From the NCBI GenBank assembly GCA_019359675.1, contig JAHHGX010000004.1:1-64000 (forward strand): DNA of 64,000 bases, given 5' to 3'. The notes under the pieces are model-generated. The model made no database searches. It saw nothing but the letters and a program-made list of their open reading frames with translations, and was not told where the DNA came from. A program made the position numbers and the translations under genes. Every line of letters starts with the position of its first letter. Position 1 is the first letter of the stretch. The stretch comes from Calothrix sp. FI2-JRJ7 (GTDB lineage: Bacteria; Cyanobacteriota; Cyanobacteriia; Cyanobacteriales; Nostocaceae). This document shows positions 1 through 64,000 of the stretch, one piece after another.

Positions 1-113
1 TGTAATACGTAATCTTATACTAGCAGCGTTCTGAAGTATACTTGTGTTTGATAACTGGATGAGGGTGTATGTTAATCCCGACAAGGGTTTTGAGTTTCGC
101 ACCGGGAACTAGT

Positions 114-455
114 CTAAACTCCAGTAACTATCGATGCCTCAAAAATTGGGGCGCCTGTAAATGTGTAGAGTTCCTTTATTCTGTCAGATTTTACCCGTAA
201 ACGCTCAAGTATCGACGAATTTGCCCACGACCATTGCCACGTTTCACTTTTATAAGAGAAACTACCAATAGGTGTAACAAGCGCTTCAACTTGTACTTGG
301 GAAAGGTCATCTTGAAATTGGAGCGTTCCGACTTCTTGGTCAAAGCAATACTTGGGAAAGCTGCCAAAAGCGTATTTGTCTTTTAAATCTTCCTGCTTAC
401 GCTGGAGATTATCTATAGATTCTTCAAAAAAAATAGCAAATTCATCTTTATTCAT
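114..455 (-). pseudogene. DUF6882-like protein, probably C-terminally truncated
   Basis: I start this at the ATG at 455 (MNKDEFAIFF...), because the frame upstream of it is encoded by an interspersed palindromic repeat (470-531). The 113 residues contain a YCFDQEVGTLQF stretch and a WQWSWANSSI motif typical, as I recall it, of DUF6882 proteins. Family members are usually longer and continue past the point where this one stops (TGAPIFEASIVTGV), so the C-terminal part appears lost. Function is unknown. It is convergent with nothing and lies just downstream of the HAD gene on the same strand. Confidence 0.5.
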
Positions 456-469
456 AATTATTATCTTGG

Positions 470-531
470 TAGGGTGCGTAACGCTATGAACAAATTTCAA
501 TTTAATTATAAGACTTGTAGCGTCACGCACC
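470..531. repeat. Interspersed palindromic repeat (GGTGCGT family)
   Basis: Outer arms AGGGTGCGT and ACGCACC flank inner arms AACGCT/AGCGTCA and an AT-rich loop. The family recurs at 7,470, 7,583, 13,056, 33,646, 40,711, 45,505-45,792, 53,337, 58,449 and 58,554. Confidence 0.85.
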
Positions 532-540
532 AGCTTTTAA

Positions 541-1215
541 TTATGTGATTGGTGCTGCTTCTAAAAGTTGAGAGTTCAAAAATGTCCACAAACGTAAGTC
601 TGTAAAGTCGGGTATTGCCATACAGGCGCCTATATCACATAATTTTTCTGGGTCATGAGTTGATGCTATACCGATAGTTTTTATACCTGCACCAACTGCT
701 GACTTAATTCCGGATGGTGAGTCCTCAATAGCAATAGCATTTTCTTCCTTAACACCCAAACGTTGCGCTGCAACTCGGTAGGGTGTGGGGTCTGGTTTGG
801 CTTTCTCTTCGTCTTCTGCTAATACTATTAATTCAAATGCGGTGCCTAATCCTAATACATCTAACATAAAGTAAGCGTTTGCACGTGGTGCATTTGTAAC
901 TAATGCACGCTTGATATTGTGCGTCTCTGTCCAAGCTAATAACTCGGTTAGTCCTGGTAAACGCTGTAAAGATGGCGCCATTTCTCTAAACATCGCTTCT
1001 TTTTCATCGGCAAATTCCACAGCTTCCTGCAATGATAACTGTGGCAAAATATCCGCGAGTATTTCCGGATTCAATCGACCACTGATATTTTTCTGGTAAA
1101 AGCTTTCATCTATATGTACATCATAGCGACTTAGCATTTTCTGCCAAGCTAAAAAATGGATGGGGTCTGTATTAACAAGGGTTCCATCTAAATCGAACAG
1201 AAGTGCTGCCAGCAT
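541..1215 (-). CDS. HAD-superfamily phosphatase (beta-phosphoglucomutase-like, subfamily IA)
   Basis: Cytosolic phosphohydrolase or phosphomutase of 224 residues. Motif I is FDLDGTLVNTD near residues 7-17 with the nucleophile Asp8 and the general acid Asp10. Motif II is ALVTNAP, the motif III lysine is in KAKPDP, and motif IV is IEDSPSG. The cap domain sits between motifs I and II, as expected for subfamily IA. The substrate cannot be told from sequence; sugar phosphates or phosphoglycolate are both possible for such proteins. It is complete and has no obvious operon partner. Confidence 0.9.
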   Translation of the reverse strand: MLAALLFDLDGTLVNTDPIHFLAWQKMLSRYDVHIDESFYQKNISGRLNPEILADILPQLSLQEAVEFADEKEAMFREMAPSLQRLPGLTELLAWTETHNIKRALVTNAPRANAYFMLDVLGLGTAFELIVLAEDEEKAKPDPTPYRVAAQRLGVKEENAIAIEDSPSGIKSAVGAGIKTIGIASTHDPEKLCDIGACMAIPDFTDLRLWTFLNSQLLEAAPIT

Positions 1216-1397
1216 AAGCTATGTAAATAAAGTTAAGAAAACATAAACTTTCTTTACATATTTTACATGAGAAACGGCGCCTATCCAAAATTCTAAGCAC
1301 GCTCAACATTCATATATAGATATACAATAATTAAACGATATTGTAATATTGTACTGAATCAAAATCTACCACGTCTCCAGGTGTGAGCGAAAAGTGA

Positions 1398-2180
1398 ATG
1401 ACAGCAGATCCACTCTTCTACAAAATTTTCCAAAACCTACCAGAGCTATTTTTTGAACTCATCGGTGAAGGACAGGATAATAAAACCGGATACGAGTTCA
1501 GTGCAGAAGAACTCAAGCAACAAAGTTATCGCTTAGATGGTTTATACAAAACACGCTCAGGATATAGCTTTATGCCACTATATTTTGTCGAAGCACAAGG
1601 ATATAAGGACAGTGACTTCTACAACAGCTTTTTTGGCAAAATAATGATGTATTTGACCCAAAAAAAACCACCTAACAAAAAATGGTACGCTATAGTAATC
1701 TACGATAGACGCTGCGATGAAAGAACGCTTCCACCATATTTAGAGATATTCTTACCTGTCCTACGTCGGTTTTATCTAGATGAACTTGGTAAAGACCCAA
1801 ATCAATCCTTGAGCGTAGGTGTTATGTGTTTAGTTGCCAAGAAGAAAGGCAGAGAGAAAATAGGGAAATTAGCTCGACAGTTAGTAGTTAGAACAAATTC
1901 GGAAATTACCAGTCCCGCTTTAAAAGAAAAAGTTCTACAATTTATTCAAACGGTGGTAATGGATAAACTTCCAAACTTATCAGTAAAGGAACTAGAAGCT
2001 ATGCTTGAGTTAGAATCGCTAAGAAAAAGCAAAGTGTATTTAGAAGGACGAGAAGAGGGACGACTCGAACAAAAAATAGAGACAATCCCTATCTTACTTG
2101 AGTTAGGGTTAACTATCGAGCAAATAGCAGAACGCTTAAAGCTGGATGTAAAAACTGTCCAGGAGAACGTTAAACAATAG
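1398..2180 (+). CDS. DUF2887 / Rpn-like PD-(D/E)XK nuclease family protein
   Basis: A 260-residue protein of the cyanobacterial DUF2887 family, which is related to the Rpn recombination-promoting nucleases and often annotated as a transposase. The N-terminus (PLFYKIFQNLPELFFEL) and the core RLDG...LYFVEAQ are characteristic. Asp47, Glu65 and Gln67 fit the D-ExQ active site of the PD-(D/E)XK fold. The C-terminus ends in a short predicted helix-turn-helix (LTIEQIAERLKLDVKTVQ). The family has many paralogues per genome. It is a single gene with a repeat-rich downstream region. Confidence 0.85.
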   Translation: MTADPLFYKIFQNLPELFFELIGEGQDNKTGYEFSAEELKQQSYRLDGLYKTRSGYSFMPLYFVEAQGYKDSDFYNSFFGKIMMYLTQKKPPNKKWYAIVIYDRRCDERTLPPYLEIFLPVLRRFYLDELGKDPNQSLSVGVMCLVAKKKGREKIGKLARQLVVRTNSEITSPALKEKVLQFIQTVVMDKLPNLSVKELEAMLELESLRKSKVYLEGREEGRLEQKIETIPILLELGLTIEQIAERLKLDVKTVQENVKQ

Positions 2181-2497
2181 GATTTTATTAAAGCGCGTTT
2201 ATGAATGGTGGGCCGAAGCCCACCCTACTTTCAATTTGAACAAGTTTGAAATTGCACAAATTAGTGTGTCTCATTACTGATTGTAATGTTTCTAAAGCTA
2301 CCGCGCGCACAAAATACTACTATATATATTTAGATTATCAAATAAAGACAATAGTGTTAAAATCTCGTCAATCAGAGGAGAATTTACATAAAATGTTATT
2401 TCAGATAGCCGAATAAAAAATTAGGTTAATAATGTAGAGACGTTACATGTAACGTCTCTCTGCAAAATGCATTATTTACCATCATAATAAAACAAAA
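2181..2497. other. Intergenic region with two palindromic repeats
   Basis: It holds an 18-nt hairpin GGTGGGC-CGAA-GCCCACC at 2,207-2,224 and the GTAGAGA-family palindrome at 2,434-2,460. The hairpin recurs in the opposite orientation at 20,790. I see no gene in the remainder. Confidence 0.7.
2434..2460. repeat. GTAGAGA-family palindrome
   Basis: The left arm AGAGACGTTACA is followed directly by its exact reverse complement, a perfect 24-nt palindrome at 2,436-2,459. The same inner arm is used at 36,265. Confidence 0.9.
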
Positions 2498-2938
2498 TTA
2501 CCATTTTTTATAAGGAAGAAACTTACCAGACATAACGATTCTAACTCTATCACCTTTTGGGTCTTCTTCCTTATCCACATTTAAAGTAAAATCAATCGCG
2601 CTCATAATTCCATCGCCAAACTTTTCTTGAACTATATCCTTGAGGGGTAGTCCATATACCTGCATAATTTCGTAAAAACGATAAATAAAAGGGTCAGTTG
2701 GTACAATAGAATCACTACCTTTAATAGGATATTTCGTTAACTCAGAAGCGTAATGTGGAGCAAGTTCTAGCGCATCAACTAAAATTTTTGCTTCTTCAAG
2801 TGAAGCACTAGCTTGCCGATAAATTACAGAAGCAACCCAGACTTCATTCCTTTTCACGAGTTTGGCTAAATCTTCAAAACTTAACCCTTTCTCTTCTTTC
2901 GCTTCCAACAGTGTCTGAGTGATTTCAGGAATATGCAT
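2498..2938 (-). CDS. cynS: Cyanate lyase (cyanase)
   Basis: Catalyses bicarbonate-dependent breakdown of cyanate to ammonia and CO2, allowing cyanate to be used as nitrogen or detoxified. The 146 residues match the cyanase family throughout. The N-terminal half is a helix-turn-helix-like bundle ([19 protein letters not shown]). The catalytic trio is present as Arg87 (IYRFYE), Glu90 and Ser113 (DGIMSAIDF), corresponding to Arg96, Glu99 and Ser122 of the E. coli enzyme. The C-terminus GKFLPYKKW is typical. In many cyanobacteria cynS follows a cyanate ABC transporter; none is adjacent here. Confidence 0.97.
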
Positions 2939-3205
2939 TTTAGTTATATTCAGAATTTACTATAGGGTTACTTGGTAATACTACCATTTATCGAAACCCG
3001 TGAGAAAGGCGCCTGCATATTAACCCTGATAATTACGTTTACATACGTATATATATTTATACATTAAACTAATTTTAGAAGTGTCCGTTTTGTTAGTGGC
3101 GCCATAGATACTTCATAGTCGGGAAACTATAATATGAGAGTAATTCCAGAAATCAATAATTTTGTATGACAGGCAAGACGCCTATCCTACAGAGCTTTAC
3201 AACAT

Positions 3206-4003
3206 ATGATAAATCCGTCAAAGAACTTTAGCGTCTCATCCCTTAAGGTAAATGTTTATAATTCTGAAGCTGAGATAGCGCGCGCTGCTGCTGAAATTGT
3301 ATATGAGTATCTATATAATGTGTTGCAGGAACAAAAAACAGCAAGTGTATTATTAGCAACAGGTAATTCACAGCTTAAGTTCTTAGACGAGTTGATATCA
3401 CTAGGTGGTATTGATTGGTCACGGGTTAATTGTTTCCATTTAGATGAGTATTTAGGAATTTCAGGTGAGCATTCAGCAAGTTTTCGACGATACCTAAGAG
3501 AAAAGTTTGAGCGAAAAGTTCATCCCCAGGTATTTCATTATATCGAAGGAGATGCTCAACAACCATTGATAGAGTGCGCGCGTTATTCAGAATTGTTACA
3601 AACACATAAGATTGATTTGTGTTTATTGGGTATTGGGGAAAATGGGCATTTGGCATTTAATGACCCTAAAGTCGCAGATTTTAATGACCCATATACTGTC
3701 AAGCTAGTTAAACTAGACGAAGTTAACCGTCAACAACAGGTTAATACAGGATATTTTTCTAATATTGAACAAGTGCCTCAATATGCTTTTACTGTTACAA
3801 TACCAACTATTTGCGCTGCTAAGAGAATAATTTGTCTGGCGTCGGGTCAACGTAAAGCTAAAATTGTGGCTCAAATGCTTCAAGGTGAAGTTACTACAAC
3901 TTGTCCAGCTTCTATTTTACGCCATCAGCCGCAGGCAACGTTATTTTTAGATGTTGATTCTGCTAGTTTGATCCCCCAACCCCCCGAAATTCGGGGGGCT
4001 TAA
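3206..4003 (+). CDS. nagB: Glucosamine-6-phosphate deaminase (NagB-like)
   Basis: Converts glucosamine-6-phosphate to fructose-6-phosphate plus ammonia. The phosphate loop ATGNS (51-55), FHLDEYLG with Asp80, and GIGENGHLAFNDP with His148 are all present. The positions equivalent to E. coli Asp141 and Glu148 are Asn146 and Asp153, so the gluconolactonase/deaminase superfamily assignment is firmer than the exact activity. The last residues (IPQPPEIRGA) are encoded by a GC-rich hairpin repeat that also supplies the stop codon, so the native C-terminus has been replaced. Confidence 0.85.
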   Translation: MINPSKNFSVSSLKVNVYNSEAEIARAAAEIVYEYLYNVLQEQKTASVLLATGNSQLKFLDELISLGGIDWSRVNCFHLDEYLGISGEHSASFRRYLREKFERKVHPQVFHYIEGDAQQPLIECARYSELLQTHKIDLCLLGIGENGHLAFNDPKVADFNDPYTVKLVKLDEVNRQQQVNTGYFSNIEQVPQYAFTVTIPTICAAKRIICLASGQRKAKIVAQMLQGEVTTTCPASILRHQPQATLFLDVDSASLIPQPPEIRGA

Positions 4004-4070
4004 AGTTATGATGTTTTTATAAGAAGTTAAGATTTTTATTCATTTCTTGTTCCCCCCTTATTAAGGGGGG
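3980..4070. repeat. Two C6/G6 hairpin repeats at the end of nagB
   Basis: The first hairpin (3,980-3,998) pairs CCCCCC with GGGGGG around GAAATTC inside the nagB reading frame. The second (4,052-4,070) pairs the same arms around TTATTAA. They could terminate nagB transcription, but the run after the stem is not a clear U tract. Confidence 0.7.
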
Positions 4071-4084
4071 CTAGGGGGGATTTT

Positions 4085-5665
4085 ATGGTTATATTACATC
4101 AAATATCAGACTTCATTCATCCAGTATTAAAAAGCTCGGCGCCTACCAGCTATTATTACAATGGACAACTCCCCCGAACTGCCCTTTCAGAGGAAGTTGC
4201 GCGTGGTTTGATGCGACATTTAGAACAAGACGCGCGTTATTTTCAAGAAGGTAAAATGTATGGAATATTAATCGTAGAATTACCATCAGGTGATATTAGA
4301 GTTATTAAAGCATTCTCAGGATTATTAAATGGTGAAAGTTTTGTACCTGGTTGGGCGCCACCTATACCTGGACGCTCGGAAGTTGCATTTGACGAAACGC
4401 AGGTGCTTTCACAGTTAGATGTTATCAAACAAGAATTAATAACTTTACAACAAATGCCTGAGCATCAAGAATATGAAAACTTATCGCTTTACTTTGCAGA
4501 CAGAATACAACAATTAAATACACGCCATCAACAACGTAAACAGCAACGTCAACAAAGGCGCCTGCAATTATCTAATATAAACGAAGAAGAACTTTTAGAA
4601 GAAAGTCGTCGAGATGGTATTGAAAAAAAATTACTCAAGCGTCAACGTGATGAAGCATTACACCCATTAAAACAAATTATTGAATCAGCCAACATCCGTA
4701 TTACCGAATTAAAACAGCAGCGTAAAGAAATATCGCGTCAACTCCAAGCCAAAATGCACGCAGTATATTCGCTGACTAATTTTTTAGGAATGTCACAATC
4801 GTTACAGCAATTAATGCCGCAAGCACCAACTGGGACGGGTGACTGTTGTGCCCCAAAATTACTTCATTATGCTGCAACACATAATTTAAAACCTCTGGCA
4901 ATGGCCGAATTTTGGTGGGGAGAGTCATTACCCAACGGTGATAAAATTCAAGGAGAGTTTTATGGCGCCTGTTCCGAACGTTGTCAACCTATTATGGGGT
5001 TTCTACTTTCAGGTTTACAGACAATAGAGCTAACGGCGCCCCCTCAAAATTTACTATACGAAGATGAATATATAATAGCTATTAATAAACCTTCTGGGTT
5101 ACTATCCGTTCCCGGTCGCTACCGCAATACTCAAGATAGTGTATTAAGCCGTTTACGTAATACATTAACCGATGGCACGAAATTAATTCCTGTACATCGT
5201 CTAGACCAGGATACATCAGGAATATTACTAATTGCACGTAATTTAGATATATATCGTCAACTTGCTGTGCAGTTTCAACAAAGACAAGTTCACAAAGTCT
5301 ATGAAGCTGTACTTTCCGATAACATAAATTCAGACACAGGTATCATCGAAATTCCACTTTGGGGAAATCCACAAAATCGTCCATACCAAGAAGTAAACTG
5401 GGAGCATGGGAAAAAATGCACAACTCATTACAAAGTAATGGATAAGAGTAATTATACTCGTATTGAGTTTATACCTCTAACAGGGCGCCCGCATCAGTTA
5501 CGAGTTCATGCAGCCGATAAACAAGGACTTGGAACACCTATTTTAGGCGATAGGTTATATGGAAGCAATAACTCATCAGATCGATTACATTTACACGCAC
5601 GCGAGCTTCACTTTACACATCCAATTTTAGGAAAATTATCTTTACAAACCAAGGCGCCATTTTAG
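4085..5665 (+). CDS. RluA-family RNA pseudouridine synthase with long N-terminal extension
   Basis: Isomerises uridine to pseudouridine in structured RNA. The catalytic domain fills roughly residues 320-526. It contains the RluA signature HRLDQDTSG with catalytic Asp374, and later GRPHQLRVH. The first 310 residues are unusual. They hold a Gln/Arg-rich coiled coil (about 140-240) and a block with WWGESLPNGDKIQGEFYGAC. This long architecture exists in other bacteria and is not an artefact, since the frame is open from the ATG at 4,085. The rRNA or tRNA target is unknown. Confidence 0.9.
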   Translation: MVILHQISDFIHPVLKSSAPTSYYYNGQLPRTALSEEVARGLMRHLEQDARYFQEGKMYGILIVELPSGDIRVIKAFSGLLNGESFVPGWAPPIPGRSEVAFDETQVLSQLDVIKQELITLQQMPEHQEYENLSLYFADRIQQLNTRHQQRKQQRQQRRLQLSNINEEELLEESRRDGIEKKLLKRQRDEALHPLKQIIESANIRITELKQQRKEISRQLQAKMHAVYSLTNFLGMSQSLQQLMPQAPTGTGDCCAPKLLHYAATHNLKPLAMAEFWWGESLPNGDKIQGEFYGACSERCQPIMGFLLSGLQTIELTAPPQNLLYEDEYIIAINKPSGLLSVPGRYRNTQDSVLSRLRNTLTDGTKLIPVHRLDQDTSGILLIARNLDIYRQLAVQFQQRQVHKVYEAVLSDNINSDTGIIEIPLWGNPQNRPYQEVNWEHGKKCTTHYKVMDKSNYTRIEFIPLTGRPHQLRVHAADKQGLGTPILGDRLYGSNNSSDRLHLHARELHFTHPILGKLSLQTKAPF

Positions 5666-5687
5666 AAACCTTCATAGAAACCCGGTT

Positions 5688-5743
5688 TCTTTATCGATAT
5701 CTTGTAATAAAAACAACAATTTTTCATAGAAACCCGGTTTCTG
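5688..5743. repeat. Paired AGAAACCCGGTTTCT palindromes
   Basis: Two near-identical copies of the 15-nt palindrome lie about 40 bp apart downstream of the pseudouridine synthase. The same two-copy arrangement recurs at 14,407-14,472, and a related core sits in the MITE-like repeat at 53,409. Confidence 0.8.
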
Positions 5744-5813
5744 GTTTCTGGAAACATAAGTATTAAAATTTACGTCTAAATATTAAGTAAGCTCAAACCT
5801 CCCTCGAAAAAGC

Positions 5814-6920
5814 ATGTATAGAAGACGATTTCTAATGACTGCTGTAGGCGCCGGATTGGTATCATGTAAAGATTTATTCACCAATGATACATCAATAACG
5901 GTATCAAATGCCTCTGTTGCAGATGGAACTTCAAGTAGTCTTAAAGATGCTGCTCGTCGAGTTAAAAAGTTTTACGGTAGCGCTATTTCAGAGAGGGATA
6001 TTGAGCAAGATAAAGCTTATGCTAACTTAATTAGTCGTGAATGTTCTGTTGCAACTACCGAAGGTGCTTTTAAATGGGTTGTTATTGAACCATCACCTGG
6101 ACAATTTAATTTTGCACCAGCTGACAAGAGTATTAATTTTTGTGCAGCGAATAATATTAAATTGCGGGGGCATACACTTGTATGGCACATGGCAAGACCT
6201 GACTGGTTAGCTTATCCACCAAAACTTTCTGATGTTGAACGTCACTTTACTGCTATATTAGGACGTTATCGCAATAATAAAACGCTTTACTCCTGGGATA
6301 TCGTTAATGAAGTTGTTGCAGATAGCGATAAAGAAGCTGAAGACCAAAATGGACTGCGTAAAGGTGTAAAAATTGAATATGTTCGAGATGTTTTTCAGAT
6401 AGCTGCGGCAATAGATAATACAAAAGAATTTGTAATTAACGATTTTGGGTGTGAAGACGCAGGATGGAAACAAGATAAATATTTAAATCTTGTTAAGTAT
6501 TTAAAGAAAAATGACGTTAAGCTCGACGCGGTTGGTTTACAAGCACATATGTGGTTTTCAAAAAACTACACATGGAACGCAACAGCATTTAGAAATTTTT
6601 TGAAACAGCTAAAAGGCGTCGGAGTCAAGCCAATTATAACAGAACTTGATGTAATTATCGACACACCATTGCCAAATACATTAGCTGAATTAGATACAAT
6701 GGTAGCTGATGGCTATAAGCGATTTTTAGACGTTTGCTTTACTGAAGGTATAGATACAATTATTACTTGGGGATTAAGCGATAAATACTCATGGCTCCGT
6801 CATCCTGATTATATGCCCAAAAAGTTAGCGGGCTACAAAAACTTTATTCGACCATTGCCTTATGATGATAAGTTACAGCCAAAACTAGCTAGAAAAGCAA
6901 TATTAGAATCTTTTAATTAA
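5814..6920 (+). CDS. Endo-1,4-beta-xylanase, GH10 family, lipoprotein
   Basis: Retaining glycoside hydrolase predicted to cut beta-1,4-xylan or a similar polysaccharide outside the cytoplasm. The start MYRRRFLM leads into a short hydrophobic stretch and a lipobox LVSC with Cys18, so it should be a lipoprotein. GH10 landmarks are RGHTLVWH (substrate site), WDIVNEV with acid/base Glu166, and IITELDV with nucleophile Glu277. At 368 residues there is no carbohydrate-binding module. It could remodel sheath polysaccharide or use plant material. It is a single gene with no visible regulator. Confidence 0.92.
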   Translation: MYRRRFLMTAVGAGLVSCKDLFTNDTSITVSNASVADGTSSSLKDAARRVKKFYGSAISERDIEQDKAYANLISRECSVATTEGAFKWVVIEPSPGQFNFAPADKSINFCAANNIKLRGHTLVWHMARPDWLAYPPKLSDVERHFTAILGRYRNNKTLYSWDIVNEVVADSDKEAEDQNGLRKGVKIEYVRDVFQIAAAIDNTKEFVINDFGCEDAGWKQDKYLNLVKYLKKNDVKLDAVGLQAHMWFSKNYTWNATAFRNFLKQLKGVGVKPIITELDVIIDTPLPNTLAELDTMVADGYKRFLDVCFTEGIDTIITWGLSDKYSWLRHPDYMPKKLAGYKNFIRPLPYDDKLQPKLARKAILESFN

Positions 6921-7072
6921 ATCTTTTGTGGTACAGCAATTTTGCTGAATGTTGTTAGATATACTAACTATAAAAAGACACATATAGTACAATTTTTATA
7001 GTTATTTACTCAAGCTTAAAGCTTTGAGAACACAGTATATAATCGCTAAATACAACACAGGGAGTAATCGAG

Positions 7073-7450
7073 ATGACAATCTTCAACAAAGACATTTTTG
7101 CATTGGCGAAAGAAAATAGCTTTTTCCGGAAAGAGATATTAACAAATGAACATAGTCAAATCGTATTGATGAGCGTTGAACCAGGCGACGATATTGGTGA
7201 AGAGTCGCACGATGTTGACCAAGTTTTAGTGTTTGTTGAGGGTGAAGGTGAAGCCGTGTTGAATGGCGAGCGCAGTAAGATTCAAGCTAATTCGCTGGTC
7301 GTTGTTCCAGCAGGTACACAGCACAACTTCATTAATACTGGCTCAACAGCACTCAAGCTTTACACCGTTTACGCACCTCCAGAGGAAGCACCAGGAACCC
7401 TGCACAAAACCAAAGCAGAAGCGGTTGCTGCTGAAGCTAGTAAACATTAA
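7073..7450 (+). CDS. Small cupin-domain protein
   Basis: A 125-residue single-domain cupin. Motif 1 is GEESHDVDQVLVFVEGEGEA and motif 2 is VPAGTQHNFINTG, so His and Glu metal ligands are available. Such proteins can bind metals, isomerise sugars or act as small sensors; the substrate is unknown. A strong GGGAG ribosome-binding site precedes the ATG at 7,073. The C-terminal tail is rich in Ala and Lys. Confidence 0.85.
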   Translation: MTIFNKDIFALAKENSFFRKEILTNEHSQIVLMSVEPGDDIGEESHDVDQVLVFVEGEGEAVLNGERSKIQANSLVVVPAGTQHNFINTGSTALKLYTVYAPPEEAPGTLHKTKAEAVAAEASKH

Positions 7451-7469
7451 TTATACAAAGGATGGTGTT

Positions 7470-7651
7470 GGTGCGTTACAGCTAGTTTAATTTTTGTTCT
7501 TAGTGTCAATTTTTTCAGGCTGTAACGCACCCTACGTATGAATGTCACTTACTTAAGCATTTGGAGGCGCCAATAAAATTAGGTAGGGTGCGTGAAAGCT
7601 ATTACTATCAACCAATGTAACGAAAATTACAGTGCTTTCACGCATCATTAA
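7470..7651. repeat. Two GGTGCGT-family palindromes in tandem
   Basis: The first copy (7,470-7,531) has arms GGTGCGTTACAGC and GCTGTAACGCACC, a perfect 13-bp match. The second (7,583-7,651) has GGTGCGTGAAAGC and GCTTTCACGCATC. The inner arms differ between the two copies, but each is self-complementary. Confidence 0.9.
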
Positions 7652-7692
7652 TACGTTAAGTAAGCGCCATTCCACCCTACGTATACATATTA

Positions 7693-9294
7693 TTACCAGA
7701 CGCTTGCTAATCCGTCAGCGCGGTAATCACTTGCAGCGATAAAAACTCCATTGTGCTTACAAATTATTTGACCGCGACCGAAAAGCCCAATATTTGAACT
7801 GTATTGTACATCATGACCGCGCGCAGAAAGTTGTTGAGCTATAAGTTGCGGAACACTCGGTTCTAAAAACACTTGAGAACCAAGATTAAAACGCCATCTA
7901 GGAGCATCTAAAGCTGCTTGCGGATTCATGCCATAATCAGCCATATTGGTTACTACTTGTAAATGTCCTTGGGGTTGCATTGCTGCTCCCATCACTCCAA
8001 ATGCCCCTATAGGTTGATTGTCTTGGGTGAGAAAACCAGGAATTATTGTATGTAATGAACGTTTACCCGGTGCGTATTGATTTGCGTGTCCTGATTCTAG
8101 GGTGAATCCGTAACCTCGATTTTGTAATGCAATACCTGTATTATGTGGGAGTATTCCACTACCAAATCCGTGATAGTTTGATTGTATAAAAGATACCATC
8201 AAGTCATTATCAGCAGTTGCTAAATATACTGTTCCTCCTGTTGGTAGTCCTGGGGAAGCGAGTGGAATAGCTTTGTCTGTAATTAAAGCACGGCGCCTTG
8301 CTGCATAATTAGGGTCAAGAAAATGCTCAGTAGGTATAGCAAAGAAACGTTCATCAGCAACGTACTTGTGTAAATCAGCAAAAGCTAGTTTTATTGCTTC
8401 GATTTGTAAATGGTAACTTTCTACTGACTCTCGTAGATAATTAGATAAATTAAAACCAGAAAGAATATTTAAACCAATTAATGCGGCAATACCTTGAGTG
8501 TTAGGAGGTATTTCCCAAACTGTTAAACCTCGGTAGTTGGTAGAAATTGGCGCCACCCATTCAGCTTGATGTGTCGCCAAATCATTCAAACTTAAGTATC
8601 CACCTGTTGCATTTGCAAACTCAACCATGCGTTGAGCAAGCGCGTCTCGGTAAAAACTTTCACCACCTGTAGCAGCAATTTCCCTTAATGTTTCGGCATG
8701 AAGTTGAGAAGCCCAAATTTCCCCAGCAACAGGTGCCCTATTTTTAGGAAAAAAGACTTTTTTAAACGGTTCAAACTCCACACCAGTAAGAGGTAAAAAA
8801 ATTCTTTCTGCTGCTTTCCATAATATCGATGTAACTGGCGCCACAGGAAAACCAGACTCAGCATAACGAATTGCTGGTATAAATAAAGTCTCAAATGGTA
8901 ACTTTCCCCAGCGTTCCCATAAAGCACGCCATGCCGAAACGGCGCCAGGTACAGTTACAGAATGCCAACCTCTTTCTGGTACCTCAGTAAATTCAGTGAA
9001 ATCTGAAAGTGTAAGATTTTCAGAACTTTTACCAGAACCATTTAACCCGTGAATTTTTCCATCCCAAACAATAGCAAACGCATCTGAACCAATACCGTTA
9101 GAAGTAGGTTCCACAACAGTAAGGGCAATAGCTGTTGCGATAGCTGCATCGACTGCATTTCCCCCTAAGTAAAACATTTCCATACCTGCCGCAACTGCAT
9201 TTGGTTGACTCGTGGCAACTGCACCGCGAGAACCCATCATTACTCGTCGAGTTCCTAGGTAGGGATTAGTGGTTAAGTTATTGAATGGCGCCAT
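7693..9294 (-). CDS. ggt: Gamma-glutamyltransferase family protein
   Basis: Ntn-hydrolase that releases or transfers the gamma-glutamyl group of glutathione and related peptides. The 533 residues span both subunits of the self-cleaving precursor. The likely cleavage and nucleophile Thr355 lies in GGTVYLATAD. Other landmarks are GGNAVDAAIATAIAL near the N-terminus, the SNYHGFGSG loop and DYGMNPQAALDAPRW. I see no clear signal peptide, so it is probably cytosolic or exported differently. The dehydrogenase remnant upstream is on the same strand with a 25-bp gap. Confidence 0.93.
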   Translation of the reverse strand: MAPFNNLTTNPYLGTRRVMMGSRGAVATSQPNAVAAGMEMFYLGGNAVDAAIATAIALTVVEPTSNGIGSDAFAIVWDGKIHGLNGSGKSSENLTLSDFTEFTEVPERGWHSVTVPGAVSAWRALWERWGKLPFETLFIPAIRYAESGFPVAPVTSILWKAAERIFLPLTGVEFEPFKKVFFPKNRAPVAGEIWASQLHAETLREIAATGGESFYRDALAQRMVEFANATGGYLSLNDLATHQAEWVAPISTNYRGLTVWEIPPNTQGIAALIGLNILSGFNLSNYLRESVESYHLQIEAIKLAFADLHKYVADERFFAIPTEHFLDPNYAARRRALITDKAIPLASPGLPTGGTVYLATADNDLMVSFIQSNYHGFGSGILPHNTGIALQNRGYGFTLESGHANQYAPGKRSLHTIIPGFLTQDNQPIGAFGVMGAAMQPQGHLQVVTNMADYGMNPQAALDAPRWRFNLGSQVFLEPSVPQLIAQQLSARGHDVQYSSNIGLFGRGQIICKHNGVFIAASDYRADGLASVW

Positions 9295-9319
9295 TTGGTA
9301 ATTACTTCGTGAAAATTAC

Positions 9320-10080
9320 TTAATAACCTATGTGTTTATCTATAACATTACGTAACGGCTGACCAGTTCGATATCTATTTAAATTATCAATAAACAATGA
9401 CACGATTCGATCATAAAGCTGTGGAGTTAGTGCTGAATTATGTGGTGTAATAAATACATTAGGTAATGACCAAAAAGGACTTTCTGGTGGTAAAGGCTCG
9501 GTAATAAACGTGTCTAATCCGGCGCCAGCAATCCAGCCTTCACGCACTGCGGTAAGTAATGCTTCTTCATCCACAATGGCACCGCGAGCTATATTAATAA
9601 AGTAAGCATTCGGACACATTGACCGTAGTACCGAAGCGTTTATTAAACCTTTGGTTTCTGGAGTTAGCGGTGTGGCAACTACCAAATAGTCTACCAGTGG
9701 AAGTAGAGATTGCCACGAATTGGCGCCGACTATTTTATCAAAATTAGGTAACGGTTCAGGATTGCGACGACTACCCCAAACATTCATTCCAAAGGCTTTT
9801 GCGCGAATAGCAATTTCTTTACCAATAGTTCCCGTACCAATAATTAATACAGTTTTGTTATATAATTCCTGTAACTCCAACCATTTGTACCAATAACGGT
9901 CTGCTTGGAGACTTTGCAACTTTTGGACATTTTTGGCATGGTAAAGCATAAAGTTCAGCACAAATTCTGCAATGGGTATAGCATGGACTCCTGAAGCGTT
10001 AGTGAGAGTTATATCACGTTCTAAAAATGTTGGTGTAAGAATATGATTTACACCTGAGCTTGGTGTTTGTTGCCAGCGAT
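9320..10080 (-). pseudogene. D-2-hydroxyacid dehydrogenase, N-terminally truncated
   Basis: The NAD-binding domain is complete: GTGTIGKEIA, then INIARGAIVDEEAL with the catalytic Arg, a Glu in TEPLPPESPFW and the catalytic His in ITPHNS. Homology begins only at WQQTPSSGVN, near 10,075. The frame runs on to an ATG at 10,159, but those residues are antisense to the methyltransferase remnant and do not look native. About 60-70 residues of the substrate domain are therefore missing. The break coincides with the 5' break of the divergent methyltransferase gene. A full enzyme would be about 310-330 residues. Confidence 0.8.
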
Positions 10081-10082
10081 CA

Positions 10083-10580
10083 GGAACAGGAATTTGGACG
10101 CAGGAGCTTTTACAAATTGGCAATAAAATTACTGCAATTGATGCTTCCCAAGAAGTCATTGAAATTAATCGTTACAAATTAAACTCACCCAAAGTTGATT
10201 ATCAGCAATTGAATTTATTTGCATGGCAACCCAATGCAGAATATGATTTAGTATTTTTTTCATTTTGGTTATCCCACGTTCCACCAGAATTAATCGATGC
10301 CTTTTTAAAAAAAGTATACAATTCTGTGCGTGTTGGCGGCAAAATATTTACTATTGACTCCCGTTACGAGCCTACATCAACAGCTAACAATCATACTTTG
10401 AAAGATGATAAGAATATATATATAAATAGAAAATTGAATAATGGTCAAGAATACGAAATTGTCAAAGTTTTTTATCAACCTGAACAACTTCAAGCTCATC
10501 TTATAAAAGCCGGGTTTCAAGCTGATGTCAAGGTGACAGATAATTATTTTATTTACGCAAATGGAACAAAATTAATATAA
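10083..10580 (+). pseudogene. Class I SAM-dependent methyltransferase, N-terminally truncated
   Basis: Reading upstream of the ATG at 10,209 in the same frame gives GTGIWTQELL (motif I, SAM-binding) and ITAIDASQEVIEI (acidic motif II), so the gene originally extended left. The remainder continues with YDLVFFSFWLSHVP and GGKIFTIDS. The frame enters unrelated sequence directly before the GTG motif at 10,083, and there is no start codon. The N-terminal 40-50 residues are gone. The substrate is unknown. Confidence 0.75.
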
Positions 10581-10670
10581 GTCAATACATTTGCAATCGG
10601 ATGCAGGTATAAATTGTAAAAAATTCGCACGTCTCTACAACGCGCGAATTTGGCTACAAACGCTTAAGGG

Positions 10671-10817
10671 TTAAGGGTTTCGTGGCTCATTTGATTTTTT
10701 TGCTACACGCACTACTGGCCCATCATGTCTATTGGGGTCTTTTTTTTCCTTCTTAGTACCATCAGATTCTTTTTTGGGCTTTTTGCCTTCTCTATTACCC
10801 TTTTTCTCTTTCGACAT
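10671..10817 (-). CDS. Small lysine-rich conserved protein (48 aa)
   Basis: This short gene is easily missed. The ATG at 10,817 opens a 48-codon frame that starts MSKEKKGNREGKKPKKE and ends KKSNEPRNP. It is strongly basic and low-complexity, and the KGNRExKKPKK block resembles a family of tiny bacterial proteins of unknown role, from memory. The opposite-strand frame over it (10,725-10,919) is Phe-rich and looks like its shadow. Nucleic-acid binding is a guess from charge alone. Confidence 0.65.
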   Translation of the reverse strand: MSKEKKGNREGKKPKKESDGTKKEKKDPNRHDGPVVRVAKKSNEPRNP

Positions 10818-11119
10818 AATAATAATGCTCCAATTGAGGTTATTTTAAGCTCAGACTTGCTAGAACCACTTATCAAAAAGGCGCCACTCTTTTATGGACA
10901 CTCAGTAAAGCTAAACTGAGATTTATCTATCATTTCCTTACAAAGGTTCGATGGCATAGTCGTTCAGCCAACTGAATTCTTCAATCACTAAACCAATTTT
11001 CTAAGTTTTCTTTTTGGTTTTGCGATTCTCTATAAACTAAACTTAACATTTTTATTACAAAAATGCAACTTTCCTCACTCAATAACCCATCCGTTACATC
11101 CGTTGCCAGCTACCCCATA
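10818..11119. other. Intergenic region
   Basis: AT-rich spacer. The only recognisable item is a copy of the ATCCGTTACATCCGTTGCC repeat at 11,089-11,108, whose complete palindromic form is at 37,328. No gene seen. Confidence 0.6.
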
Positions 11120-13027
11120 CTAAGATTGCAAATAAAACTCAAACCTTTCTCTTAGTTGTTCAAGCGTTAAGTTTTGTGTCCAATATTCGACTAAAGCCCT
11201 TCCAAATGCCCATGCATTACGGTCAGGCGCCGATGTATTATCTAAAAGCAGCGTCCATAATGACCGCAAATCAAAACTAAGAGGATTTGCCCTATCTGGA
11301 TTTAACAATGAAAATAATTCATATGCCATTTGCAACTTACCAATAACAATAGGTAATTGCTCTGCGGGTATCTTCTGTGCTAGTAAGTTAGCAAGTGCTG
11401 GTGAACCAGTAGACACAGTAGAAATAAATTGCAACACAGGACTTTTTAATAATGCAGTTACTCCTTGTGCTGTTGTCATTTGGAAGGTATAGTTATCAAT
11501 AATCTTTGCTGCTGCTACGCTTTTGGTATCAACATCACGCAAAAATCTAGCTAGTCGCAGTTGTTTAGCTGGGTTAATTGCTTCAATTAATGCCATCGAT
11601 AATGAATCTATTCCCCATCCTTCACGATTCGTTTTAATATCGCTTGTCACAACAGGTAATATGATATCGCAGTAGTTGCTAAGTAATTCTGCACGATATT
11701 TCACAGCTTCACGAATTGCAACTTCTTTTGGTTTCTCTCCATATTGCCAGTCTAATGGCAGTTTCCATTCACGAATTGGACGCAATTTATCTACTTGGGT
11801 AACAATTGATATTGTAGGTAAATCTTTTACTTCGGCTTTTATATCACGCAAAAAGTCTGCATCGATTTGTAGTGAAGGGTCTAAAACTGGAGTTACTAAT
11901 AATAGTAAATCTGCTTTGTGTGTATATTCTAAGACTGTATCACGCAAGGCGCCGCCCTTAACTTGTTCATAACCAGGTGTGTCTAAAAGCGTTAATAATT
12001 CTTGATTTTCAGCTTGCCAGTGATAGCTTTGAATTTTATCGGTGCTAGGTAGTACATCAACCTCAGCTAGCTCAGATTGGAATAATGTATTTATTAAACT
12101 GCTTTTTCCGGCGCCTGTACGACCAACGATAAGAATATTAACGGGTTTTACTTCAACTTCTTCTACAGGTTGAGCTTGAATAAGGATATTGCGTAAAGTT
12201 TCGGTTTTGGGTTGTTGTGGTAATGCGGGTGTTACAGGTGTAGATATATAAGTAGATACATTAGCTTTACCACTGTAAAGAGTAACCGCTTGCTTACACA
12301 AGTTTCTTAAAGCAGCTTCACGCATTAACTGGTTTAAATTTCCCAGTAATTGCTGGTTTGCTTTATTACTATAACGTTGCGAAGCGCGTTTAGCTACCGC
12401 AGCAGCAGGGTTTAATAACCATTGTGCCGCATTCCAAACTTTTAATAACTTGCGTGCCGAAGGTTCTAGTTTTTGATAAACTTCGTATGCTTCGTATGCT
12501 TGGGCAATACTAACTTGGTTCAATGCAGGTGATAGCTTTTGCATCCAACTATCCATATCATCTACAGTTCCCCGAATTAACCCGTAAGCTTGAGGAACAT
12601 AGATATTAAGCTGAGGATATTTAACATCAGGATAATATATTTGGGCAATCGCTGCGACTAAATCAAGACATCGCTGCCAAAAAGTTTGTATATCTTCCCA
12701 TATCGCTACATCATTTTGCGATGCTTCCAATATTGCCTTTAAAGCACTTTCAACCTGACTTGCTCGTGTTCCTACCGCTACGGTATCACCTTGTGTCTCT
12801 AAATCGCGACTAATTTCTGCCACAACTTCTTCGACTTGCGTTAATACTGGTTTCGTCCACTTAACTAGCAACTGGCGCCAAATAACCAGCATAACAGTAA
12901 AAACCGCCCAAATCCAGTTTAGGCGCCATTCATGGATTTGCATACCCGCAGCAACTAAGAGAAAACTCACAATAGATGCGATGGGAAGTCCCAAAACTAG
13001 CCATTGCCAAAGTTGTAACCGTACCAT
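11120..13027 (-). CDS. Membrane-anchored Era/dynamin-like GTPase
   Basis: A 635-residue protein. Residues about 9-29 and 36-52 form two transmembrane segments, followed by a long helical region (55-290). The G domain is clear: G1 GRTGAGKSS at about 302-310, G3 LLDTPGYE and G4 TQVDK. A helical C-terminal domain of about 180 residues follows. The architecture resembles cyanobacterial GTPases related to YcjX/Era and bacterial dynamins, so a role in membrane remodelling or stress is possible but unproven. It is a single gene. Confidence 0.85.
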   Translation of the reverse strand: MVRLQLWQWLVLGLPIASIVSFLLVAAGMQIHEWRLNWIWAVFTVMLVIWRQLLVKWTKPVLTQVEEVVAEISRDLETQGDTVAVGTRASQVESALKAILEASQNDVAIWEDIQTFWQRCLDLVAAIAQIYYPDVKYPQLNIYVPQAYGLIRGTVDDMDSWMQKLSPALNQVSIAQAYEAYEVYQKLEPSARKLLKVWNAAQWLLNPAAAVAKRASQRYSNKANQQLLGNLNQLMREAALRNLCKQAVTLYSGKANVSTYISTPVTPALPQQPKTETLRNILIQAQPVEEVEVKPVNILIVGRTGAGKSSLINTLFQSELAEVDVLPSTDKIQSYHWQAENQELLTLLDTPGYEQVKGGALRDTVLEYTHKADLLLLVTPVLDPSLQIDADFLRDIKAEVKDLPTISIVTQVDKLRPIREWKLPLDWQYGEKPKEVAIREAVKYRAELLSNYCDIILPVVTSDIKTNREGWGIDSLSMALIEAINPAKQLRLARFLRDVDTKSVAAAKIIDNYTFQMTTAQGVTALLKSPVLQFISTVSTGSPALANLLAQKIPAEQLPIVIGKLQMAYELFSLLNPDRANPLSFDLRSLWTLLLDNTSAPDRNAWAFGRALVEYWTQNLTLEQLRERFEFYLQS

Positions 13028-13055
13028 TACCCTGTCCTTATTCAGCTTCTCCTAT

Positions 13056-13126
13056 TGTAGGGTGCGATCAGGCTATGAGTGTTTATGACTGAATTGAAAC
13101 ATTTCGTTGCGTCACGCACCCTACTT
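13056..13126. repeat. GGTGCGT-family palindrome
   Basis: Outer arms GTAGGGTGCG and CGCACCCTAC are kept, but the inner arms are less well paired than in other copies. It lies between the divergent GTPase and nucleoside-transporter genes and may affect both promoters. Confidence 0.8.
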
Positions 13127-13196
13127 CGTAACATTGAACGCAATTGATGTATCCTTTATAGCTTAGAGTCTTAGGGGTCGCAATTAGAGAGTTATT

Positions 13197-14405
13197 ATGG
13201 AGCGTGGCATTTCGTTAATTGGTATCGTAGTATTTATTGGTATATCTTATGCTCTTTCAGTCAATCGTAAAGCAATACGTTGGCGTACTATTGCTTGGGG
13301 TTTAGCACTTGAGTTTGGATTTGCACTATTAATACTCAAGACTCCTTGGGGTTTAAGAGTCTTCAAATCTCTTGGTGATATTGTCTCAAATTTTCTGTCA
13401 TATTCTGATGTCGGCGCCAAGTTTGTGTTCGGTGACAGTTATAAAGACCATTTATTTGCTTTTCAAATACTTCCTACTATCATCTTTTTCTCAGCATTTA
13501 TTAGTATTTTATATCACTACGGTATTTTACAATGGGTAGTTAATGGTTTGGCATGGGTAATGATGAAAACGATGCAAACCTCCGGTGCCGAGTCATTATC
13601 TACTGCTGGCAATATCTTCTTAGGGCCAACTGAATCACCACTTATAGTCAAGCCGTATGTCGCAAAAATGACACAATCAGAATTATTTGCGGTGATGACA
13701 GGAGGGTTTGCGACTGTTGCAGGAGGGGTTTTAGGCGCCTATTTATCGTTTGGTGTGCCAGCAGAGCATCTCATAGCAGCATTTTTTATGACAGCACCAA
13801 CTGCATTGGTTGTAGCAAAAATACTTTATCCAGAAACCGAAATTGCCGAAACAGCGGGCGATGTCAAAATGGATGTGAAGACTAATTATGTGAATGCAAT
13901 TGATGCAGTAACGACTGGTGCAATTGATGGTGTCAAGTTAGCTGTCAACGTTGGTGTGATGATTATCGCATTTTTAGGTTTACTCGCCGTTGTTAATGCT
14001 TTACTCGGATGGATAGGAGCGCGCATTCTATTACCACATCTGTCGCTCGAATGGATTTTATCATTTGTAATGGCGCCGATAGCGTTTTTAATGGGAGTCC
14101 CGCTATCTGATTGTATGCAAGTGGGAGCTTTGTTAGGTAAAAAGACGATTTTGAACGAGTTTATTGCTTTTTTAGACTTAAAAACAGTTATTGAGAAAAA
14201 GCAAATATCTGAGCGTGGCATTATTATCGCTACCTACGCTTTGTGTAACTTTGCCAATATTAGCTCCATTGGTATCACCATTGGTGGTATTACCGGAATG
14301 GCGCCGCACCGTCAGCATGATTTAGCGCGTATGGGTGTTAAATCTATGATAGGCGGGTTATTGGCTAGTTTTATTACTGCCGCAATTGCCGGAATGTTGA
14401 TTTGA
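13197..14405 (+). CDS. Concentrative nucleoside transporter (CNT/NupC family)
   Basis: Inner-membrane ion-coupled nucleoside importer of 402 residues, the usual CNT length. Family motifs include GNIFLGPTESPLIVKPY (substrate- and ion-binding hairpin region), the GGFATVAGGVLGAY loop and ALCNFANISSIGITIGG near the C-terminus. Eight or more hydrophobic segments are visible. The counter-ion (H+ or Na+) cannot be told. The gene stands alone and is followed by paired AGAAACC palindromes. Confidence 0.95.
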   Translation: MERGISLIGIVVFIGISYALSVNRKAIRWRTIAWGLALEFGFALLILKTPWGLRVFKSLGDIVSNFLSYSDVGAKFVFGDSYKDHLFAFQILPTIIFFSAFISILYHYGILQWVVNGLAWVMMKTMQTSGAESLSTAGNIFLGPTESPLIVKPYVAKMTQSELFAVMTGGFATVAGGVLGAYLSFGVPAEHLIAAFFMTAPTALVVAKILYPETEIAETAGDVKMDVKTNYVNAIDAVTTGAIDGVKLAVNVGVMIIAFLGLLAVVNALLGWIGARILLPHLSLEWILSFVMAPIAFLMGVPLSDCMQVGALLGKKTILNEFIAFLDLKTVIEKKQISERGIIIATYALCNFANISSIGITIGGITGMAPHRQHDLARMGVKSMIGGLLASFITAAIAGMLI

Positions 14406-14406
14406 T

Positions 14407-14472
14407 AGAAACCGGGTTTCTTATTTATATCTATTCGTGAAAACGATGATTTATCGTAGAAACCCGGTTTCT
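14407..14472. repeat. Paired AGAAACCSGGTTTCT palindromes
   Basis: Two copies (14,407-14,421 and 14,458-14,472) flank about 36 bp, repeating the arrangement at 5,688-5,743. Both sit immediately after a stop codon, so they may form transcript 3' ends. Confidence 0.8.
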
Positions 14473-14864
14473 TATATATTGCGAAACTTTAACAGTTGTA
14501 AATAAAGGTTAAAAACAGATATCACCTGTTTTAGTGGTGCTAAATTAATATCAAGACACCAAACAAGGCACAAACCAAATCAAAGGGCTTCAAGACAAGG
14601 TGTCTCCGGTCGGTAGCCTAAAACAAATGTTCAGCATAATTTAAATGTGGTGATGCTATCCGCGTTAGACAGCAAGCCAAATCCCAAAGCGGAAAAACAA
14701 TAAAGTGCTGAGTTTGTTCGCGATGTAAACCCTTATTTGTTAACTGTTCAAGTAATCTCAAAGTAAACTAGTTTGAATCACTTTTATCGACATTAAGCCC
14801 AGTCACCTTTGATTGGGCTTAATTGTTTGTATATGTGTGTATGGTATGGTCGTCACTGACGAAC
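14473..14864. other. Intergenic region, possible small RNA
   Basis: About 390 bp without a credible reading frame. It is less AT-rich and more structured than other gaps, with short complementary stretches such as CAAGACACC and GGTGTCTCC. It ends in the strong hairpin at 14,792-14,823. A non-coding RNA is possible, but I could not match it to 6S RNA, tmRNA or a known Yfr family. Confidence 0.3.
14792..14823. terminator. 10-bp stem terminator-like hairpin
   Basis: ATTAAGCCCA and TGGGCTTAAT pair perfectly across an 12-nt loop. A short TTGTTTG tract follows on the plus strand. It could end the receiver-domain transcript arriving from the right, a plus-strand small RNA, or both. Confidence 0.6.
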
Positions 14865-15248
14865 TTACATTTTGAATAATTGGGCAATTGCAGCAATTAA
14901 GTAGCTTGGTTCAAAAGGTTTGGCTATATGTAGCTGAAAACCTGCATTTATTGCTTGTTCTTTGTTCGCTTCACTTGCGTAAGCAGTCAGGGCAATTGCT
15001 TTAATGTTACGATTTTGTTTTTCTGATAGTGCGCGGATACGACGTATTAATGTATATCCATCTGTTTCTTGTAGCCCAATATCACACACTAATACATGAA
15101 ACTGAGATTTTTTCAATGCTGCGAGTGCTGCTTTTGCTGAAGCGACAGGAGTGACAACGGCGCCTTCTTCTTCGAGAAGAAAAAAAATAAACTCTAAAGC
15201 TGCGGGTTCATCTTCAACGACTAACACGCGCGTATTTTTTAAATCCAA
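14865..15248 (-). CDS. Stand-alone response-regulator receiver domain
   Basis: The 127 residues are one complete CheY-like domain: acidic pair Glu12/Asp13, phospho-acceptor Asp56 (LVCDIGL), Thr88 (IALTAYA) and Lys110 (IAKPFEP). There is no output domain. The wording of the sequence, especially IALTAYASEANKEQAINAGF, is typical of the C-terminal receiver of hybrid histidine kinases. Its start abuts a truncated VOC gene with a 10-bp overlap. It may thus be the surviving end of a lost kinase rather than a native CheY-type protein. Confidence 0.85.
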   Translation of the reverse strand: MDLKNTRVLVVEDEPAALEFIFFLLEEEGAVVTPVASAKAALAALKKSQFHVLVCDIGLQETDGYTLIRRIRALSEKQNRNIKAIALTAYASEANKEQAINAGFQLHIAKPFEPSYLIAAIAQLFKM

Positions 15249-15559
15249 TTAGAAAATGCCACTGCGTCACTATCACCTACTGGACGCAAACAAACTCCAA
15301 ATGGACAGGCGCCATCTTTCCTATTTTCCCATCGCTCCCAAAGATAAGTACGACGAATTAACTCTGACTGCACCTCTTCTACGTCGTGAACCCATAAAAG
15401 TTCTAACATTACATTATGAAAAAAGAAGCGGCGATTGGCTGTGCCTTGTCCAGGATGAGTATTAGGTGTGCCCTCAACTAAACCCAATGATATTAAGCGT
15501 TCAGCTTCGCAAGCACCTATGTCTGTGCAAATAAATAGATGGTCAAATTCAAAGTCCAT
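15239..15559 (-). pseudogene. VOC/glyoxalase-like protein, C-terminally truncated
   Basis: The start at 15,559 (MDFEFDHLFICT) overlaps the stop of the upstream gene by 11 bp, a translational-coupling arrangement. DHLFICTDIG, HPGQGTANRRFFFHN and MLELLWV are the first glyoxalase-fold module of a VOC family. The protein ends at CPFGVCLRP...AFSNWI, where relatives as I know them go on for another 50-70 residues (a PPYLP-type segment). The stop falls where the receiver-domain gene begins, so a deletion probably fused the two. The metal-binding activity is doubtful. Confidence 0.65.
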
Positions 15560-15935
15560 AGACCATTGCCATTCCCTGTGGTTCATGACTATATTTCCCA
15601 CTTTTGACAGGATAGTACATCTCATTATAAAGACAAAGACTATTGGGATGACAGGTATAAAATTGCATCATCTGACGGTGGGCAGCACCCCGGAAAAAGT
15701 CCATCAAATGGCGTTCAGATTCCCAGTAGCTCACCATAATGATTTCTCTGGCGCCACAAATTCCCGCTTTGACTTGGATACAACCTGGTGCTTTAACAGT
15801 TGATTGACGAATGCTGTTGAGGTGGCGCCACAACCACAAAAAGCCAGAGCTATCACGGGCAATCATACCATTCACAAAGACAACTGCGCTTGGATGTTCA
15901 GGTAGTTGGATTTGATAGAGCGAAGATTTCAACAT
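15549..15935 (-). CDS. DUF4188 / monooxygenase-like small protein
   Basis: A 128-residue protein with an alpha+beta ferredoxin-like pattern: PSAVVFVNGMIARD, then GFLWLWRHL, KAPGCIQVKAGICGAREIIMVSYWES and RHLMDFFRGAAHRQMM. This layout is that of DUF4188, a group related to spheroidene monooxygenase-type proteins. It is the first gene behind the double operator at 15,964-16,010 and is coupled to the VOC gene. The substrate is unknown; an inducible detoxification role would fit the operator. Confidence 0.65.
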   Translation of the reverse strand: MLKSSLYQIQLPEHPSAVVFVNGMIARDSSGFLWLWRHLNSIRQSTVKAPGCIQVKAGICGAREIIMVSYWESERHLMDFFRGAAHRQMMQFYTCHPNSLCLYNEMYYPVKSGKYSHEPQGMAMVYGL

Positions 15936-15963
15936 GGTGATTTCTCCCAGAAGTGGTTAACAG

Positions 15964-16018
15964 TACTCAATTAGTTGAGTACTCTTACAATCTATACTCA
16001 ATTAGTTGGATATGTCAA
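15964..16018 (-). promoter_or_regulatory. Promoter with two identical operator sites
   Basis: Reading leftward there is a -35 TTGACA (16,013-16,018) and a -10 TATAGA (15,991-15,996) with a 16-bp spacer. The perfect 18-nt palindrome TACTCAATTAGTTGAGTA lies at 15,964-15,981, around the expected start of transcription. A second copy of its core (TACTCAATTAGTTG) begins at 15,995, inside the spacer, exactly 31 bp away. This is a textbook repressor layout on one face of the helix. The regulator is not in the neighbourhood; HxlR-, MarR- or TetR-type proteins are candidates. Confidence 0.75.
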
Positions 16019-16043
16019 TCATTAGGATTTGCGAGTTAAAGAT

Positions 16044-16337
16044 TTAGTCAGCGACAGCGTAAACACTATCTAGTAAGGAAAGACTTCCTGGGAAATTTGC
16101 AGGAATCACGGTAGCTTTAGCATTTATACTCACTATCCACCCATGTTCCTTAATAAATCTACTCAGGTTAAAGATATTTGATATCTGCCAAATCTTTTCT
16201 GTGTCTTGACTATTTGCCCACTGGGGAATGGGTAATTTTATTTGGCTAAGACTCTCATTCCTTTGAACTTTTCCTTTATGAGAATATGGCGTAACTCCAA
16301 CATTTTTACAATTGAAACAGGAGTATTTACGGTTATA
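16044..16337 (-). pseudogene. Start-less open reading frame, decayed gene fragment
   Basis: A 97-codon frame is open between two stops but has no ATG, GTG or TTG in a sensible place. It reads CFNCKNVGVTPYSHKGK near its start and ends FPGSLSLLDSVYAVAD. Composition looks protein-like (balanced, with conserved-looking hydrophobic spacing). I do not recognise the family. It lies directly upstream of the operator region on the same strand. Confidence 0.35.
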
Positions 16338-16406
16338 TTAGGGTATAATCAAAAACCTGATTAATAGTCAAGAGATTCTTTACGTAGTGAGAATGACAGT
16401 TTAATT

Positions 16407-17303
16407 ATGAAATTATCATTAAAATGTTTAGCGGTTGTTTTGACTTTAGGAAATTTTACGTTTTTAGGTACTGCTTACTCTCAAGGAGTAAATACTGCTC
16501 AACAGATAACAATTAAATTAGCTGGTAGAGTAAATAATCAACCTTTTGCTTGCGGTCGTAATTATAAACTAGGTAAAGCTGCCACCACTGTTACCCCGTT
16601 AGACTTTCGCTTTTACATCTCTGATATTTCTTTAATTGATGCACAGGGTAAAGTTGTTCCCCTAAATCTTGCCCAAGATGGTAAATGGCAATATCAAAAT
16701 GTGGCATTAATCGACTTTGAGAATAAGACAGGCGCCTGTGTGAATGGTACAGTTGAGACGCGCGATGTAGTTATTGGCACGGTTCCCAAAGGAAAATACA
16801 AAGCTGTAAGATTCTCTCTTGGTGTTCCACAAAACCTTAATCATGAAGACTCTACTCTGGCGCCTTCTCCTCTAAACTTAACGTCATTATGGTGGAATTG
16901 GCAGTTTGGTTACAAGTTTGCTCGCATTGATTTTACTTATAGACTAGCTTCCACAGGTCAAAAGCAACACGTTCATGATGAAATGGCAAAATCTCAGGGC
17001 TTTCTCATTCATTTAGGCAGTACAGGTTGTCAAGCAGAAACAACTAGTCAAAAACCCACAACGGCATGTAGCAATCCCAACAGAGCAACTATCACATTAA
17101 ATAACTTTGACCCAAATAAAAACGTAATTGTTGCTGATATTGCAAAACTCTTGGCGAATGTAGATTTGAGTTATAACCAACCTGGAACGGCGCCTGGGTG
17201 TATGTCAGAACCCAATGACTTTGACTGCACTGGCGTAATGGAAAATTTTGGGATACCTTTTGGTGATAAAACTCCTAAACAAACATTTTTTAGCGTAAAG
17301 TAA
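16407..17303 (+). CDS. mbnP: MbnP-family copper-binding protein
   Basis: Exported metal-binding protein of the MbnP family (TIGR04052 type). A signal peptide (first 25 residues, ending TAYSQG) is followed by the family hallmarks FACGRNY, LDFRFYISDISLID, the Cys in GACVNGTVE, and LTSLWWNWQFGYKFARID. In characterised members a partner MbnH oxidises a Trp of MbnP to kynurenine, creating a high-affinity copper site. The next gene, 5 bp on, is MbnH. No methanobactin precursor or biosynthesis gene is nearby, so this is the stand-alone pair. Confidence 0.9.
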   Translation: MKLSLKCLAVVLTLGNFTFLGTAYSQGVNTAQQITIKLAGRVNNQPFACGRNYKLGKAATTVTPLDFRFYISDISLIDAQGKVVPLNLAQDGKWQYQNVALIDFENKTGACVNGTVETRDVVIGTVPKGKYKAVRFSLGVPQNLNHEDSTLAPSPLNLTSLWWNWQFGYKFARIDFTYRLASTGQKQHVHDEMAKSQGFLIHLGSTGCQAETTSQKPTTACSNPNRATITLNNFDPNKNVIVADIAKLLANVDLSYNQPGTAPGCMSEPNDFDCTGVMENFGIPFGDKTPKQTFFSVK

Positions 17304-17308
17304 TACAC

Positions 17309-18472
17309 ATGCTTTATAAGTGGAAACGCTGCTTCGGTTTAACAGTGGTTTTCGCCCTGACCTGCTGTTTATCGATTGGTTTAAGTCAGGCATTATCGGC
17401 GCCTATCCCGAATAATGATTATGTCTGGGATATTCCAGCTTGGATGCCAAAACCAATTGTGCCTGCTGATAACCCAATGACAAAAGAAAAAGTTGAACTA
17501 GGTAGACACTTATTCTATGAAAGGCGCCTTTCTGTAACTGGAGACTTTTCCTGTGCTTCGTGCCATATTCAAGGAGTGGCATTTTCAGACCCCAAACCTG
17601 TTTCGGTGGGAGCAACCGGAGAAAAACATCCCCGTAGTTCAATGAGTTTAGCCAATATCGCTTATAGTTCTGTACTGACTTGGGCACATCCAGGTATGAA
17701 AAAGCTTGAAGTACAAGCATTAGTACCAATGTTTGGCGAACGTCCTGTAGAATTAGGTTTATCCGGTAAAGACAAACAAGTATTAAATAAATTGCGCGAA
17801 GACCCTAATTACCAAAAGTTATTCGCTGCTGCATTCAATGAAAAAGACAGCGTAAATCTTAAAAATATTACCAAAGCTATAGCATCGTTTGAACGCAGTT
17901 TAATCTCAGCAAATTCACCCTACGACCGTTACCGCTATGGTGGAGAAAAAGGCGCCATATCAACCGCAGCCAAACGTGGCGAAGCATTATTCAACAGTGA
18001 ACGTTTAGAATGTTTTCACTGTCATTCTGGCTTTAACTTTAGTGACTCCATCAAACACGAACGTCTTGCATTTGAAGAAATAGCTTTTCATAACACAGGA
18101 CTTTATAATATCGATGGCAAAGGAGCATATCCACCTAATAATACAGGAGTGCATGAAATTACCCGTAAACCATCAGATATGGGACGCTTCAAGGCGCCGA
18201 CATTAAGAAATATTGAGTTAACAGCACCTTATATGCACGATGGTAGTATTGCCACACTCGAAGAAGTCATAGACCATTATGCAGCAGGAGGTCGAACGAT
18301 TAAAACAGGTGAGTATGCAGGAGTAGGAAGTAAAAACCCCCTAAAAAGCAACTTCGTCTCTGGTTTCCAAATAACTCCACAAGAAAAACAAGACTTAGTA
18401 GAGTTTCTAAAAACCCTAACCGACGAATCATTTATTAAAAACCCTGCCTTCAGTGACCCACATGACGCATAG
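17309..18472 (+). CDS. mbnH: MbnH-type di-heme cytochrome c peroxidase family protein
   Basis: Di-heme enzyme of the bacterial cytochrome c peroxidase/MauG superfamily, 387 residues. After a signal peptide (about 1-31, ending LSQALS) come two heme-c sites: CASCH at 82-86 and CFHCH at 235-239. GRFKAPTLRNIELTAPYMHDG is the conserved C-terminal heme region. In the known system MbnH forms a high-valent bis-Fe(IV) state and modifies a Trp of MbnP. Tight coupling to mbnP (5-bp gap) supports the same job in the periplasm. Confidence 0.92.
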   Translation: MLYKWKRCFGLTVVFALTCCLSIGLSQALSAPIPNNDYVWDIPAWMPKPIVPADNPMTKEKVELGRHLFYERRLSVTGDFSCASCHIQGVAFSDPKPVSVGATGEKHPRSSMSLANIAYSSVLTWAHPGMKKLEVQALVPMFGERPVELGLSGKDKQVLNKLREDPNYQKLFAAAFNEKDSVNLKNITKAIASFERSLISANSPYDRYRYGGEKGAISTAAKRGEALFNSERLECFHCHSGFNFSDSIKHERLAFEEIAFHNTGLYNIDGKGAYPPNNTGVHEITRKPSDMGRFKAPTLRNIELTAPYMHDGSIATLEEVIDHYAAGGRTIKTGEYAGVGSKNPLKSNFVSGFQITPQEKQDLVEFLKTLTDESFIKNPAFSDPHDA

Positions 18473-18520
18473 TAGATAATATAAAGCGCTCTCGGTAATT
18501 GAGGGCGCCTATTGTTGGTT

Positions 18521-18733
18521 TTATGAGTTAGATTTTTGATTATTTTCCAATTGCTGCACTTTCTCAACAGTTAAGCCTGTACCACTCACAATTAAATCAA
18601 TATTCATTCCTTGTCGAAGCATATTTAAAGCAACCTGTTCAATACCTAGGGCTATACCTTTTTCCTTTCCTTGCGCTTCGATTTGTTGATAAATTACAGA
18701 TTCTTTCATTTCGCTTACTCTGCAAGATAGCAT
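18521..18733 (-). pseudogene. Duplicated C-terminal tail of the adjacent Rpn-like nuclease
   Basis: The segment MKESVIYQQIEAQGKEKGIALG...IDLIVSGTGLTVEKVQQLENNQ is a diverged copy of the last 65 residues of the gene at 18,799-19,596. The following hairpin sequence (GCGCTCTC...GAGGGCGCC) is duplicated as well, giving a unit of about 250-270 bp. The copy lacks the nuclease domain. Six codons are missing in the Gln/Glu-rich stretch. It may be transcribed as a tail but is unlikely to act alone. Confidence 0.75.
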
Positions 18734-18798
18734 ATTGTATCTAGATAATAAGCGCTCTCGATTTGGGAGGGCGCCTATTATTGGTTTTAGAAGTTAGG

Positions 18799-19596
18799 CT
18801 ATTGATTATGCTGTAATTGCTGTATTTTCTCAATAGTTAAACCTGTAGCACGCACAATTAAATCAATACTCATTCCTTCTCGAAGCAGATTTAAAGCAAT
18901 CTTTTGTGCTTCTTGTTCACGACCTTGGGTTATACCTTTTTCCTTTCCTTGCGCTTCAATTTCTTGATAAATTACAGACTCTTTCATAATGTCACTCCGT
19001 AAAATCCGATTTATTACCTCTTGATCTAATATTAGCCCACTCAAAATAGCTGCTGATGCTGTAACATTGCTTTGTGCAGTTGCATCTGTCATCTGGTTGA
19101 TTTGTTGGGCAACCTGTCGTAAAACTTGGGCACGGTCGTTTGTTTTACTCAATGCTGCAAACGGTAATAAACCAGGGTACTGCAAAAATGGGTCTGTTTT
19201 TTGCTCCCACATCCTAATTACATCGAACTCGTGATAGGCTCGAGTCAAGTTAAAACTGTTCTGCTTGACTAATTGAGATGAGGTTTCTTGCAAATAAATT
19301 ACAAACTGATACATTTCCTTTTCTGGAAAGGTGCGATGACCTCGTAAACGATAATCTGTCATCCGAAATGGAATATTTCGTTTAGGTTCAGTTTGAAATT
19401 CTATGTGCATTATTTCTTTCTCGCTTTGTAGCAATATAATTGCATCTGCTCTAATTGGTTCAAGCGAAAGTTCAGATGGCTCAAGGCGGGTGAAAGTGAT
19501 ATCCTTCCCTATTAGCCAGTTGGCAAAGTTTGTAGAGTAGTGTTCTGCTAAAAATTTACAGACGTTATCAAACATGAGTGATTGTACTAGACGCAC
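18799..19596 (-). CDS. Rpn family recombination-promoting nuclease / putative transposase
   Basis: A 265-residue PD-(D/E)XK nuclease-like protein. The core is RADAIILLQSEKEIMHIEFQTEPKR, with Asp, Glu and Gln of the D-ExQ site, after the usual N-terminal FANWLIGKDITF. YRLRGHRTFPEKEMYQFVIYL is also typical. The C-terminus holds a charged repeat (KEKGITQGREQEAQKIA) and a small helix-turn-helix (LIVRATGLTIEKIQQL). Related proteins occur in many copies in cyanobacteria and have been linked to recombination or phage defence. A partial duplicate follows it. Confidence 0.85.
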   Translation of the reverse strand: MRLVQSLMFDNVCKFLAEHYSTNFANWLIGKDITFTRLEPSELSLEPIRADAIILLQSEKEIMHIEFQTEPKRNIPFRMTDYRLRGHRTFPEKEMYQFVIYLQETSSQLVKQNSFNLTRAYHEFDVIRMWEQKTDPFLQYPGLLPFAALSKTNDRAQVLRQVAQQINQMTDATAQSNVTASAAILSGLILDQEVINRILRSDIMKESVIYQEIEAQGKEKGITQGREQEAQKIALNLLREGMSIDLIVRATGLTIEKIQQLQHNQ

Positions 19597-19904
19597 GGAA
19601 TATATTAAACATAGTATTTAAAATTAATACATTAATAATATTAAATGTTAATTTTTTTGTTGTATTTTATAATACTTGAAACTCAATATCTTTGTATAAT
19701 ATTTGACTTGGCTTGAAATATGAAATTATTTTTTGTGGTTGAAGTGATTTCAATTTGTTATGGCGCCGATATGTAATTTTAATTTGGGAGTACTACATAG
19801 GCGAGGACGCCTGTGCCACAAGATTTGATGAAATATATCTTTACATAGATGCTTTGTTTCAATAAGCGATTATAATTTGATTGTTATTGCAAGTGCATCA
19901 CCTT
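19597..19904. other. AT-rich intergenic region before the riboswitch
   Basis: No gene. It should contain the promoter of the riboswitch transcript, but I cannot pick one confidently. A fragment GGCGAGGACGCCTGTGCCAC (19,800-19,819) belongs to a common interspersed repeat also seen near 37,030 and 47,430. Confidence 0.5.
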
Positions 19905-20045
19905 GTCGAAGTGGGTAGCTTAATCCTGATTCGTTTGCATGAGTCGGGAACGGAGGAACCATTGTTTGGGGCTAATATATATAGAGGCACCTTCCAGCCT
20001 TCGCCCGTCAGCTAACTCCGTAAGCCGTGGAAGGAACTCCCTCAT
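19905..20045 (+). ncRNA. c-di-AMP riboswitch (ydaO/yuaA type)
   Basis: Conserved blocks of the ydaO/yuaA aptamer appear in order: GGGAACGGAGGAACCA (19,945-19,960), TTGGGGCTAAT (19,966-19,976) and CCGTCAGCTAACTCCGTAAGC (20,005 on; it closely parallels the B. subtilis ydaO block). CCTTCCA and TGGAAGG form the closing stem around the last block. The universal stress protein gene follows on the same strand about 130 bp downstream. Binding of cyclic di-AMP normally turns such genes off. Boundaries are approximate, and I see no clear intrinsic terminator. The minus-strand frame over it (19,920-20,135) is a shadow. Confidence 0.82.
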
Positions 20046-20177
20046 GTTTGGCTGTAGCAACAGTTTTATTAGGGCGTTCTTGTCGTTGATTTTAGATTGA
20101 CGCATATTATATCTATCTAAGATCGATATTTCCACTTTTCTTTGTTTGTTTCTTTATATTGGAGAGAAGTGAAAGCT

Positions 20178-20783
20178 GTGAAAATCAAGCCTATGTTGAC
20201 TCGACTGCAAAATACTATCGGTCGGGATGATTTGATTGAGCAAATGGTACTGGCGCCTGAACCACCCATATCTATTGAAAATAAATCTAACTCAGCTAAG
20301 TTTATTGTTGGGTACAATAGTTCTCGTCAGAGTCATACGGCATTAGATATTGCTTTATGTATGGCACATCAAGCTCGGTTAGCATCTAACATGCAAATAA
20401 CTGTTCAAGCAGTTTATGTAGTTGAAGATAATCAAAACTGTTATATACAGGATACGCATTCAAGTCTAAACAAACCTGCATACGATTATCTGGCTTCAAC
20501 ATCTGTATTAACAGAGGTAAGGCTTAAAAGCGAATGTCTAACGATAATGGAACAAACTGATGCTATTCTTTGTCAAGCCCGAAGTTTGGCAGAAGAGTGG
20601 CAAGGTGATTTTAGTTGCCTTTTACGGTTTGGATGTGTAGCTTCGGAACTTCAGCAAATTATTAAATCAGAAGGCGCCGATGTATTATTTTTAGGTTGTA
20701 ATTCTGCGAAGCACCCTATTATTAAATCTTTTCGTGCTGATTTACGGTGTACTATTTTGGGTATTCCTAGTTCGATTGATTGA
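20178..20783 (+). CDS. Universal stress protein family protein
   Basis: UspA-fold nucleotide-binding protein of about 201 residues. It has FIVGYNSSRQSHTALDIAL as the first strand and helix, and the C-terminal ADVLFLGCNSAKH in the place of the ATP-binding loop. The Gly pattern is weak, so ATP binding is uncertain. I prefer the GTG at 20,178 (VKIKPMLTRLQ) because GGAGAG lies 13 bp upstream; the ATG at 20,193 and the GTG at 20,169 are alternatives. Control by the upstream c-di-AMP riboswitch points to an osmotic or potassium-related role. Confidence 0.82.
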   Translation: MKIKPMLTRLQNTIGRDDLIEQMVLAPEPPISIENKSNSAKFIVGYNSSRQSHTALDIALCMAHQARLASNMQITVQAVYVVEDNQNCYIQDTHSSLNKPAYDYLASTSVLTEVRLKSECLTIMEQTDAILCQARSLAEEWQGDFSCLLRFGCVASELQQIIKSEGADVLFLGCNSAKHPIIKSFRADLRCTILGIPSSID

Positions 20784-20789
20784 TGGTAA

Positions 20790-20807
20790 GGTGGGCTTCG
20801 GCCCACC
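20790..20807. terminator. GGTGGGC-TTCG-GCCCACC hairpin
   Basis: A 7-bp GC stem with a stable UUCG tetraloop lies between the convergent stress-protein and peptidase genes. It is followed by CTACAA rather than a U tract. The same hairpin occurs inverted at 2,207, so it is also an interspersed repeat. Confidence 0.6.
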
Positions 20808-20813
20808 CTACAA

Positions 20814-22091
20814 TTAACATGGTTTAGCAATGACCACACCATAAGCATCGCTTGGTAAATATTGTTCAGCTGCTTGCATTAAATGCGTACAAGTTTGTGC
20901 TTGAATACGAGCCGGATACTCGAAAGCTGGTTCTAAGGCGCCTACAAGTGATTGATAATAGCCGTATAAACCTGCTCTGTCGCTAGGAGATTCGTTGGCA
21001 AAAACAAATCGCTTGGCAACCTGAGAACTAATACGCTCAAGTTCTGAAACACTGACTTTGCTGGTAGAAACTGCTTGAATATGTTGAACTATAGCATTTT
21101 CTACTGCTTCTATATTTTCTACTGGACATTGCGCTGATATATAAAATATCCCCTGATGCTGAAAGTTCATATTGCTGGTGCCGATGTGCGATACTAACCC
21201 TTTATCTTCTCGTAGGTCGCGCACCAACCTAGATGTACGTCCATGTCCTAAAATCGCTGCTAGTACATCTAATGCGTATGTGTCGTTCAAATCTTTTAAT
21301 CCAGGCACTCGCCACATTAATGCTATACGCGCTTGCTGTAAAGTTTCATCTATATATGTACTGCGAACTATTTTTTTAAATGGTGCTTCGGAATAACTTA
21401 CTGTTTGTTGTTGATTATCAACTGGCTGTCTACTATTACCAAATCCTAATACTAAAGTATCAATTAACTCTTCGACGGGTAAATTCCCTACAACTACTGC
21501 CGTCATTGACTTTGGTTGATACCAGTGTGTGTGAAAATCTCGCATTTGCTGCGGTTGTAGTTGAGATATTACCGTTTGTGGCCCCAATACCTGACGACGA
21601 TATGGTGATTTTTCAAAGGACATCTCCATCATTCGTCCAAACATCCGGCGCCGAGGATTATCTTCACTGCGACGTATTTCTTCTAAAACTACTAACCGTT
21701 CACGCTCGAATGCATCATCGGGTATTAATGGATTTAATACCACATCCATTTGTAGTGGCGCCAGTTCGGCAAAATCTTTAGGAGCGCAAGTTAGGTAATA
21801 ATGCGTATAGTCTTGACTTGTGGCAGCGTTCGTAACGGCGCCTCGTTGCTCTATTCTTCGTTCAAATTCTCCGCTTTGCAATCGCTTGGTTCCTTTAAAT
21901 ATCATATGCTCAAGGAAATGAGCCATCCCATTGATTGCATCAGGTTCTAAATAACTACCGACATTCAACCATAAGTTTAAGTTTATAGCATCAATGGGCA
22001 TTTGCTCCGCAATAACAGTCAAACCATTAGGTAGGTGATGTACTTCAGGGGCATTGAGGCGAGGTAGTCTCGCTAGGGTTGAGGAGGTCAT
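20814..22091 (-). CDS. M16-family zinc peptidase (processing-protease-like)
   Basis: A 425-residue insulinase/PqqL-like peptidase. The inverted zinc motif HFLEH is complete, with His58, Glu61 and His62, and the distal ligand is a Glu in LVVLEEIRRSEDNP near 137. The second, inactive-type domain begins around 240 (LQQARIALMWRVPG). Cyanobacteria often carry two M16 genes in tandem, one active and one lacking the motif; only the active form is here. No signal peptide is visible. The natural substrate is unknown. Confidence 0.93.
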   Translation of the reverse strand: MTSSTLARLPRLNAPEVHHLPNGLTVIAEQMPIDAINLNLWLNVGSYLEPDAINGMAHFLEHMIFKGTKRLQSGEFERRIEQRGAVTNAATSQDYTHYYLTCAPKDFAELAPLQMDVVLNPLIPDDAFERERLVVLEEIRRSEDNPRRRMFGRMMEMSFEKSPYRRQVLGPQTVISQLQPQQMRDFHTHWYQPKSMTAVVVGNLPVEELIDTLVLGFGNSRQPVDNQQQTVSYSEAPFKKIVRSTYIDETLQQARIALMWRVPGLKDLNDTYALDVLAAILGHGRTSRLVRDLREDKGLVSHIGTSNMNFQHQGIFYISAQCPVENIEAVENAIVQHIQAVSTSKVSVSELERISSQVAKRFVFANESPSDRAGLYGYYQSLVGALEPAFEYPARIQAQTCTHLMQAAEQYLPSDAYGVVIAKPC

Positions 22092-22241
22092 TGGGTGTTT
22101 TCGCTTTTGTTCTCTATAAGTCTATTCTACTTACGGACTTTATATTTAAACATTTCACGAAAAGATATAATTTAATTACTAGATAATAAACGTGAATGTA
22201 AGAATGGTAAATACACCCAGTTTCTAGGACTAAGCTTTAAT

Positions 22242-23483
22242 TTATTCCCCAGAATAATTCATTTGCATCTCTTCTAATTTTTCAATCGATGGATAAAGGC
22301 TCTCTTTTATGTTAGAATTATCTAATATCGGTTTTAAGTCATTTTCAACCTCAAATTTAGCGTTTACACTCGTTGGTGGCTTACTGGTGTTTGCTTTCTT
22401 GGCGTTTGATATAATTGGCGCCTTTTTAAAACTGACGTTATTTGCTTGGATTGCTTGATTATCTAACTGTAAAATTTTTTTCTCCCAAGTAGCAATTTGC
22501 TGATTTGCTTCTTTGTATAAAGGACGCTCTTTACCTATTAGTTTTGCTTCATTGACTGCCATTTTTAGAGATATCTCATCATTCTTAGAAGCTAACTTTT
22601 TCGCTTCCTCCAAATATGTACTATCTTCTAAAACAACAATTTTCTTTTCTGTCTCCGTGATTAACTTACGTGCGTCTTTGACATATGGCTCAGAAATTAC
22701 CATACTTGCTTCTACTAGTGCAGAACGCATATCGTCTAGTTTTCCTGAGTTGGCAAGCTTGCGCGCTATATTTAGTTGAGATGATTCGTCGCTTTTATCA
22801 TCATACACAATATTATCATTATTATCTGTCTGCAATTTTTCAGATGCTGATTTTTTCTCGATGTCTCCTTTCTCACGGTCTTCACGGGCACCTTGAATGT
22901 GACGTACTAATTCATAATATTTTGTACTAGCCCAGTATTCATTCTCTAATCTCTGCAACTGTTTCGCTTTGTTAAGAGCTGCATACCAGTTTTTTGAGTC
23001 ATCGTCAATTTCTGCTAAGGCAGCAGCATGTATACCTTCCGCTTGCGACCATATTGACCGCCAAGTTTTTATTTGCTCACTAGCTGTTTGAGAAGCAGAA
23101 TGATTATCGGGAATTATGAGCGCTAGTTCTATGGCTTTGTTTATGTCTCCTTCGTTAAATGCTTTTTGACTCAGATGCATTATTGACTGTGACCAGCGTT
23201 CTATCAAGTTATCTGCGTTGGAACGCAAGGGGTTGTCTTGGGGTATTGTGTTTACTAATCGAATTGATGAAGATAATTTGGCGGGGTCTTGGTCGTCAAC
23301 TGTTGTTGTTGCACAATATATAACTGCCGATGCGGTGTCTAAGGGGGTTTCGGCGACACAGTTGTTTTCTTGTGGGGACTTTGCTAGAAAAATAACGGCG
23401 CCTGCTCCTAGACCTCCTGTCGCTAGGAGGATACCTAATATCCAATGCCACCATCTTGTAAATGGTAAATATCGAATGTTCAT
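22242..23483 (-). CDS. Single-pass membrane protein with long charged helical region
   Basis: A 413-residue protein I cannot assign to a named family. One transmembrane helix (about 14-34, WILGILLATGGLGAGAVIFL) anchors it. The rest is predicted helical, with repeated short units of about 35 residues that contain paired Ala, Leu and Trp (for example WRSIWSQAEGIHAAALAEI and YLEEAKKLASKNDE). This is reminiscent of TPR-like solenoids. The C-terminus is Asn/Lys-rich. Similar proteins occur across filamentous cyanobacteria as far as I recall. Confidence 0.6.
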   Translation of the reverse strand: MNIRYLPFTRWWHWILGILLATGGLGAGAVIFLAKSPQENNCVAETPLDTASAVIYCATTTVDDQDPAKLSSSIRLVNTIPQDNPLRSNADNLIERWSQSIMHLSQKAFNEGDINKAIELALIIPDNHSASQTASEQIKTWRSIWSQAEGIHAAALAEIDDDSKNWYAALNKAKQLQRLENEYWASTKYYELVRHIQGAREDREKGDIEKKSASEKLQTDNNDNIVYDDKSDESSQLNIARKLANSGKLDDMRSALVEASMVISEPYVKDARKLITETEKKIVVLEDSTYLEEAKKLASKNDEISLKMAVNEAKLIGKERPLYKEANQQIATWEKKILQLDNQAIQANNVSFKKAPIISNAKKANTSKPPTSVNAKFEVENDLKPILDNSNIKESLYPSIEKLEEMQMNYSGE

Positions 23484-24492
23484 ACTTCACGCTCTACCGA
23501 GATTTTATTGTGTCTATTTAGTATTCCCGGTCACTAAGGGAAAATCACTATAACTTGGCTATTTTTTTAACAGGGACGGGAGGAAAAGCTTTTTACCACA
23601 GAGACGCAGTAGAGACGCGTTCACGTAGTGTCCCGCTCTTAATAATCGCGTCTCTACACAGAGGAAGAAAAACCGCAAAGGTCACAAAGGACACAAAGAA
23701 AAGAGTAGGAAGAGAGAACACACCAAAACTTATGACACGAACCACTAATACCGTTTCTCGATGAAGATGCGCTTTATCCCTGACTGTAGAGATTGACATG
23801 TCAATCTCTACGGGATTTATTTGGCGCAACTTTATGCAGAATTGGTATAAGTTATTTGGGTTAATCACTGTCATGAGTCTTGTTTTAACCCATATTCCGC
23901 ACTTCAGAATGTCGCATAAAATACTACACAATTACTTGCTGGCATGAGTAAATAAAAATACTAAAATGTTCTAAGTAAGCTTAATCCTGCATTTAGCGAG
24001 AAAACTCGTAAAAATAAAATAAAAAACGCACAAAATATAACAACTATAAAAAATATTTTTTAAATATATTATATAAAAACTATACTCTATATATAAGTAT
24101 TTTAGCGTAAAAAGATATTCTCAACATGTAATTACTGGATGGCGCCTAGAATTAAAGGGCTTGTGTAATGGAATTGTTTTGGTCACTAATCAAAAGCGTC
24201 AAAGAGCTTCCGTTTTAGAACCAAGTCACACAAGCAGAAAATTGAATCTATATTACCCCAAATTGTTATGTCTTTTATTTGACGCACGTATCAAAGTTTA
24301 ATTTAATCATATTTAGTTATAAATTTTACACAAAATTCAATAAGTATAAAAAACGTCTCTACTATAATTTACCTCCTCTAACTAAAGGTAGATGATTTAA
24401 GTGGAAATATACGTATTTTGACTTATATCAATAAGTTGCGACAAACTTTAAAATATTTAAGTAACACAATTATATTAGAAGGGGCAATAATT
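23484..24492. other. Long AT-rich intergenic region with repeats
   Basis: Left part: an interrupted GTAGAGACGCG...CGCGTCTCTAC repeat (23,610-23,660), a CCACAGAG/ACACAAAG repeat, and a perfect GTAGAGA-family palindrome at 23,786-23,811. The part from 23,940 to 24,490 is very AT-rich without a credible frame. Long 5' leaders of the downstream small membrane gene could explain some of it. Confidence 0.5.
23786..23811. repeat. GTAGAGA-family palindrome
   Basis: Perfect 26-nt palindrome. The left arm is GTAGAGATTGACA, so its inner part differs from the copies at 2,434 and 49,452 while remaining self-complementary. Confidence 0.9.
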
Positions 24493-24645
24493 ATGATAGG
24501 TGTTCTTTGGGGTGTTGTTGTAGTTTTATTGGCTTTTTGGGCTATAGGTTTAGCGCTTAATATTGTAGGAAATCTAATTCACATAGCATTGGTTTTAGCT
24601 ATTGCTATTGCTGTTTATAACTTTTTTAAAGCGCGCGATGTATAA
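24493..24645 (+). CDS. Lmo0937-type small membrane protein (50 aa)
   Basis: I start it at the ATG at 24,493, which follows an AAGGGG ribosome-binding site; the longer frame to 24,418 adds an unlikely N-terminus. The 50 residues form two hydrophobic helices (GVLWGVVVVLLAFWAIGLAL and IHIALVLAIAIAVYNFF) with a short basic tail. This is the pattern of the lmo0937/DUF5670 family, small stress-related membrane proteins of unknown function. Confidence 0.75.
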   Translation: MIGVLWGVVVVLLAFWAIGLALNIVGNLIHIALVLAIAIAVYNFFKARDV

Positions 24646-24671
24646 GATAAAACAAATTTGAATTTATTTAC

Positions 24672-25433
24672 ATGAGCCAAACAATTATCGTTACGGGTGG
24701 CGCCCAAGGTATTGGCAAATGCGCTAGTCAATATTTCTTGAATCAGGGTTATAATGTTGTAATTGCCGACGTTGATGTTGAAGCTATTAAAGAATGTTTA
24801 GATGACTTTAATCAGTTTCAAGAACATTTGCTAGTTATTGAAACTGATACTTCTCACGAAGAATCTGTAAGAAAATGTGTTGAGAATACAATACATAAAT
24901 TTGAAGACATTCATGCACTAGTTAATAATGCTGGTATTTCTAATCCAAATAATGCACCAGTAGAACGTTTATTATTAGAAGATTGGCACAAAGTTATCGA
25001 AACTAATTTGACTGGCTACTTTTTAATGTCAAAGTATGCTATTCCTCATTTACGTCAATCAAAAGGCGCCATCGTCAATATAGCATCAACTCGTGCATTA
25101 CAGTCTGAGCCAAATACAGAAGCTTACGCTGCTTCCAAAGGAGGAATAGTCGCACTTACTCATGCTTTGGCTATAAGTCTTGGTTCAGATGTTAGAGTTA
25201 ATTGCATTAGTCCAGGTTGGATAGATGTTACTCAGTGGAGTAAAGCTAGTCGAAAAAAAGAATCTAACATTCGAGAAATTGATAATCTGCAACATCCTGC
25301 TGGTAGAGTCGGAAAACCAGAGGATATTGCTTTGATGATTGAATATTTAGTTAGTAGTGCAGCATCGTTTATTACAGGACAGAATTTCATAATCGATGGT
25401 GGAATGACAAAAAAGATGATTTATGAAGAATAA
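24672..25433 (+). CDS. Short-chain dehydrogenase/reductase (classical SDR)
   Basis: NAD(P)-dependent oxidoreductase of 253 residues. The cofactor motif TGGAQGIG is at 8-15, NNAG follows in ALVNNAGISN, and the active-site Ser-Tyr-Lys set is in NIASTRALQ and YAASKGG (Tyr about 151, Lys about 155). ISPGWIDVTQW and ITGQNFIIDGGMT are the usual C-terminal marks. The substrate is unknown. It lies 26 bp after the small membrane protein gene, so the two may share a transcript. Confidence 0.92.
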   Translation: MSQTIIVTGGAQGIGKCASQYFLNQGYNVVIADVDVEAIKECLDDFNQFQEHLLVIETDTSHEESVRKCVENTIHKFEDIHALVNNAGISNPNNAPVERLLLEDWHKVIETNLTGYFLMSKYAIPHLRQSKGAIVNIASTRALQSEPNTEAYAASKGGIVALTHALAISLGSDVRVNCISPGWIDVTQWSKASRKKESNIREIDNLQHPAGRVGKPEDIALMIEYLVSSAASFITGQNFIIDGGMTKKMIYEE

Positions 25434-25443
25434 TTCAGGTTTA

Positions 25444-28400
25444 TTAATCCCAATTTTCAAATGCATCGCTTGTGGAACGCACTACTGCATTTAACTGTTC
25501 GCGTCGCGTTTCAAAGTTGGCGGCAATAGATATTAAAATAATACCTACGCATAACCCTATTATCCACTTCACAAATGCGTACCGTAAGCTGAGAATTACA
25601 AGTTGATAAATTCCTGTCATCAAGAATGTAGCTGTACCAATGTAAAGAAATGCCCGTATTCGCAACGCTAACCCAGCAAAAATTGCTACTAAGCTTAATA
25701 TACCTGGAATAATTGTAGTGTCTTGATGGAATATCAAGGCATACCCAGATATTATACCGCTACCTATCATTCTTAAGGTATGGCGCCCTGTTTTTGATTG
25801 AGGTAATTTTATCTCTGGGTCGAATTGGGCTATATATAATAACGATAAACCAAATACTGTTACATACCATAGTCCATCAGTTAGGCGCCAATCATAAAAC
25901 CAGCGCATTAATGCCCAGTTTACCAGGATAAGACTAAGATAAGTTAACCGGAAAGTGTTTCCTAACTTGCCTAGGAATATATAAAAACATGCTGTAATTA
26001 ATATAGTTACTGGGTAAACTTGTGACCAAGTTAGCGATAGCACTAGTAACGGCAAGACATAAGCAGCATTTCTCCAAGGTTTTCGTGACCAACCCAAACT
26101 CTTCCACGGTAATATATAGATAAAATAGGCGCCAATACAACATATAGCAGCGTTCCAAGCTACTAACTCTTGAGTAAATAAGCGCGCGATTGGTAAGTCT
26201 CGTAGTAATATTACTAATGTGATTGCTTGTATTAAACCCAGGTAAACCCAAACTTCTTTTGCTACTTCTTCCTCACGTGTGGAAGTAGCACCCCGACCTT
26301 GAAAAATAGCATACCTTGCTAAAAATGTACCCGTTGCTAACCCAATAAAGCGGTTTATATTTGTTGGAGTTGCAATTGCCATTAATAATAAACTGCTACT
26401 CCACACCCAATGAAAATTTGCTATTGCCGTCACTTCTAACTGCGTTAGGTGTAAAAATTCAGTCAACCAAGGCGAGAGAATACGATATATATATAGTATT
26501 ATCGCACCCAATGCTGACATCGCTATCAACCCATCTCCATAATATCCTCCCTTTTGTTGCAGCATTTGGTAAAATAGCATTTCGTAGAGAGAAATTGAAA
26601 CTCCAATCAAACCTACGTACAGTAATGGTTTTAAGCTGTTATACCTTCTACCAACACCAATTACAATTACTGCCACTCCAAACGTAAATAAACCTGTCCA
26701 GCTACTAAACGTGTTGAACCGTAATATAACGCTGAACGCAGCATATATAATAGGTAAAACGTGGAAACTATTAGGAAATTGTTCTAAACGATGGCGCCGT
26801 TTCCACCATTCACCAAATAATTGAGCAGTTAAACCAAGGGCAATATTTGCCACAGCTATCTTTATTGTGGTTTTACCGCTAAAAGCTAAAGCCTCCGCCA
26901 CTATTAATTCTAACCCTAAACCAATACCATAGAACCCTCGGTTAGTATGTTGGCGCCAAGTCCGAAATAATATTGCAGCAGTTGTAATAGCAGTCGCAGC
27001 TAAATACAAAATTCCAGCTTGAGCAACACCAGAGTATACTAACACCGAGTGAACCGTTAGCATTAATAATTCGGCGCCGCACAATAATAATGCCCATTTT
27101 TGAAACGCAGCAGCGTATAAAGTGCTGAGTGCTGAGTTCTGAGTGCTGAGTGCTGCACGTATTAACCATAAACTTAAAACATTAATTGCACCAACTAAAA
27201 GCCAAGCATCTAACCCGTGCAAATTAAATCTTGCAACATCCCATAATAAAGCACTTTCAAACATCAGCGCAAAACCGACGGTGACTATCGCAAACTCTAC
27301 TTGTTTTAATAATAAATTTGTATTAATTACCATTAAAACTGTTGCAACAGCCAAACTAATGACGCGAACTTGAGGTACAACTAAAGTTAGAAATTGGGAA
27401 AGTCCAACAGCTAATACACTAGATACGCTTATTATTGGGCGCCGTGTTGCTTCTGTGCGGCTACTAATTGCTGTTAAAGTTATAGGTACACTCAGCCATG
27501 TTAGTCCCCATTTATCTTGCTGTGGATAACTACTATATATATATGATGTATGTGACCATAGTAGAGCAAAGCTAACGATAGCTAATGCATAACCAATGTG
27601 TAATGCACTACGGCGCCATATTCCCTCACCAACACTATACAGCCATTCTGCCACCATCAAAACTAATAATATTACTGCCCAGTATTCTGCTTGTAACGTT
27701 GGCAGGCGCCAGTTGATGAACGAGCATAATGTTAAAATGGCGCTAATGTGGGTCAAATATATAAATGATATAGCAACAGTAGAACGTCGTTTTGTGAGAA
27801 CTGCAAGAGTAATGGTGTTTAGCAACAGATTTAAAGAACGTATTACTGGATAATGAAAGCTAATAGAAGCTAATATGACTCCAAAGCATAAATTAACAGC
27901 TTCTCCAAACTTCGCGACTTTCAACTTATTACTTGAACGCAAATACTCAGTTAAACCTACCATCCCCACCAAATAAGGGAATAATCCTAAGCTTAATAGT
28001 ACCCATGCATCATTGTAATGCGTAACTGAAATTACGAACACAATAATATTACTTCTAACACCAACTGGAATAATTCTCCACAACAACCAATTAGCTTGTA
28101 ATCCAATTGTAAAAACAGCAGCGTAATCAAAATTATAACTATATAACTCTAAACGGCGCCAAAAATACCATAAACTTAAACCACTTACAGCGAGTGCTTG
28201 TATAGGATGTGTTATTACCGAAACTGCCCAGCCTATAAATAATAACGTGGCACCAGCGAATTGCCAGCCAGTACTTTGAACATTATCTGAGTCTCGCATC
28301 GATAACCAAACAGCTAGCCATCCGCAAATTCCAATTGCCAACCCTAATAAGGTAATATCAATACCGACGACAAATATAGCTCTAAATAACAGTAATAATA

Positions 28401-29280
28401 ATGAGTAAATAATTACAGATACAGGTAGATTAATTTGCGTAGTACTTTGTTTACTATTCTCGTGTGGTTTATATAGCGTTTGATATACAGTTAAAAGACT
28501 AGTTCCAATCATTCCGATATAAACTGCTACCAAAGGAAACCCCGGTATACTCCACCCTGAATGTAAATATGACAATCCTAATATTTGAAGGCGCCTAAAG
28601 AAAGGATTTGGCAAATTGGCAGCAAATAAACGGCTGTTACCAATTAATATAGTAATCATCGTCAAAATAACTGACGCAATCACAGCAAAAATAACATCAG
28701 TTCCAGATTGCCACAGTTTAAACCCATCTATTGCCCAAAAATTAACGGGTATTAATAACTGTGTGACAACTAACAACGCAGTTGCAGTTAAGCTTAAACT
28801 AGACTGCTTGCCTGCCCAAAAACTGGCGCCGAAAAAGCTAAGTGTATAAGCAAACAAAACTCCATACTGTCCAGCAGCAGGAAACCTATCCCACTGACTA
28901 CCAGCAAGTAACCCCGATGAAACAACAACCAAAAACATCCCCAAAAACAATAACCAGCGCACACTAAGTTCAGCCATCAAAGACTGAACCATACTAGTGA
29001 CAAAACCTGGTTCTTTTTCAGGCAGCGGTTCTGGTTGCGGAGACGTTGAAGGCGCCGGAGTTACCTTAACTAACCTTTGCTGTATATTATTAGTTACCTC
29101 TACAGGCTTGTGCGCTGTCTGTAATGGCAAAGTACAAACACAATACTCTCGGCATATTAACCTAACTTGAGAGTCAGAAATTAGACCTAATTGTAACCAA
29201 ACATCTAACCCTTTCAACAACTCCGGGTGGTCAGATGCAAGTCTAACGTGAAGTAAAAACGAACGGTCGGACAAAGCCAT
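25444..29280 (-). CDS. Very large polytopic membrane protein (DUF2157-like N-terminus)
   Basis: A 1,278-residue integral membrane protein with a cytosolic N-terminus of about 110 residues and then more than 30 hydrophobic segments. The N-terminal block (LLKGLDVWLQLGLISDSQVRLICREY) resembles the start of DUF2157-type proteins. No catalytic motif is visible. In residues about 708-720 (RAALSTQNSALST) the code consists of a heptanucleotide tandem repeat that has been absorbed in frame. Cyanobacteria carry such giant membrane proteins of unknown function. It runs convergently to the SDR gene. Confidence 0.7.
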   Translation of the reverse strand: MALSDRSFLLHVRLASDHPELLKGLDVWLQLGLISDSQVRLICREYCVCTLPLQTAHKPVEVTNNIQQRLVKVTPAPSTSPQPEPLPEKEPGFVTSMVQSLMAELSVRWLLFLGMFLVVVSSGLLAGSQWDRFPAAGQYGVLFAYTLSFFGASFWAGKQSSLSLTATALLVVTQLLIPVNFWAIDGFKLWQSGTDVIFAVIASVILTMITILIGNSRLFAANLPNPFFRRLQILGLSYLHSGWSIPGFPLVAVYIGMIGTSLLTVYQTLYKPHENSKQSTTQINLPVSVIIYSLLLLLFRAIFVVGIDITLLGLAIGICGWLAVWLSMRDSDNVQSTGWQFAGATLLFIGWAVSVITHPIQALAVSGLSLWYFWRRLELYSYNFDYAAVFTIGLQANWLLWRIIPVGVRSNIIVFVISVTHYNDAWVLLSLGLFPYLVGMVGLTEYLRSSNKLKVAKFGEAVNLCFGVILASISFHYPVIRSLNLLLNTITLAVLTKRRSTVAISFIYLTHISAILTLCSFINWRLPTLQAEYWAVILLVLMVAEWLYSVGEGIWRRSALHIGYALAIVSFALLWSHTSYIYSSYPQQDKWGLTWLSVPITLTAISSRTEATRRPIISVSSVLAVGLSQFLTLVVPQVRVISLAVATVLMVINTNLLLKQVEFAIVTVGFALMFESALLWDVARFNLHGLDAWLLVGAINVLSLWLIRAALSTQNSALSTLYAAAFQKWALLLCGAELLMLTVHSVLVYSGVAQAGILYLAATAITTAAILFRTWRQHTNRGFYGIGLGLELIVAEALAFSGKTTIKIAVANIALGLTAQLFGEWWKRRHRLEQFPNSFHVLPIIYAAFSVILRFNTFSSWTGLFTFGVAVIVIGVGRRYNSLKPLLYVGLIGVSISLYEMLFYQMLQQKGGYYGDGLIAMSALGAIILYIYRILSPWLTEFLHLTQLEVTAIANFHWVWSSSLLLMAIATPTNINRFIGLATGTFLARYAIFQGRGATSTREEEVAKEVWVYLGLIQAITLVILLRDLPIARLFTQELVAWNAAICCIGAYFIYILPWKSLGWSRKPWRNAAYVLPLLVLSLTWSQVYPVTILITACFYIFLGKLGNTFRLTYLSLILVNWALMRWFYDWRLTDGLWYVTVFGLSLLYIAQFDPEIKLPQSKTGRHTLRMIGSGIISGYALIFHQDTTIIPGILSLVAIFAGLALRIRAFLYIGTATFLMTGIYQLVILSLRYAFVKWIIGLCVGIILISIAANFETRREQLNAVVRSTSDAFENWD
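27119..27157. repeat. Heptanucleotide short tandem repeat inside a coding region
   Basis: About five units of AGTGCTG or AGTTCTG occur in a row within the giant membrane-protein gene. Such STRRs are normally intergenic in filamentous cyanobacteria. Here a 39-bp run keeps the reading frame and falls in a loop between membrane segments. Confidence 0.85.
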
Positions 29281-29500
29281 ATAAATGCTACCACAATAAA
29301 GATATAATAAGATACATAAAACTTACCCAGACAGGTAAAAACCCTCTGAACAATTTTTGCATCTATTATCTGAAATCTTCGCTGGCTTAAGATTAGTTTT
29401 CGGGTTCGTTTGTGACAGTTTGTGGTATTGGTATTAACCGACCTTTTTAATTTTCGGTTATCCTAACAACCTTGTAAATGTTGGGTGAGTAAACTAAAGT

Positions 29501-29719
29501 GTGTTCAGTAAGGATTGGTGCTTTGATTACTCAACAGCAGTTTGGAATCCCCAAGCTGAAGAAATTTTGTGGCAACCGAAGTTACAAGAAGATAAAGTTT
29601 CGCAAACGGGTGGCAATAATGTTCGCTACGCACGCGGATTAAAGGGTAAGTTAGTCAAGCAGTTTTGTGACTTATTGCAAGAGAAACTACCTTATTGCAA
29701 CATTCGTTATGCTTTTTGA
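29501..29719 (+). pseudogene. C-terminal remnant of a spore-photoproduct-lyase-like radical SAM protein
   Basis: The 72-residue frame (GTG at 29,501) reads CFDYSTAVWNPQAEEILWQP, then QTGGNNVRYARGLKGKLVKQ, and ends IRYAF. The last block resembles the C-terminus of SPL-family proteins as I remember them. The radical-SAM cysteine motif and the entire barrel are missing, and a stop lies directly upstream in frame. It is probably a leftover of a deletion. Confidence 0.4.
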
Positions 29720-29846
29720 TGGTATGGAACTAACCTTTAGATAGATAAAAAATCATTCATGACTAGATTTTTGATAGATGTGGTGGGCGTTGTGAGTTCG
29801 TAGTATAAGCTCAAGAACTAAACAAAGTACACCCAGGAAGAGAGCT

Positions 29847-30044
29847 ATGAGCGAAGAAGATAAAAACAAGAAAGCAAGCGAAAGTGACACCCAAGCAGGT
29901 GGTGGATATCAAACAACTATTGATGAAGAAACCCGCAGAACAGGTGTAGCTTCCAAGACCGATGCTAAACCTAGTGCAATGCCAGAGGCACCAGAAAACG
30001 ATACTGTTGTTGGTAGCCCTAACCAAGGTACCGACTCTCGTTAG
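29847..30044 (+). CDS. Small hydrophilic protein (65 aa), unknown
   Basis: An ATG with a good GGAAGAGAG ribosome-binding site opens a 65-residue frame rich in Glu, Lys, Thr and Gly (MSEEDKNKKASESDTQ... SPNQGTDSR). It has no hydrophobic core and should be disordered. I know no function; similar short acidic proteins occur in Nostocales. It is flanked by AT-rich spacers, so it is probably monocistronic. Confidence 0.6.
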   Translation: MSEEDKNKKASESDTQAGGGYQTTIDEETRRTGVASKTDAKPSAMPEAPENDTVVGSPNQGTDSR

Positions 30045-30254
30045 TTTTTTCCGTAATCTGAATTAACTCACATTTTAGCGAAGTGGATATTGCGTACAGA
30101 AGCGTTGATATCCACTTATTTATTTCTATATTAAATTAAAGTAACTTAAATTAAGTTATATTAAAAATCTTTCATGTTATTTTCACTGAGATTTTATGTA
30201 ACATACCTATACTGGGAAGTGTAAAGGATGTTGCGTAAAAAGTGTGAATAACGT

Positions 30255-30839
30255 ATGAGTGCGGTACAGTCGGTTAAAAAAAACATAAAACCAAGGTTAA
30301 ATTCTGCCTTTAAAGATTTAATGTCTGTGCATTGGTGGATGGCAGCTTGCTATTTAGTGCTGTTTGCCACTGGTTCTTTTATGGCAAAGTTAGCGCGTGA
30401 GGTACCTATTCGCTCACCACTTTATGATTTTCACAAGTCCATTGGTGTGCTAACAATGGCTTTATTGACTTGGCGGATTTTAACTTTGCTGCGCGTCTGG
30501 TTTCGCAAATATACTAAAAAGGTGCCGAAGTTGACACTGGAATGGTGGAGAATTTTTATACTACACACAACTTTATATTTATTTATGTGGGCTGTACCTG
30601 TTACAGGATTTTTATTATCAAATTCATTTAAAAGCAATAATGTTAAGTTCTTTGGAATTGTTTTACCCGACATTTTTCCTCAAAATAAAGCGATGGTAGA
30701 TGTGGGACGTAGTATGCATTTCTGGCTATCTTATACTTTTATGGCTTTTGTGGTCGTACACATGCTCGTATACTGGAAAGTGCTTCGCGCGAATTGGAAG
30801 CGGTTTATGAATTTTGTAAATAAAAAATTCGCGCTTTAG
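30255..30839 (+). CDS. Cytochrome b561-type membrane protein
   Basis: A 194-residue b-type cytochrome with four transmembrane helices. Histidines suitable for two b hemes are His26 (SVHWWM), His59 (FHKSIG), His104 (ILHTTL), and those in SMHFWLSY and VVHMLVYW. It probably passes electrons between quinol and a periplasmic or lumenal partner. The prokaryotic cytochrome b561 family is known for superoxide:quinone chemistry in one member, but that cannot be assumed here. No partner gene is adjacent. Confidence 0.88.
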   Translation: MSAVQSVKKNIKPRLNSAFKDLMSVHWWMAACYLVLFATGSFMAKLAREVPIRSPLYDFHKSIGVLTMALLTWRILTLLRVWFRKYTKKVPKLTLEWWRIFILHTTLYLFMWAVPVTGFLLSNSFKSNNVKFFGIVLPDIFPQNKAMVDVGRSMHFWLSYTFMAFVVVHMLVYWKVLRANWKRFMNFVNKKFAL

Positions 30840-31083
30840 CCCAGTAGACATATAACTTCTTTTTCTTTGTGTTCTTTATGGTTTTAGTCCCTCTAATTTA
30901 TTGTTCCAGAGAGGGACTATTTTAAAATTACAATTTGATTTTTTTTTAAAGTATTATTTACACATTTTAATTAGTAATACAACTTGCAGACATTATAAGG
31001 TGTAAAAGTTAGTATAGCTAATAAGCTTTACAATTTAGCTTTGCTCTTATGTCTTCAAGTATGTCTGGAAGTATACAACAAAC
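30840..31083. other. AT-rich intergenic region
   Basis: GTCCCTCTAATTTA and AGAGAGGGACTATTTTA (30,888-30,924) form a hairpin with a T-rich end and may terminate the cytochrome transcript. I see nothing else. Confidence 0.45.
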
Positions 31084-31173
31084 ATGAAAATAAAAAGTGT
31101 AGTATTACTAACTTTTTCAATTATTAATTTATCTATTAATGTTGCAATTGCACAACCAAAAGTAAAAACTTAA
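31084..31173 (+). pseudogene. Orphan signal peptide (29 aa frame)
   Basis: The frame MKIKSVVLLTFSIINLSINV...AIAQPKVKT is a textbook Sec signal peptide ending in AIA with only seven residues after the cleavage site. No mature protein follows. It is either the surviving 5' end of an exported-protein gene or a very short secreted peptide; I favour the first. Confidence 0.4.
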
Positions 31174-31248
31174 ATTAAAAGATGATTGGAACAGGCATCC
31201 CTGCCTGTTCCACAAGATTAACAAAATTCAATATTTAATTTTTGTGGG

Positions 31249-32330
31249 TTATCTGCTGGAGTCTCCTGTTGCTGATTTGTCGGCGCCTTCTACTTCAGGT
31301 TTTGTGTATTTACCTGGGTATTTTTTCTGGAAGTATTCTTCGAGTACTCTTAACGCCATTGGTCCACAGAAGTCTCCTCCGTGTTGACCTGAGTTTTCAC
31401 CGAAGGCAACTACAACTATTTCTGGCTTATCGAATGGTGCATATGCACCAAACCATGTGTGGTTCGGGCGCCCAACACCGGCTTCAGCGGTACCACTTTT
31501 TCCTGCTGCGGGTGCAATTGTTGCTAGGTTTAAGCGCTTACCTGTTCCTTCGGTAATAACTTTGCGTAAACCGTCGCGTAGCACTTTGACGGTAGAATCT
31601 TTCATGCCTATCGAAGTTGATAATTTTAAATGTACTCGCTGGTGGGAACGCACTTAACGCACGATTTACAAGCGGATGTTCTTTACCTTGTAATACTTCC
31701 CAATCTTTTTGACTGACTTTCTGCTTCGAGAATATATTTGGGTCAAAACTGGGATTGGATACCATTGCTAACACTGCCCCGTTATTTGGGTCAAGTGCTA
31801 CGATGGCGCCTCTTTTTCCTGTTGCAGCTAACACCTTTGCTGCTGCCATTTGTACATCTAAATCAATAGTTAGGTGTAAATCGTTACCAGCTTTAGCTTG
31901 TTTCTCATCTAACACTTTCTGTGGTCTTCCGGCGCCGTCTACTTCAACTTCTTGACCACCCCACTCACCGCGCAACATCTTCTCATAAGACTTTTCTACT
32001 CCCATCATAAAAACCCAAGGGTACTGCGTCCTTGGCAGCAGCCAGGACGTAGGGGAATTGGGAGTGGATAACGTGTTGTCGCTAATAATTTTCCATTCCT
32101 GTCAAAAATATTACCGCGTTCCGGCTGTTTGGATATAACGCGAACTCGGTTGGCTTTAGCTCGGTCGCTAAAGGAATGTCCTTGTATAACCTGTAAATAT
32201 GCCAAACGTGCCTCAATACCTACTGAAGCAGCCAATGTAAATATAATTAGGGCTATGGACTGGGCGCCGCGCGTCCAACCGTCCGTCCTTCTTTTTTCTT
32301 GCCTAGCTGGTTCTTTTCGAGTAAAGCCAT
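31249..32330 (-). pseudogene. mrdA: Penicillin-binding protein 2 (mrdA), multiply broken
   Basis: Pieces of a PBP2 transpeptidase lie in order but in several frames. The first codons MALLEKNQL are followed by a frameshift near 32,305. ASVGIEARLAYLQVIQ and RGNIFDRNGKLLA then run to a break near 32,030. GVEKSYEKMLRGEWGG continues to PPASTFKI, the SxxK active-site motif, and the frame then breaks near 31,640. IGMKDSTVKVLRDGL and AGKSGTAEAG (the KTG-type motif) finish the gene. About 130 and 250 residues appear deleted at the two internal breaks, including the SxN motif. It cannot be functional; another mrdA must exist. Confidence 0.88.
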
Positions 32331-32557
32331 AAAAGTAACTGTAATTTTAATAATATTGTTATTTATATATGACTGAGGTCAGTTTCATCGGGCATTTAAT
32401 CAATAAGATTGGAATGGGTGTTTTTATTATTGATGGGTACAATAAACCAAAGAGCTATTTCTTGTCTGCCTAATAGGCTACATAAGATAGGTTTAAATTA
32501 CGTATTAATACTGAATTATGGGTTATGTGGCAAGCTGTCAGGGATAATCAGGGTAAT

Positions 32558-33649
32558 ATGACAAAAACTAGATTAGTAGATGTGGAACTGCAAGGAGCTT
32601 TCAAGTTTTTTAACCAAGAACCAGCAGTACACGGCATAGATTTAGACGTAAAACAGGGTGAGTTTTTTAGTATTTTGGGTCCCTCTGGTTGTGGAAAAAC
32701 AACAACATTGCGAATGATAGCAGGATTTGAAACTGTTGACGCAGGTAAGTTGTTTATTCGTGGAGAGTCTATGACAAACGTTCCACCTTACAAAAGACCT
32801 GTTAACACTGTCTTTCAAAGTTATGCTTTGTTTAATCATTTAAACGTTTGGGACAACATCGCATTTGGTTTACGTTTGAAAAAACTACCAAAAGCAGAAA
32901 TCCAAACTCGTGTTAAAGACGCATTAGCGCAAGTCAAAATGGAGGGGTTTCAAGCTCGTCATCCTGCCCAACTATCGGGTGGACAGCAACAACGAGTTGC
33001 TTTAGCACGTGCATTAGTGAATCGTCCAGCTGTTATATTACTCGATGAACCACTCGGCGCCCTCGATTTAAAGTTACGTAAAGAAATGCAGTTAGAATTA
33101 TCGAACCTGCACAGAGAGCTAGGGTTAACCTTCATCATGGTGACACATGACCAAGAAGAAGCACTCTCACTCAGTAATCGTATTGCCGTAATGAATAAAG
33201 GCAAAGTCGAGCAGATAGGCACCCCAGCAGAAATTTACGAACAACCCCGAACAGCATTTGTCGCTGATTTTATCGGTGATACTAACCTGTTCGCTGGTCA
33301 AATCGTTGACATCGACGCTAATAATTTACAAGTTTTAACAAAACAACAGCTAAAGATAATCGTTAGTCGTACAGAACACTCACCCAGAGAGATACAGCCA
33401 GTAATAGTTAGCGTGCGTCCAGAGAAAATTCAGCTATCGCTATATAAACCCAGCGTACAAAAGAATTGCTTTGAAGGACGACTCATCAATGTCATGTATT
33501 TGGGAACTAGAGTTAACTACGTAGTTGAAATTGCACCAACAATTCACATTACCGTAATGCAACCCAACACAGCAGGCATAATTCCCGACCCAAACACCCC
33601 CATATACGCATGGTGGTCAGAAACCGATTGCATAGCGATTAAAGAGTAG
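32558..33649 (+). CDS. potA: Spermidine/putrescine ABC transporter ATPase PotA
   Basis: ATP-binding subunit of a polyamine importer. I choose the ATG at 32,558 ([11 protein letters not shown]) since an AGGG lies upstream; an ATG at 32,525 would add 11 residues. Walker [10 protein letters not shown] is near 41-49, the signature LSGGQQQR near 138, Walker B ILLDEP near 160, and the switch His is in [11 protein letters not shown]-terminal TOBE-like domain follows ([10 protein letters not shown] onward). It heads potA-potD-potB. Confidence 0.94.
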
Positions 33650-33711
33650 GGTGTGTGACGCCATTAACAATTATCAAATAAAACGCAAAAACAAGTAGCG
33701 TCACGCACCAG
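33646..33711. repeat. GGTGCGT-family palindrome inside the pot operon
   Basis: The repeat starts within the last codons of potA and fills most of the 89-bp potA-potD gap. Arms GTGTGTGACG and CGTCACGCACC would form an RNA hairpin between the two genes and could protect or attenuate the message. Confidence 0.85.
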
Positions 33712-33738
33712 CACCAATTACCAATTAGGAATAAAAAA

Positions 33739-34824
33739 ATGTATAGAAGAAATTTAATAAAAGCCTTATTAAGCTTATCGGGTTTATCGTTAGCTGGGTG
33801 CGGTTGGAAACTTGGCAATGTTCGAGCCAACGCGACTACATCCGAACAGCGCGACCAACTATATTTATACACATGGACACAATACGCCGACGATAAAGAA
33901 TTACTCAAAACCTTTACTGCTCAAACAGGGATTAAATTATTTGCAGACCTGTACGAATCTAACGATATCATGCAGGCAAAAATCCAAGCAGGGGGAGGAG
34001 GCGCCTATAGTGTAATCTATCCATCTGACTACGTAGTACAGAAGATGGTAGAAAAAGGATTACTAAACGAAATCAAACATAATTTACTAATAGGGGTCGA
34101 TAATTTATTTCCACAATTTCAAAATCCTCCTTACGACCCCAACAACCGTTACAGCATACCCTTTACATGGGGAACCACAGGTTTTATCTATAACTCAGAA
34201 GTGATCACAACACCTCCGGATGACTGGGATTACTTGTGGAAAAACCGTGAAAAACTCAATCAAAAAATGACTTTACTCAACGACACCCGCGAAGTCTTTG
34301 GAGGAACGTTAAAAATGTTGGGTTATTCCTATAACTCAAAGAACGAAAGCGAATTGAAACAAGCATACGAAAAACTCAAAGAACTAAAACCATCACTTTC
34401 TGGCTTTGATACAGATGCTTGGCGAAACAAAATCTTAGCTGGAGACTTACTTTTGGCAATGTGTTACTCCAGCGATGCCATAAAACTCACCAAAGAAAAT
34501 CCCAAACTACAATACGCAATACCCAAAAGCGGAACCTCCTTGTGGACAGACACACTTGCCATATTAAAAAGCGCACCAAACCCAACAGGCGCCTATGCGT
34601 GGATAAACTACTTATTACAACCAGAAGTATCAGCACAGCTTTCCCTACGTCAAAGTCTAGCAACTCCCAACCGTGCAGCATTTGAACAACTACCGAAACA
34701 AATACAAACCAAACCCACCCTATTCCCCAAAGAAGAAGTACTCGCAAAATGCGAACGTCTCTCTCCCATAGGTGAAGCAGAAGAAATGTATGAGCGCTAT
34801 TGGACTCAACTCACCAGCGCGTAA
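33739..34824 (+). CDS. potD: Polyamine-binding lipoprotein PotD
   Basis: Substrate-binding protein of the polyamine transporter, 361 residues. The signal peptide MYRRNLIKALLSLSGL leads to a lipobox LAGC with Cys about 21. Family features are YTWTQYADDKELLKTF, DIMQAKIQAGGGGAYSVIYPSDYVVQKM, and the hinge region WGTTGFIYNSE. It should sit on the periplasmic face of the inner membrane. It overlaps the potB upstream region on the same strand. Confidence 0.93.
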   Translation: MYRRNLIKALLSLSGLSLAGCGWKLGNVRANATTSEQRDQLYLYTWTQYADDKELLKTFTAQTGIKLFADLYESNDIMQAKIQAGGGGAYSVIYPSDYVVQKMVEKGLLNEIKHNLLIGVDNLFPQFQNPPYDPNNRYSIPFTWGTTGFIYNSEVITTPPDDWDYLWKNREKLNQKMTLLNDTREVFGGTLKMLGYSYNSKNESELKQAYEKLKELKPSLSGFDTDAWRNKILAGDLLLAMCYSSDAIKLTKENPKLQYAIPKSGTSLWTDTLAILKSAPNPTGAYAWINYLLQPEVSAQLSLRQSLATPNRAAFEQLPKQIQTKPTLFPKEEVLAKCERLSPIGEAEEMYERYWTQLTSA

Positions 34825-34850
34825 GAGAGTTAGGAGTTAAGAATAAAATT

Positions 34851-35816
34851 ATGTCAACACAATATCCATTACCTCAAACTGTCGAAGTCGGAAAAATACA
34901 GCGCACGAAACCAAAAATAAAATGGTTAGAACCATTTTTACTACTGGCGCCAGCAGGTATTTGGCTCATACTACTATTAGTACTGCCAACATTAATTATC
35001 TTCGAGTTAAGTTTAGTACCAGGTATACGACCAGGAGATATAGTCAACCCAGGTGGCATCACAGACTACAACCAGTTTCTAGACTTTCAAAACTGGCGCC
35101 AAATCGGGAAAGCGCTAGTAACAAACTACACTCGTATACTTGACCCTATTTATCTACAGGTAATTAGACGTTCATTCTCATTTGCCCTTGGCACAACAGC
35201 AATTTGCTTAATTTTAGCCTTCCCTGTCGCTTACTGGATAGCTCAACTAGTGCCGCAACGATGGCGAAATTTTTTCTTAATCGGATTTGTACTACCATTA
35301 TGGACTTCTTCGTTACTTCGTAGTTATGCCTGGATAACAATTTTGCGTCCTACAGGTTTACTCAACACTATATTAAATAGCTTCGGCCTGCCTACACTAA
35401 ATATCCTTAACCAAAATACTGCCGTCTATATTGGCATGACTTATAGTGCTTTACCTTATATGGTGTTAATTTTATATGCCTCACTCGAAAAATTAGATAA
35501 ACGTCAACTCGAAGCAGCAGCAGACCTCGGCGCCAATCCTGTACAAGTGTTCTATAAAGCAACATTACCACAAGTGATAACCGGAGTAGCAGCAAGTTCA
35601 TTTTTAGTATTTATCACCACACTAGGAGATTTCGTCAACCCTGAACTACTAGGTGGCGCCTCTAGCATGACAAGCGCCCGTTTGATATACAATCAATTTT
35701 TGGGAGCAACGCAAAACTGGGGTTTTGGGTCAGCCTTGAGTATGGCACTAATAATGATAGTAAGTATCGCTATCGCATTGCTGATAAAATTTGGGGAAGC
35801 GGCGCCGAAACGTTAA
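34851..35816 (+). CDS. potB: Polyamine ABC transporter permease PotB
   Basis: Membrane subunit with six predicted helices and the EAA loop EAAADLGANPVQVFYKATLPQ. I choose the ATG at 34,851 (MSTQYPLP) behind TTAGGAG; the in-frame ATG at 34,800 would overlap potD and seems too early. Length is 321 residues. A second permease, PotC, is expected next to complete the heterodimer, yet only repeats and a broken gene follow. Confidence 0.92.
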   Translation: MSTQYPLPQTVEVGKIQRTKPKIKWLEPFLLLAPAGIWLILLLVLPTLIIFELSLVPGIRPGDIVNPGGITDYNQFLDFQNWRQIGKALVTNYTRILDPIYLQVIRRSFSFALGTTAICLILAFPVAYWIAQLVPQRWRNFFLIGFVLPLWTSSLLRSYAWITILRPTGLLNTILNSFGLPTLNILNQNTAVYIGMTYSALPYMVLILYASLEKLDKRQLEAAADLGANPVQVFYKATLPQVITGVAASSFLVFITTLGDFVNPELLGGASSMTSARLIYNQFLGATQNWGFGSALSMALIMIVSIAIALLIKFGEAAPKR

Positions 35817-35865
35817 CATTATAATTACCCTTGCCAAATACACGGCCAAATGCATGGTCAAATAC

Positions 35866-35898
35866 GTAGGTTGGGTGGAGCGACAGCGTAACCCAACA
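35866..35898. repeat. GTAGGTTGGGT...ACCCAAC interspersed repeat
   Basis: GGTTGGGT and ACCCAAC pair around GGAGCGACAGCGTA. A related copy, TTGGGTTGCGCTGCGCTCTACCCAAC, lies at 46,864-46,890 beside the hsdM remnant. Confidence 0.75.
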
Positions 35899-35919
35899 AA
35901 AGCAAGATAATTTTAGAAT

Positions 35920-36264
35920 CTATTTTTGCTTATCTACGCAGCGTCGATAAAAACTACTTAATGTCGATATAGTAATACCACATTCAATAGACATATCTTT
36001 CCAGGATTGTTTTGCCAACCTGGCTCATCTAAAGATTTTAGTTTGTTTTTGTTATGGCGCCTGATAGCATCTTTAAAACGTTTATCCAAGATATAATTAG
36101 CCCAAGCAAGAACTTTGCCTTGTTCAGGCTTATAATTTTCAATTTTGCGAGAAATATAAAGCCATGTTTCTTGCAATACTTCAGTATATACATCATTGGG
36201 ATAGTTATATCTGCCTCGACAAAATAATTTCTCAGATTGTTGGATGCTAGATATAAGAAACCAT
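35920..36264 (-). pseudogene. Sigma-70-like factor, interrupted and frameshifted
   Basis: YPNDVYTEVLQETWLYISRK and VLAWANYILDKRFKDAIRR belong to a cyanobacterial sigma-70-like family (region 2). After DEPGWQNN near 36,005 the frame must shift by one base to continue with WKDMSIECGITISTLSSFYRR, the C-terminal helix-turn-helix, which ends at 35,920. The 5' side is cut off by a GTAGAGA palindrome at 36,265. The gene thus has both a frameshift and a lost start. Confidence 0.75.
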
Positions 36265-36294
36265 TGTAGAGACGTTACATGTAACGTCTCTACA
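36265..36294. repeat. GTAGAGA-family palindrome
   Basis: Perfect 30-nt palindrome with left arm TGTAGAGACGTTACA. It sits at the 5' break of the sigma-like pseudogene, and its inner arm matches the copy at 2,434. Confidence 0.92.
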
Positions 36295-36410
36295 TACGTT
36301 AACCGAGCAGTATTGCAACAGGTGCCAGCTTCGAGGGTGTATGAAAGCGTAAACAAATAAAAACAATTTCAAAAGAAGAGTGTACCAGATACAACCAATT
36401 CACACAATTT

Positions 36411-36953
36411 TTATTGAATTAATTGAACTAGTTTAGGACTTACGCTGCATAAACGATTTAATAAATCATCAGCTACACTACCAAGAGGTTTAGTTTTATC
36501 AAGCAAACGTTCGTTGCTAGTTTTTTCTTGACGTGGTGCGTTTAGAATTTGCTCAATAGCAAAACTAATAGCCTCACGATTATTAGGATTAGTTCTGATA
36601 TATAGTAAATCTTTTATATCGCTTGGAATTTCATAGCCTTCAGGAACTATTACAAGTACTTGTTTACCTAAAGCCGAAGCGCAACCTAACTCAAAAAGTA
36701 CATTAGCGCTTGAAGTTGCTGTACCTAAAATACCTATTACTAAATCTGAACGATTAATACCATCTATAATTTTATCGGTAATTTTAACGGTGCCAGGAGC
36801 AAATCGAGCGGGGTCTAGAAGATGAATATCATTTTCCTGTAGTGCTTCTAACAACCCTGACAAATCTGTACCAGCAGGAACTGATAAAAAGCATCTCAAT
36901 TGTCTAGTTTGAGTTGGCGCCATCAAATCTCCAGACGTAAGTGGTGTTCTCAT
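36411..36953 (-). CDS. TIR-like / nucleoside-deoxyribosyltransferase-fold protein
   Basis: A 180-residue protein whose core reads CFLSVPAGTDLSGLLEALQE, then IIDGINRSDLVIGILGTATSS and VLFELGCASALGKQVLVIVPEG. This is the pattern of TIR-like domains (PF10137 group) with the catalytic-type Glu in FELG. Such domains often serve as NAD-degrading effectors in phage defence. The last ten residues (CSVSPKLVQLIQ region) are coded by an IS/MITE-type end GCGTAAGTCCTAAA, so the original C-terminus may be lost. Start is either Met1 or Met11. Confidence 0.6.
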   Translation of the reverse strand: MRTPLTSGDLMAPTQTRQLRCFLSVPAGTDLSGLLEALQENDIHLLDPARFAPGTVKITDKIIDGINRSDLVIGILGTATSSANVLFELGCASALGKQVLVIVPEGYEIPSDIKDLLYIRTNPNNREAISFAIEQILNAPRQEKTSNERLLDKTKPLGSVADDLLNRLCSVSPKLVQLIQ

Positions 36954-37052
36954 CGCACGGAATTGAAGTTGTAAAGCACTTACCGATTATTATGACATGC
37001 TTTACTATCGGCTGATTTAATGCACAGGCTTTCTATGCCTGTGCCACATGAG

Positions 37053-37253
37053 TTAATCATCGAATAAGGTCATTAATGCGTTGAAGTTGCGGTTTTTATC
37101 TAATTCGTCTAATTGCTGCTTTAGAGTTTCGGCGACAAGACGCATGTTAGAGTGGCGCGCTATTTCAAGCTGTGTTGTTTTGATTTCAATTTGGCGCCGT
37201 AAGCTTTCGTCTGTCTCCACTGAGTTTACATCTACACAATCTTGAGTAATCAT
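37053..37253 (-). CDS. Small coiled-coil protein (66 aa), unknown
   Basis: ATG at 37,253 with AGGA seven bases upstream. The sequence (ESLRRQIEIKTTQLEIARH...ETLKQQLDELDKNRNF) is predicted to form one long helix or coiled coil with an acidic C-terminus FDD. I do not know the family; similar short proteins are found in cyanobacteria. It is preceded and followed by repeats. Confidence 0.55.
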   Translation of the reverse strand: MITQDCVDVNSVETDESLRRQIEIKTTQLEIARHSNMRLVAETLKQQLDELDKNRNFNALMTLFDD

Positions 37254-37327
37254 GAAAAATCCTACATTGAATAATTTATACTCTGGTTGATTTAACTGAT
37301 TATTTTCTCACTAAAAGTAGATATTTT

Positions 37328-37396
37328 GGCAACGGATAAAGCGGATGTAACGGATGATTAGCGATTATATCCGTTACATCCGTTACATCCGTTGCC
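37328..37396. repeat. GGCAACGGAT palindromic repeat
   Basis: GGCAACGGAT at the left pairs with ATCCGTTGCC at the right, with several GATGTAACG/CGTTACATC units between. Partial copies occur at 11,089, 44,352 and 62,037. All lie at gene ends. Confidence 0.8.
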
Positions 37397-37399
37397 AGG

Positions 37400-37963
37400 T
37401 CAATCTTCTGTATCAGCAGGTTTTACGGTTTTTGGATATATGTCATTATTTATTTTTTTCTTATCGTAGCGATTTACCCAACCTACTGATTCTTCGTATA
37501 TATCGTCACTTGGGTAAATTTCCTCTTTCTGGCGCCGATTTTCTTGTTGATACTCCCAGTCGCGTAATGGCTGTCGCTCTGGAGTTCTACGCGAAGCTTT
37601 TGGACGTGTGAAGGTTTTCCAGGCTGTTTTGATGCCAGTCAAAAGACTACGAGTGCCTACTTGTACATTTTGCGCTTGTTTTCGGGCGCCTTCAAGACTT
37701 TGGTCAACTTGCTTGACGACTTGACCGGCACTTTTAACACCTTCGCTAACGTCGTCGGTTAAGTCGGTAATTTCTAAACCTGTGGTGCGAATAGCATCGA
37801 GAGTAGGGGGTAGTTCTCGCGACAGCGTATCAAATAATTTTTCCGCACTACGAGCAGCACGCGCTAATTCTTGCAATGCTGGAATAGCGGCAACTAATAC
37901 GGCAGCTAAACTAGCAGCGACTAAAAGAAGAGATAAACCTAGCCAAAACAAAGGTTCTGCCAC
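37400..37963 (-). CDS. DUF948-type membrane protein
   Basis: A 187-residue protein with an N-terminal transmembrane helix (PLFWLGLSLLLVAASLAAVLVAAIPAL) and a long amphipathic region (LPPTLDAIRTTGLEITDLTDDVSEGVKSAG) typical of DUF948. The C-terminus is charged and Arg-rich. DUF948 and YtxH proteins are usually neighbours, as here. The pair is linked to general stress in Bacillus. It is the last gene of a three-gene leftward set. Confidence 0.82.
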   Translation of the reverse strand: MAEPLFWLGLSLLLVAASLAAVLVAAIPALQELARAARSAEKLFDTLSRELPPTLDAIRTTGLEITDLTDDVSEGVKSAGQVVKQVDQSLEGARKQAQNVQVGTRSLLTGIKTAWKTFTRPKASRRTPERQPLRDWEYQQENRRQKEEIYPSDDIYEESVGWVNRYDKKKINNDIYPKTVKPADTED

Positions 37964-37990
37964 GATGATATAATTACCAAATATAATTAT

Positions 37991-38338
37991 CTAGTTATCT
38001 AACTGCTGGTTCATTGTATCTGAGTCAAGGTCTTGATCTCTCTGTCTAATGGCATTTGCTTCTCTAAAACTGGCATCAATACCTGCTGCTAAAGCTTCTT
38101 TTAATCGTACTAATGTATCATCCCAGTTTCGCAAAGCGCTACTCGATATGCGATCAGCTTGAATTTGAACGCTGGTGGATAAGTCTTCTGCTAATTCTGG
38201 TAAAGCATCAGCAGATTTTTTCAATAGTTGACGAGTTTGTTTACCAGTACGTGGTGCCACGAGTAAACCAGTTAAGGCGCCAATTGTAGCTCCTAGCATT
38301 AAACCACCAAAAAACTTTCCAGAACCTTTATTAGACAT
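37991..38338 (-). CDS. YtxH-domain protein
   Basis: I start at the ATG at 38,338 (MSNKGSGKFFGG) because a strong GGGGAGAGGAAG site lies just upstream; the frame reaches 38,428 but that part is not typical. The glycine-rich membrane hairpin GGLMLGATIGALTGLLVAPRTGKQTR is the YtxH signature, followed by a helical tail. It sits 27 bp upstream of the DUF948 gene and is likely co-transcribed. Confidence 0.85.
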   Translation of the reverse strand: MSNKGSGKFFGGLMLGATIGALTGLLVAPRTGKQTRQLLKKSADALPELAEDLSTSVQIQADRISSSALRNWDDTLVRLKEALAAGIDASFREANAIRQRDQDLDSDTMNQQLDN

Positions 38339-38436
38339 TTTATGCTTCCTCTCCCCTTTTAACCATTCTATGCGCCAAAGAACCTCATCTGGCATTAAAA
38401 AGAAATAATCATCAAAAAATTTAACCAAAAGTTAAA

Positions 38437-38733
38437 TTATTGACCACGACGGCGCCAGAATCGTGAGACTATGAGCAGTATACTTAATGCCTGAGTGGAT
38501 TTTTGAAACTGTGATTCTAAACCTTGGTTCCGTTGACGTAAATTTTTAATGACTGTCTGTCGAGCGTAAAGAAAGTTAGGAAGAGTCGAAAGAACTGCGT
38601 GAGAATTACGCGAAGCTGCATTGAAAGCATTCTTCAAATTCGTAAACGACCGCTTTAACAACCAAACTCTCCAAGCTACATACAGCAATATTACGGAAAT
38701 CAGAATATTTATAGTTACTACAACTGTAATCAT
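38437..38733 (-). CDS. Small membrane protein (98 aa) upstream of YtxH
   Basis: One N-terminal transmembrane helix (about 5-24, VVTINILISVILLYVAWRVW) and a basic helical body ending in RFWRRRGQ. The family is unknown to me, but its position 98 bp before the YtxH and DUF948 genes on the same strand suggests one operon. It may be a third membrane component of that set. Confidence 0.65.
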   Translation of the reverse strand: MITVVVTINILISVILLYVAWRVWLLKRSFTNLKNAFNAASRNSHAVLSTLPNFLYARQTVIKNLRQRNQGLESQFQKSTQALSILLIVSRFWRRRGQ

Positions 38734-39373
38734 CTTTCAATAAAGACCCATATAGTTACATTTTACAATACTGATTAAGACCAGCTTTACAATTCCTTAA
38801 ACGAACTTATACATAAATATGCCTAGAAGTATTATAAAGAAATCATAAACTATTAATGATAAATAACGGTTTACACGTAAATATTTACGATTTGGGCTTC
38901 ATTTCGACTTGCTGAATACGGGAGTCTCTGTATTATAAACTACATAAATGCTTTTTGAGACGAAATTATAAAGATTGTAAAATTGTGTTTTTTTAATAAA
39001 GCGCAAGTATAAAACCTTGCATAGTCGAAACCAAGATGTAAGTATTAGGGCGTTTGATATTTTAATTAAGTGGAAAAAAGAAAAAGGTTAAAAGTCCGAG
39101 TGTGATTTACGTCTCAGTCAAGACAAACAACGTATATTTTAAAACTTTAACAAAATAAATATACATAGACTGTTTTGTTAAAGTTTAACTTCTGCTGTAG
39201 AGCATGAAATTACAGTTTTCCCTCAGCGTATAGGCGAGCTTCTTTTGCAGAAGTTCGCTTTTTTCTTGATTTTCTGTATCTTTCCAATCACTAGTATCTC
39301 TAAAATGAATATGAAATGTATAGTGCTTGCAAGACTTTATCTGGAATATACCAGACAATCTCAAGGTATGTAA
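38734..39373. other. Long intergenic region, possible plus-strand small RNA
   Basis: About 640 bp, AT-rich, without a credible gene. The right part ends in a clear plus-strand terminator (39,234-39,264) that belongs to no visible upstream coding gene. CTTTAACAAAATA and TGTTAAAGTTTAA (39,145-39,190) can pair. A small RNA of about 100-150 nt ending at 39,264 would explain this. Confidence 0.4.
39234..39264 (+). terminator. Rho-independent terminator
   Basis: GCGAGCTTCT pairs with AGAAGTTCGC (one G-U pair) across a 5-nt loop and is followed by six T. No plus-strand gene precedes it, so it probably ends a small RNA. Confidence 0.8.
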
Positions 39374-39562
39374 TTTTTTTATGTTGACCTTAGTGGCGCT
39401 AATTTAAGTGGTGCAGACATGCAGGGTGCAGACCTTCAAGGAACTGATATGCGAGGCGCCAAATATATGACCCCAATTCAAGTGCGAGCAGCAAACAATT
39501 GGAATAAAGCTATGTATAGTAAAGAGTTTCGCGCGTTGGTAGATAGCGGAGCATGGGAATAA
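39374..39562 (+). pseudogene. C-terminal fragment of a pentapeptide-repeat protein
   Basis: The frame reads VDLSGANLSGADMQGADLQG, about five A(D/N)LxG units, then YMTPIQVRAANNWNKAMYSKEFRA, the usual closing segment of cyanobacterial pentapeptide proteins. It stops at 39,562. A TAA lies directly upstream in frame, and no start codon is available, so only the 3' end survives. Confidence 0.75.
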
Positions 39563-39618
39563 ATATATTGTAGGGTTGGATATTGTGGGGTGGGCTTTCT
39601 CTTGCCCTGCCCCCACAT

Positions 39619-40251
39619 TTAATTAGGTTTATCTAAACAAGGCGCCGCAAAAGTTTTACTATTACATCGGTTCATTGCTTTCTCTACACCTTGTTTTACA
39701 GAAAGTTCCACAATTTCAACGACAAAATCAAGAACATCCGTCATTAACTGGTTTTCAGAAGCGTTAAACTTACCTAAAACGTGAGAAATCGTTTTAGTAT
39801 CCTCAACTTGTTCATTTTTTGGTCTACCAATACCAATACGCAAGCGAGGAAAATTATCTGTACCCAAATGCGCGATAGCACTTTTCATGCCATTATGCCC
39901 ACCAGCAGACCCCGATAACCGTAATCGAGTTTTGCCCAATGGCAAATCCATATCATCATAAATAATCAGTACTGATTCTGGATTCAATTTATACCAGTTC
40001 AAAACAGCTTGGATAGACTGACCAGAACGATTCATATACGTAAGCGGCTTTAATAAACGAATTTTATCGCCACCAATTGAGCCTTCACCGTATTCTCCCT
40101 GAAACTTTTTATTTTCTGATACAGATATTTTCAGAGTTCGACACAAAGCATCAATCGCAGCAAAGCCTATATTATGCCGCGTCTGGTCATACTTTGGTTC
40201 CGGATTACCCAAACCAACAACTAATTGAGGAATTACTATAGTTTTGTCCAT
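39619..40251 (-). CDS. pth: Peptidyl-tRNA hydrolase
   Basis: Essential enzyme that frees tRNA from peptidyl-tRNA dropped by ribosomes. VGLGNPEPKYDQTRHNIGF gives Asn16 and the catalytic His26; IIYDDMDLPLGK holds the catalytic Asp near 99, and SAGGHNGMKS and RLRIGIGRP are classical. The 210 residues are normal length with a short C-terminal extension. tatA lies upstream on the same strand about 180 bp away, a common cyanobacterial neighbourhood. Confidence 0.97.
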   Translation of the reverse strand: MDKTIVIPQLVVGLGNPEPKYDQTRHNIGFAAIDALCRTLKISVSENKKFQGEYGEGSIGGDKIRLLKPLTYMNRSGQSIQAVLNWYKLNPESVLIIYDDMDLPLGKTRLRLSGSAGGHNGMKSAIAHLGTDNFPRLRIGIGRPKNEQVEDTKTISHVLGKFNASENQLMTDVLDFVVEIVELSVKQGVEKAMNRCNSKTFAAPCLDKPN

Positions 40252-40429
40252 AAAAAGTCAAATAATCGAAGAATCAAATAAGGGGAAGTTATATTACCTG
40301 TACTACATTGTAAATTCTTCCCCGCATTATTAGGTGGTAATTTTTTGGAGTAATTCGTCATAAAGACAAACTTCCGGAATTATTAGAATTGCTCCTAATA
40401 ACCCCGTTTTCCCGTTACGCCAGAATAAT

Positions 40430-40678
40430 TTAAACTTCTTCTTTCTGTGTTGCTTCAAGTTGCTTAGGTTCAATTTCCGCTTTCGTCTGTACAGCTTCCT
40501 GTAGCTGCGTCGCTTCCTTTTGAAACTCGTCTTGGAAATCACGTGACGCATCTTGGAAACCACGAATAGCTTTACCCATACTGCGTCCAATTTCAGGTAA
40601 CTTCTTAGGACCAAACACTAAAAGCGCTACTACCATAATTACAGCCATTTCTGGCAAACCAATACCAAAAAAATTCAT
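40430..40678 (-). CDS. tatA: Twin-arginine translocase subunit TatA/TatE
   Basis: Pore-forming subunit of the Tat pathway, 82 residues. The N-terminal helix MNFFGIGLPEMAVIMVVALL is followed by the FGPKKLPEIGRSMGKAIRGFQ amphipathic helix, the TatA hallmark, and an acidic tail. It would act in thylakoid and plasma membranes to export folded proteins. It has a GGAG site near the ATG and lies upstream of pth. Confidence 0.95.
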   Translation of the reverse strand: MNFFGIGLPEMAVIMVVALLVFGPKKLPEIGRSMGKAIRGFQDASRDFQDEFQKEATQLQEAVQTKAEIEPKQLEATQKEEV

Positions 40679-40710
40679 ACTCCTTCTCCCGTCTACCTGA
40701 GCATATATAT

Positions 40711-40780
40711 TGTAGGGTGCGTGACCCTATAATAACCTTGCTTCCATCATTAAAATCTAGTAGCGTCACGCACCCTACGA
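40711..40780. repeat. GGTGCGT-family palindrome
   Basis: GTAGGGTGCGTGA and CGTCACGCACCCTAC flank an AT-rich centre between psbH and tatA. Confidence 0.85.
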
Positions 40781-40815
40781 CGAGCAGGCGCCCTGCAAGC
40801 AAAGACACAATATCA

Positions 40816-40840
40816 TAAAAAAACCCGGCAAACACCGGGT
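40816..40840 (-). terminator. psbH rho-independent terminator
   Basis: On the minus strand ACCCGG pairs with CCGGGT around TGTTTG, followed by a run of T. It lies 30 bp after the psbH stop codon. Confidence 0.88.
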
Positions 40841-40870
40841 CTGAATAACTTAAAGTAATTGCGATTAAAA

Positions 40871-41074
40871 TTACTTGCCGACAGTGCGCCAGTCAACCAT
40901 CACATCTTGAATAACGATGGATTTGTTATAAAGTTGCAGGATAATCAGCAAGAAAACGAAAAAGAGTCCCATAAAAACAGCCATAAGGGGAGTGGTTCCC
41001 CAACCTGGAGCAACTTTACCGTATTCAGAATTTAAAGGTCTGAGGATATCTCCCAATCGTGTCCGTTGTGCCAT
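40871..41074 (-). CDS. psbH: Photosystem II protein PsbH
   Basis: Single-pass PSII subunit of 67 residues that stabilises the reaction centre and CP47. [20 protein letters not shown] is the stromal N-terminus, followed by the helix [20 protein letters not shown] and the lumenal VDWRTVGK. psbN is divergent next door, the standard arrangement. A strong terminator follows. Confidence 0.98.
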
Positions 41075-41425
41075 AATTCACCGTTAATATTATTTGCTAA
41101 ACCCAATATTTATCTTTTTTTGAGTCTCCCACGGAAAAACCCCGCAGAATAATCTGGGTTAAACTCGCCTTTTCAGACTTAGTTTTATTGTTCCATAAAA
41201 TACAAACAAATATTACATTGCTTCTACTTTAAGTTTTTCAGGAACCTCAAATGCCTAATATGACACGAACCGCAATTACTTTAACCAAAACAATTAGGTT
41301 ATTTTTTGACGGTAGAAAAAGCATAGTAAGCATTTTTATGCAAGATAAGCCCAAAGCGGCTATGCTTTTAACTTATCTTTTTGTAATATTTTATAATAAT
41401 AGCACTCATAATTCACCCCAAATAT
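41075..41425. other. psbH-psbN divergent intergenic region
   Basis: About 350 bp that must hold the promoters of both photosystem genes. The part from 41,140 to 41,160 has a CCCCGCAGAATAATCTGGG hairpin. A plus-strand frame at 41,251-41,448 lacks any family feature and overlaps psbN, so I do not call it. Confidence 0.5.
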
Positions 41426-41584
41426 ATGGATTTTGCAACATCTCTTAGCAATTTAGAACCAGCAACGGTAATGATAATAGCGGTCAGTGCTATAGTCGTC
41501 GCCATTACTGGAGCATCAATTTACACTTCTTTCGGTCCTCCATCGAAGCAACTCACTGACCCATTCGACGACCACGAAGATTAG
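41426..41584 (+). CDS. psbN: PsbN
   Basis: Short assembly factor for photosystem II reaction centres. The 52-residue frame begins MDFATSLSNLEPATV, has one helix (VMIIAVSAIVVAITGASIY) and ends with TSFGPPSKQLTDPFDDHED, the conserved PsbN C-terminus. It is about nine residues longer at the N-terminus than the usual 43. It was too short to be called automatically but is unambiguous by position and sequence. Confidence 0.95.
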   Translation: MDFATSLSNLEPATVMIIAVSAIVVAITGASIYTSFGPPSKQLTDPFDDHED

Positions 41585-41610
41585 TGTGAAAAGTTTTGGC
41601 AGGGAAAAAG

Positions 41611-42279
41611 TTAAAGGAGGTTACTTGCCTTTTGTCTTTTTCCCCTCTTTAATAAAACGGCGCCTATCAAGCCAGCGGAAACTAAAGTGTAAGTAGGCGT
41701 ATATTCTGGAACTTGCCGTGTGGGTGTCTGTATGTCAAATTTGAGTATAGCCACACCTGGCACACCTTCAGGAGGAATATTAGATGGGTCAAATGCGTCT
41801 TGCTGAGTAAAAGTGATTTTACCAGTAGCATTTTCAAATACACCTGTTCCACCGAAGATGGTAATAGTACCAGCACCTTGAATATTGCCTGTGGCCAAAT
41901 TAACTTCAGCGCTATCGTCAGCTTTGCCGAATAATTCGTTGGCGCCACCAAAGTATCTGTCAGAGAAAGATGGAAGAGTGCTTGGCAGACCGATTGCAGT
42001 AGGTTCGGAGTTAAAATTATACCTAACTATGGGAAAATTGCTTGCATCTTCACGACCATAAGTATTACTAAGGAAAGAATCTAAGCCAAAGGCAGCAGGA
42101 GAAGAACTTTTACCTGTAATAGTTGCTCTGGCAAATCCTGGTTGAAAGGGAACAATTTGAGTTAAGGTGTTATATTGAATCTCAAAATTTTTAGTTGTTT
42201 GTGCTTGTGCGCGTAAATTGGTGCCAAAAACCGCTATAGCGACTGTAGGAATTAGCCATGCAATACTTTTTCTTACCAT
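41611..42279 (-). CDS. PEP-CTERM-like exported surface protein
   Basis: I start at the ATG at 42,279 (MVRKSIAWLIP), giving a clean signal peptide ending LRAQAQ. The middle is beta-rich and Gly/Thr-rich without a catalytic motif. The C-terminus has VPEYTPTYTLVSAGLIGAVLLKRGKRQ: a PEP-type motif, one membrane helix and a basic tail, as in exosortase-sorted proteins. It is probably an extracellular polysaccharide-associated protein. Confidence 0.78.
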   Translation of the reverse strand: MVRKSIAWLIPTVAIAVFGTNLRAQAQTTKNFEIQYNTLTQIVPFQPGFARATITGKSSSPAAFGLDSFLSNTYGREDASNFPIVRYNFNSEPTAIGLPSTLPSFSDRYFGGANELFGKADDSAEVNLATGNIQGAGTITIFGGTGVFENATGKITFTQQDAFDPSNIPPEGVPGVAILKFDIQTPTRQVPEYTPTYTLVSAGLIGAVLLKRGKRQKASNLL

Positions 42280-42493
42280 AGTCTTTCTCAGTAAATCCTC
42301 TGTATGTATAAAAAACAGCATGTGTAATTTACATATTAGGGGGAAAATAATATGTCTTATATAAATCTAATGTAAGAGAATGTAAAGAAACCTAGAAATT
42401 TAGGCATTTTTGACCGATTTTTATTTTTAAGTGATTATAGGTAAAGTTTAAGGTGTCAGTATTTTTGTCAAGTAAAATTAATATAATGCTCAT

Positions 42494-44350
42494 ATGAGCA
42501 TCACCAACACACTACCCAAATCTACTCGTCGTCGTGAAACAGACTGGCGACTGTTTTTACGGTTGGCGCCATACGCGCGTCGGCATTTCAAGCTATTAAC
42601 AGTATCGATGTTATTGCTAGTGCCAATAGCAATAGGCAACGCAGCACAACCCTTATTAATAGGGCAAGCAATTTCATTAATTCGTAACGAACCGAGTACG
42701 TATGCGTTTTTTAAACGGGGTACGTTAATGGAAGGGTTACAAATCATCGAAGGTGCATTTTTAGTAACAGTACTTATTCAGTTGTTATTAAGAGGCTTTC
42801 AGGGATATCTGGTTCAGAAAGTTGGACAGAATATTACAGCAGAAATACGTCAAGACTTATTTCATCACGTCACATCTTTAGCTGTAAGGTACTTTGACCG
42901 TACACCTGTAGGGAAATTGATTACTCGGTTAACAAGCGATGTTGAAGCACTAGGAGATGTATTTTCAACAGGCGCCATAGGTATACTAGCAGATGCACTT
43001 TCAATGCTAGTAATAGCTAGCTTTATGTTTACGGTTCAGTGGCAGCTAGCATTGATGTTAATTTTGACACTAATACCAATTGGAGCGTTAATTATTTATT
43101 TTCAGCAACAGTTTCGTAAAGCTAATTATAAAGCAAGGGAAGAACTATCTGTACTGAACTCGCAGCTACAAGAAAATATCACAGGTATAAATGTTGTCCA
43201 GCTATTTAGACGCGAGAAATTTAACGCGAAATTATATCGACAGTCAAATAATAGTTATGTAAAAGAAGTAGACCGAACAATATTTTTTGATTCATCAGTA
43301 TCAGCGACGCTCGAATGGATTTCATTAATAGCTATTTCTGGGGTACTGTGGCTAGGAGGATGGTTACTACTCAAACAGCAGTTAACGTTTGCTATTCTCT
43401 CGACGTTTATTTTGTACGCACAAAGACTATTTGACCCATTACAGCAATTTGCCGAAAAGTTTACAGTTATTCAGGCAGGGTTTACAGCAATAGAGCGAGT
43501 CAGTGATATTTTAGATGAGCCAATAGAAATACGCGATAAAGGTTCAAGACATTTATCAGGGTTTGAATTTGGCTATATTGACGAAATCGTTAATAATGAT
43601 GAACATCAAGTTACAGCTAAACGTGGAGAAATAAGATTTGAGCATGTATGGTTTGCATACAAAGATAATGATTATGTAATTAAAGACCTGGACTTTGTAA
43701 TTCAGCCAGGTGAGAAAATAGCATTAGTTGGACCAACAGGCGCCGGGAAAAGTACGATAATAAGATTACTGTGTCGTCTTTACGAACCAACACAAGGGCG
43801 AATATTAATCGATGGTATCGACATCCGTGACGTACCGCAAGCCGAACTGCGACGATACATGGCAGTAATATTGCAAGACGGGTTTATATTTGCGGGAGAC
43901 GTAAAAGGAAACATATCCTTGGGTGACGGATACACAATAGAAGAAGTGCAACGAGCAGCAGAAAAAACCAACGTCGCAGAATTTATCGAACAACTACCGC
44001 AAAACTACCACACACAATTACGAGAAAGAGGAACAAACCTTTCTAGTGGGCAAAAGCAGCTTTTAGCATTCGCACGTGCTGCGATACGTGACCCCCAAGT
44101 ATTAGTATTAGACGAAGCAACAGCAAGCTTGGATGTAGGTACAGAAGCATTAGTTCAAAAAGCATTAGATGAATTATTAATTGAACGTACTGCTATAATT
44201 ATCGCCCACCGTTTATCTACCATACGTAATGTAGATAGAATTTTTGTATTGAAGCGTGGTGAGCTTATTGAACAAGGTAGTCATGAACAGTTGATAGAGC
44301 AAGGAGGGTTATATGCGACTCTGCACAACTTACAAATGTTGGGGAGCTAA
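42494..44350 (+). CDS. ABC exporter (MsbA-like fused permease-ATPase)
   Basis: A 618-residue half-transporter that would dimerise and export a lipid or hydrophobic compound. The membrane domain (about 20-330) has six helices. The ATPase domain has Walker A GPTGAGKST near 413-421, signature LSSGQKQLLAF, Walker B VLVLDEATAS and the switch His in IIAHRLST. An insertion of about 30 residues (GFEFGYIDEIVNNDE) precedes the nucleotide-binding domain. The substrate is unknown; no neighbour helps. Confidence 0.93.
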   Translation: MSITNTLPKSTRRRETDWRLFLRLAPYARRHFKLLTVSMLLLVPIAIGNAAQPLLIGQAISLIRNEPSTYAFFKRGTLMEGLQIIEGAFLVTVLIQLLLRGFQGYLVQKVGQNITAEIRQDLFHHVTSLAVRYFDRTPVGKLITRLTSDVEALGDVFSTGAIGILADALSMLVIASFMFTVQWQLALMLILTLIPIGALIIYFQQQFRKANYKAREELSVLNSQLQENITGINVVQLFRREKFNAKLYRQSNNSYVKEVDRTIFFDSSVSATLEWISLIAISGVLWLGGWLLLKQQLTFAILSTFILYAQRLFDPLQQFAEKFTVIQAGFTAIERVSDILDEPIEIRDKGSRHLSGFEFGYIDEIVNNDEHQVTAKRGEIRFEHVWFAYKDNDYVIKDLDFVIQPGEKIALVGPTGAGKSTIIRLLCRLYEPTQGRILIDGIDIRDVPQAELRRYMAVILQDGFIFAGDVKGNISLGDGYTIEEVQRAAEKTNVAEFIEQLPQNYHTQLRERGTNLSSGQKQLLAFARAAIRDPQVLVLDEATASLDVGTEALVQKALDELLIERTAIIIAHRLSTIRNVDRIFVLKRGELIEQGSHEQLIEQGGLYATLHNLQMLGS

Positions 44351-44641
44351 CTGGCAACGGATATAACGGATGTAACGGATGAGTTATGAGTGTGCGGTAG
44401 GCATCCTGCCTGCCCATATTATTGTCATACCAAAAAATGAAGCATCTCGTGTCATGCTGAGGTACGTAAACGCAGTTTTCCCGCAGGGTCGCATCTCGTG
44501 TCATGCTGAGGTACCTTGATAAGGGGAAAAAAGATAATCTTACAAAGTAAAAATAAGTCTTTGGATAGATTTATAGATATGAGGATTTATAAATACTGAT
44601 TAAGTAGCTTTAAAAAGCTAATTAGATAAAACAAATAAATT
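44351..44641. other. Intergenic region with several repeats
   Basis: It contains a partial GGCAACGGAT repeat (44,352-44,381) and a TAGGCATCCTGCCTGCC element. A 24-bp direct repeat begins GCATCTCGTGTCATGCTGAG at 44,442 and again at 44,492. No gene is visible. Confidence 0.6.
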
Positions 44642-44866
44642 ATGCTTACTCGAGTTTGGTCAAAAGTAATCGTTGAAACTTCGGCGGCAATAACAATTAA
44701 CGCTCAGGTTACTGAACAAATTAAAGTACTAATCGCGCATAGAAAGCTACAGTTAGATGATGCTTTGCCTACTGTTACTCAATTAGCTAAACATTTAGGT
44801 GTAAATCATAACACGGTTGCAGCTGTTTCACGTTTATCTGCAATTAAACTGATTACAGCTACTTAA
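44642..44866 (+). pseudogene. GntR-type regulator, DNA-binding half only
   Basis: INAQVTEQIKVLIAHRKLQ and LPTVTQLAKHLGVNHNTVAAV form a winged helix-turn-helix of the GntR family. The frame stops soon after (SAIKLITAT) with no effector domain, and the N-terminal 18 residues look non-native. Full-length relatives have 120 or more residues. It may be a remnant or an unusually short DNA-binding protein. Confidence 0.6.
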
Positions 44867-45086
44867 ATGTGTCTAAATAAAATGTAACAAATACAAAGCT
44901 GCAAACATCTTCTATATTCCTTACCAATAAAACACCAAGCCAAATTTTGCTTTAGCAGTATTAATACTGAGGCTATCGCAAAAAATATGTCATATATTCA
45001 ACAATATCTAAACTTATTAGATAAAATAAGTGTATTGTAATACACGTAAAAAATAATGACATCTCTTTATTGAAGGATGAATAAGA

Positions 45087-45491
45087 ATGCTACTACAGAT
45101 ATTTGATGTGAGTTCAATTAGCTTGTTAGCTCAGAGCAGTTCAGGCAGCGAGAGTACAGCAGGCAGTTTAATAGGATTTATTATTGGTATAGCTGGGTAT
45201 GTATTCGGTAGTTACTGTTTCTATCATATATACCAGAAATTGGGAGAACCGAATGCTTGGTTTGCCTGGGTACCAATCCTAAATAATTGGATAATGTACA
45301 AAGCAGGAGACCAATCACCTTGGTGGATTATTGGTCTTTTTATTCCAATTGTAAATTTTGTCGCTCTCATATTCTTAATTATTGCGTTTGTCAATATTCT
45401 TAAGAAGCTAGGAAAAAATCCTTGGATGCTTTTGTTGATGCTTATACCAATTGTCAACTTTGTCATCCTCTACAATTTTGCTTTTGGTTAA
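45087..45491 (+). CDS. DUF5684-type membrane protein
   Basis: A 134-residue membrane protein with about four helices. The block KLGEPNAWFAWVPILNNWIMYKAG and the following SPWWIIGLFIPIVNFVALIF are typical of DUF5684, often found beside signal peptidases or as stand-alone proteins. The N-terminus includes a short Ser/Gly-rich stretch (SSSGSESTAGS). Function is unknown. It is followed by a cluster of palindromic repeats. Confidence 0.75.
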   Translation: MLLQIFDVSSISLLAQSSSGSESTAGSLIGFIIGIAGYVFGSYCFYHIYQKLGEPNAWFAWVPILNNWIMYKAGDQSPWWIIGLFIPIVNFVALIFLIIAFVNILKKLGKNPWMLLLMLIPIVNFVILYNFAFG

Positions 45492-45504
45492 GTTTTTCAA
45501 AAGT

Positions 45505-45792
45505 GAGGTGTGTCAGTGCATTAAAAATTTAAATTAAGCACGAAAAATAAAATGCAATGACGCACCATCAATAAGATGGCGCAGCTATTCTTTGCCTGAA
45601 AACTTTTATTCGACTTATTATAGTTAATTTTTTAAAATGTAGGGTGCGTCACTGCAATAACAATCGCTCACTAAGCACGAAAAATAAAGTGCAGTGACGC
45701 ACCATTCTATGAGCATCAACAACAGTTAATGGTGCGTGGCGCCACTTGATTATAATAAAATTTAATTTGTTAATGGCGCCACACACCCTACA
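45505..45792. repeat. Cluster of three GGTGCGT-family palindromes
   Basis: Three copies lie within 290 bp: 45,505-45,570, 45,640-45,703 and 45,731-45,792. Their inner arms differ: CAGTGCATT with AATGCAATG, CACTGCA with TGCAGTG, and GTGGCGCCA with TGGCGCCAC. Each is self-complementary within its own copy. Confidence 0.9.
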
Positions 45793-45931
45793 TAAATTTA
45801 TATTGCCTACTTTTGTTTTTTACTCGCATAGGTATAAATTAAATCAAAGACAGTATCGCATTTTCTTTTAAATAAGATTCTGTCGTAAGTTTCGGGTAGA
45901 TTTTGGTCTAGAATTTTACTTTCACCCGTGA

Positions 45932-46138
45932 TTATTCATAAATTAACTGTTTGAGTTTACTCAAGTTAGAAGAAAACTTAAGTTCACCCTGATTTTCTTC
46001 TAGCTGTGCGGCTTGGAAATTGTTGTACATTTCAGCACGGCGTTCTTCACGTAGATACTGCTTTAATAGTAGCTGAATCTCTTGCTTTTCTTCAATAGAT
46101 AATTTTTTTATAGCTTCAACTGCATCACTGAAACTCAT
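45932..46138 (-). CDS. Small antitoxin-like protein (68 aa)
   Basis: MSFSDAVEAIKKLSIEEKQEIQLLL begins a helical protein that resembles cyanobacterial antitoxin partners placed before RelE- or PIN-type toxins. The C-terminus (NLSKLKQLIYE) would wrap a toxin. No toxin follows; only repeats do. The gene stands third in a run of three antitoxin-like genes on this strand. Annotation rests on memory of similar small proteins. Confidence 0.5.
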   Translation of the reverse strand: MSFSDAVEAIKKLSIEEKQEIQLLLKQYLREERRAEMYNNFQAAQLEENQGELKFSSNLSKLKQLIYE

Positions 46139-46227
46139 ATCATAAAAACTCGTTAGTAGATACTAATCAAGTTTAACATGCTACTAATTGTTTCGAGCTA
46201 CTGAATTATTAGTGTTTATTTATTATT

Positions 46228-46542
46228 TTAGCTCGCTGCAATTAAATCATCATCTAAATCATCTTCACTAAATCCAAACTTATTACATAACTCTTCTAAA
46301 GACTGAGGTTTAACAGTACCACTTTTCGCACCTCGTAATGCTGCCAATAACCGAGTAGAGTTAGCAGGTGAGCGCAGTATATAAAGAGTTTCGAGTATAC
46401 TATTAAGTTCAGCTTCAGAAATTAGTGCGGTATTTTCACCATTCGGTCTAGTGATGACTATAACTTCGCCAGTTTGAACGACTTGGTTACACAGTGTATC
46501 CAAATTTACAGCAGCTTCTTCTGATGTGACTTTTATTGACAT
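46228..46542 (-). CDS. Phd/YefM-type antitoxin
   Basis: A 104-residue Phd/YefM fold: TSEEAAVNLDTLCNQVVQTGE, then VIVITRPNGENTALISEAEL. The C-terminal half is longer than in typical YefM (LLAALRGAKSGTVKPQSLEELCNKFGFSEDD). It would bind its own promoter and a toxin such as YoeB. No toxin gene is adjacent on either side, so it is an orphan here. Confidence 0.75.
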   Translation of the reverse strand: MSIKVTSEEAAVNLDTLCNQVVQTGEVIVITRPNGENTALISEAELNSILETLYILRSPANSTRLLAALRGAKSGTVKPQSLEELCNKFGFSEDDLDDDLIAAS

Positions 46543-46582
46543 AATTTAACTCTAAGTAATGTTTTGAGGGATTGAATTATAC

Positions 46583-46792
46583 CTATTCATAATGATATCG
46601 AGCTTTCAGAAATTGAACTCGGTTATCACTTACTGTATGAGCTTCGGCAATCGATGGATGTACTTTATGTTGAGGTGAGGGATTATTCAAAACTAAGACG
46701 ACTTCGTACTCACCTACAGGAATGTTAGCAGGTAGCTGAATTATTAGTTTGTGGTCTTCACTAATATTTACCTTTGTTACGATGGTTTGCAT
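46583..46792 (-). CDS. Small antitoxin-like protein (69 aa), VVLVLN type
   Basis: MQTIVTKVNISEDHKLIIQLP and VGEYEVVLVLNNPS are typical of short cyanobacterial proteins that often precede PIN-domain toxins, as far as I recall. The product is beta-rich at the N-terminus with a variable tail. No PIN gene follows. It is 40 bp upstream of the YefM-like gene on the same strand. Confidence 0.5.
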   Translation of the reverse strand: MQTIVTKVNISEDHKLIIQLPANIPVGEYEVVLVLNNPSPQHKVHPSIAEAHTVSDNRVQFLKARYHYE

Positions 46793-46888
46793 GGCATGTT
46801 TTTAAACTTGAGAGATGCTTCACGTAGTGAGGATGACAGGTTTTTAGATTTTTAGAATGATGTTGGGTTGCGCTGCGCTCTACCCAAC

Positions 46889-47119
46889 TTACATTAAATG
46901 TTGTCTCCTGTGACCTTGCCCTTCGGCTTTAGCAAAATTACCTAGAAAGTATTGATAAATCTTTCCGAACACATCCCCTGTTGCATTGGCAGGAATATTC
47001 GAGAAGTTTTTTAACAACCGCTTGGGAATACTTTTATCTTCACCCCGCACAAGTCGAAAATATTCATCTTGGGGTAATACTCCCTTGAGTTCTGGGTTAT
47101 ATTCCTCAATTGCGTCCAT
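46889..47119 (-). pseudogene. hsdM: Remnant of a type I restriction-modification HsdM subunit
   Basis: AIEEYNPELKGVLPQDEYFRLV, then LLKNFSNIPANATGDVFGKIYQYFLGNFAKAEGQ, is the segment that precedes the SAM-binding domain of HsdM (N6-adenine methyltransferase of type I systems). The SAM motif and NPPF motif are absent. A stop closes the frame just upstream, and an interspersed repeat begins at the 3' end. About 60 of roughly 500 residues remain. Confidence 0.75.
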
Positions 47120-47575
47120 CGCTTTTTTGAGATATAAGGCAATTTAGTGTATAATTTGATTAACTTCAATTATTACCAATAAATAAATACTAGTATGAGT
47201 ATAAGCTTAAATGCGTAGGCGCCCAAAACCAAGTTGATAAACCAAGTGTTCAAACTTATATGCATCAACTGCAAATAGCATTAATAAATTTACAAAGCTC
47301 GAACACACAAATTAAAGACTAAGGAATTTTTAAAAATTAAATTAACTATCTTGTGGAGTGGGCATCCTTGCCCGCCCAATATGTTAATATTTAGGACGGC
47401 TTGCCTACCCCAATATGTTAATATTTAGGACGGGCGAGGACGCCCATCCCACAAGAAAAGTTTAAGTTAATTTGTGCTACGTGTTACATATCCAACGATA
47501 GATGTGGGTTGGAAGGATTTGAGTTATATAATTTTATGTTATACATATAATTGAATTTATAAGTAAAGAGTTGAA
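47120..47575. other. Intergenic region with tandem repeat
   Basis: The unit CAATATGTTAATATTTAGGA occurs twice with a 37-bp period (47,378-47,437) and is flanked by GGGCATCCTTGCCCGCCC and GGGCGAGGACGCCCATCCC arms. The rest is AT-rich leader of the kinase gene. No gene is visible. Confidence 0.6.
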
Positions 47576-50500
47576 ATGTCCGCACCGAGTGATTCTGAAA
47601 GCTTATTTGCTGGCAATGGCGAGATGTGTCAACTCATGCGCGCGTATGATTGGTCACAAACACCGTTAGGCGCCGTTGACAGTTGGCCCCAAAGTCTTAA
47701 AACCTCGGTACGGATAGTGTTGACTTCGCGTCAACCAATGTTTATTTGGTGGGGTGATGAACTTATTAACCTTTATAATGATGCTTACAAAAGCATTGTA
47801 GGTGGTAAGCATCCAGAAGCTTTGGGGCAACCTGCTTCGCATGTGTGGCGTGAAATTTGGGAACAAGTAGGTCCAAGAGCTGCATCGGCAATGCGTAATA
47901 ATGAGGGGACTTATGATGAATCGTTGCTACTGATTATGGAGCGCAACGGTTATCCAGAGGAAACCTATTATACATTTTCTTATAGTCCTGTTCCTAATGA
48001 CCAAGGTGGTACGGGTGGTATTTTTTGTGCTAATACTGACAATACGCAGAGCATCATTGGTGAGCGTCAGTTAGCATTATTGCGTTCGTTAGCGGCTAGT
48101 ACAGCAAATGCGCGCACGTTCGATACAGCCTGTACGCTGAGTATAAAATCTTTAGAAAGCAATGCTTATGATATTCCGTTCGCACTAATTTATCTCGTTG
48201 ACGCGGATACTAGGCGCCTGATTTTAGCTGGGACTACTAGTAATATTACTGAGCATCCAATAGCTGTAGAAACAATAACTCTTGATGAAAACTGTATATG
48301 GTCGTTTGCTGAAGTAATCGAATCGCAGCAAATCAGTTTAATCTCTAATTTAGAAGCATATTTTAATAATTTACCGCACGGCGCCTGGAATAAAGAACCA
48401 TCACAAGCAGTTGTTGTACCAATATTACCATCTGGAAAAACAGGTAAAGCCGGAATATTAATTGCTGGCTTAAATCCATTTAGACTCTTAGATAGTAATT
48501 ATAAAAGATTTTTTGAGCTTGTTTCAAATACCATTGCTGCCAGCATAGCCAGCGCACAAGCTTATGAAGACGAACGGAAGCGTGCGGAAGCTTTAGCTGA
48601 AATTGACCGTGCTAAAACTGTTTTCTTTAGCAATGTTAGTCATGAATTTAGAACTCCACTCACTTTAATGTTAAGTCCAGTGGAAGATGCACTAACAGAT
48701 ACAGATGTACCGTTACCTCCACGACAGCAAGAACGAATTGAGGTAGTGCAGCGTAATAGTTTACGCTTGTTGAAATTAGTAAACACTTTACTTGATTTTT
48801 CTCGTATCGAAGCAGGACGCATTCAGGTAGTATACGAACCAACCGACCTCGCAACCTTCACCGCAGATTTAGCAAGTATGTTTCGGTCTACGGTTGAACG
48901 GGTTGGTATGCGTTTAATTATAGATTGCCCAGAGCTAACAGAACCTGTGTATGTAGACCGGGAAATGTGGGAAAAAATTGTTCTAAACCTGCTTTCCAAT
49001 GCTTTTAAATTTACTTTTGAAGGAGAAATAGCTGTTGTATTACGTCAATTAAATGACCACGTTGAGTTAGAAGTACGAGATACAGGTACAGGGATACCAA
49101 AATCGGAGTTAACACATATATTTGAACGGTTTCATCGAGTCAGTGGCGCCAGAGGTCGTTCGTTTGAAGGTTCTGGCATTGGTCTATCATTAGTTAATGA
49201 GTTAGTACTTTTACATAGTGGAACAATTAATGTAACTAGCGTTGTTGACCAAGGCACAAGTTTTACTATATCAATTCCACTTGGATGTAAACATTTGGCG
49301 CCAGAACATATTGGTGCTGAACGCGCGCTTAGTTCCACAGCAACAAAAGCAACAGCCTATATAGAAGAAGCATTAAGCTGGATACCGAATGTAGAGACGC
49401 GATATATCGCGTCTTCACAAGTGTCAAGTAATAAATTGAACATTGAAACCAGTAGAGACGTGATTAATCACGTCTCTACAAAAATTCTTCTCGCTGATGA
49501 CAATACAGATATGCGTGAATATGTCAAGCGATTACTAGAAGAACATGGATATACCGTAGAAGCAGTCGAAGACGGTATTACTGCCTTAGCTATTATAGAG
49601 AAACAAAAACCTGATTTAGTATTAACAGATATAATGATGCCTAAACTTGATGGTTTAGGGTTATTACAACAACTACGGACAAATCCAACTACAAAAGAAA
49701 TTCCAATTATTCTATTATCTGCCCGCGCGGGAGAAGAATCTCGTATTGAAGGACTTTCTACAGGCGCCGATGATTATTTAATTAAACCATTTTCAGCACG
49801 GGAACTCGTCGCACGAGTAGAGGCAAGTTTAAAGTTAACGCGAATACGGCAAGAGTCCGCGCGTCGTGAGCAGATAATTCTTGAGCGCGTTACCGATGCG
49901 TTTGTTGGTTTTGATAACGACTTGCGCTTTACCTACATTAATGTCGCAGCAGAACAAATGATGCGAAAAACACCCGAAGAAGTTCTTGGTAAAACGCTGT
50001 GGGAAATTTTTCCTGATTTTATCGGTACTCCAATTGAACAAGCTTACCTACTAGCTATCAAAAAGCGAAGTATGGTTGAGTTTGAGGAATATTACGCGGC
50101 GTATAATATCTGGGTCGAAGCACGTCTTTTTCCCTCGCCAACTGGACTATCAGGTTTTTATCGAGACGTTACGGAGCGTAAACAAACACAAGAAGCACTG
50201 CGGCAAAGTGAAACACAGTTTCGTCAACTAGCTGACGCAATGCCACAAATAGCATGGACTGCGACAAAAGATGGTATCCCAACATATGTTAACCAGCGAT
50301 GGATTGATTATACAGGGTTAACATTAGAGCAAACTTTAGACCAAGGCTTTATTGCACAAGTTATTCATCCAGATGATTTTGAGCCAACGTATGAAGTTTG
50401 GAATACAAGTCTGGCAACTGGGAGTCTTTATCAAACAGAATTTCGCCTTAAAAATATTACATTATTAAAAGAGAAATATCGCTGGTTTTTGTGTCGGGCA

Positions 50501-52150
50501 ATACCAATTCATGATGCTATAGGGCAAATTACGCAATGGTATGGCACTTTAACAGATATTACCGAGCGGAAGCTAGCAGAAAAAACGTTGCGTGAAAGCG
50601 AGGAACGTTTCCGCAACATGGCTGATAATGCCCCCTTCATGGTTTGGGTTACTGACTCCACAGGCTGCTGTACATATCTTAGTCAAAGCTGGTACGATTT
50701 TTCGGGTCAGACCGAAGCAACTGGTTTAGGATATGGTTGGTTAGATGCTACACACCCAGAAGACCGTGAATACACTGGACAAATATTCAAAGCAGCTAAC
50801 GCACGGTATGAAGCTTTGCAGATAGAATACCGTTTGCGGCGCCACGACGGTCAGTATTTTTGGGTAATGGACGCAGCTAGTCCTTGGTTTGGGGTAGATG
50901 GTGAATATCAAGGTTATATTGGTTCAGTAATTGATATTTCCGAACGAAAGCAAGCCGAAGCCGAGCGCGCACGTCTTTTACAATTAGAGCAAACAGCTAG
51001 ACTTGAAGCCGAAAAAGCTAACCGTATTAAAGATGAATTTTTAGCTGTTTTATCACACGAGTTACGCACACCGCTTAACCCCATCCTTGGTTGGTCAAAA
51101 CTTTTGCAAAGTGGCAAGTTAAATGAAGCAAAGGCAAAAGAAGCTATAACAATTATTGAGCGTAATGCTAAATTGCAATCTGAACTCATCGAAGATTTGC
51201 TTGATGTTTCGCGAATATTGCAAGGTAAGTTAAATTTAAATATATATCCAATTAATTTAGCAGCAACAATTGAAGCCGCGATTGAAACAGTCCAACTAGC
51301 AGCAGAAGCTAAATCAATTCAGGTAGAAGTAAAATTTGAGTCAAATGTTGGACAAGTGTTAGGAGATGCCGCACGTTTACAGCAAGTTGTGTGGAATTTA
51401 CTTTCTAATGGAGTTAAGTTTACACCCGTGGGTGGGCGCCTGCAAGTGGAGTTATCATTTGCTCCGAATGCTCCCAACTTTGCTCAAATTACAGTTAGCG
51501 ATACAGGAAAAGGTATTTCTCCTGAATTTCTACCCCATGTGTTCGACTACTTTCGGCAAGCAGATAGTACAACAACACGCATGTTTGGGGGATTAGGATT
51601 AGGACTTGCTATCGTGCGTCACCTTGTAGAATTACACGGTGGTACGGTTCGTGCAGATAGTCCAGGTGAAGGAATGGGTGCAACTTTTACGATTAAATTA
51701 CCGTTAGTAAAAACAGAGTCAACTGAAGAAGTAATATCAAAAACATCCGAGTCATCGCTAAATTTAAACGGTATTAAAATTTTAGTAGTCGATGATGAAA
51801 CCGATTCACGAGAACTAGTAAAATTTATAGTAGAACAAGCAGGCGCCGAAGTCATTGCAGCAGATGGAGCAAAACAAGCATTAACAACATTAACGCAGTG
51901 GTTGCCAAATATACTAATTAGTGATATTGGAATGCCAGAAATGAATGGTTATATGTTACTACAACAAGTCAGAACATTGGCGCCGCAACAAGGAGGACAA
52001 ATACCAGCAATAGCTTTAACAGCATACGCAGGAGATTATAATAAGCAGCAAGCGATAGCAGCAGGATTCCAAGGACATATTGCCAAACCAATCGAACCAA
52101 TAAATCTATTAAAAGCTATTAAAGATTTAATTATAACTCCTAACTCCTAA
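47576..52150 (+). CDS. Large hybrid sensor histidine kinase (two kinase-receiver modules)
   Basis: A 1,524-residue cytosolic kinase. Order: PAS-like domain (about 20-130), GAF (165-330), HisKA with His356 (SHEFRTPL), HATPase (455-570), receiver with Asp685 (LTDIMMP), three PAS domains (765-1,140), second HisKA with His1161 (SHELRTPL), second HATPase (GLGLGLAIV) and a final receiver with Asp1450 (ISDIGMP). It has no transmembrane segment. The linker before the first receiver contains two in-frame palindromic repeats. The stop codon is embedded in heptameric repeats. The signal it senses and its output partner are unknown. Confidence 0.95.
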   Translation: MSAPSDSESLFAGNGEMCQLMRAYDWSQTPLGAVDSWPQSLKTSVRIVLTSRQPMFIWWGDELINLYNDAYKSIVGGKHPEALGQPASHVWREIWEQVGPRAASAMRNNEGTYDESLLLIMERNGYPEETYYTFSYSPVPNDQGGTGGIFCANTDNTQSIIGERQLALLRSLAASTANARTFDTACTLSIKSLESNAYDIPFALIYLVDADTRRLILAGTTSNITEHPIAVETITLDENCIWSFAEVIESQQISLISNLEAYFNNLPHGAWNKEPSQAVVVPILPSGKTGKAGILIAGLNPFRLLDSNYKRFFELVSNTIAASIASAQAYEDERKRAEALAEIDRAKTVFFSNVSHEFRTPLTLMLSPVEDALTDTDVPLPPRQQERIEVVQRNSLRLLKLVNTLLDFSRIEAGRIQVVYEPTDLATFTADLASMFRSTVERVGMRLIIDCPELTEPVYVDREMWEKIVLNLLSNAFKFTFEGEIAVVLRQLNDHVELEVRDTGTGIPKSELTHIFERFHRVSGARGRSFEGSGIGLSLVNELVLLHSGTINVTSVVDQGTSFTISIPLGCKHLAPEHIGAERALSSTATKATAYIEEALSWIPNVETRYIASSQVSSNKLNIETSRDVINHVSTKILLADDNTDMREYVKRLLEEHGYTVEAVEDGITALAIIEKQKPDLVLTDIMMPKLDGLGLLQQLRTNPTTKEIPIILLSARAGEESRIEGLSTGADDYLIKPFSARELVARVEASLKLTRIRQESARREQIILERVTDAFVGFDNDLRFTYINVAAEQMMRKTPEEVLGKTLWEIFPDFIGTPIEQAYLLAIKKRSMVEFEEYYAAYNIWVEARLFPSPTGLSGFYRDVTERKQTQEALRQSETQFRQLADAMPQIAWTATKDGIPTYVNQRWIDYTGLTLEQTLDQGFIAQVIHPDDFEPTYEVWNTSLATGSLYQTEFRLKNITLLKEKYRWFLCRAIPIHDAIGQITQWYGTLTDITERKLAEKTLRESEERFRNMADNAPFMVWVTDSTGCCTYLSQSWYDFSGQTEATGLGYGWLDATHPEDREYTGQIFKAANARYEALQIEYRLRRHDGQYFWVMDAASPWFGVDGEYQGYIGSVIDISERKQAEAERARLLQLEQTARLEAEKANRIKDEFLAVLSHELRTPLNPILGWSKLLQSGKLNEAKAKEAITIIERNAKLQSELIEDLLDVSRILQGKLNLNIYPINLAATIEAAIETVQLAAEAKSIQVEVKFESNVGQVLGDAARLQQVVWNLLSNGVKFTPVGGRLQVELSFAPNAPNFAQITVSDTGKGISPEFLPHVFDYFRQADSTTTRMFGGLGLGLAIVRHLVELHGGTVRADSPGEGMGATFTIKLPLVKTESTEEVISKTSESSLNLNGIKILVVDDETDSRELVKFIVEQAGAEVIAADGAKQALTTLTQWLPNILISDIGMPEMNGYMLLQQVRTLAPQQGGQIPAIALTAYAGDYNKQQAIAAGFQGHIAKPIEPINLLKAIKDLIITPNS
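49391..49479. repeat. Two GTAGAGA-family palindromes inside the kinase gene
   Basis: The first has a perfect 20-nt core at 49,395-49,414 (left arm AGACGCGATA). The second is a perfect 28-nt palindrome at 49,452-49,479 (left arm GTAGAGACGTGATT). Both are translated (NVETRYIASS and SRDVINHVST) between the first HATPase and the first receiver. Confidence 0.92.
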
Positions 52151-52181
52151 CTCCTAATGCTAACTCCTAACTCCTAACTCA
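52136..52181. repeat. Heptameric tandem repeat (TAACTCC)
   Basis: About six units of TAACTCC lie across the stop codons of the convergent kinase and DUF3616 genes. They encode the last residues of both proteins (ITPNS and ELGVRS). One unit is altered to TAATGC. Confidence 0.9.
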
Positions 52182-53248
52182 AACACATCTGCCAATACAC
52201 CCGCATCTCCAACAACTCTCTTCGTTTTCGATGGTGAGTCATATACTACCAATAATGAAGGCTTTCCTAGTACTTGTTTAAATAATGTCATTCCTTCAGC
52301 ATGGTCATCTCGGTTTCCATAAGGAATATCAAGTACAACTTCAGGACGGTGTAAAACATTTTCTTGTAAATTAAAACCATCGCACAATCTATAAACTTGT
52401 ACTGGCCCATCTAAATCCATTGTCGGCCCAGCTAAAATTAATAAATCACTGCCATCACGACATATATCACGAATTCCTAAACCGTTTAAATACAAAAAAT
52501 GCTTCTTATAGAAACTATCTCCTACTTGTACTAATTTAAATACTCCTGTACTCAATACTTCTAATTCTAGTTCTAACATGACTGCCCAACCGCGTAAAAC
52601 TGGCCCACGCAAACCAAGAAAAACTCGATTCCCTTCAACTTCGATACCTTCAATATCAAAACCGTTGTCTTTGCCTGGAATTTGTGCTTTGATAAAGGCG
52701 CCGAGATGAGAGTCTTGAGTTAAAGCATCAATTAACACATTGCCTGTTGGTGTTAATTCTAATTTAGCTGCACTTAATTGTTGAGTTGAATCTTCAGGAT
52801 GTGAGCATGAAGCAAATAACTCTCCATTTACCAGAGGTATGCGTCCAAGGATGTAACGGTTTGGTTCTGTTTCGATAGTTGCTAATCTTTGTACATTTTT
52901 AATATCAGATTTGTCGGGTTTTGGTTTTTTGCGCTTGTAGCTATGAGAACCAACGAACCACAGATAATAATTACTATATGCTAGCCCTTCGATGTCAATT
53001 TCTTTATCAGATGCTGCTGGTAAATCGATAAAATCTGTAACTTGATACTGCTTGTGTTCACCAAAATTACTGGTATCAATTATGCTTAAACGCTCAATAG
53101 TAGATGTTTCATCAGAACCTAGCCACAAATATTTTTCAGCTTGTAGTAAAACTGCCGAAGTATCTTCTCGGTGTTCTTTAAAACTTTCGTTAAAGCTCAG
53201 TAGAATTGTTTGGATTGATTGGTTATTAAACATCGCGTATGAATTCAA
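52160..53248 (-). CDS. DUF3616 domain protein
   Basis: A 362-residue protein with repeated beta blades, for example EIDIEGLAYSNYYLWFVGSHSYK, DNGFDIEGIEVEGNRVFLGLRGP and HAEGMTLFK. This is the DUF3616 pattern, thought to fold as a beta-propeller-like structure. No enzyme motif or signal peptide is visible. The start is either the ATG at 53,248 or the one at 53,233. Its C-terminus is coded by the tandem heptamer. Function is unknown. Confidence 0.85.
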   Translation of the reverse strand: MNSYAMFNNQSIQTILLSFNESFKEHREDTSAVLLQAEKYLWLGSDETSTIERLSIIDTSNFGEHKQYQVTDFIDLPAASDKEIDIEGLAYSNYYLWFVGSHSYKRKKPKPDKSDIKNVQRLATIETEPNRYILGRIPLVNGELFASCSHPEDSTQQLSAAKLELTPTGNVLIDALTQDSHLGAFIKAQIPGKDNGFDIEGIEVEGNRVFLGLRGPVLRGWAVMLELELEVLSTGVFKLVQVGDSFYKKHFLYLNGLGIRDICRDGSDLLILAGPTMDLDGPVQVYRLCDGFNLQENVLHRPEVVLDIPYGNRDDHAEGMTLFKQVLGKPSLLVVYDSPSKTKRVVGDAGVLADVFELGVRS

Positions 53249-53336
53249 AAGTATAAAAACAAAAAACGTGTTATTTATTTTACTTTATTTTGTCAACAAT
53301 AAATATTAAGAGACATAATTATATTTAAACAAATCG

Positions 53337-53528
53337 TAGGGTGTGTGACACCATCAAAAAATTTCAACGTAATTATAATACTTGTAGCGTCACGCACCGA
53401 CTTATATTTAGGACTTACGCAAAAAAACCTGGTTTCTACGCATTCATTGTCGCAGACAAATCGTCATTTTTATTACATGCTATCAACGTATATTCCAGGT
53501 TTCTAGGTTTTCGTGCGTAAGTCCTGAT
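53337..53528. repeat. GGTGCGT palindrome followed by a MITE-like element
   Basis: A palindrome (53,337-53,400) is followed at 53,409-53,528 by a 120-bp element with ends AGGACTTACGCA and TGCGTAAGTCCT. Inside, CCTGGTTTCT and CCAGGTTTCT echo the AGAAACC palindromes at 5,688 and 14,407. The remaining sequence to 53,754 is AT-rich with no gene. Confidence 0.75.
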
Positions 53529-53754
53529 ATTGTAATAATATTTAAACAAATTTGTATTAATAATAAATATAGTAAAGTAAATATACGACTTAAGGTAGAT
53601 TTAAAATATTCTGTAAATTAAATAGTATTATTCGTTATAGAAATGAATTATTTGTATTAATAAGCACAAATAACTTATCCAAAAAGAATAGAAGTTTTTA
53701 TTTGAACTTATTTCATTTTAGAACTTCTACGAAAACCTCATCAGGCGTGATTTT

Positions 53755-54771
53755 ATGACACTAGCAACTCAAACTGTTGTTAAAACCCTAGGAGACTATG
53801 CTTACCAGGCAATTCAAAAGCACTTCAAAAAAACCTTAAAGTGGGAAAAGACAGTCAAAAAGGATGAAGACCCAGAAGCGTTGCATCAAATGCGGGTAGG
53901 AATGCGGCGCCTACGCACTGTAGTTAGTCGGTTTGGATTCGTCGTGAATTTACCAAAAGCCGTTACAGACCGTAACATTGGTAAAATAGCACGGCGCCTG
54001 GGTAATCTTAGAGACCTAGATGTACTAAAAGAATCTGTAGAAAAGAATTTCCAGCCTCATTTACCACCTGAAGAACTCAAGCATTTAGAAAAAGCGTTCA
54101 ATGCTATTGACAAGCAACGTCAGCAAGCATTGACTGATGTAAAAGCAACACTCAAAGACGAACGCTACAAATCGCTCAAAACTTCACTTGAACATTGGCT
54201 CGAAGAACCAAGATACCAAGAATCGGCGCCGCTATCAATAGATTTAGTGTTACCCGACTTGCTTTTACCAGAGGTAAGTTACTTCTTTTTACATCCAGGT
54301 TGGCAATTTGGAATACCATTAGGAAGTAATAACGGTGTTTCCACGTCAACCTCTTTATTAAGAAGTTATCCGAAGGGAATGACAAGTACACACGTAGAGC
54401 AAAATTTAAATTCTAACCACGAAATTTTACACAGTCTACGCAAACAAGCTAAACGTCTACGCTATCAAATGGAACTGTTCACCGAATTTTATGGTGAAAC
54501 CTACGGAGAGCATCTTATCGAAGTTAAAAATATCCAAGACATATTAGGAGAAATTCACGATAGTGATGTTTTAGAAGACTGGTTAGTTGATGTGTTCGGT
54601 GAAGACTTTACAGAAAAACTCCCAACTTTCACAAGTTTACTAGTTGACAAACGTCATCAATTATGGCAACAATGGGCGCCGCTACAAAGACGGTATACGC
54701 AGTTAGATACAAGAAACCAACTACACCTAGCAATATTAGACCAAATTTCAACGCAAGCAGACGAAAATTAA
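53755..54771 (+). CDS. CHAD-domain protein
   Basis: A 338-residue helical protein that binds inorganic polyphosphate through conserved His and basic residues. ALHQMRVGMRRLRTVVSRF at the start and LHSLRKQAKRLRYQMELF later are the two CHAD hallmarks; RLGNLRDLDVL and LGEIHDSDVLEDWL follow them. An insertion with low conservation sits at about 155-215. CHAD proteins accompany polyphosphate granules. No CYTH/polyP gene is adjacent. Confidence 0.92.
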   Translation: MTLATQTVVKTLGDYAYQAIQKHFKKTLKWEKTVKKDEDPEALHQMRVGMRRLRTVVSRFGFVVNLPKAVTDRNIGKIARRLGNLRDLDVLKESVEKNFQPHLPPEELKHLEKAFNAIDKQRQQALTDVKATLKDERYKSLKTSLEHWLEEPRYQESAPLSIDLVLPDLLLPEVSYFFLHPGWQFGIPLGSNNGVSTSTSLLRSYPKGMTSTHVEQNLNSNHEILHSLRKQAKRLRYQMELFTEFYGETYGEHLIEVKNIQDILGEIHDSDVLEDWLVDVFGEDFTEKLPTFTSLLVDKRHQLWQQWAPLQRRYTQLDTRNQLHLAILDQISTQADEN

Positions 54772-54832
54772 ATGTAGCAATTCTAAATTATTTTAACTTA
54801 TTGACAAAAACAAGAAGAAGCGTTGACAATTG

Positions 54833-56089
54833 TTAACGCTTTTTCTTTCCTTGCGTTCTCCACACTGAGTGCCAGCCCAATGTATATAGCAAAGTTTTAA
54901 GTACACCAAAAAATCCTTGGACTTGGTAGCTAAGATATGCTCTTATTCCAAAATTTTTAATGTAGCTTCGAGGAATATAAATAAATATGCACTTAAGCAT
55001 TTCCCATATTCCTTGAGTTACATAAGTAACGTATAAAACTTCAGAAAAAGATTTAGAGAATTTCGGCTTACTACCCCCTATCCATAAAAGTGGTTCACTG
55101 TTCCAAGGCTCAAAATCTGTAAATTTTGAGGAAAAATCCCAGTGAGGACGGACAAATAATTTTCCTCGATTATTTAACATACAAGCAGTAAAACTAAAAA
55201 TACTATTGCTTGTAACAACAACATCACAATTACTCAACATAAAAAAATCAATGTAAAATTCTATCTTTAAACCTTCCATTCTTTCTGGTAGCTTTACATT
55301 CAAGTCATTTGATGTAACAGGGGAATATTTATCGAAGTCACTAGCAATTGAATCTAACTCGTCGCTGCATAGAAATAGAACTGGTTCGTCTAATTGATTC
55401 CATATATTATCGAGCCATTCACAATACCATTTTGAAGGTACCGTCAATGTAAAACCAGCCAATGGAAGTGTAACGAAATCGCCTCGTCGAATATGAACAC
55501 CAATTATTGTTTTCCCTTTTGATCTAAGAAAATTAAGACCATCTTCTAGCGAATACTTTAAGTCAATTACAGGTTCAAAAAGCGAACAAAAAAAATCTTT
55601 ATTTGGTTCTAAAAGTTGAGTATTTAGTTGAAAGAAACCCCATAAATCTACATTTATTAAGTTACTTTCTAAAGCTTCTTGCCCACTCATTGGCAAACTA
55701 GTTTGATGCGCGAGTTTTTCTATATAATACGTTAATTCTGGCATCGCATCAAACAAAGTTTCTTGACTTCCTTTAGTCTCAACTATAGGAGATAAGAGTT
55801 TAGAAATTGGCGCATCCTGATGCCCAAACAAAGTTTGACCAATCCAAGCTGGACACTCTACTTTAGCTCCATTTTTTTGGGCACATATCCTTAAAAACGC
55901 ATATTGGAACAATTAGTTGCCAAATCTACCAAATTTTCCAAGGGAGGACATTGACAGAACACCATTACTAGTAGCTTCTACGTTTTCTTGAGTTAAATTT
56001 TCAGTATCCTCTGCATCTTTTTTAAAACTATCAAAAATACTGACGAGTCGATGTGTTTCACTCTCAGTAATATATTTAGGTTTATCCAT
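54833..56089 (-). pseudogene. GT11-like glycosyltransferase split by a single nonsense codon
   Basis: The upstream frame ends SLGKFGRFGN at a TAA (55,913-55,915). The same frame continues with FQYAFLRICAQKNG and later GVHIRRGDF, the alpha-1,2-fucosyltransferase (GT11-type) motif. The family consensus across the break is GRFGNQLFQY, so the TAA stands exactly where a Gln codon (CAA) is expected, one C-to-T change. There is a 45-residue N-terminal leader beginning MDKPKYITES. Unless the stop is read through, only a fragment from an internal start could be made. It was probably a sugar transferase for surface glycans. Confidence 0.82.
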
Positions 56090-56114
56090 GAGATTCCTCA
56101 ATCTATTAAAATGT

Positions 56115-56243
56115 TCAAAACATGTACATCATAACGTAGCAATGAGTAATTTGATGTCCACGCTGTTGTAAAGCGTGCGCTAAAGGGAACATTGTGTTGA
56201 TATGTCCGGTTGCAGCAGGACAAATAATTCCAAAATGGGTCAT
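56115..56243 (-). pseudogene. N-terminal fragment of an MGT-type glycosyltransferase
   Basis: A 42-codon frame begins MTHFGIICPAATGHINTMFP and continues ALQQRGHQITH before a stop. This is the first strand-helix of the UDP-glycosyltransferase (MGT/YjiC-like) fold. The remaining 350-400 residues are absent. An almost identical start occurs at 57,390, so the piece is one of two copies. Confidence 0.75.
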
Positions 56244-56320
56244 GGTAAAACCTTCTAAGCTAATTTTTCTCAATTTTGGTCAATTTTGATTTCTGATTTT
56301 CTCTGTCTTGTATTTACAAA

Positions 56321-57142
56321 CTACCGCAAAGCGTACACGTTGAAATACTCGTGACCTTTTAAAAAGTTTTGTTGTTCGATAGTAATCTTGCTAAAACCAT
56401 GCTGCATAAGTAAATCTTTCACTTTTTGAACTCGACCATCTAAGTCATGAACCTCCAAAACAACTTGCTTAATCTTGTACCAATCTTGTACTTCAATACC
56501 CAATAATACATCTAACTCACTTCTTTCGACATCAACTTTGAGTAAATCAATTTTCTCTATGTTTTGCTCACGTATTATTTCTGACAGCTTTTTGAGATGA
56601 CAAGTTATTTGTTCAGCTTGAAACGCTTTATTTATTTTCTGGTCGAGAATAAACGCACGTACAAACGAAGGTATCCAACGTAACCAGCGAATAAACGCAG
56701 GCGCCTCATTAAGGTTATTAAGAGTGACGTTTTTGATTAAATCTCGCTGATACTGAGAATCATCTGGGTATAAAGTTGACCATCCAGTACAATTAGGATA
56801 GTAAGCAAAGTTTACAGTTCCAGAACTATGTGAAACTCCGTAGGGAAATATTTGAATTTTTTCTGAATTAAGCCTTTGAACATTACACTGAAGAATTCCA
56901 AAAATTGCAGGAACTGGTTCAAATGCGTAAATATTTACATTTTTATTACATAATTTACTTACATATAATGTAAATAAACCAATGTTTGCTCCAACGTCAA
57001 ACACGGTGGCGCCTTCATGTAACTCAATACCGTTTTGTAGGTATAGAGGCATTTCTTCATATAAAAACTCAACTTCCTCTCGATTTTTGTAAAATATCTT
57101 CACGCCATTAGGAAGGGTGATTTCCGGAATGAAACCAAGCAT
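56321..57142 (-). CDS. FkbM-family methyltransferase
   Basis: SAM-dependent methyltransferase of 273 residues. Motif I is VFDVGANIGLFTLYVS, followed by IYAFEPVPAIFGILQCNV and IDLLKVDVERSELDVLLGI, the FkbM signature. The C-terminus has IKQVVLEVHDLDGRVQKVKDLL. Such enzymes O-methylate sugars or polyketides. It lies between truncated copies of a glycosyltransferase and of another FkbM gene, so this locus probably once made a methylated glycan or glycolipid. Confidence 0.9.
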   Translation of the reverse strand: MLGFIPEITLPNGVKIFYKNREEVEFLYEEMPLYLQNGIELHEGATVFDVGANIGLFTLYVSKLCNKNVNIYAFEPVPAIFGILQCNVQRLNSEKIQIFPYGVSHSSGTVNFAYYPNCTGWSTLYPDDSQYQRDLIKNVTLNNLNEAPAFIRWLRWIPSFVRAFILDQKINKAFQAEQITCHLKKLSEIIREQNIEKIDLLKVDVERSELDVLLGIEVQDWYKIKQVVLEVHDLDGRVQKVKDLLMQHGFSKITIEQQNFLKGHEYFNVYALR

Positions 57143-57390
57143 AACCTATAATTATTATCGATAAGAATAAATGTATAAATATTAGAACTCTGAAAAATTG
57201 GTCCTTGCTCGATTGTTATTTTATTTAAACCATTAATTTGTAGTAAAGCTTTTATGCGCTCAATTCGATTATCCAAATTATGTACTTCAACAACAATCTG
57301 CTTAATCTTTGACCGAAGTTCGTACCCCAGTGTGGTCATTGGGTTGAGATGACCAGTTGCGGCAGGACAGATAATACCAAAGTGAGTCAT
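57100..57390 (-). pseudogene. In-frame fusion of glycosyltransferase start and FkbM C-terminus
   Basis: The first 27 residues (MTHFGIICPAATGHLNPMTT...) are the start of an MGT-type glycosyltransferase. From KIKQIVVEVHNLDNRIERIK on, the sequence is the last part of an FkbM methyltransferase, parallel to KIKQVVLEVHDLDGRVQKVK of the next gene. A deletion of roughly 1.5-2 kb between two tandem genes explains the join. It overlaps the start of the intact FkbM gene. Confidence 0.8.
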
Positions 57391-57613
57391 ACTCGACTTT
57401 TAACCATTTTTACAACAATGTCGGCAACTAAGTTTGGCTTAGATTCAGTAACAGATATTTTGCCCTGGCTAAGACAAAGTTGGCTACACTCTTATTAATA
57501 GGAGCGTTTTCCTTAAAGACGGAATTGAAAAGTTGGGGGATGGGCGCCGCTCAATATGAAGGGTGGTTCACGATGCCCACCCCACAAGATTGTTGATTAT
57601 GGAAAATTATGTA

Positions 57614-58417
57614 CTACTGTAATTTCAAAAACTTTTCTAATGCGCTGACCATGCTGGGAGACCAACGACGGACGTTTTTAACCCAGTTTATATCTCGGTA
57701 GCGGGGATCAAGACCAACTGCCGCAACCCAGTTACTTTCTGCTTCTCCTTGTAAACCTTTTTCCCAAAGTGCTGCTGTTATTGACGCGCGCACGTCGGCA
57801 AATTTGGGATATTTACGGAGAATATTTTTCATTTGGTGGATTGCTTCGTCTTTTTCGCCTGATTCGTATAATGCTAGAGCATAGTTGGCACGGGCAAAAG
57901 CGAAGTTCGGTGCAATATCTGCTGATTTTTTGTAGTCAGCGATGGCTTCTTGCCATTTTCCTAAGCCAGCTTCGGCGTTACCTCGATTGTTATACCCCAT
58001 TGCATCGTTGGGATCGATTTCTAGTAAATGATTATAGTCGGCTATGGCTTCTTCCCAACGTCCTAAGCCTTCTAATGCTGTACCACGATTTAAATATGGG
58101 TCAGTTACGTTCGGCGCCAGTTTAACTGCATTATTATAATCTACAAGAGCTTCTTGTAATTTATTTTGACTGACGCGCGAGTTTCCGCGATTACTCCAAA
58201 CTGCTGCATTTGTGGGGTCTTGTTCGAGCATCTGCGTCCAGTAGTTTTCTGCGGTCGCGAAGTCTCCTTTGTCTGTTGCGGCAAAAGCTTTGTTTCCTAG
58301 TTCATCGCGCAGTTGTATTTGTTCGGGGGTTAGGTTTGCTTGGGACTGCGCTATAGCAGGTTTACTCCACCCGAATAATAAAAATATGCTTAATATAACA
58401 GCGATTAACTTGACCAT
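57614..58417 (-). CDS. Exported TPR-repeat protein
   Basis: A 267-residue protein with a signal peptide (MVKLIAVILSIFLLFGW...AIAQ) and at least four tetratricopeptide units (for example AAVWSNRGNSRVSQNKLQEALVDYN split over two helices, and AMGYNNRGNAEAGLGKWQ). TPR arrays bind protein partners. A lumenal or periplasmic assembly role is likely, and similar lumenal TPR proteins assist photosystem assembly. The C-terminus has a conserved-looking WVKNVRRWSPSM. It is a single gene. Confidence 0.85.
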   Translation of the reverse strand: MVKLIAVILSIFLLFGWSKPAIAQSQANLTPEQIQLRDELGNKAFAATDKGDFATAENYWTQMLEQDPTNAAVWSNRGNSRVSQNKLQEALVDYNNAVKLAPNVTDPYLNRGTALEGLGRWEEAIADYNHLLEIDPNDAMGYNNRGNAEAGLGKWQEAIADYKKSADIAPNFAFARANYALALYESGEKDEAIHQMKNILRKYPKFADVRASITAALWEKGLQGEAESNWVAAVGLDPRYRDINWVKNVRRWSPSMVSALEKFLKLQ

Positions 58418-58448
58418 TTGTTTTAATCATCTTTCAATTTAATTATTG

Positions 58449-58616
58449 TAGGGTGCGTGAAAGCTATTACAATCAATCAATGTAACAAAATATTAAAGTG
58501 CTTTCACGCACCACCACAAGATTAATCGTGCATTGCTTTCATTATCATCCAGATGGTGCGTGACGCTACGAGATTTGTAGCTTCGTTTTAGAATTGTCGT
58601 AGCGTCACGCACCCTA
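58449..58616. repeat. Two GGTGCGT-family palindromes
   Basis: Copy 1 (58,449-58,513) has inner arms GTGAAAGC/GCTTTCAC, as at 7,583. Copy 2 (58,554-58,616) has GGTGCGTGACGCTACGA and TCGTAGCGTCACGCACC, a perfect 17-bp pair. Copy 2 ends inside the ruvB stop region. Confidence 0.9.
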
Positions 58617-59762
58617 CAGCAGCGATAATTGTTCGTTTGTTTGTTTGAAGCCCATATGTTTGTATGCTGCTTGTGTGGCTGTTCTTCCGCGTGGTGTTCG
58701 GCTTAAATAGCCTATTTGCATGAGGTATGGTTCGTATACTTCTTCTATTGTTTGTGTATCTTCGCCTGTTGCGGCTGCTATTGTTTCTATTCCAACTGGA
58801 CCTCCGTTAAATTGTTCAATTATTACACTCAACATTTTACGGTCTGTCCAGTCTAAGCCACATGGGTCTACTTGAAATAGTTCTAGTGCTTCGGCTGCGA
58901 CAACTTTTGTTATTTCACCACATTCTTTTACTTCCGCATAATCACGTACACGTCTTAGTAATCTATTGGCTATACGTGGTGTTCCACGCGCACGACGAGC
59001 TACTTCTTGTGCGCCTTCAGAGTTTATGGGAGTGTTAAGTAGTTGAGCGCTACGGATAACTATTTTGCTAAGTTCTTCTGGTTCATAGAAGCGCAGTTTT
59101 TGCACTAAACCAAATCTATCGCGAAGTGGTGAGGTTAATGCTCCGACTCTTGTTGTGGCGCCGACTAAAGTAAATTTTACTAGGGGTATACTGCGAGTCT
59201 TGGCGGTTGTACCTTTACCAACAGTGATATCCAGACGATAATCTTCCATCGCTGGGTATAAAATTTCTTCAGCCATTCGCGATAAACGGTGAATTTCATC
59301 AATAAATAATACATCACCTGGTTTTAAACCAATTAGCAATCCTGCAATATCGCGCGGACGCTCTAAAGCAGGTGCGCTGGTAATTTTACAGCCAACGCCC
59401 ATTTCTGATGCGAGTATCATCGCCATTGTAGTTTTACCAAGTCCAGGTGGCCCATATAGTAATAAATGGTCGAGAACTTCGTTACGTGATTTTGCGGCTT
59501 TTATTGCTATTTCTAATACATCTTTTAAATCTTTTTGACCGATATAGTCACTAAAGCGATGTGGACGAATACTATCTTCTTGTTTGCCTTGTTCGTCTAC
59601 TTTTGCTTCAGGTTGCAATAGAGTATTCTCTGTTGACGCCTCGGATGGCGCCAACGATGGTGTTTGCTCTGATGTTTTTTTAGCTTCCCTTGGACGTTTT
59701 TGGCGTTTTGGTTGTGGCTCGTCAGGGTTCTGTGACTGTTGTCTTGAGGAGATGATAGCCAT
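58614..59762 (-). CDS. ruvB: Holliday junction helicase RuvB
   Basis: AAA+ motor that drives branch migration with RuvA. I start at the ATG at 59,762 ([11 protein letters not shown]), which gives 382 residues; the frame upstream lacks support. Walker A is GPPGLGKTT at 104-112, Walker B is LFIDEIHRL, and [18 protein letters not shown] and the C-terminal winged helix ([15 protein letters not shown]) are complete. The first 60 residues are a disordered Gln/Pro/Lys extension common in cyanobacteria. RuvA is elsewhere. Confidence 0.97.
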
Positions 59763-59896
59763 AGTTCGGTTGGTGGTCAGTAACTGGATGGTTGGGAATG
59801 AGAATTGAAAATATTTTTTTTTGTGGTAGCTCGTCAATTTAAAATTTATTTACAATTTTAAGTCGGGCAAATACGTTCGGAGTGTAAAAAATTCTC

Positions 59897-60664
59897 ATGC
59901 TAGCTAAAAGGATTCTACCGTGTCTGGATGTCAAAGCGGGACGAGTTGTGAAAGGAGTTAACTTTGTCAACCTCAAAGATGCGGGTGACCCCGTGGAACT
60001 AGCGAAGGTTTACAACGAGGCAGGCGCCGATGAGTTAGTGTTTCTCGATATTACAGCGACTCATGAAGATAGAGGCACAATTATTGATGTTGTTTACCGA
60101 ACCGCAGAGCAGGTATTTATTCCGTTAACTGTCGGTGGTGGTATTCAATCCTTAGAAAATGTTAAAAATTTGTTACGAGCAGGGGCGGATAAGGTTAGTA
60201 TTAATTCTGCGGCAGTACGCGACCCTGATTTTATCAATCGTGCTAGTGACCGTTTCGGTAATCAGTGCATAGTAGTTGCAATCGATGCCCGAAGGAGGCA
60301 AAACTCAGAAAACCCAGGTTGGGATGTTTATGTGAGGGGTGGCAGAGAAAACACAGGTATTGATGCTCTTACTTGGGCACAAGAACTTGAAAAACGCGGC
60401 GCCGGGGAATTATTAATTACAAGTATGGACGCTGATGGCACTCAAGCCGGTTACGACTTAGAGCTTACCCGTGCTATCGCGACTAGAGTCCAAATTCCTG
60501 TTGTTGCCTCTGGTGGTGCCGGAACTTGCGAACACATCCACCAAGCACTAACCGAGGGTAAAGCCGAAGCTGCCTTACTAGCATCGCTTTTACATTACGG
60601 ACAACTAACTGTAAGCCAAATCAAAAATTATCTCAACGACAATAAAGTTCCCATCCGAATGTAG
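59897..60664 (+). CDS. hisF: Imidazole glycerol phosphate synthase subunit HisF
   Basis: Cyclase subunit of histidine biosynthesis, 255 residues. It is a half-barrel repeat protein with catalytic Asp11 ([14 protein letters not shown]) and Asp130 (VVAIDARRR), plus phosphate loops GGGIQS and ASGGAGT. It takes ammonia from HisH, which is not adjacent. It is divergent from ruvB. A TCTAACCA/TGGTTAGA hairpin at 60,688-60,711 may mark its 3' end. Confidence 0.98.
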
Positions 60665-60767
60665 TCCTGGTATCTTGCCTAAAATCTAACCACCACAGCG
60701 TGGTTAGAGACACTTATCAAAATTAGTGTTAAGCTTGATGAAGAAGAAATAACTTTTATTAAGAAAA

Positions 60768-60956
60768 ATGTTAATACCTATATTAATTTTTGATGTAGCG
60801 CTGGTTGCCTGGTCGCTACACCTTATGGAAAAAGCAGTAGAACACAAGGAATTCTCCCTAATGCTAGCTGGAGGGCTGGTAGCAATGGCTGCCGCAGGAA
60901 TGCTCGTTGTTTACTTCTTAATGGGTCACTGCATGACCTATCTGTTACAACTGTAA
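60768..60956 (+). CDS. Small two-helix membrane protein (62 aa)
   Basis: ATG at 60,768 with a weak purine-rich site. Two hydrophobic helices (IPILIFDVALVAWSLHLM and LMLAGGLVAMAAAGMLVVYFL) flank a short polar loop EKAVEHKEF. The family is unknown to me, but similar small proteins are annotated in cyanobacteria. It lies 103 bp after hisF on the same strand. Confidence 0.6.
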   Translation: MLIPILIFDVALVAWSLHLMEKAVEHKEFSLMLAGGLVAMAAAGMLVVYFLMGHCMTYLLQL

Positions 60957-61068
60957 ATGCGTAATCATATCTAAATATTCTTATACAAATATTTATTGTC
61001 AGTGCGATTAATTATTCTCATCAAACAAATAAGGTATCAACATAACTGAGATTTTAAGTCGCATTTTA

Positions 61069-61099
61069 TTGACATAAGAGCAAATATTTAAGGTATAAT
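61069..61099 (+). promoter_or_regulatory. Probable tRNA-Ala promoter
   Basis: -35 TTGACA (61,069-61,074) and -10 TATAAT (61,094-61,099) with a 19-bp spacer, ending 11 bp before the tRNA. The consensus boxes are perfect, although the spacing is 2 bp long. Confidence 0.75.
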
Positions 61100-61110
61100 G
61101 AGAAAATTAC

Positions 61111-61183
61111 GGGGTCATAGCTCAGTTGGTAGAGCGCTACAATGGCATTGTAGAGGTCAGCGGTTCGATCCCGCTTGGCTCCA
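61111..61183 (+). tRNA. tRNA-Ala (anticodon GGC)
   Basis: Complete 73-nt cloverleaf: acceptor GGGGTCA/TGGCTCC, D-stem GCTC/GAGC, anticodon stem CTACA/TGTAG with loop ATGGCAT, T-stem AGCGG/CCGCT and discriminator A. CCA is not encoded. The segment from the D-stem through the anticodon is copied exactly in the homing guide of the element that lies 2 bp downstream. This tRNA is therefore its attachment target. It is intact and should function. Confidence 0.97.
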
Positions 61184-61399
61184 CTTGTACTTTAAATAAT
61201 TATTGTCACTTTTAAAGAATTCTTGTCCAATTATTGCTAGCGTTGGCTCAAAAAGACGTAATAGCAAGAGTTTCAGGATTTGGATTATTTTTAAAGAATT
61301 CTTGTCCAGAGTTGAAACCAGTTTTAAAGAATTTTTGTCCAAAAAAGTATCGCTGATTCTATGTATGAAATTGAGTTTTGTGGATAACGTAAGCCAATA

Positions 61400-61426
61400 T
61401 AGAGAGGTAGCAATGCTACCTCTCTA
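61400..61426. repeat. GTAGAGA-type palindrome inside the mini-CAST
   Basis: TAGAGAGGTAGCA and TGCTACCTCTCTA pair around a single A. It belongs to the same covarying family as the copies at 2,434, 23,786, 36,265, 49,452 and 63,183, so the family also enters mobile DNA. Confidence 0.85.
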
Positions 61427-61543
61427 CATCTAAAATTCATACTTGGAGTCAACAAGGCGATTCAGATAATTAGTTTGTAAAGCAAGTAAACACTAAAGCA
61501 ATCTTACCGATTAGGAGTCAGAACAAATGTACTTTAATATAAA

Positions 61544-61577
61544 AATGCCATTGTAGCGCTCCTTTCAAATCACCCCC
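61544..61577 (-). ncRNA. Delocalised homing crRNA of the CAST
   Basis: On the minus strand a diverged repeat 3' end, GGGGGTGATTTGAAAG (61,562-61,577), is followed by GAGCGCTACAATGGCATT (61,544-61,561). Those 18 nt are identical to tRNA-Ala at 61,132-61,149, where GTA lies directly 5' of the protospacer. GTN is the known PAM of type V-K. The match then ends. This is how V-K transposons encode a guide for their attachment site, apart from the main array. Confidence 0.9.
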
Positions 61578-61633
61578 ATATATAATTGTATGGCAGGATA
61601 ACATAAGTTGATTCAGGATTTTTCGCTTTCAAC

Positions 61634-61811
61634 TTTTCAACCCACCACCAACTGACAGGGCTATTGAAACCAAAAGAGGATTGGAATTATTGGGTTGACA
61701 AAGCATCTTACAACCCACCACCAACTGACAGGGCTATTGAAACTCTAAAATGCTATGGTTGCATATAGTTTAAATTAACCTTTCAACCCACCACCAACTG
61801 ACAGGGCTATT
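61634..61811 (-). CRISPR. CRISPR array, three repeats and two 36-nt spacers (type V-K-like)
   Basis: Read on the minus strand the 37-nt repeat starts GTTTCAATAGCCCTGTCAG and ends TGGTGGTGGGTTGAAAG. Copies lie at 61,634-61,670, 61,707-61,743 and 61,780-61,811 with an exact 73-nt period. Spacers are 61,671-61,706 and 61,744-61,779. The first repeat in transcription order (61,780-61,811) is missing its 5' five bases and runs directly into the transposon end, so the leader, tracrRNA and cas12k side was deleted there. The GTGGGTTGAAAG ending matches known V-K repeats. Confidence 0.92.
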
Positions 61812-62073
61812 TGCACTTTAAATAATTATTGTCGCGAATTAAATAATTATTTAAAGTACAACTTGTACTAGTATGGATATTTGGTTTTTGAATGAGTTAA
61901 CACCCCTCAATAAGACTAATGTTCCATATGATTAATCTTGATGAGAGCAAGATAAAGAAGCGTCTGTAAGCAAAATTAGTCATAGAATGAATAAGTGATT
62001 TTCTACAAACAAAATCTAGTTATTCAAAATCACCCATCCGTTACATGCGTTTACCATCCGTTGCCAGGTTGCC

Positions 62074-62433
62074 CTAAATCAAATTTTGTTTAGTTTTAAC
62101 ACGCTTATATAGTTCCTCTATCGTTTCAATAAATGAATTATCCTTATGCCAAAAAGCAGGAAAATCACCTTGCTTTTTAATTACAATCGCAGAAACACTG
62201 CTGCTTGCTTTAATGTCTATGGTTTGGAGTAATCTCTTGGCGCCTAACCAAAATTCCCGAATGCTTGGTTTTTCATTAATTACTTGCTTTTCTAATTTGG
62301 TATAAAGAGAAGCTGAAGCTTCTACTACGAAGTCTTTCACATTTAATTCTTCGGACAAAACTTTTCCTAAAGGTGTTTTAGCTAGCTTTTGTTGAAGTTC
62401 TATTTTTAACAACCCTCGCAATTGAAATAACAA
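62074..62433 (-). CDS. Unknown protein, possibly N-terminally truncated
   Basis: The 119 residues (ELQQKLAKTPLGKVLSEEL..., FWLGAKRLLQTIDIKASSS, DFPAFWHKDNSFIETIEELY) look like a real helical protein, but I do not recognise the family. The frame stays open upstream to about 62,494 (LTVEYLVASQLDENPFLLFQ) without an ATG, so the native 5' end may have been lost. It lies next to the mini-CAST, outside its ends. Confidence 0.45.
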   Translation of the reverse strand: MLFQLRGLLKIELQQKLAKTPLGKVLSEELNVKDFVVEASASLYTKLEKQVINEKPSIREFWLGAKRLLQTIDIKASSSVSAIVIKKQGDFPAFWHKDNSFIETIEELYKRVKTKQNLI

Positions 62434-62542
62434 AAATGGATTTTCGTCTAGTTGAGAAGCAACTAAATATTCAACTGTTAAATAATATAAATTTATTTAA
62501 ATATGGCGCCTGTTCCTAGTATGTATAGGACATTTGAATTAT

Positions 62543-62569
62543 TGTCATGCTGAGTGCAGCATGACAAGC
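62543..62569. repeat. TGTCATGCTGAG palindrome
   Basis: TTGTCATGCTGAG pairs with the following TGCAGCATGACAA. The half-site TGTCATGCTGAGG also forms the direct repeats at 44,450 and 44,500. Confidence 0.8.
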
Positions 62570-62571
62570 AT

Positions 62572-63087
62572 TTATATAACTTGCTGGTTAAAGTTAAGTT
62601 TAACGAAAGTTTCAAATGCGAAGTAAATCAAAAGGTACCAAGGCATTAACTCTAATTGCAGTCCGTAAACTTGCAGTTGTATAAGGCCTAGTGCGAATAA
62701 TCCAAGCGGTAATACAAATCGTAAGTCCACAAGACCGTTGGTTAATTGGCGAATTTCTTGATTCAAATTATAAATAGCGCTGGGTAAGTCTGAACCTTCA
62801 TTCTCGCCGTTCGCTTGTACTATTTCACTGGCGCCAGTAACATCAGCAAAAACAATGCCCAGGTTTTTCATAATATCCTTAATAGCCTCAAGGGCTTGTT
62901 CATGGGTATCGTGATGAACAAGGATGCTGCCTGTTTTATGGTTGTATTCAACGCTGTTAATAAAGCGTGGCGCCTGTAAACTTTTACTAATGCGTTCCAT
63001 TTCTTCCTGGTTACGACGTTTATCTGATACTCTTAATCTTGTTCTACCAGAAGTGGTGCTGACTACTTGTGTGTGATGTGTAGACAT
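62572..63087 (-). CDS. HMA2-domain membrane protein
   Basis: A 171-residue protein. The first 85 residues form an HMA-like ferredoxin fold (TSGRTRLRVSDKRRN and SVEYNHKTGSILVHHDTHEQAL) without the CxxC metal site, as in the HMA2 family. The C-terminal part has two hydrophobic segments (FVLPLGLFALGLIQL and MPWYLLIYFAFETFV). It probably sits in the inner membrane. A metal- or stress-related role is possible but not shown. Confidence 0.75.
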   Translation of the reverse strand: MSTHHTQVVSTTSGRTRLRVSDKRRNQEEMERISKSLQAPRFINSVEYNHKTGSILVHHDTHEQALEAIKDIMKNLGIVFADVTGASEIVQANGENEGSDLPSAIYNLNQEIRQLTNGLVDLRFVLPLGLFALGLIQLQVYGLQLELMPWYLLIYFAFETFVKLNFNQQVI

Positions 63088-63182
63088 GATATTGGTTGAT
63101 GTCTATTGTTAGTGTAGTAATATTTTGTGTTAATTAGTGCTTGTTGTAATCTGCGTATAGGAAGAATGTTGTCATCTATCTT

Positions 63183-63216
63183 AATGTAGAGACCGAATTA
63201 ATTCGGTCTCTACATT
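63183..63216. repeat. GTAGAGA-family palindrome
   Basis: Perfect 34-nt palindrome with left arm AATGTAGAGACCGAATT, just before the dapL stop codon on the right. It is the longest perfect copy seen and could terminate dapL. Confidence 0.92.
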
Positions 63217-63221
63217 ATTTA

Positions 63222-64000
63222 TTATGTGATTGGAAATTTTTCGGTGATGCGTTTCATTGCTTCTTCAACGTTTGCACGGCTGTTGAATGCAGAAATGCGG
63301 AAATATCCCTCACCTGCGGCGCCAAAACCGGAACCGGGTGTTCCAACAACGTTGCAGGTGTGCAGCAATTTGTCGAAAAAGTCCCAGCTTGATAGGTTAT
63401 TTGGTGTTTTTACCCAAACGTAAGGTGCATTTACGCCTCCGTATACAGAAATACCAGCTTCGGTAAGTTTCTCACGGATGATTTTTGCGTTCTCCATGTA
63501 GAAATCTATCAATGCTTTGGTTTGGGCTTTGCCTTCTTCTGAATATACTGCTTCGGCGCCTCGCTGCACTATATAAGATACTCCATTAAATTTGGTAGAC
63601 TGACGCCGATTCCACAGTTTCCATATTTCTACGTTGGAACCGTCGGCAGAAGAACCTGTTAATGTTTTAGGTACAACGGTTAAGGCACATCGAGTTCCTG
63701 TAAAACCTGCATTTTTGGAGAATGACCGAAATTCTATCGCACAATCACGGGCGCCTTCTATTTCATAAATAGAATGAGGAATATCAGGGTCACTAATAAA
63801 TGCTTCGTAAGCTGCATCAAAGAATATTATCGAACCGTTATTAAGCGCGTAGTCAACCCAAGCTTTGAGATGCTCTTTACTTGCTGTGGCGCCTGTAGGA
63901 TTATTAGGAAAGCAAAGATAAATCAAATCAACTTTCTGTGAGGGAATTTCAGCAGTAAAGTTATTGTCGGCAGAAATAGGTAGATAAACTAAACCGCCAT
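63222..64000 (-). CDS. dapL: LL-diaminopimelate aminotransferase (partial, 5' end outside window)
   Basis: PLP enzyme that makes LL-2,6-diaminopimelate directly from tetrahydrodipicolinate for lysine and peptidoglycan in cyanobacteria and plants. The frame continues past the ATG at 63,926 to the window edge ([18 protein letters not shown]...). [13 protein letters not shown], the PLP lysine in [15 protein letters not shown] and APYVWVKTP near the C-terminus identify DapL. About 259 of roughly 410 residues are in view. Confidence 0.94.

Follow-up and report, generated by a model that had tools for sequence, protein, structure and literature searches.

The window analysed here, a 64,000-nt stretch of the Calothrix sp. 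FI2-JRJ7 genome, contains a 675-bp element (positions 61186-61860) that descends from a type V-K CAST as a gene-free derivative and starts directly 3' of the tRNA-Ala(GGC) gene. Its left end, its layout and the match of its guide to the tRNA gene bear out the preliminary description, in which a gene-less V-K derivative that keeps its array and guide had been proposed beside tRNA-Ala. The features of the element and its attachment site are listed in Table 1.

Table 1. Features of the 675-bp element and its attachment site, in window coordinates
Feature	Position	Strand	Basis
tRNA-Ala (GGC), attachment site	61111..61184	+	ARAGORN; Rfam tRNA
PAM GGTA (GTN type), directly 5' of protospacer	61128..61131	+	Read from sequence; GTN PAM as in the available part of PMC9938897
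Homing-guide protospacer within tRNA gene	61132..61149	+	18/18 inverted match to 61544-61561
ACT, last 3 bases of expected 5-bp target duplication CCACT	61183..61185	+	Flanks; empty sites
Left (tRNA-proximal) end: terminal TGTACTTTAAATAATTATTGTC and three TTTTAAAGAATT-TTGTCC sites	61186..61345	+	Aligned over 160 bp to 24 related left ends
Palindrome of dispersed-repeat kind, internal to element	61397..61429		Self-complementary; similar stretches in many family genomes (among matches listed)
Homing (anchor) guide GAGCGCTACAATGGCATT	61544..61561	-	Match to tRNA-Ala; controls
Truncated repeat R* (GGGGGTGATTTGAAAG), precedes guide	61562..61577	-	Alignment with R* of 21 other guides
CRISPR repeat 3 (last), 37 nt	61634..61670	-	Repeat search
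Spacer 2, 36 nt	61671..61706	-	Read from sequence
CRISPR repeat 2, 37 nt	61707..61743	-	Repeat search
Spacer 1, 36 nt	61744..61779	-	Read from sequence
CRISPR repeat 1, without its outer 5 bases at junction 61811/61812	61780..61811	-	Repeat search; end alignment
49-bp double-ended unit, far end	61812..61860		Inverted-repeat search; layout as in free 48-bp units
ACT, right copy of partial target duplication	61861..61863	+	Flanks

The element, with a G+C content of 34%, starts with TGTACTTTAAATAATTATTGTC at 61186 and finishes with the inverted TGTACTTTAAATAATTATT at 61860. The inverted ends (61185-61204 against 61842-61861) agree at 20/20 bases including one flanking base, 19 of which lie within the element. 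This 19-base stretch is the longest exact inverted run between the outer 160 and the outer 100 bases, compared to at most 15 among 1000 dinucleotide-shuffled sequences, which confirms the 19-bp inverted terminal repeats reported earlier. The several internal sites noted there also proved real: in addition to the terminal site, the left end has three TTTTAAAGAATT-TTGTCC sites (61207-61230, 61286-61309 and 61319-61342), giving four transposase-type sites, all on the tRNA side. Reading the minus strand from the far end inward, the array (61811-61634, three repeats and two spacers) is followed by R* (61577-61562) and the guide (61561-61544).

No protein gene was found within these boundaries, in agreement with the preliminary description. 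The longest stop-free stretch has 79 codons, and three ORFs of 76, 60 and 42 aa had no match in Pfam at a cut-off of E = 1. A tblastn search of window positions 60000-63000 with CAST proteins gave no match, and cas12k, tnsB, tnsC and tniQ were not found in the element. Judged by position, there is no room for a tracrRNA on the usual side, since repeat 1 abuts the 49-bp end unit.

The 18-base run of the guide against the tRNA gene exceeds the longest runs in 1000 shuffles (11) and in 1000 random 675-bp pieces of the window (10); together with the 37-nt repeats, this exact match substantiates the V-K-type array and homing guide recognised earlier. At 32 of 35 loci, chosen by us, the distance from the protospacer start to the element is 54 bp, the window included; the remaining loci have 53, 55 and 57 bp. 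Of the 35 loci, 27 have a recognisable guide; compared over 17 bases, the window guide has a score of 17 with its own tRNA, and no higher than 16 with any of the other 26. Among 388 sampled genomes of the order, the guide 18-mer is present in five (the window genome, the congener G003, G168, G169 and G392), always in tRNA-Ala(GGC). A second occurrence is confined to the window genome, where it is the guide itself, and no other copy of the window guide was found in these 388 genomes. The congeners G001, G002 and G006, which lie outside this sample, likewise have the 18-mer in the tRNA. The guide is therefore exactly suited to the tRNA allele of this host lineage.

The repeats at 61634, 61707 and 61780 end in GGTGGGTTGAAAG with at most one change each, compared to the repeats of complete V-K elements. 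Outside the element, only the 3' part of this repeat was recovered; the exact repeat was not found, nor was an exact 29-nt portion of it in the genome contigs searched. Spacer 1 had no match in phage records, the sole collection tried for it, and spacer 2 no convincing match in plasmid records, likewise the sole collection tried; its match to a Vibrio plasmid (E = 0.3) is weak and was taken as chance. Alignment of the family guides showed a TATAAT-like box conserved shortly upstream of R*, as if the guide had a promoter of its own, which reads TACAAT in the window. A promoter scan found four candidates against 3.3 expected, the conserved box not among them, and a guide-own promoter was not retained as a candidate.

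Similarity search of 217 family genomes revealed that the left end matches sequences over 160 bp, with a best identity of 80% among the matches listed. In an alignment with 24 related left ends, some of which lie within decayed elements and not all of which are accompanied by cas12k, the four sites are preserved, as is most of the stretch GTTGAAACCAGTTTTAAAGAATT. The order tRNA-Ala, left end, guide, array, cas12k, tniQ, tnsC, tnsB was found in five genomes, all with matches to every CAST protein; both ends were seen in four of them (G140, where the element has 20.0 kb, G131, G122 and G208), the far end of the fifth (G160) not being seen. In addition, tnsB is fragmented in G020, where neither tnsC nor tniQ was matched, and in G022 the contig that carries cas12k stops early.

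We follow the end names of PMC9938897, in which the left end is tRNA-proximal and tnsB is at the right end. In its available text, V-K CASTs have the array near the left end in reverse orientation, 37-nt repeats, R* with a ~17-nt anchor spacer, a GTN PAM and an end 46-82 nt from the PAM. The 675-bp element shares with them the left end by the tRNA with several TnsB-type sites, the reversed array, the repeat length, and R* with a tRNA-matching anchor spacer and a GTN PAM (GGTA), its own end lying 54 nt away. Compared to these systems as described in that text, it lacks tnsB, tnsC, tniQ, cas12k, tracrRNA and cargo, and at the far side it terminates in a 49-bp double end. Altogether, the proposed descent stands, because related V-K CASTs share the left end and the layout and the corresponding site of the sampled congeners is empty.

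The far end has a different architecture. Normal tnsB-side ends of the clade carry two tandem sites, whereas the last 49 bp of the element contain two back-to-back ends (61812-61830 and 61842-61860). Free units of 48 bp have the same layout; they lie beside tRNA-Ala in G210 and G211, and in G200 one adjoins another end. Such 48-bp units, with two CAST-type ends back to back, were located at L094:1977-2024, L099:1981-2028 and L067:2195-2242; two of the three lie directly beside tRNA-Ala(CGC) and have different far flanks, and the third adjoins another element's end. Of the two segments previously taken as the ends, 61,186-61,345 holds as the left one, whereas 61,811-61,860 does not, as 61811 belongs to the repeat and 61812-61860 is a palindromic double end. 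A normal CAST with a simple internal deletion would not yield a double-ended far end, and the single internal deletion put forward in the preliminary description is therefore doubtful, since the element has no normal tnsB-side end. An older double-ended scar at this tRNA may now serve as the far end, or the far end may have been rearranged. In G192 (L242:1266-1914), an element end directly adjoins a shortened CRISPR repeat beside an array, a guide and a left end at tRNA-Pro; this junction is much like that of the window, and a recurrent deletion mechanism may be at work.

Strains with an empty tRNA-Ala site, as envisaged in the preliminary description, do exist: the tRNA lacks the element in 6/6 sampled congeners, which suggests that the element arrived after the split from them. 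In G001, G002 and G006, both flanks match (left 94-96%, right 86-87%), the match of the right one beginning at 62026 or 62074. The 165 bases directly after the element have no match in these three genomes, and the flanks of the empty site are separated by ~750 bp of other DNA in G001, 75 in G002 and 23 in G006. In G003, G004 and G005, the left flank alone was matched at the site. A dispersed repeat of ~76 bp with copies in congeneric genomes occupies window positions 61991-62066.

CAST insertion duplicates 5 bp, according to the available text of PMC9527255. The flanks of the element in the window read CTCCACT on the left and ACTTGTACTAG on the right, the empty site of G002 reads CTCCACTTGTGC, and the duplication in the window amounts to ACT, three of the five expected bases (CCACT). 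Repeats of 5 bp were found at the same place in G122, G208, G020 and the 123-bp element of G106, and also in G112 (AAAGT); no target repeat was seen in G140, G131 and G155.

No cognate helper was found by Cas12k and TnsB searches of the own genome (8.66 Mb in 91 contigs, completeness 99.92), and the element is therefore probably silent at present. The sole Cas12k match (907 bits) lies on contig C73, which holds a near-complete V-K CAST of another clade (L027:17932 to L028:9785) with a tRNA-Val guide, eight repeats and a full-length Cas12k ORF. Its tnsB consists of two overlapping ORFs in different frames, the same two pieces being in one frame in G200 and G009. Over most of its length, the C73 Cas12k has 33-35% identity to the Cas12k proteins of the tRNA-Ala clade, with one part-match in G208 at 41.5%. 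The nearest TnsB of the genome to that of the tRNA-Ala clade is the split C73 one (44%), followed by a match at 26%. The preliminary description looked to the rest of the genome for a V-K CAST with the same ends and repeat; the lone C73 CAST has other ends and another repeat, and these differences, with the Cas12k and TnsB identities, led us to reject it as the direct parent. In the same region, L027:12068-15313 is an ORF of 1081 aa, whose product, judged by eye, we take to resemble GyrB with an intein-like insertion.

The element is single-copy in its own genome, and among the matches listed for the 217 family genomes there is no second full-length one. Searches of phages and viral contigs, partly by exact pattern, gave no match to the element. 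Seven plasmid records match, covering 22-29% of the left end. The match in Trichormus plasmid C is close to a gene for a DDE-type integrase, and the annotation table lists no cas gene; short end matches alone are thus no proof of a V-K element. For the same reason, the ends-only elements of 48, 123, 325 and 344 bp are not counted as certain V-K elements. The 344-bp one (G019, L090:2036-2379) lies directly after a short cas12k fragment, and no tRNA was found in 4 kb.

Beside tRNA-Ala, we found 53 distinct left ends among the loci examined, which derive from similarity matches and are not a random sample. At least 350 residues of Cas12k were found at 12 of the 53, but the DNA behind the left ends varies from 1.5 to 36 kb, so the absence of cas12k is not established for the short loci. 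Fourteen loci, partly picked by us for length, have at least 8 kb behind the left end; seven have Cas12k, and at the other seven it was not matched within the DNA searched (at most 22 kb). A guide was recognised by pattern at 26/53 loci, and a second inverted end lies within 1.5 kb at six (675, 520, 325, 123, 48 and 48 bp). Guide and array are both kept at two of the 53, the window element and a 520-bp derivative in G155 (L061:2251-2770). The latter has two unlike repeats and a guide that matches tRNA-Ala(CGC) at 16/18 bases; it gave no CAST protein match, and its longest stop-free stretch has 100 codons. In relatives, among them G104 and G106, its right flank is inverted and ~16-17 kb distant, and the locus probably underwent an inversion that broke at the far end of the mini-element. 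The one Cas12k of G155 scores 979 bits, compared to about 770-815 for the tRNA-Ala clade, and would belong to another clade by this score.

A further derivative, of another V-K clade, was found in G112 (L238:1704-3011). It is 1308 bp long, sits at tRNA-Arg(CCG) and has both ends, with AAAGT on either side. It contains three repeats, a guide whose first 17 bases match and a 29-residue cas12k fragment; by position, it would also hold the start of tnsB, for which tblastn gave no TnsB match. Pieces of this element share up to 95-98% identity with sequences of related genomes, which suggests a recent deletion. Of the 217 family genomes, 130 gave a Cas12k match at E <= 1e-20, G112 not among them. 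As the G155 and G112 derivatives both keep guide and array, a guide-plus-array derivative without intact CAST genes is a recurrent form. A second copy of the 675-bp element itself, of the kind that the preliminary description suggested looking for, was not found in the own genome.

We consider shrinkage in place after homing the most probable origin of the 675-bp element (about 60%) and prefer it over arrival as a mini-element. A V-K CAST of the tRNA-Ala-homing clade would have entered the lineage after its split from the sampled congeners, and its anchor crRNA would have guided it to tRNA-Ala(GGC), with insertion 54 bp from the protospacer start; the homing would thus have relied on the element's own guide. 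Later, the whole interval from the first CRISPR repeat to the far end, with tracrRNA, cas12k, cargo, tniQ, tnsC and tnsB, would have been lost. The array would thereby have become fused to the 49-bp double-ended unit, or would have come to terminate at it, so that the gene-free element remained. In principle, such a remnant could serve as both substrate and guide donor for cognate TnsB, TnsC, TniQ, Cas12k and tracrRNA in trans. Loss in place is favoured by the part-decayed elements, which are common at tRNA-Ala, by the presence of one copy, by the failure to find a helper and by the incomplete target duplication. Against it, a deletion would have to leave both outer ends untouched, which is a special result; yet the G155 and G112 derivatives show this outcome. 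The 123-bp ends-only and 1308-bp elements have intact 5-bp duplications, as if inserted in their present form, which is equally expected from a later internal deletion. Also against shrinkage, a full-length parent was not seen in seven congeneric genomes.

A possible but less likely origin is arrival in the present form, as the CAST counterpart of a MITE, for which a helper CAST would have supplied the proteins in trans and the element's own guide the target. The two outer ends, the four left-end sites, the guide and the PAM are all intact, the tRNA allele of the lineage is matched exactly by the guide, and the G155 and G112 derivatives have the same form with both ends. Moreover, laboratory CAST donors consist of ends and cargo, with the proteins supplied in trans. 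However, neither a second copy nor a second full-length family match was seen, the target duplication has three of five bases, and the far end, unlike a normal right end, has no second tandem site. A cognate helper was not seen in the same genome for any of the window, G155 and G112 derivatives: the Cas12k is of another clade in the window genome and, as its score suggests, in G155, and G112 has none at E <= 1e-20. It is improbable that array and guide were kept for another use, for example as guides for other V-K CASTs or to lure incoming CASTs to a harmless site. The undamaged guide and repeat core would fit such a use, as would the TACAAT at the place of the conserved box, which could allow transcription without the tracrRNA promoter; but the promoter scan was not above chance, the resident C73 CAST has a different repeat and a split tnsB, and recent insertion alone accounts for the undamaged state. 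AT-rich ends favour short inverted repeats, but an origin by chance or assembly artefact has a negligible probability, given the same form in two other genomes; chance alone is refuted by the shuffle and random-piece controls, the 160-bp left-end alignment and the exact guide spacing.

MITEs are short, gene-free, bounded by terminal inverted repeats and reliant on proteins in trans. The 675-bp element resembles them in all these respects, but differs from them in being single-copy, where several genomic copies define a MITE, in carrying a guide and a CRISPR array, and in having no same-end partner found in its genome. The available text of PMC11656645 describes CAST variants with a delocalised guide and no array; they share with our element a reduced guide cargo, whereas the latter keeps array and guide and loses all genes. 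The same text describes viral CRISPR mini-arrays in phages and archaeal viruses, which act in inter-virus competition with effectors in trans. Here too there are one or two spacers without cas genes and with effectors in trans, but the array of the 675-bp element lies between transposon ends.

Gene-free V-K derivatives were not described in the literature searched (titles and abstract starts), and the author of the preliminary description likewise knew of no such example; earlier work on CAST homing or spread may mention them. As far as the available texts describe them, one CAST survey was anchored on cas12k (118 systems; PMC9938897) and another started from tnsB (PMC8649781), and gene-free derivatives would be invisible to such surveys by design. 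V-K CASTs have no TnsA and no known resolvase, as stated in the available part of PMC11406308. We tentatively raise the possibility that cyanobacteria carry RNA-guided MITEs, that is, gene-free mini-CASTs of 0.5-1.3 kb with both ends, a homing guide and an array, which would parasitise in trans the proteins and tracrRNA of complete V-K CASTs and steer them by their own guides. If mobilisable, they would be RNA-guided transposons that hold guide and DNA substrate in less than 0.7 kb, and would amount to parasites of CASTs. Otherwise, these derivatives record how V-K CASTs decay at attachment sites. Either way, the question is open to existing CAST assays.

Elsewhere in the window, Rfam matches indicated a c-di-AMP riboswitch at 19907-20038 and a psbN 5'UTR RNA at 40973-41033.
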